NCBI GenBank assembly: GCA_019418305.1
Contig: DYCA01000028.1
Location: forward strand, 5,362-19,853
Source: Clostridiales bacterium
GTDB taxonomy: Bacteria; Bacillota; Clostridia; Oscillospirales; Butyricicoccaceae
Length of the DNA stretch: 14,492 bases
Direction: 5' to 3'
The position numbers were made by a program, and so were the translations under genes. Below are positions 1 through 14,492 of this stretch, in pieces (position 1 is the stretch's first letter; every line of letters starts with the position of its first letter). Under the pieces are notes generated by a model that saw only the letters and a program-made list of their open reading frames with translations, was not told the origin of the DNA and searched no databases.

Positions 1-1
1 G

Positions 2-283
2 TTCTGTGCCATTCCGTTTGACCGTCAGGCCGACCGCTACCCTCCCGAATGGAAGCGACGCTTCAATCATTGTCTGCTTGCAGCCGACCGCGTATTCGCC
101 CTGTCCCGCGATTATTACACCGGATGCTATGCGGCGCGCAATCGCTTTATGGTCGACGCCTCCTCCCTGCTCATCTGCTATTTTGACGGAAAACCGGGCG
201 GTACCGCGCAGACCGTCCGTATGGCAGCACAAAGCGGTCTGCGAATCATCAATCTGGCAGACGGCCAACTGCAGTTCTTTTAA
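2..283 (+). CDS. SLOG-family (DUF1273/YpsA-like) protein, C-terminal part
   Basis: The window opens inside this gene; the frame starting at base 2 is open for 93 codons to TAA at 281-283. The peptide contains AADRVFALSRDYYTGCYAARNRFMVD, then a short CYFDGKPGGTAQTV stretch and GLRIINLAD. This order (ADRV..S..Y..GC...RN..MVD, then GGT..TV and IINL) is what I know from the C-terminal half of clostridial SLOG/DUF1273 proteins, Rossmann-like folds thought to bind nucleotide-type ligands. Exact function is unknown in these families. The N-terminal half, with the usual TGHR-type motif, lies outside the window. An overlapping plus frame with an ATG at base 6 has no such motifs. Family assignment is from memory of the pattern, not a search. 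Confidence 0.72.
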   Translation, partial: FCAIPFDRQADRYPPEWKRRFNHCLLAADRVFALSRDYYTGCYAARNRFMVDASSLLICYFDGKPGGTAQTVRMAAQSGLRIINLADGQLQFF

Positions 284-298
284 ACAGGCATGCAAAAA

Positions 299-340
299 AC
301 GCCCTCCGACGCATAATGCGTTGAAGGGCGTTTGCTTTTT
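299..340. terminator. two-way intrinsic terminator between SLOG gene and ilvE
   Basis: Arms 299-313 and 317-331 form a 15-bp stem (one mismatch, one wobble) around a TAA loop. The top strand continues into TTTGCTTTTT; the bottom strand continues into a run of T (A-run at 294-299). It lies between two convergent genes, 15 bp after the SLOG stop and 26 bp from the ilvE stop, so it can end both transcripts. Confidence 0.85.
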
Positions 341-356
341 CAGAAAAACCGCTTGA

Positions 357-1424
357 TTAGTCTACCTTGACTGTCCAGCCCAGCTCATCGGGCAGCGTAC
401 CCCACTGGATACCGGTCAGTGTGTCATACAGCTTGTGGGTGATAGGACCGATCTCGCCATTGTTGATGTAAGCCACATCGCCTTCATAGCGCAGCTCACC
501 CACCGGAGAGATAACCGCCGCCGTGCCAGTGCCGAACACTTCTTCGAGCTTACCGTCCTTAGATGCCTTCATGACATCCACAATCGGCAGGCGTTCCTCA
601 GATACCGGAATACCCCAGTGCTTGAGCAGATCGATGCAGCTCATACGGGTCACGCCCGGCAATACCGTGCCCACACAGGGAGCAGTATAAACCGTGCCGT
701 CAATTTTGAAGAAGCAGTTCATCGAGCCAACCTCTTCAACATACTTATGCTCTACGCCGTCCAGCCACAGGGTCTGTTCGTAACCAAGGTCGTGTGCCTT
801 AACCTGCGAAATCAAGCTGGCCGCATAGTTGCCACCACACTTGGTAAAGCCAGTACCGCCCGGGCAAGCGCGGGTATACTCATCCTCAACAAAAATCTTG
901 ACCGGGTTGATGCCGGTGGAGTAATACGCGCCAACCGGCGAGCAGATGATGATGAACTGATGGGTCTTGGACGGACGCACACCGAGGTGCGGCTCAGTCG
1001 CAATGACAAACGGGCGGATATACAGGCTGGTACCCGGCTGATGCGGTACCCAATCCTTCTCCACAGACACGATTGCCTTGACCGCCTGCACAAAATCCTC
1101 TACCGGCAGACTGGGCAGGCACATACGATGATTGGTATTGATCATACGCTGCGCGTTCTTGTCCGGACGGAACAACTGGATGGAGCCATCCGGCGTGCGG
1201 TAAGCCTTCAAGCCTTCAAAGGATTCCATCGCATAGTGCAGCACCATCGCCGCAGGATCAATCGACAGCGGCTCGTACGGCACGATACGGGCGTTATGCC
1301 AGCCCTGCTCCTCATCATGGTCGATGATTAGCATATGATCGGTATAATAGATGCCGAAACCCAGTTTATTTTCATCCGGCTTGGGCTTTTTTTGGTCTGT
1401 GAGCTGTGTTCTGATCTGCAGCAT
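357..1424 (-). CDS. ilvE: branched-chain amino acid aminotransferase (class IV, group I)
   Basis: Transfers the amino group between leucine, isoleucine or valine and 2-oxoglutarate in the cytoplasm; PLP-dependent. With the start at 1424 the protein is 355 residues, the usual size of group I (BCAT1/2-like) enzymes. Visible family features: FEGLKAYR near residue 70, IRPFVIATEPHLGV near 136-150, the PLP lysine at about 195 in GFTKCGGNYAASL, YVEEVGSMNCFF at about 228-239, and FGTGTAAVISPVG near 297-309. The frame stays open 53 codons further upstream, but those residues are not family-like. The ATG at 1424 has a purine-rich AGAAAGAG about 10 bases ahead and follows a promoter at 1465-1492. It is monocistronic, between that promoter and the terminator at 299-331. 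The short leader (about 33 nt) leaves no room for a T-box or attenuator. Confidence 0.95.
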   Translation of the reverse strand: MLQIRTQLTDQKKPKPDENKLGFGIYYTDHMLIIDHDEEQGWHNARIVPYEPLSIDPAAMVLHYAMESFEGLKAYRTPDGSIQLFRPDKNAQRMINTNHRMCLPSLPVEDFVQAVKAIVSVEKDWVPHQPGTSLYIRPFVIATEPHLGVRPSKTHQFIIICSPVGAYYSTGINPVKIFVEDEYTRACPGGTGFTKCGGNYAASLISQVKAHDLGYEQTLWLDGVEHKYVEEVGSMNCFFKIDGTVYTAPCVGTVLPGVTRMSCIDLLKHWGIPVSEERLPIVDVMKASKDGKLEEVFGTGTAAVISPVGELRYEGDVAYINNGEIGPITHKLYDTLTGIQWGTLPDELGWTVKVD

Positions 1425-1464
1425 GGTGGATTCACTCTTTCTGTTATAGGTTTTGTACCCTTTC

Positions 1465-1492
1465 ATTATAGCACTTTGCCAAGATAAAGCAA
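1465..1492 (-). promoter_or_regulatory. sigma-A promoter of ilvE
   Basis: On the minus strand: -35 TTGCTT (1487-1492), 16-bp spacer, -10 TATAAT (1465-1470), with an upstream TG giving an extended -10. Predicted start is near 1458, about 34 nt before the ilvE ATG. Confidence 0.75.
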
Positions 1493-1512
1493 GGCGTTTT
1501 TTTACAAGAAGG

Positions 1513-1541
1513 ATGACAAACCATCTGCTTTTTGTTATAAT
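1513..1541 (+). promoter_or_regulatory. sigma-A promoter of the secreted deacetylase-like gene
   Basis: -35 ATGACA (1513-1518), 17-bp spacer, -10 TATAAT (1536-1541). A second TATAAT at 1549-1554 lacks an obvious -35. A start near 1548 leaves about 28 nt of leader carrying AAAGGAG at 1561-1567. It is divergent from the ilvE promoter; the two -35 boxes are about 20 bp apart. Confidence 0.75.
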
Positions 1542-1576
1542 ATGTTCGTATAATTTGCTGAAAGGAGTGACCGCGT

Positions 1577-2764
1577 ATCCCACGCAAGCTGAAAAAGCTG
1601 CTCAGCCTTGTGCTCTGCGCAGCTTTCATTATCGTTATGCTCCCCGCACCGGCCCACGCACTGACATTAACCGCGGTCAACGATACGCTTCTGCCCTTGT
1701 CCGACAGCACCATGCCGACACGGCTGGGCGGTGAACTGTATGTCCCATATAGCGTGTTCTCTTCTCTGGGGGTTTCGGCTTCCAACGAGGATAATGTACT
1801 GAACCTGTCTTCCGGCGGCGAAACACTCAGCTTTTCCACCACAGAAGGATATGTATATGACCAGAATCTGAATAGCTATTCCACCCCGGCTTATGATATG
1901 AACGGCTCGATTTATGTGCCCGTCAAGCTGTGCTGCGGCAAATTTGGATTGAGCTATTCCACGCTGTCTGCCTATGGCGAAACTGTGCTTCGAATCACGG
2001 ACGGTTCTGCCTCCAGTGACTCTTCTTTTGCCTCCACTCAAGGCAGCGCTATCGAAAGCGCAATTAATGCATATAAGGGCATTACGCCTTCCCAACCCTC
2101 GGATAATGTGCCGCCCACGCCGCCGCAGCCGACGGAGCCGCCCATTCCAGAGGTAGAAGAGCAGCCTGCTCAAAAGCCTGCCCGTGTGTACTTAACCTTT
2201 TACGGCGCACCAACGACCAGCACAACACCCGCTATCTTGGATGCACTGCAAAGCGCCGGACGACTGGCAACATTTTTCCTGCCGACCGATACCTCTACCT
2301 GGCCGGACGACGTAATCCGCCGCATTGTCGCAGAGGGACATACCCCTGCCCTTCTGCTTAATGCAAATGAACAAACTTCATCCGAGGATATGCTCGCTTC
2401 GCTGACTGCCGCCAACGATCGGCTGAACTTTCTGACCGGTGTATCCGCCCGCATTGTCTCCAACGATACCGGCTGCAACAAGCTGACACAGGCGCAGCGC
2501 GATGCATTAACCGGAGCAGGCTATCGACTGTGGGATACTACTCTCAATTGTGGAGACGATACACAGTCCTCGGCACGCGCTTACGCTACCACCGCGCAGC
2601 AATTTGCTTCAACCACTGCAACCGTTATCCTCAGACTGCACCACAGCCGTAACACGGCGCAAACCGTACAGTTATTGACTGGCTATATGTCCCGTCAAGG
2701 GATTCCCTCCTCGCGTGTCACCTTTGGTACCACGCCCATCAACAGTGCTTCCGATACCCGATAA
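1577..2764 (+). CDS. secreted stalk-domain protein with degenerate polysaccharide-deacetylase-like domain
   Basis: Reading from ATC at 1577 gives 395 residues. Residues 1-28 are a classic signal peptide: basic PRKLKK, a hydrophobic core, then PAPAHA before the cleavage site. Residues about 30-140 (GGELYVPYSVFSSLG, GSIYVPVKLCC) resemble the copper-amine-oxidase-N / stalk-type wall domain of Firmicutes. A Pro/Glu-rich linker follows (about 173-201), then a NodB-like domain (about 203-395). Active NodB enzymes show TFDDG and an HxxxH metal pair. Here the first motif reads TFYGA (207-211) and the second region reads GHTPALLLNAN (254-264), so the metal ligands are absent. Later parts (ALTGAGYRLWDTTLNCGDD, TVILRLHHS) still match the fold. 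I infer a non-catalytic wall- or glycan-binding protein. An annotator would probably place the start at GTG 1610, which has no ribosome site and cuts off the basic n-region. Confidence 0.8.
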   Translation: MPRKLKKLLSLVLCAAFIIVMLPAPAHALTLTAVNDTLLPLSDSTMPTRLGGELYVPYSVFSSLGVSASNEDNVLNLSSGGETLSFSTTEGYVYDQNLNSYSTPAYDMNGSIYVPVKLCCGKFGLSYSTLSAYGETVLRITDGSASSDSSFASTQGSAIESAINAYKGITPSQPSDNVPPTPPQPTEPPIPEVEEQPAQKPARVYLTFYGAPTTSTTPAILDALQSAGRLATFFLPTDTSTWPDDVIRRIVAEGHTPALLLNANEQTSSEDMLASLTAANDRLNFLTGVSARIVSNDTGCNKLTQAQRDALTGAGYRLWDTTLNCGDDTQSSARAYATTAQQFASTTATVILRLHHSRNTAQTVQLLTGYMSRQGIPSSRVTFGTTPINSASDTR

Positions 2765-2777
2765 ATCCAAATATCGC

Positions 2778-2807
2778 AAAAGCAGGCCAGAAACGGCCTG
2801 CTTTTTT
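2778..2807. terminator. two-way terminator between deacetylase-like gene and sigG 3' end
   Basis: GCAGGCC (2782-2788) pairs with GGCCTGC (2795-2801) around AGAAAC, flanked by A-run and T6. It can act on both strands and separates the convergent secreted-protein gene and the sigG fragment, whose stop is at 2812-2814. Confidence 0.9.
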
Positions 2808-2811
2808 CCTA

Positions 2812-3309
2812 TTATATGCGTTTTCGAATATGCTCCAGCGCTCCCTTTTCCAGACGGGACACCTGCGCCTGTGAAATGTGGATTTCGTCGGCCACCTCCA
2901 TCTGAGTACGCCCTTCGAAAAACCGCAGACGGATGATGCGTTTCTCCCGCTCGTTCAAGCTGTCAATAGCCTCCCGCAATGCAATGCTGGCAAGCCACTG
3001 CTCATCGGTATTTTTATTATCCCCTACCTGATCCATCACGCAGACTGTATCCGTGCCGTCATGAAACACCGGTTCAAACAGCGAGACCGGGTCAAGGATG
3101 GCGTCCAACGCCAGTACAACCTCTTCCTTCGGCATATCCATCAGCTTTGCCAGCTCCACAATGTCCGGCTCACGCTGATGCTCGCGCACAAACGCCTCCT
3201 TGGCCTGCAGTGCCTTGTAAGCGGTGTCCCGCAGACTGCGCGACACTCGCAGCGCGCTGTTATCGCGCAGATACCTCCGAATTTCCCCAATAATCATCGG
3301 CATGAACAT
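2812..3309 (-). CDS. sigG: sporulation sigma factor SigG, C-terminal part of a split gene
   Basis: SigG directs RNA polymerase in the forespore after engulfment. From PMIIGEIRRYLRDN (starting at 3300) to the stop, about 162 residues match SigG closely: RVSRSLRDTAYKALQ, PKEEVVLALDAILDPVSLFEP, the region 4 text LNEREKRIIRLRFFEGRTQMEVADEI, and the helix-turn-helix ISQAQVSRLEKGALEHI. These cover the end of region 2.4 and regions 3 and 4. Full SigG is about 255-260 residues; regions 1.2 to 2.3 (core binding, -10 melting) are missing. In SigG the text before PMIIGE is FSTYAV; here the same frame reads DSCFRLCMFM, which is not sigma sequence. The in-frame ATGs at 3309 and 3303 lack a ribosome site. 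There is no frameshift or stop inside the remaining part. The gene is broken exactly where the recombinase gene ends. It may be a decayed remnant or one half of a gene restored by recombination; the sequence alone cannot decide. Confidence 0.88.
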   Translation of the reverse strand: MFMPMIIGEIRRYLRDNSALRVSRSLRDTAYKALQAKEAFVREHQREPDIVELAKLMDMPKEEVVLALDAILDPVSLFEPVFHDGTDTVCVMDQVGDNKNTDEQWLASIALREAIDSLNEREKRIIRLRFFEGRTQMEVADEIHISQAQVSRLEKGALEHIRKRI

Positions 3310-3328
3310 ACAAAGTCGAAAACAGCTA
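3296..3328. other. probable recombination junction (att site) between recombinase gene and sigG
   Basis: On the minus strand the recombinase stop codon (3328-3326) is followed after about 25 bases by the first recognisable SigG codon (CCG at 3300-3298). No promoter, ribosome site or spacer lies between. A serine integrase gene ending beside an interrupted conserved gene is the usual layout of an integrated element. The exact crossover dinucleotide cannot be read without the partner junction; I place it near 3298-3310. Confidence 0.6.
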
Positions 3329-4702
3329 TCCCGCAGAGGATTGACGCACCTCTGCGCCTTCAATCACATAAAATATCTCTATTTTATCGTTTTGCAGTAC
3401 GATTCTTTGCACGCAGGCACGCACCAGTGCCTGCTTCTCCACATCGCTCAGCCGGTCCCAGCAAGAGCCTATTGTTTGCAGCGCCTGTCGCGCGGCATCC
3501 TGCTCCTCTTGCCGCTCTGCCTGCTTGGCACACTCCAACGCCTGCTCTGCACGACTGCATTCCCGCCTAGCGCGAGCTATCGCGTCCCGCAGGGTATCAT
3601 CCTCCCCTTCCGCAAACAGCTCATATAAGCGGCGCAGCTTGCGCTGTGCGCGCTCGAGCGCATGCCGGCATTCTGCAGGCTCTTTCTTGCTGCCGCGCGG
3701 CGAAACCGGCTCAGCGGCCAGTCGGGACAAATCACGGATGACGACCGACTCCACCTGCCGCGCCATCACGCCGCGGTTCGGGCAGTTCGCATCGTGCACC
3801 AGATGCGGCTTGGATTTATCTCTCGAATAGCATACCAACTTATCGCCTGCACCGCCCCATTTCTGGTAACGCATTTTCGCTCCGCAATGCCCGCACACCA
3901 GAAGCCCGGTCAGCAGTTTACCGGATGAGGCAGCACGCGGTTTGTCCACACGCTGTAAACGCTGCTGAACGCGTTCAAACGTTTTTTTATCAATGAGCGG
4001 CTCGTGCCTCCCGGAATACGTCTCCCCACGATAAACTATCACCCCTGTGTTGCTCTCCCGCAAGAGAATCTGCCGCACAAGATGTTCATATTTCAGCCCC
4101 AGTTCACGCGCAATCCGCCCGGTCGACTGTCCCTCCAGATACCGCGCATAGATTTCACGCACGGTTTCTGCGTCACTGTTCGGCACCAGAATCCCCTTAT
4201 CCGCGTCGTAGTCATACCCAAACGGGATTTTGCCGCCGCCCGGCCAATAGCCCTGCTTAACACGTTCCACCATGCCCATGCGGGTACGCAAAAAAATGTT
4301 TTCTCGCTCGAGCTGCGCAAAAGCAGACAAAATACCAATCATTGCGCGCCCGTATGGACTGCCGGTATCAATATTCTCATTGATGGATACAAAATCCACG
4401 CCATGCGGCAAAAAAACGTCCTCGATGAGGTAAAGCGTATCTTTCTGACTGCGGCTGAGACGGTCCAGTTTGTAAACTACCACGCGCTCCACATTACCGG
4501 CGCGTATTGCCTCCACCAACTGAGTGATTGCCGGTCGTGTCAGATTGGAACCGGAAAAGCCGCCGTCTACATAACGCTCAAACTGCGCAATTCCTTTCAT
4601 GCGGCAGTATGCCTCGAGCTTTTCCGCCTGCGCTGCCAGCGAATAGCCTTCATCCGCCTGTGCCTCGGTTGAAACGCGCAAGTAAAGCGCTGTATGCTTC
4701 AT
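3326..4702 (-). CDS. large serine site-specific recombinase
   Basis: The 458-residue protein cuts and rejoins DNA at att sites through a serine phosphodiester. Residues 1-150 are the resolvase/invertase domain: LYLRVST with nucleophile Ser11, YKLDRLSRS at 77-85 with the active-site arginines, and INENIDTGSPYGRAMIGILSAFAQLERE (partly) at 107-134. The recombinase domain follows (GKIPFGYDY, then IYARYLEGQSTGRIARELG). A zinc ribbon uses Cys270, Cys273, Cys291 and Cys307. Residues about 341-405 are rich in Glu/Arg/Ala/Leu and look like the coiled coil that controls synapsis. The protein ends in IEIFYVIEG plus a short tail. It resembles SpoIVCA/phage-type integrases; length is typical. Translation appears coupled to the 62-codon ORF upstream (ATGA overlap at 4699-4702). 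All domains look intact, so it is probably active. Its 3' end abuts the sigG fragment. Confidence 0.95.
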   Translation of the reverse strand: MKHTALYLRVSTEAQADEGYSLAAQAEKLEAYCRMKGIAQFERYVDGGFSGSNLTRPAITQLVEAIRAGNVERVVVYKLDRLSRSQKDTLYLIEDVFLPHGVDFVSINENIDTGSPYGRAMIGILSAFAQLERENIFLRTRMGMVERVKQGYWPGGGKIPFGYDYDADKGILVPNSDAETVREIYARYLEGQSTGRIARELGLKYEHLVRQILLRESNTGVIVYRGETYSGRHEPLIDKKTFERVQQRLQRVDKPRAASSGKLLTGLLVCGHCGAKMRYQKWGGAGDKLVCYSRDKSKPHLVHDANCPNRGVMARQVESVVIRDLSRLAAEPVSPRGSKKEPAECRHALERAQRKLRRLYELFAEGEDDTLRDAIARARRECSRAEQALECAKQAERQEEQDAARQALQTIGSCWDRLSDVEKQALVRACVQRIVLQNDKIEIFYVIEGAEVRQSSAG

Positions 4703-4887
4703 ATTTCATCCCTTCCGAGACTGCATCCCTCCGTTTCCAGTATAGCAGAGGGGGCCGAGTCAGGCAATGGAAGCTGCTGCCTGCTGCGCGCGACACCCAG
4801 CAAAGCGCCGATTCCTTCCCGGTCCAGCAACAGCGGCGGCATTATGCCATGCAAGCGTCTGCCATTCAAATACCGTATCACCTGCAT
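4699..4887 (-). CDS. 62-residue protein coupled to the recombinase, unknown
   Basis: I do not recognise this protein. It starts MQVIRYLNGRRLHGIMPPLL and continues with LDREGIGALLGVARSRQQLPLPD, ending GRDEI. There is no membrane segment or cysteine motif; it is small and mixed in charge. Support for being real: the minus strand shows GGAG and AAAGGATG just before the ATG, and its TGA overlaps the recombinase ATG in ATGA, the usual sign of translational coupling. No convincing promoter is seen in the 100 bases upstream. Small proteins beside serine integrases sometimes act as recombination directionality factors; for this one that is only inference from position. Confidence 0.55.
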   Translation of the reverse strand: MQVIRYLNGRRLHGIMPPLLLDREGIGALLGVARSRQQLPLPDSAPSAILETEGCSLGRDEI

Positions 4888-4987
4888 CTCATCACATCCT
4901 TTCCACTCCTATTTTGCCCAGTTTTTTACCAATCCAGTCTTTACATGAAGCGTTACAGAAATTGCCCAAAATCTACTCAAATAATAC

Positions 4988-5017
4988 TTGTGAAGCGCTG
5001 GTGACAGGGTGTATAAT
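4988..5017 (+). promoter_or_regulatory. sigma-A promoter of pta
   Basis: -35 TTGTGA (4988-4993), 18-bp spacer, -10 TATAAT (5012-5017). Transcription would begin near 5024, giving a 5' leader of about 65 nt. Confidence 0.75.
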
Positions 5018-5030
5018 GTGGATACAATAG

Positions 5031-5062
5031 TTTGTCCACGGCCATCTTTTGCGCCGGACAAA
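5031..5062 (+). promoter_or_regulatory. hairpin in the pta leader
   Basis: TTTGTCC (5031-5037) is the exact inverted complement of GGACAAA (5056-5062). An inner GGC (5040-5042) and GCC (5053-5055) can extend the stem past a two-base bulge. It lies between promoter and ribosome site (GGAGGAG at about 5074-5080). It has no T-run, so it is not a terminator; it could be an mRNA-stabilising hairpin or a protein or operator site. It does not match a known riboswitch that I recognise. Confidence 0.4.
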
Positions 5063-5088
5063 CCCATTAAAATGGAGGAGAATGCAAC

Positions 5089-6063
5089 ATGTTTGAAAAT
5101 CTGATTGCTACGCTGAAGGCTGACAAGCGCAAGATCGTATTTACCGAAGGCTCCGATCCCCGTATTCTGGAAGCTGCTTCCCGTCTGAAGAAGGACGGTC
5201 TGCTGGATTCCATTCTGGTTGGTAATGTGGACGAAGTGAAAGCAGCAGCGCAGGCTGGCGGCTTCGATATCGAAGGAATGGAAATCATTGATCCTGCGAC
5301 CTATCCGGAAATGGATGCAATGGTTGCCAAGATGGTCGAACTGCGCAAAGGCAAGATGACCGAGGAGCAGTGCCGCGCTTCGCTCGCAAAGGGCAACTAT
5401 TTCGGCACAATGCTGGTTAAGATGGGCAAGGCGGACGCCCTGCTCGGCGGTGCTACTTACTCCACGGCAGATACCGTTCGTCCTGCGCTCCAGATTATCA
5501 AGACCAAGCCGGGCAATAAGATCGTAAGCTCCTGCTTCATTCTGCGCCGTGACGCAAAAGACGGCGGCGACGAGATGTATGCTATGGGCGACTGCGCAAT
5601 CAACATCAATCCGGGCGAGGACGATCTGGTTGAAATCGCCATCGAGACCGCCAAGACTGCCAAGGCTTTTGGCATCGACCCCAAGGTTGCCATGCTGTCT
5701 TACTCGACCAAGGGTTCCGGTAAGGGCGATACGGTTGATATGATGCGTAACGCGACCGAAAAGACCAAGGCCGCTGCACCGGAGCTTGCTGTTGACGGTG
5801 AGCTGCAATTCGACGCAGCCTTCTCCCCAGTCGTTGCTGCGACCAAGTGCAAGGGTTCCCCGGTAGCCGGTCAGGCGAACACCTTTATCTTCCCGGATAT
5901 CAATGCCGGCAACATCGGCTATAAGATTGCGCAGCGTCTGGGCGGCTTCGAAGCATATGGTCCGATCCTGCAGGGTCTGAACGCGCCGATCAACGACCTG
6001 TCCCGCGGCTGCAACGCGGATGAGGTTTATCAGATGGCGATTATTACCGCGGGCCTGAAGTAA
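5089..6063 (+). CDS. pta: phosphate acetyltransferase (phosphotransacetylase)
   Basis: Converts acetyl-CoA and phosphate to acetyl phosphate and CoA, feeding ATP formation by acetate kinase. The 324-residue length matches the short, single-domain Pta class (no DRTGG/BioD-like N-terminal extension). Family text includes IVFTEGSDPRILEAA at 16-30, GNYFGTMLVKMGKADALLGG at 102-121, LSYSTKGSGKGD at 203-214, NTFIFPDINAGNIGYKIAQR at 264-283 and GPILQGLNAPINDLSRGC at 291-308. A phosphate butyryltransferase was considered, but the whole-length pattern is Pta. The ATG has a strong GGAGGAG. It stands alone between its own promoter and the terminator at 6098; acetate kinase (ackA), its frequent partner, is not in the window. 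Confidence 0.95.
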   Translation: MFENLIATLKADKRKIVFTEGSDPRILEAASRLKKDGLLDSILVGNVDEVKAAAQAGGFDIEGMEIIDPATYPEMDAMVAKMVELRKGKMTEEQCRASLAKGNYFGTMLVKMGKADALLGGATYSTADTVRPALQIIKTKPGNKIVSSCFILRRDAKDGGDEMYAMGDCAININPGEDDLVEIAIETAKTAKAFGIDPKVAMLSYSTKGSGKGDTVDMMRNATEKTKAAAPELAVDGELQFDAAFSPVVAATKCKGSPVAGQANTFIFPDINAGNIGYKIAQRLGGFEAYGPILQGLNAPINDLSRGCNADEVYQMAIITAGLK

Positions 6064-6097
6064 TTTCTCCCCTGCGTATTCTCTGAACACTGAACTT

Positions 6098-6132
6098 ACA
6101 AGGGCCGAAACCATTTTTTCGGCCCTTGTTTG
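6098..6132 (+). terminator. terminator after pta
   Basis: The 13-bp perfect stem ACAAGGGCCGAAA (6098-6110) with 6117-6129 has a 6-base loop. The following T-run is short (TTTGC), so some readthrough into the gene at 6171 is possible. That gene has no clear promoter of its own. Confidence 0.75.
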
Positions 6133-6170
6133 CTCTACGGGACAGCAACAGACAAAGGAGCGTGCCTATC

Positions 6171-6587
6171 ATGAAACAGAAACCGATGATTGTTTTGTTA
6201 TGTGTTCTTACGCTGTGTGGTGCACTGGCCTTTGTGCTGACGCCCTATTCTGTCGCACCGCAGGCTGAACAGCTAGAGGTTTGGCGTGTGCAGCGCATGA
6301 TCGGCAATGCAGAATTTGAAGATCTCACCTCGCAAATCAATTTGACGCAGCTGTCAGAATTGCTCACATCCTGCAAAGCGTCCCGCCTGCCGTTTTATCA
6401 ACAAAGCTACTCGCTCGATACCGTGCAATACGAAATCTACGCACACTACAAAGGAAAACCGCTGAATTTTGTGCTGGGCAAGAACAGCTTCGTCTACGAA
6501 AGCGCACCGTGGAACCACCATCTGCGCGATGCACAGGCACTGATTGACGCGCTGGACGCCATGCTGCCGACTAGCACCGCAGCATAA
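6171..6587 (+). CDS. small membrane-anchored or secreted protein, unknown
   Basis: The protein has 138 residues and I do not recognise the family. Residues 5-23 (PMIVLLCVLTLCGALAFVL) form one hydrophobic helix after a basic MKQK, so it is exported or anchored with the rest outside. The TLCG text is a poor lipobox because Leu precedes the Cys, so I do not call a lipoprotein. The remainder is soluble, with YSLDTVQYEIYAHYKGKPLNFVLG and a final helix DAQALIDALDAML. The start at 6171 is chosen because AAAGGAG precedes it by 8 bases; the frame's earlier ATG at 6126 lies in the pta terminator stem. It sits between two terminators and would need readthrough from pta or an unseen promoter. Confidence 0.75.
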   Translation: MKQKPMIVLLCVLTLCGALAFVLTPYSVAPQAEQLEVWRVQRMIGNAEFEDLTSQINLTQLSELLTSCKASRLPFYQQSYSLDTVQYEIYAHYKGKPLNFVLGKNSFVYESAPWNHHLRDAQALIDALDAMLPTSTAA

Positions 6588-6618
6588 AAAAGGACTGACA
6601 AAAGTCAGTCCTTTTTTT
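6586..6618. terminator. two-way terminator inside the end of the permease gene
   Basis: GGACTGAC (6592-6599) pairs with GTCAGTCC (6604-6611) around AAAA, with A-run before and T7 after. It can end both the plus-strand gene at 6171 and the minus-strand permease operon. The permease stop codon (6605-6607) lies within the right arm, so the last codons of that gene form the stem. Confidence 0.9.
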
Positions 6619-7972
6619 GTTCCTCTTGTTGTTTCTGCGCGCGTGCTTTTTCCGCCGCACGACGACGCTCCTTCGCCGAAACCGGCGGACGTTCCTCTTC
6701 CTTAATCACAACAAACTCACCGGTAACCGGATCAAGCCGTCGCGGCCCGCGATAGTCATTGGTATCCATAGACAAGCCGCGCTTTTTCAGCAAACTGCAA
6801 ACCACCTCGGTTACCGCACTGTACAGCACGGCAAACAGCGGCACACCGACCGCCATGCCGACAAATCCAAACACACCGCCAAACAGTAAAATGGCAAACA
6901 TAACCCAAAAGCTCGAAAGACCGGTTGAATTACCCAGAATCTTGGGGCCAAGGATATTGCCGTCAAACTGCTGCAACGCCAGAACAAACAATACAAAATA
7001 CACTGCCTGCACCGGACTGATTACCATAATCAGAATGGTGCTTGGGATTGCGCCGATAAACGGTCCGAAAAACGGAATAATATTGGTCACGCCAATGATA
7101 ACCGAAATCAGCAGTGCATACGACTGATCCATTGTCATCAGCCCGAAGCCGATCAGCAAACGCAAGCCGATAAAGCACAGCACGCCGATAATCAAAGAAT
7201 CGATGAGCTTGCCCGTGATAAAACCGCCGAACACACGGTGCACATACGCTACGCGCCCCATAATACGATTCGCACGGTTGATGGAAAACAAGCTGTACGT
7301 CATCTTTTTTGCCTGTGCGCAAAACGTGTCCTTGCTGTTGAGAATATACAGCGCAATGATGATACCGATCAGAATATCGAACAATACAGAAACCGTCGTT
7401 ACAACGCCGGTCATCAGCGCAACAAGCTGTGGCAGCGCAATATTCTGCACCCAGTTGACAATCTGTTGGGAAAACTCCTCGTACAGCTGGAGAAAATTAC
7501 GCTCTATCACCGGATTATCCTTAAGCAGGGATGCCACCCAGCCGGAAATCTCATTGAGATAGGTATCCATAGATTCGAGCAGTGAGAAAACACTCACTAT
7601 CAGCTGCGGAAGCACCATCCAAAGCAGAATTCCCACCACGGCAATACCAATGAACAGCGTCAAAATGCTGCATAATCCTTTCGCAATACGGGTTCCGTTT
7701 TTCAAACGTCGCGACAAAGGCGGCTGAATTCTCTTATACAGTGCATTAAAAACAGGCATCAGCAAATATGCCATTACAAAACCGTAGATAAACGGACTGA
7801 GAATGCCAAGCAGTTTTTGAAACATCGTCCAGATAATCGGCAGCCACTGTAATAAAAACACGACTATCGAACTGGAAACAATGACACAAAACGCTGTCAA
7901 TCCCCATTGAAAGTAATGCGGATGCGCGCGAAATTTTGATTTATTTTCCTGTGTCGGCTCCTCCACAGACAT
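6605..7972 (-). CDS. AI-2E family transporter (PF01594-type permease)
   Basis: The 455-residue polytopic membrane protein has hydrophobic segments near residues 22-47, 53-76, 101-130, 180-212, 255-280, 285-335 and 352-392. Family signatures are IIPFFGPFIGAIPSTI (298-313) and GNILGPKILGNSTGL (338-352). Members include TqsA-like exporters and sodium/proton antiporters, so the substrate is open and a quorum-sensing role should not be assumed. The first 19 residues and the last 55 are soluble and charged (KERRRAAEKARAQKQQEEQKKD). The start has AGGAGAGGAGT directly ahead. It is the last gene of a minus-strand operon, 45 bp after the two-helix protein gene. Confidence 0.9.
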   Translation of the reverse strand: MSVEEPTQENKSKFRAHPHYFQWGLTAFCVIVSSSIVVFLLQWLPIIWTMFQKLLGILSPFIYGFVMAYLLMPVFNALYKRIQPPLSRRLKNGTRIAKGLCSILTLFIGIAVVGILLWMVLPQLIVSVFSLLESMDTYLNEISGWVASLLKDNPVIERNFLQLYEEFSQQIVNWVQNIALPQLVALMTGVVTTVSVLFDILIGIIIALYILNSKDTFCAQAKKMTYSLFSINRANRIMGRVAYVHRVFGGFITGKLIDSLIIGVLCFIGLRLLIGFGLMTMDQSYALLISVIIGVTNIIPFFGPFIGAIPSTILIMVISPVQAVYFVLFVLALQQFDGNILGPKILGNSTGLSSFWVMFAILLFGGVFGFVGMAVGVPLFAVLYSAVTEVVCSLLKKRGLSMDTNDYRGPRRLDPVTGEFVVIKEEERPPVSAKERRRAAEKARAQKQQEEQKKD

Positions 7973-8017
7973 ACTCCTCTCCTACCGGGTTTTCACCCAA
8001 CGTCATGATGCAGCAGC

Positions 8018-8323
8018 CTATTCTTCTTCGCAGTCAAAGAAAATACGCCAGAACAGATACAGCCAGCTTGCCGCAAACGCAACAAACAGAACACCGCGGA
8101 ATTTCTTGAAAAAGCGTGAGAAGCAGGTGCCCAGCCATAATCCCAGAGACAGCAGGCATACCTTGAAAATCGCAAAATCAAAAACAGAGAAATTCTGCGC
8201 CTTGGATACCGCATAATCCGTCCAGCGGCCCGCCTGACTGCGTGCATCGTCCGCATAACGCAGCATTTGCTCTGCACGTGCACGAAGGGCTTCCCGATCA
8301 ATGTTTTCCAAATAGTTTTTCAT
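8018..8323 (-). CDS. two-helix membrane protein, conserved clostridial type
   Basis: The protein has 101 residues. Residues 1-45 are helical and charged (NIDREALRARAEQMLRYADD). Two hydrophobic segments follow, about 49-72 (FDFAIFKVCLLSLGLWLG) and 76-96 (FRGVLFVAFAASWLYLFW), ending in DCEEE. The segment FAIFKVCLLSLGLWLG resembles small clostridial proteins labelled, without real evidence, as 'permease of phosphate ABC transporter'. I would not assign that function. Start at 8323 is chosen for AAAGGAG 8 bases upstream; this ribosome site begins in the stop codon of the exonuclease gene, so the two are probably co-translated. Confidence 0.75.
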   Translation of the reverse strand: MKNYLENIDREALRARAEQMLRYADDARSQAGRWTDYAVSKAQNFSVFDFAIFKVCLLSLGLWLGTCFSRFFKKFRGVLFVAFAASWLYLFWRIFFDCEEE

Positions 8324-8337
8324 AGCTGCTCTCTCCT

Positions 8338-8979
8338 TTATACATGGGTTTGGGTTGAACGGACGGTTCTCCCGCCCCGAAGTTCTTTCGCTACGCTGCA
8401 TGGCACGGTTCCCATACAGGAAATCCGTCCCAGACGCATACCGATTTTTTGTGCCAGCTCATCTGCATCTGCACTTGCCGTCTCGCGCAAGGCAGCCTGC
8501 AAAATCAAACCGGCTGCGCGTGCATCCGATCCTGCCTCATGATGATTCAAGGGAATGCCAAGCGCTTGCGATACCGTATCGAGCTTATGATTTTGCAGCT
8601 GCGGCCACACCCGCTGTGCCACCTTCACCGTACACACATAACGGCATTCCGGTACAGGAAGATGATAATGCGCCAAACAAGCGCACAGCACCGCCGTATC
8701 GAACATGGCGTTATGACAGACCAGCACGCTGCCCTCGGCCAATTCTCCTATACCCTGCCTCCAAACTACGTCAAATGCAGGCGCATCCACCACCATAGAC
8801 TCCTTAATATGATTGACACGGACATTTCCCCAGTGGAATTTTCCGACTTGGGCGGGTGGTTTAATGAGCGTCGTTTGTTCCGCCACCAACACGGAATCTT
8901 CAAAAATGCTTACACCTAACGCACATGCACTGAGCCGCGACGCGTTGCCGGTTTCAAAATCAAGCGCCACATACCTCAT
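8338..8979 (-). CDS. DEDDh 3'-5' exonuclease (DnaQ/PolC epsilon-like)
   Basis: The 213-residue protein belongs to the RNase T/DnaQ superfamily, which removes nucleotides from 3' ends of DNA or RNA with two metal ions. All five catalytic residues are visible: Asp7 and Glu9 in ALDFETG, Asp94 in VCHNAMFD, His147 and Asp152 in HHEAGSDARAAG. The text NHIKESMVVDAP and CTVKVAQRVWP is typical of stand-alone clostridial epsilon-like nucleases. The C-terminal 40 residues are not part of the nuclease fold and are unassigned. It could serve repair or RNA turnover; it is not itself shown to be a polymerase subunit. Its ATG overlaps the TGA of the DUF2461 gene (ATGA, 8976-8979). Confidence 0.9.
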   Translation of the reverse strand: MRYVALDFETGNASRLSACALGVSIFEDSVLVAEQTTLIKPPAQVGKFHWGNVRVNHIKESMVVDAPAFDVVWRQGIGELAEGSVLVCHNAMFDTAVLCACLAHYHLPVPECRYVCTVKVAQRVWPQLQNHKLDTVSQALGIPLNHHEAGSDARAAGLILQAALRETASADADELAQKIGMRLGRISCMGTVPCSVAKELRGGRTVRSTQTHV

Positions 8980-9677
8980 TGGACCGCCTCCCGACGCGCG
9001 GCCTCCGCGCGTTCTTTCGCTGCCAGCAGGAAACGGTAAAACGGCGCCAAACGCTGCATGGTTTGCACCATCGGCTGTACAAACGAACCATCCAGCAGCG
9101 GCGCAAAGTCCTCGGTCTCACGGAAATCCACACCAATCTCCTTCCGGTTGAGCCAATCATGATAGAGCGGCTTTGCATCCGGAAACTTCGGTCGCTTGTA
9201 CATTTCTCCGTCAAGATGCATCTGCGGGCAGGCCTGCACTGCGTCATAGGCTTCAAGAAACAGCTTATCCTCATGCAATATCATCTCTCGCAGGGATTCC
9301 ATTTCCCCTCTGCCCCATGCGCCCCAGCAGCCAAAGCCCCAGAACTCAGGATGTATCTCAAAATAATAGCACGGTACAGATTCGTGCTCCTGTCGTTTCC
9401 GCCGAAAAAACATCCACATATTGGAACGATATAGCGTTTTGTCCTTCGTATAACGTGTATCACGCCGCACACGCGATACCATGCGCGATGGAGTGACCAC
9501 AAACTGCGCATCAATTTCAAGCATCGCGGGCGTCATCTGTGCAATCAATTCATGAAACGGCAAAATAACCTTTTGCTTAATTTCTTCTTTGTGTTCTTCG
9601 TAAAAATCCTTGCTGTTTTGCAGGCGGTTCAGCTGCAGCAAATCAATACCCGCAGCGTTAAAGCCTGTGAATGCCAT
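8976..9677 (-). CDS. DUF2461 family protein
   Basis: The 233-residue cytoplasmic protein starts MAFTGFNAAGIDLLQLNRLQ and carries NSKDFYEEHKEE, SRVRRDTRYTKDKTLYRSNM and YYFEIHPEFWGFGCWGAW. These are the markers of DUF2461 (TIGR02453-type), whose biochemical role is unknown to me. Start choice: the frame is open to an ATG at 9707 and beyond, but the -10 box of the promoter covers 9706-9711, so translation must begin downstream. ATG 9677 has AAAGGTGG about 11 bases ahead, and family members normally begin at this point. It is the first gene of the four-gene operon that continues to the AI-2E permease. Confidence 0.85.
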   Translation of the reverse strand: MAFTGFNAAGIDLLQLNRLQNSKDFYEEHKEEIKQKVILPFHELIAQMTPAMLEIDAQFVVTPSRMVSRVRRDTRYTKDKTLYRSNMWMFFRRKRQEHESVPCYYFEIHPEFWGFGCWGAWGRGEMESLREMILHEDKLFLEAYDAVQACPQMHLDGEMYKRPKFPDAKPLYHDWLNRKEIGVDFRETEDFAPLLDGSFVQPMVQTMQRLAPFYRFLLAAKERAEAARREAVQ

Positions 9678-9705
9678 GAAAACGGGCACCACCTTTCTGT
9701 TTATC

Positions 9706-9734
9706 ATTGTACCGCGTTTTCCCTGTTTGCGCAA
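9706..9734 (-). promoter_or_regulatory. promoter of the DUF2461-exonuclease-permease operon
   Basis: On the minus strand: -35 TTGCGC (9729-9734), 17-bp spacer, -10 TACAAT (9706-9711). Predicted start is near 9699, about 22 nt before the ATG at 9677. Confidence 0.65.
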
Positions 9735-9816
9735 CAGGATTTTGCTGTTTGCCGCTGCGAAAACGCAAAATATTGTGGAGGTTTCCGTCCTATCTGCCGA
9801 AAATATCCAGCGAAAT

Positions 9817-9851
9817 ACAAAAAACCGCCCACGGTATCATTCCGCGGGCGG
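9817..9851 (-). terminator. terminator of nifJ
   Basis: The 10-bp stem between 9842-9851 and 9825-9834 (one wobble) has a 7-base loop and runs into T6 on the minus strand (A-run 9819-9824). It lies 48 bp after the nifJ stop. Confidence 0.85.
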
Positions 9852-9898
9852 TTCTTCATTTTGTTTTAGTCCAATGCCTTCTGCGTGCTTAACCGGTC

Positions 9899-12800
9899 TT
9901 ACGCCTCGGGAGCGTACAGAGCCTGCAGACGCTGCAGATGTGCATAACGCTTGGTAGACTCAACCTCAGATTCCGTGAACAGCTTCTCAGCGCGATCCGG
10001 GAACGAGCGGGTCAGAGCCGAGTAACGCGCTTCATTCATCATGAACTTGCGGTAATCCTCAGTCTTAGGCTCCTTGGATTCAAGGATGAACGGATTCTTG
10101 CCTTCCTCAGCAAGCTCCGGATTGAAGCGGAACAGGTTCCAGTAACCGCAGTCAACAGCCTTCTTCATCTCAGCCTGGCAGTTAGTCATGCCGCCCTTGA
10201 TGGAGTGCATTTCACACGGAGCGTAGCCGATGATGAGGGACGGGCCATGGTAAGCTTCTGCCTCCGCAATCGCCTTCAGGGTCTGGTTCATGTTCGCACC
10301 CATCGCGATCTGCGCAACATATACATAACCATAGCTCATTGCGATCTCAGCGAGACTCTTCTTCTTGGTGGTCTTACCGGAAGCCGCGAACTGAGCAACA
10401 GCACCGATGTTGGTAGCCTTGGAAGCCTGACCGCCGGTGTTGGAGTAAACCTCGGTGTCGAATACCATAACGTTTACATCCTGACCGGAAGCGAGGACGT
10501 GATCCAGACCGCCAAAGCCGATATCATAAGCCCAGCCGTCGCCGCCGAAGATCCAGATGGACTTCTTAGCAAGGTATTCCTTATGCGCAAGAACTTCCTT
10601 GCAAGCGTCGCAGCCAGCAGCCGCACCCTTTTCGAGTTCGGCAACCAGAGCCTTGGCCGGCTCTGCATTGTCAGCACCATTGTCCTTGGTTTCCATGAAC
10701 TTGGCAATCGCATCCTTGGTCGCAGCCGGGGTCTGCTCTGCAGCAGCCATCTCTTCCAGCTTGGAGATCAGGCGCTCACGGATAGCCAGCTGGCCATAGT
10801 ACATGCCGAGACCGTGCTCCGCGTTATCCTCGAACAGGCTGTTCGCCCATGCCGGGCCATGGCCATTCGCATCAACGGTGTACGGGCTGGTAGCAGCCGG
10901 GCCGCCCCAGATGGACGAACAGCCGGTCGCATTGGAGATATACATACGGTCGCCGCAAACCTGTGTAATCAGGCGGGCATACGAGGTCTCAGCGCAGCCT
11001 GCGCAGGAGCCGGAGAACTCAAGCAGCGGCTTCTTGAACTGGCTGTCCTTGACGGAGTTGACAGAGAACATGTCCGCCTTCTCGGAAACCTTGGCTACGC
11101 AGTAGTCGAACGCATCCTGCTGGGCAGCTTCCTGCTCCTGCGGCATCATGGTCAGGGACTTGGTCGGGCATACGCCAACACATACGCCGCAGCCCATGCA
11201 ATCGAGCGGAGAAACAGCCAGTGCATACTTGTAAACGCCCTTGCCCTTGCCGGCCTTGATGTCGACAATCTTGGTCGACGCCGGAGCAGCGGCTGCTTCT
11301 TCCTCGGTCAGCGCGAACGGACGAATAGTCGCGTGCGGGCAGACATAGGCACACTGGTTACACTGTACACAGGTATCCTGATTCCAGGACGGAACGGTAA
11401 CCGCTACGCCACGCTTCTCGTAAGCGGCAGCGCCGTGCTCGAAGGTGCCGTCAATATGCTCGCCCGCAAAAGCGGATACCGGCAGGGAGTCGCCGTCCAT
11501 GCGGCCGATCGGCTCCATAACTTCCTTGACCATCTTGACGACTTCCGGACGGCCCTGCAGATCGCGGGTATCTTCCGGATCAACAGCGTCAGCCCAAGCA
11601 GCCGGAACGTCAATCTTGACGAACGCGGTAGCGCCGGCGTCAATCGCCTTATGGTTCATATCAACGACATCCTGGCCCTTCTTCAGGTAGGACTTGGTCG
11701 CAGCATCCTTCATATAGCCGATGGCTTCTTCCTGCGGCATAACCTTAGCCAGCGTGAAGAAAGCGGACTGGAGGATGGTGTTGGTGCGCTTGCCCATACC
11801 GATCTCAATGGCGAGGTCAATCGCATTGATGGTGTAAAGCTGGATATTATTCTTAGCAATATAGCGCTTCTCAGAAGCCGCCAGATGATGCTCAAGCTCT
11901 TCCGGCGTCCACTGGCAGTTAATCAGGAACACGCCGCCCGGCTTAACGTCACGCACGATCGGGAAGTGCTTGGTGATGTAGGACGGGTTATGGCAGGCAA
12001 CGAAGTCCGCCTTATTGATATAGTACGGGCTCTTGATCGGCTTGTCGCCAAAGCGCAGGTGTGAAACGGTAACGCCGCCGGTCTTCTTAGAGTCGTACTG
12101 GAAGTACGCCTGAACGAACTTATCGGTGTGGTCGCCGATGATCTTGATGGAGTTCTTGTTTGCGCCGACAGTACCGTCGCCGCCGAGACCCCAGAACTTG
12201 CACTCGGTAGTACCTTCTGCCGCAGTGTTCGGCGCCGGCTTCTCTTCGAGAGACAGGTAGGTTACGTCGTCGGTGATGCCGATGGTGAACTGACGCTTGG
12301 GCTCTGCCTTGGTCAGCTCCTCGTATACCGCAAAGACAGAGGACGGCGGGGTATCCTTGGAACCCAGACCATAACGGCCGCCGATGACGGTCTTGTCGGT
12401 GATGCCGGCATTGGCCAGCGCAGTAACAACGTCCAGATAAAGCGGCTCACCCTGTGCGCCCGGCTCCTTGGTGCGGTCGAGAACCGCAATCTTCTTGGCA
12501 GTCTCCGGGATAGCAGCAAGCAGCTTGTCCGCACGCCACGGACGGTACAGGCGAACCTTGACAAGGCCGACCTTCTCGCCATGTGCGTTGAGGTAGTCGA
12601 TAACTTCTTCCGCTACGTCGCAAATCGAGCCCATCGCGATGATAACGCGGTCAGCATCGGCAGCGCCGTAGTAGTTGAACAGCTGATAGTTGGTACCGAG
12701 CTTGGCGTTAACCTTGCCCATGTACTCTTCTACGATTTCCGGAACAGCCTCGTAATACTTGTTGCAGGCCTCACGATGCTGGAAGAATACGTCGCCATTC

Positions 12801-13459
12801 TCGTGAGAGCCGCGCATCATTGCATGCTCCGGATTGAGAGCGCGCTTGCGGAACGCTTCCACAGCGTCCATATCGCACATTTCCTTCAGGTCCTCGTAAT
12901 CCCAAACCTCGATCTTCTGAATCTCGTGGGAGGTACGGAAGCCATCGAAGAAGTTGATAAACGGAACGCGGGACTTCAGGGTAGCCAGATGCGCAACCGC
13001 ACCCAGATCCATTACTTCCTGCGGATTGGTTTCAGCCAGCATAGCGAAACCGGTCTGGCGGCAAGCCATAACGTCAGAATGATCACCGAAGATGTTCAGC
13101 GCATGGGATGCAACCGTACGCGCGGAAACATGGAACACACAGGGAAGCAGTTCGCCTGCGATCTTGTACATATTCGGGATCATCAGCAGCAGACCCTGAG
13201 ATGCGGTATAGGTCGTGGTCAGCGCGCCGGCCGCGAGAGAACCGTGAACCGTACCTGCGGCACCCGCCTCGGACTGCATTTCGATTACCTTAACGGTAGT
13301 ACCGAAAATGTTCTTCTGACCTGCGGCTGCCCACTGGTCTACGCTGTCTGCCATGGGGCTGGACGGGGTAATCGGATAGATACCCGCGACCTCGGTAAAC
13401 GCATACGACACGTGTGCCGCAGCAGTGTTACCGTCCATGGACTTCATCTTTCTTGCCAT
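9899..13459 (-). CDS. nifJ: pyruvate:ferredoxin (flavodoxin) oxidoreductase, one-chain
   Basis: Oxidises pyruvate with CoA to acetyl-CoA and CO2 and reduces ferredoxin; central to clostridial fermentation. At 1186 residues it is the normal fused-subunit length. Domain order: N-terminal TPP/pyrimidine domain with GIYPITPSSPMAD (26-38) and IEMQSEAGAAGTVHGSLAAGA (partly) near 59-79; domain II with the FINFFDGFRTSHE text at 167-179; the gamma-type domain around 420-630 starting GLGGDGTVGANKNSIKIIG; two 4Fe-4S clusters, Cys697/700/703/707 and Cys754/757/760/764; and the C-terminal TPP domain with GSCAGCAET (Cys819, Cys822), ATGCSSIWGG (Cys847), GGDGWAYDIGFGG (972-984) and SNTGGQASKAT. A further Cys1082 in APCEMH completes the proximal cluster. 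All cofactor residues are present. The start has TAGGAGGAT 8 bases ahead. It is monocistronic, with its own promoter and terminator. Two long plus-strand open frames across it are mirror images of its codon bias. Confidence 0.98.
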   Translation of the reverse strand: MARKMKSMDGNTAAAHVSYAFTEVAGIYPITPSSPMADSVDQWAAAGQKNIFGTTVKVIEMQSEAGAAGTVHGSLAAGALTTTYTASQGLLLMIPNMYKIAGELLPCVFHVSARTVASHALNIFGDHSDVMACRQTGFAMLAETNPQEVMDLGAVAHLATLKSRVPFINFFDGFRTSHEIQKIEVWDYEDLKEMCDMDAVEAFRKRALNPEHAMMRGSHENGDVFFQHREACNKYYEAVPEIVEEYMGKVNAKLGTNYQLFNYYGAADADRVIIAMGSICDVAEEVIDYLNAHGEKVGLVKVRLYRPWRADKLLAAIPETAKKIAVLDRTKEPGAQGEPLYLDVVTALANAGITDKTVIGGRYGLGSKDTPPSSVFAVYEELTKAEPKRQFTIGITDDVTYLSLEEKPAPNTAAEGTTECKFWGLGGDGTVGANKNSIKIIGDHTDKFVQAYFQYDSKKTGGVTVSHLRFGDKPIKSPYYINKADFVACHNPSYITKHFPIVRDVKPGGVFLINCQWTPEELEHHLAASEKRYIAKNNIQLYTINAIDLAIEIGMGKRTNTILQSAFFTLAKVMPQEEAIGYMKDAATKSYLKKGQDVVDMNHKAIDAGATAFVKIDVPAAWADAVDPEDTRDLQGRPEVVKMVKEVMEPIGRMDGDSLPVSAFAGEHIDGTFEHGAAAYEKRGVAVTVPSWNQDTCVQCNQCAYVCPHATIRPFALTEEEAAAAPASTKIVDIKAGKGKGVYKYALAVSPLDCMGCGVCVGVCPTKSLTMMPQEQEAAQQDAFDYCVAKVSEKADMFSVNSVKDSQFKKPLLEFSGSCAGCAETSYARLITQVCGDRMYISNATGCSSIWGGPAATSPYTVDANGHGPAWANSLFEDNAEHGLGMYYGQLAIRERLISKLEEMAAAEQTPAATKDAIAKFMETKDNGADNAEPAKALVAELEKGAAAGCDACKEVLAHKEYLAKKSIWIFGGDGWAYDIGFGGLDHVLASGQDVNVMVFDTEVYSNTGGQASKATNIGAVAQFAASGKTTKKKSLAEIAMSYGYVYVAQIAMGANMNQTLKAIAEAEAYHGPSLIIGYAPCEMHSIKGGMTNCQAEMKKAVDCGYWNLFRFNPELAEEGKNPFILESKEPKTEDYRKFMMNEARYSALTRSFPDRAEKLFTESEVESTKRYAHLQRLQALYAPEA

Positions 13460-13559
13460 GTTTATATCCTCCTATTCAGTTATAACATGCTGAAGGGGTG
13501 AAAAAGGACCTTTCCGCACCAGTTTTGCGCCGAAAAAGCGATCTTCACCAACCGTATTT

Positions 13560-13588
13560 ATTTTAGCACTCCTCCCTCCAATTGTAAA
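13560..13588 (-). promoter_or_regulatory. sigma-A promoter of nifJ
   Basis: On the minus strand: -35 TTTACA (13583-13588), 17-bp spacer, -10 TAAAAT (13560-13565). Predicted start is near 13553. The AGGAGG-like stretch inside the spacer is not used for translation of nifJ. Confidence 0.7.
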
Positions 13589-13680
13589 CACCCAATATGA
13601 CAAATTCATAACGATTTCCGCTTTTTCAGAACCGATTTCATATCGTGAAACAAATTGCTCTTTTTGTACCATAAATATTA

Positions 13681-13727
13681 CATTTAGTTTGCATTTGACG
13701 TTTTGCATTGCGGAATTTGACATTTTG
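13681..13727 (+). repeat. direct repeats ATTTGAC(G/A)TTTTG upstream of comM
   Basis: ATTTGACGTTTTG (13693-13705) recurs as ATTTGACATTTTG (13715-13727), 12 of 13 bases equal, 22 bp apart start to start (about two helical turns). A weaker related CATTTAGTTTG sits at 13681-13691. The second copy lies in the spacer of the comM promoter, so a dimeric regulator could bind here. This is inference from spacing and position. Confidence 0.4.
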
Positions 13728-13736
13728 TAGTATAGT
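13708..13736 (+). promoter_or_regulatory. promoter of comM
   Basis: -35 TTGCGG (13708-13713), 17-bp spacer, -10 TATAGT (13731-13736). A start near 13743 gives a leader of about 30 nt. A perfect TTGACA at 13717-13722 has no -10 at the right distance, so I prefer TTGCGG. Confidence 0.55.
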
Positions 13737-13773
13737 ATTAGCGGTAAGAATTGGCGTTTCGGAGGGGCTTAAC

Positions 13774-14492
13774 ATGGTATCGCGTGTCTTCTCAGCCGGC
13801 CTGCGTGGCATCGATGGATATATCGTCACGGCCGAATGCTTTCTGTCCAGCGGCCTGCCCCGTTTGGATATCGTTGGCCTGCCGACCGGCGCGGTCAGCG
13901 AAGCTGGGGAGCGTGTGCGCGCCGCAGTCAAATCCCGCGGCTTCGACTGGCCGGTTTCCCGCCTGACGGTCAACCTCGCTCCCGCGGATACCAAAAAGGC
14001 CGGCGCCGCCTATGACCTTCCGATTCTGCTTTCCATCCTTGCGGCCGCGGGCGAGATCGATCCCCTGCCGCAGGACGCCGTCTTTCTCGGCGAGTTGTCC
14101 CTGACCGGCGAGCTGCGTCCGGTGTGCGGCGCACTTTCTATGGCGCTCGCCGTGCGGGACGCCGGCTTCCGAACGGTATTTGTCCCACAGCAGAACGCGG
14201 CCGAGGCCGCCTATGCCGCCGGCGTCACCGTGCTGCCGGCGGCCGGCCTGGACGACCTGCTCGCCCACCTGAACGGGCGCCGCCCGCTTTCTCCCTGTCT
14301 CCCGCCTGCCGCGCCGCCGCCGTGCAGCGCGCCCCTCGATTTCTCGCACGTCATGGGGCAGCACGCGGTCAAGCGCGCGCTCGAGATCGCCGCTGCGGGC
14401 GGACACAATATTATTCTCTCCGGCCCGCCCGGGTCGGGCAAGAGCATGATGGCAAAATGCTTCCCCACCATCCTGCCGCCTCTGTCCGATGC
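13774..14492 (+). CDS. comM: ComM/YifB-type Mg-chelatase-like AAA ATPase, N-terminal part
   Basis: The gene runs off the window end; 239 codons are seen of about 500 in the family. It starts MVSRVFSAGLRGIDGYIVTA and carries the LonC-like N-terminal domain with GLPRLDIVGLPTGAVSEAGERVRAA (partly), LTVNLAPADTKKAGAAYDLPI at 64-84 and FLGELSLTGELRPVCGAL at 104-121. After a Pro-rich link (about 171-188) the Mg-chelatase ATPase domain begins with FSHVMGQHAVKRALEIAAAGGHN and Walker A GPPGSGKS at 217-224. Known ComM is a helicase that promotes branch migration in natural transformation; in Firmicutes the role is less clear. GGAGGGG at 13761-13767 precedes the ATG. It is richer in GC than its neighbours by eye. 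Confidence 0.93.
   Translation, partial: MVSRVFSAGLRGIDGYIVTAECFLSSGLPRLDIVGLPTGAVSEAGERVRAAVKSRGFDWPVSRLTVNLAPADTKKAGAAYDLPILLSILAAAGEIDPLPQDAVFLGELSLTGELRPVCGALSMALAVRDAGFRTVFVPQQNAAEAAYAAGVTVLPAAGLDDLLAHLNGRRPLSPCLPPAAPPPCSAPLDFSHVMGQHAVKRALEIAAAGGHNIILSGPPGSGKSMMAKCFPTILPPLSD

Follow-up and report, generated by a model that had tools for sequence, protein, structure and literature searches.

Within the window (the whole stretch of 14,492 nucleotides analyzed here), the sporulation gene sigG is present only as its 3' piece beside an intact large serine recombinase gene, and in the Agathobaculum relatives the missing 5' piece lies at a separate locus, with the break between the two being the att site of the recombinase. 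In silico, we observed this split, the paired half-sites, their conservation, and selection on the parts. On balance, we favor with moderate confidence the interpretation that sigG is assembled by a reversible, forespore-linked site-specific inversion (or excision).

The split sigG locus in the window and in related genomes

The features of the window locus are compiled in Table 1. Here, the SigG reading that opens with PMIIGEIRRYL has no internal stop or frameshift, and its matches to the TIGR02850 (260 bits) and NF006071 (265 bits) models begin at profile positions 92 and 95, respectively, and run to the end, such that the first 91-94 residues are missing from the window's sigG; both scores lie below the curated whole-protein cut-offs. 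The initial annotation had described a sigG split at position 3300 beside a recombinase, a gap of about 25 bases between the recombinase stop codon and the SigG reading, and an otherwise open remainder, all of which we recovered, with the gap being 25 bases and the window having the last 162 codons only. Its term "fused" holds in that the two frames are adjacent, but is too strong because the recombinase stop codon separates them. The recombinase itself is intact, shows the three Pfam domains (PF00239, PF07508, and PF13408), catalytic serine, and zinc cysteines of a large serine recombinase, and is 96% identical to one from Candidatus Agathobaculum pullicola, which makes Agathobaculum the most likely source of the window.

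Table 1. Features of the split sigG locus in the window
Feature	Position	Strand	Description
polysaccharide deacetylase-like gene	1610..2764	plus	chromosomal neighbor downstream of sigG
sigG 3' piece	2812..3300	minus	162 codons from PMIIGE, plus stop
B' arm inside sigG	3273..3298	minus	GAAA 13 nt from core in 20/20 Agathobaculum relatives tested
att core, dinucleotide CC	3299..3300	minus	common to both junctions; CC as center inferred from symmetry
P arm (foreign half-site) GCTGTTTTCGACTTTGTATGTTCATG	3301..3326	minus	TTTC 17 nt from core
large serine recombinase	3326..4702	minus	458 aa; resolvase, recombinase, and zinc ribbon domains
ORF62	4699..4887	minus	small 62-aa ORF; 4-base overlap with recombinase start; candidate directionality factor
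candidate forespore-type (sigmaF/G-like) -10 element GGGCAAAATA	4910..4919	minus	32 nt before ORF62
pta	5089..6063	plus	chromosomal neighbor, upstream side

A scan of genome contigs with the recombinase, from which the best 80 of 115 loci were taken, included 21 loci from Agathobaculum/Butyricicoccus (76-96% identity), and in all of these the sigG 3' piece comes close after the recombinase, with orf62 before it. Beyond orf62, pta was found in 19 of the 21 loci, though not in L002 (contig end) and L017. Since the junction recurs in isolates and MAGs alike, an assembly error at 3300, which the initial annotation had considered fatal to its claim, is very unlikely, and we assign such an artefact next to no probability.

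Among 25 Agathobaculum genomes, 22 have the sigG 3' piece only, without a full SigG, and in 20 of these the 5' half that the initial annotation had proposed to look for was located as a separate locus (profile positions about 2-96). Every one of the 22 genomes that carry this recombinase shows the split state, as far as assemblies, which reveal the majority state only, can tell. The remaining three comprise G025, with the 5' piece alone and no recombinase match, and G022 and G024, in which the two sigG parts are joined at the att site and no recombinase was matched at E 1e-60. A joined or second complete sigG, the latter also named beforehand as a refutation, was not found in the 22 split genomes by a TIGR02850 profile search at the threshold used. 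As for 62 other genomes of the family, the junction is uninterrupted in 53, one (G081) has the 3' piece only, and eight gave no match at the threshold used. Moreover, a search of 5.8 billion proteins (clustered at 90%) revealed no close joined SigG protein from the same species, only related full-length proteins among the matches listed, for which an unsplit lineage and a joined form are indistinguishable; the best of these for the joined query (best 120 of 8000 scored) was P0121, 93% identical and encoded on a 1,165-nt contig. Full-length recombinases of at least 91% identity made up 52 of the 120 listed protein clusters. A joined form of the Ruminococcus albus type was likewise not found for the same species, nor was the reciprocal junction in viral contigs, which is a weak test.

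The placement of the pieces is best seen in G011 and G023, whose contigs are both about chromosome size (near-complete), with the other Agathobaculum genomes being drafts. Both pieces lie on one strand in G011, separated by 112 kb (offsets from the dnaA antipode of +132 and +244 kb), whereas in G023 they are on opposite strands and 757 kb apart (+590 and -167 kb). Joining would therefore release a 112 kb circle from the G011 chromosome but flip a 757 kb segment across the terminus region of G023, and the differing orientations rule out the expectation that the event is always an inversion. The G011 orientation is an awkward one, as a 112 kb circle would be costly unless reversed. The sigG promoter region goes with the 5' piece and is conserved in the joined genes found in G022 and G024 as well; downstream, this piece is followed by an amidohydrolase gene (clusters in 18/19 fetched loci) and then a purine phosphorylase gene; sigE is slightly upstream of it in most genomes, though not in G011 and G014. 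What the initial annotation did not anticipate is the distance between the pieces, which sets this split apart from a simple skin-like insert, or the occurrence of the same split in other Clostridia. Neither G011 nor G023 has one block between the halves with the 5' half upstream on the same strand, and the window is therefore no plain member of the skin-kind elements.

The att site at the break and selection around it

The junction at the 5' piece reads B arm - CC - P' arm, and that at the 3' piece reads P arm - CC - B' arm. In each of 35 genomes, the P and P' arms are complementary at 12-21 of 26 positions, as against 6-8 in shuffles (p <= 0.015 each); this set consists of all 20 Agathobaculum genomes with both pieces and 15 of the 17 distant genomes that gave a 5'-piece match (all except G033 and G035). 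On the P side, TTTC is positioned 17 nt from the core in 20/20 Agathobaculum and 12/15 distant genomes, and on the B side 13 nt from the core in 20/20 and 13/15, respectively. The P half-sites are longer than the B half-sites around the common core, as is characteristic of a serine recombinase, and the break is the att site of the recombinase. The inferred attB is only weakly symmetric (p 0.006-0.84). For the 15 distant genomes, the arm pairs of one genome match better than cross-genome pairs (17.9 vs 12.6, permutation p 0.0001), while within Agathobaculum there is no such difference (14.60 vs 14.53, p 0.40), as there is hardly any variation among the arms. In an ungapped comparison, the P arms reach a consensus of 0.81-0.86 vs 0.51 for the neighboring DNA. 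In the relatives, the two halves share the att core and would rejoin in frame; in fact, the joined G011 frame scores 426 bits and passes the NF006071 cut-off of 372, yet falls short of the TIGR02850 cut-off of 457, which the natural joined gene of G024 does not reach either.

Over the compared codons, neither a stop nor an indel interrupts the frame in any of the 20 genomes with both pieces (94 + 145 codons, or 717 nt, in 19 genomes; 617 nt, to the contig end, in G021). Without G021, the 5' and 3' pieces have median dN/dS values of 0.073 and 0.036, respectively, as calculated from the 170 and 150 usable pairs of 171 and with silent sites near saturation. For the recombinase, the median is 0.101 (23 sequences; 230 of 253 pairs), and its catalytic serine and four zinc cysteines are invariant in 23/23. 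More specifically at the break, synonymous divergence in the 19 split genomes is lowest of 225 windows at codons 87-100 (0.131 vs a mean of 0.424), whereas at codons 88-101 of 14 joined-gene genomes (G022 and G024 included) it amounts to 0.505 vs a mean of 0.539 and ranks 52 of 225. Because the synonymous minimum of the split genomes is ordinary in joined-gene genomes, there is selection on the DNA site around the junction, and solely where the gene is split. SASP matches were obtained in 22 of the 25 genomes, and spore-specific genes have therefore been kept; eight of the 22 are interrupted.

As for the history of the split, G022 and G024 fall inside the split clade both in a sigG tree (34 rows), where they share one open fork, and in a tree of six neighboring proteins (26 rows, with two outgroup rows only), where they occupy separate places, and constraining the split genomes to one clade is rejected (p-AU 0.00026). 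Because of this nesting, the simplest history is an ancestral split that was reversed once, or twice on the second tree, with loss of the recombinase. In both genomes, sigG adjoins pta in the place held elsewhere by ORF62 and the recombinase, while the GNAT and amidohydrolase genes are adjacent with nothing between them. Accordingly, the promoter with the 5' piece and ORF62 with the recombinase have swapped places as cassettes, a swap for which we find no explanation by a single event. The sigG of G022 is itself cut further down.

Proposed joining in the forespore and its alternatives

From the conserved parts, we infer a joining of the sigG pieces, its link with the forespore, and its reversal. 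In the mechanism we propose, a large serine recombinase has cut sigG between codons 94 and 95, the attB site being inside the gene, and the chromosome now carries two hybrid sites, B-CC-P' at the 5' piece and P-CC-B' by the recombinase at the 3' piece. Recombination of these hybrid sites would rejoin a 256-codon SigG frame, with a compact element being excised in the case of Ruminococcus and some others. The split would be the resting state, because serine integrases without a directionality factor run towards it; with skinCd of C. difficile, the recombinase alone suffices for integration and is constitutive, and a small factor confines excision to the mother cell (PMC5025042). A directionality factor made in the forespore (candidate ORF62) would then turn sigG on, and once this factor was gone, the recombinase would return the chromosome to the split state, either within the spore or at germination, with the spore presumably keeping any circle trapped inside. 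In both C. difficile and B. subtilis, SigG works in the forespore (PMC3789822; PMC5025042), and because the DNA of this cell is passed on, joining of sigG there would have to be reversible.

Our choice of ORF62 as the candidate directionality factor is a guess from its position. Of 54 distant loci scanned, 37 have an ORF of at least 35 aa ending near the recombinase start, and the motif R-[YFL]-[LIVM]-[ND]-G occurs in 10 of those 37 ORFs, in a scan run without a chance control. Located 31-35 nt before ORF62, the sequence GGNNANANTW, which we take to be the sigmaF -10 consensus, was found in 20 of 23 loci (missing in L002, L020, and L135), compared with a shuffled mean of 0.9. The sigmaF and sigmaG promoters of C. 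difficile are similar to their B. subtilis counterparts, with sigmaF promoters having a conserved G upstream of the -10 element (PMC3789822). The promoter before ORF62 is a candidate for one of forespore type. The open-licence papers searched gave no record of spores in this genus. We tentatively entertain a broader reading for Agathobaculum, namely that its forespore sigma factor is turned on by a reversible genome-scale rearrangement in the future spore, to be undone before or at outgrowth, with a SASP gene and the end of sigG under similar control. On the scale of that reading, the inversion in one species would span 757 kb across the terminus region.

Alternatively, the integrated element might have killed sigG and left a relic, with sporulation either lost or SigG-independent. 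Consistent with this, no joined form was seen in the 22 split genomes, the protein search, or the viral contigs, but the open, indel-free frame in 20/20 genomes, dN/dS values far below 1, and the rejoined sigG of G022 and G024 nested among split species make such a relic decidedly improbable. Between restoration by rearrangement and loss, both of which the initial annotation had allowed, it is restoration that is better supported by the purifying selection on both pieces and the conserved half-sites, though joining itself is unseen. The conservation of both pieces would also suit a sigma factor of two chains that are translated separately and then assemble, for which B. subtilis offers a precedent in its two-subunit SigO/RsoA. 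However, the Shine-Dalgarno match is 5-7 nt for the 5' piece (21/21) and 0-3 nt for the 3' piece (23/23), and the latter is without a ribosome-binding site, so that the parts do not each have a translation start of their own. Moreover, G014 has ATC in place of ATG there (the next ATG, in PM, is still present), and two separate chains would leave the conservation of the synonymous sites and P arm unexplained, all of which renders them highly improbable. Taken together, the conservation of the halves, the recombinase, both foreign arms, and the synonymous sites at the junction, along with the missing ribosome-binding site of the 3' piece, fits DNA joining rather than a dead gene or a sigma factor of two chains.

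Joining could also be stochastic, with low-frequency flipping in growing cells allowing a minority to sporulate (bet hedging) and no developmental control. Such phase variation would use the same conserved sites and recombinase, and integrated and excised subpopulations of yin have been described in one pure culture (PMC10747680), yet we consider it unlikely, given the split state of all 22 recombinase-bearing genomes (in assemblies that report the majority state only) and the forespore-type -10 motif before ORF62. Improbable, too, is joining confined to the mother cell or to the time before division and never inherited, which would leave the forespore without a SigG of its own. While skinCd excision is indeed confined to the terminal mother cell (PMC5025042), SigG is the forespore's factor in both model species (PMC3789822; PMC5025042), and the split genomes have no other full SigG at the threshold used.

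Reversible joining in the forespore, if true, would amount to a bacterial case of programmed germline chromosome rearrangement. The well-studied sporulation rearrangements are deemed tolerable since they occur in a terminal cell, as stated for skinCd (PMC5025042), and a split forespore sigma factor kept across the genus and in other Clostridia would break this rule. The split makes a reversible rearrangement of inherited DNA directly testable, would explain why such gut bacteria can look SigG-less in annotation, and bears on which gut bacteria can form spores.

Similar splits in other Clostridia and comparison with known elements

From 59 more distant loci (44-54% identity), 27 were chosen for a genome search, 26 having a sigG 3' match near the recombinase and one (L042) without, and the counts that follow from this choice are no frequency. 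The 26 genomes examined gave a 3'-piece-only match in 25 and a 5'-piece match in 17. In seven of them (G028, G038, G041, G043, G044, G046, and G050), both pieces are on one contig in excision order and 2.5-25 kb apart, with the element as one block between the halves. Ruminococcus and other Clostridia thus have similar splits, in some cases with a compact element of 2.5-25 kb. The full sigG beside a piece in G047 and G049 was considered as a joined form and ruled out, as the sequences differ. An att-site pattern, which by its codons should not match an unsplit gene, matched 6 of 391 evenly drawn Clostridia, with no match seen for the reversed pattern; two of the six were already known, and the four new ones have no recombinase of this family within the fetched stretch. 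In the genus of R. albus (n=29), 20 genomes have the full gene, eight the 3' piece (longer in G517, 73-253), and one neither. The 2.5 kb element of G028 consists of a 185-aa ORF, a small ORF, and the recombinase. A 52.7 kb viral contig (L224) encodes a recombinase with 45% identity to that of the window and 58% to the R. albus one, followed by an intact attP-like palindrome (18 of 26) and then a weak relative (22%, E 3e-12) of the 185-aa ORF in G028; this arrangement is how an uninserted element should look.

Phage large serine integrases (phrog_95; relatives of A118 and TP901-1) have the same domains and, as here, a P motif that is further from the core than the B motif, but the Agathobaculum loci are without phage cargo next to the recombinase. 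The comK prophage of Listeria resembles our proposal in its regulated excision in non-terminal cells, for which reversal matters (PMC5025042), and differs in being a prophage in a competence gene rather than a sporulation gene.

The sporulation gene-intervening element is a kind already known. Within the open-licence literature searched, none of the matches listed deals with a sigG or SASP gene that is split, which is not proof of absence, and within that same scope a split forespore sigma factor, halves at separate chromosomal loci, and genus-wide retention are all undescribed. The elements gin (gerE), yin (yabG), vfbin (spoVFB), and SP-beta (spsM) likewise bear a recombinase, and their excision restores the gene (PMC5595907, PMC10747680), but their target genes are others and each element is one block; neither of these two papers contains the word sigG. 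Both skin and gin are known to interrupt mother-cell genes. The closest likeness is to skin in sigK (B. subtilis, and skinCd in C. difficile), where a sporulation sigma gene is also split at the att site of a large serine recombinase encoded beside the break, and where the small partner protein CD1234 of skinCd is the directionality factor to which ORF62 would be the candidate counterpart (PMC5025042). As with skin, then, the window has a sporulation gene split beside a site-specific recombinase gene. In contrast, sigK acts in the terminal mother cell, whereas sigG, going by literature from model species only, is a forespore factor, and skin forms one block between its halves, whereas those of Agathobaculum reside at separate loci and, in G023, in inverted orientation.

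Rejoined and apparent three-piece forms of sigG

In two Agathobaculum genomes that are both nested among split species (G022 and G024), we observed that sigG is rejoined next to pta and that the other locus is closed up. Here, the promoter and the 5' piece have apparently been exchanged with the recombinase gene and ORF62, the small ORF overlapping its start, and this exchange is not explained by one recombination event.

A further sigG break lies at about profile position 236–243 (EIHISQAQ), where the SigG match stops in G005, G002, G009, G017, G020, G022, G073, and G081. In G005, the sole genome inspected closely, the final 25 SigG residues are found about 9.2 kb beyond this break, with another serine recombinase-like stretch (23–31% identity) located in between. 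Given this second break, sigG would therefore be in three pieces in G005 and also in G002, G009, G017, and G020.

Pieces and relatives of the element elsewhere

Four loci (L180–L183, from G155, G159, G183, and G215) carry a sigG 3' piece with an att arm, and no recombinase of the window's family was found within the stretch fetched around each piece (5.7–20 kb). In these genomes, the recombinase may be encoded at another place and act in trans, or it may have been lost. The viral contig L224 is possibly a phage from the family that targets sigG. Another record from human faeces (MT839977.1) contains the recombinase and the sigG 3' part, and looks like a chromosomal piece, despite being named 'Bacteriophage sp.'

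Loci and coordinates of the compared features
Feature	Genome	Locus	Remark
Rejoined sigG, loci compared	G022, G024	L134, L137, L162, L164, L170, L171	
Second sigG break	G005	L196:1901-11645	SigG profile match ending at 236-243
Related recombinase, intact attP-like palindrome, weak relative of ORF185 (185-aa ORF of the compact sigG element)		L224:915-3081	viral contig, 52.7 kb
Split SASP gene		L214-L221, L225, L228, L229, L231, L232, L234, L235	

A split SASP gene

Of the 25 Agathobaculum genomes, 8 have a break between KMEAAA and EVGVNL in an alpha/beta SASP gene, which belongs to the classical forespore genes. Among these eight, the 5' piece was not found in one and is on a different contig in another, while in the other six it shares the strand and contig of the 3' piece and lies 4–23 kb upstream of it. 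At the three loci with ORFs listed, the SASP 3' piece is directly preceded by the end of a recombinase-like ORF that is at least 479 aa long.
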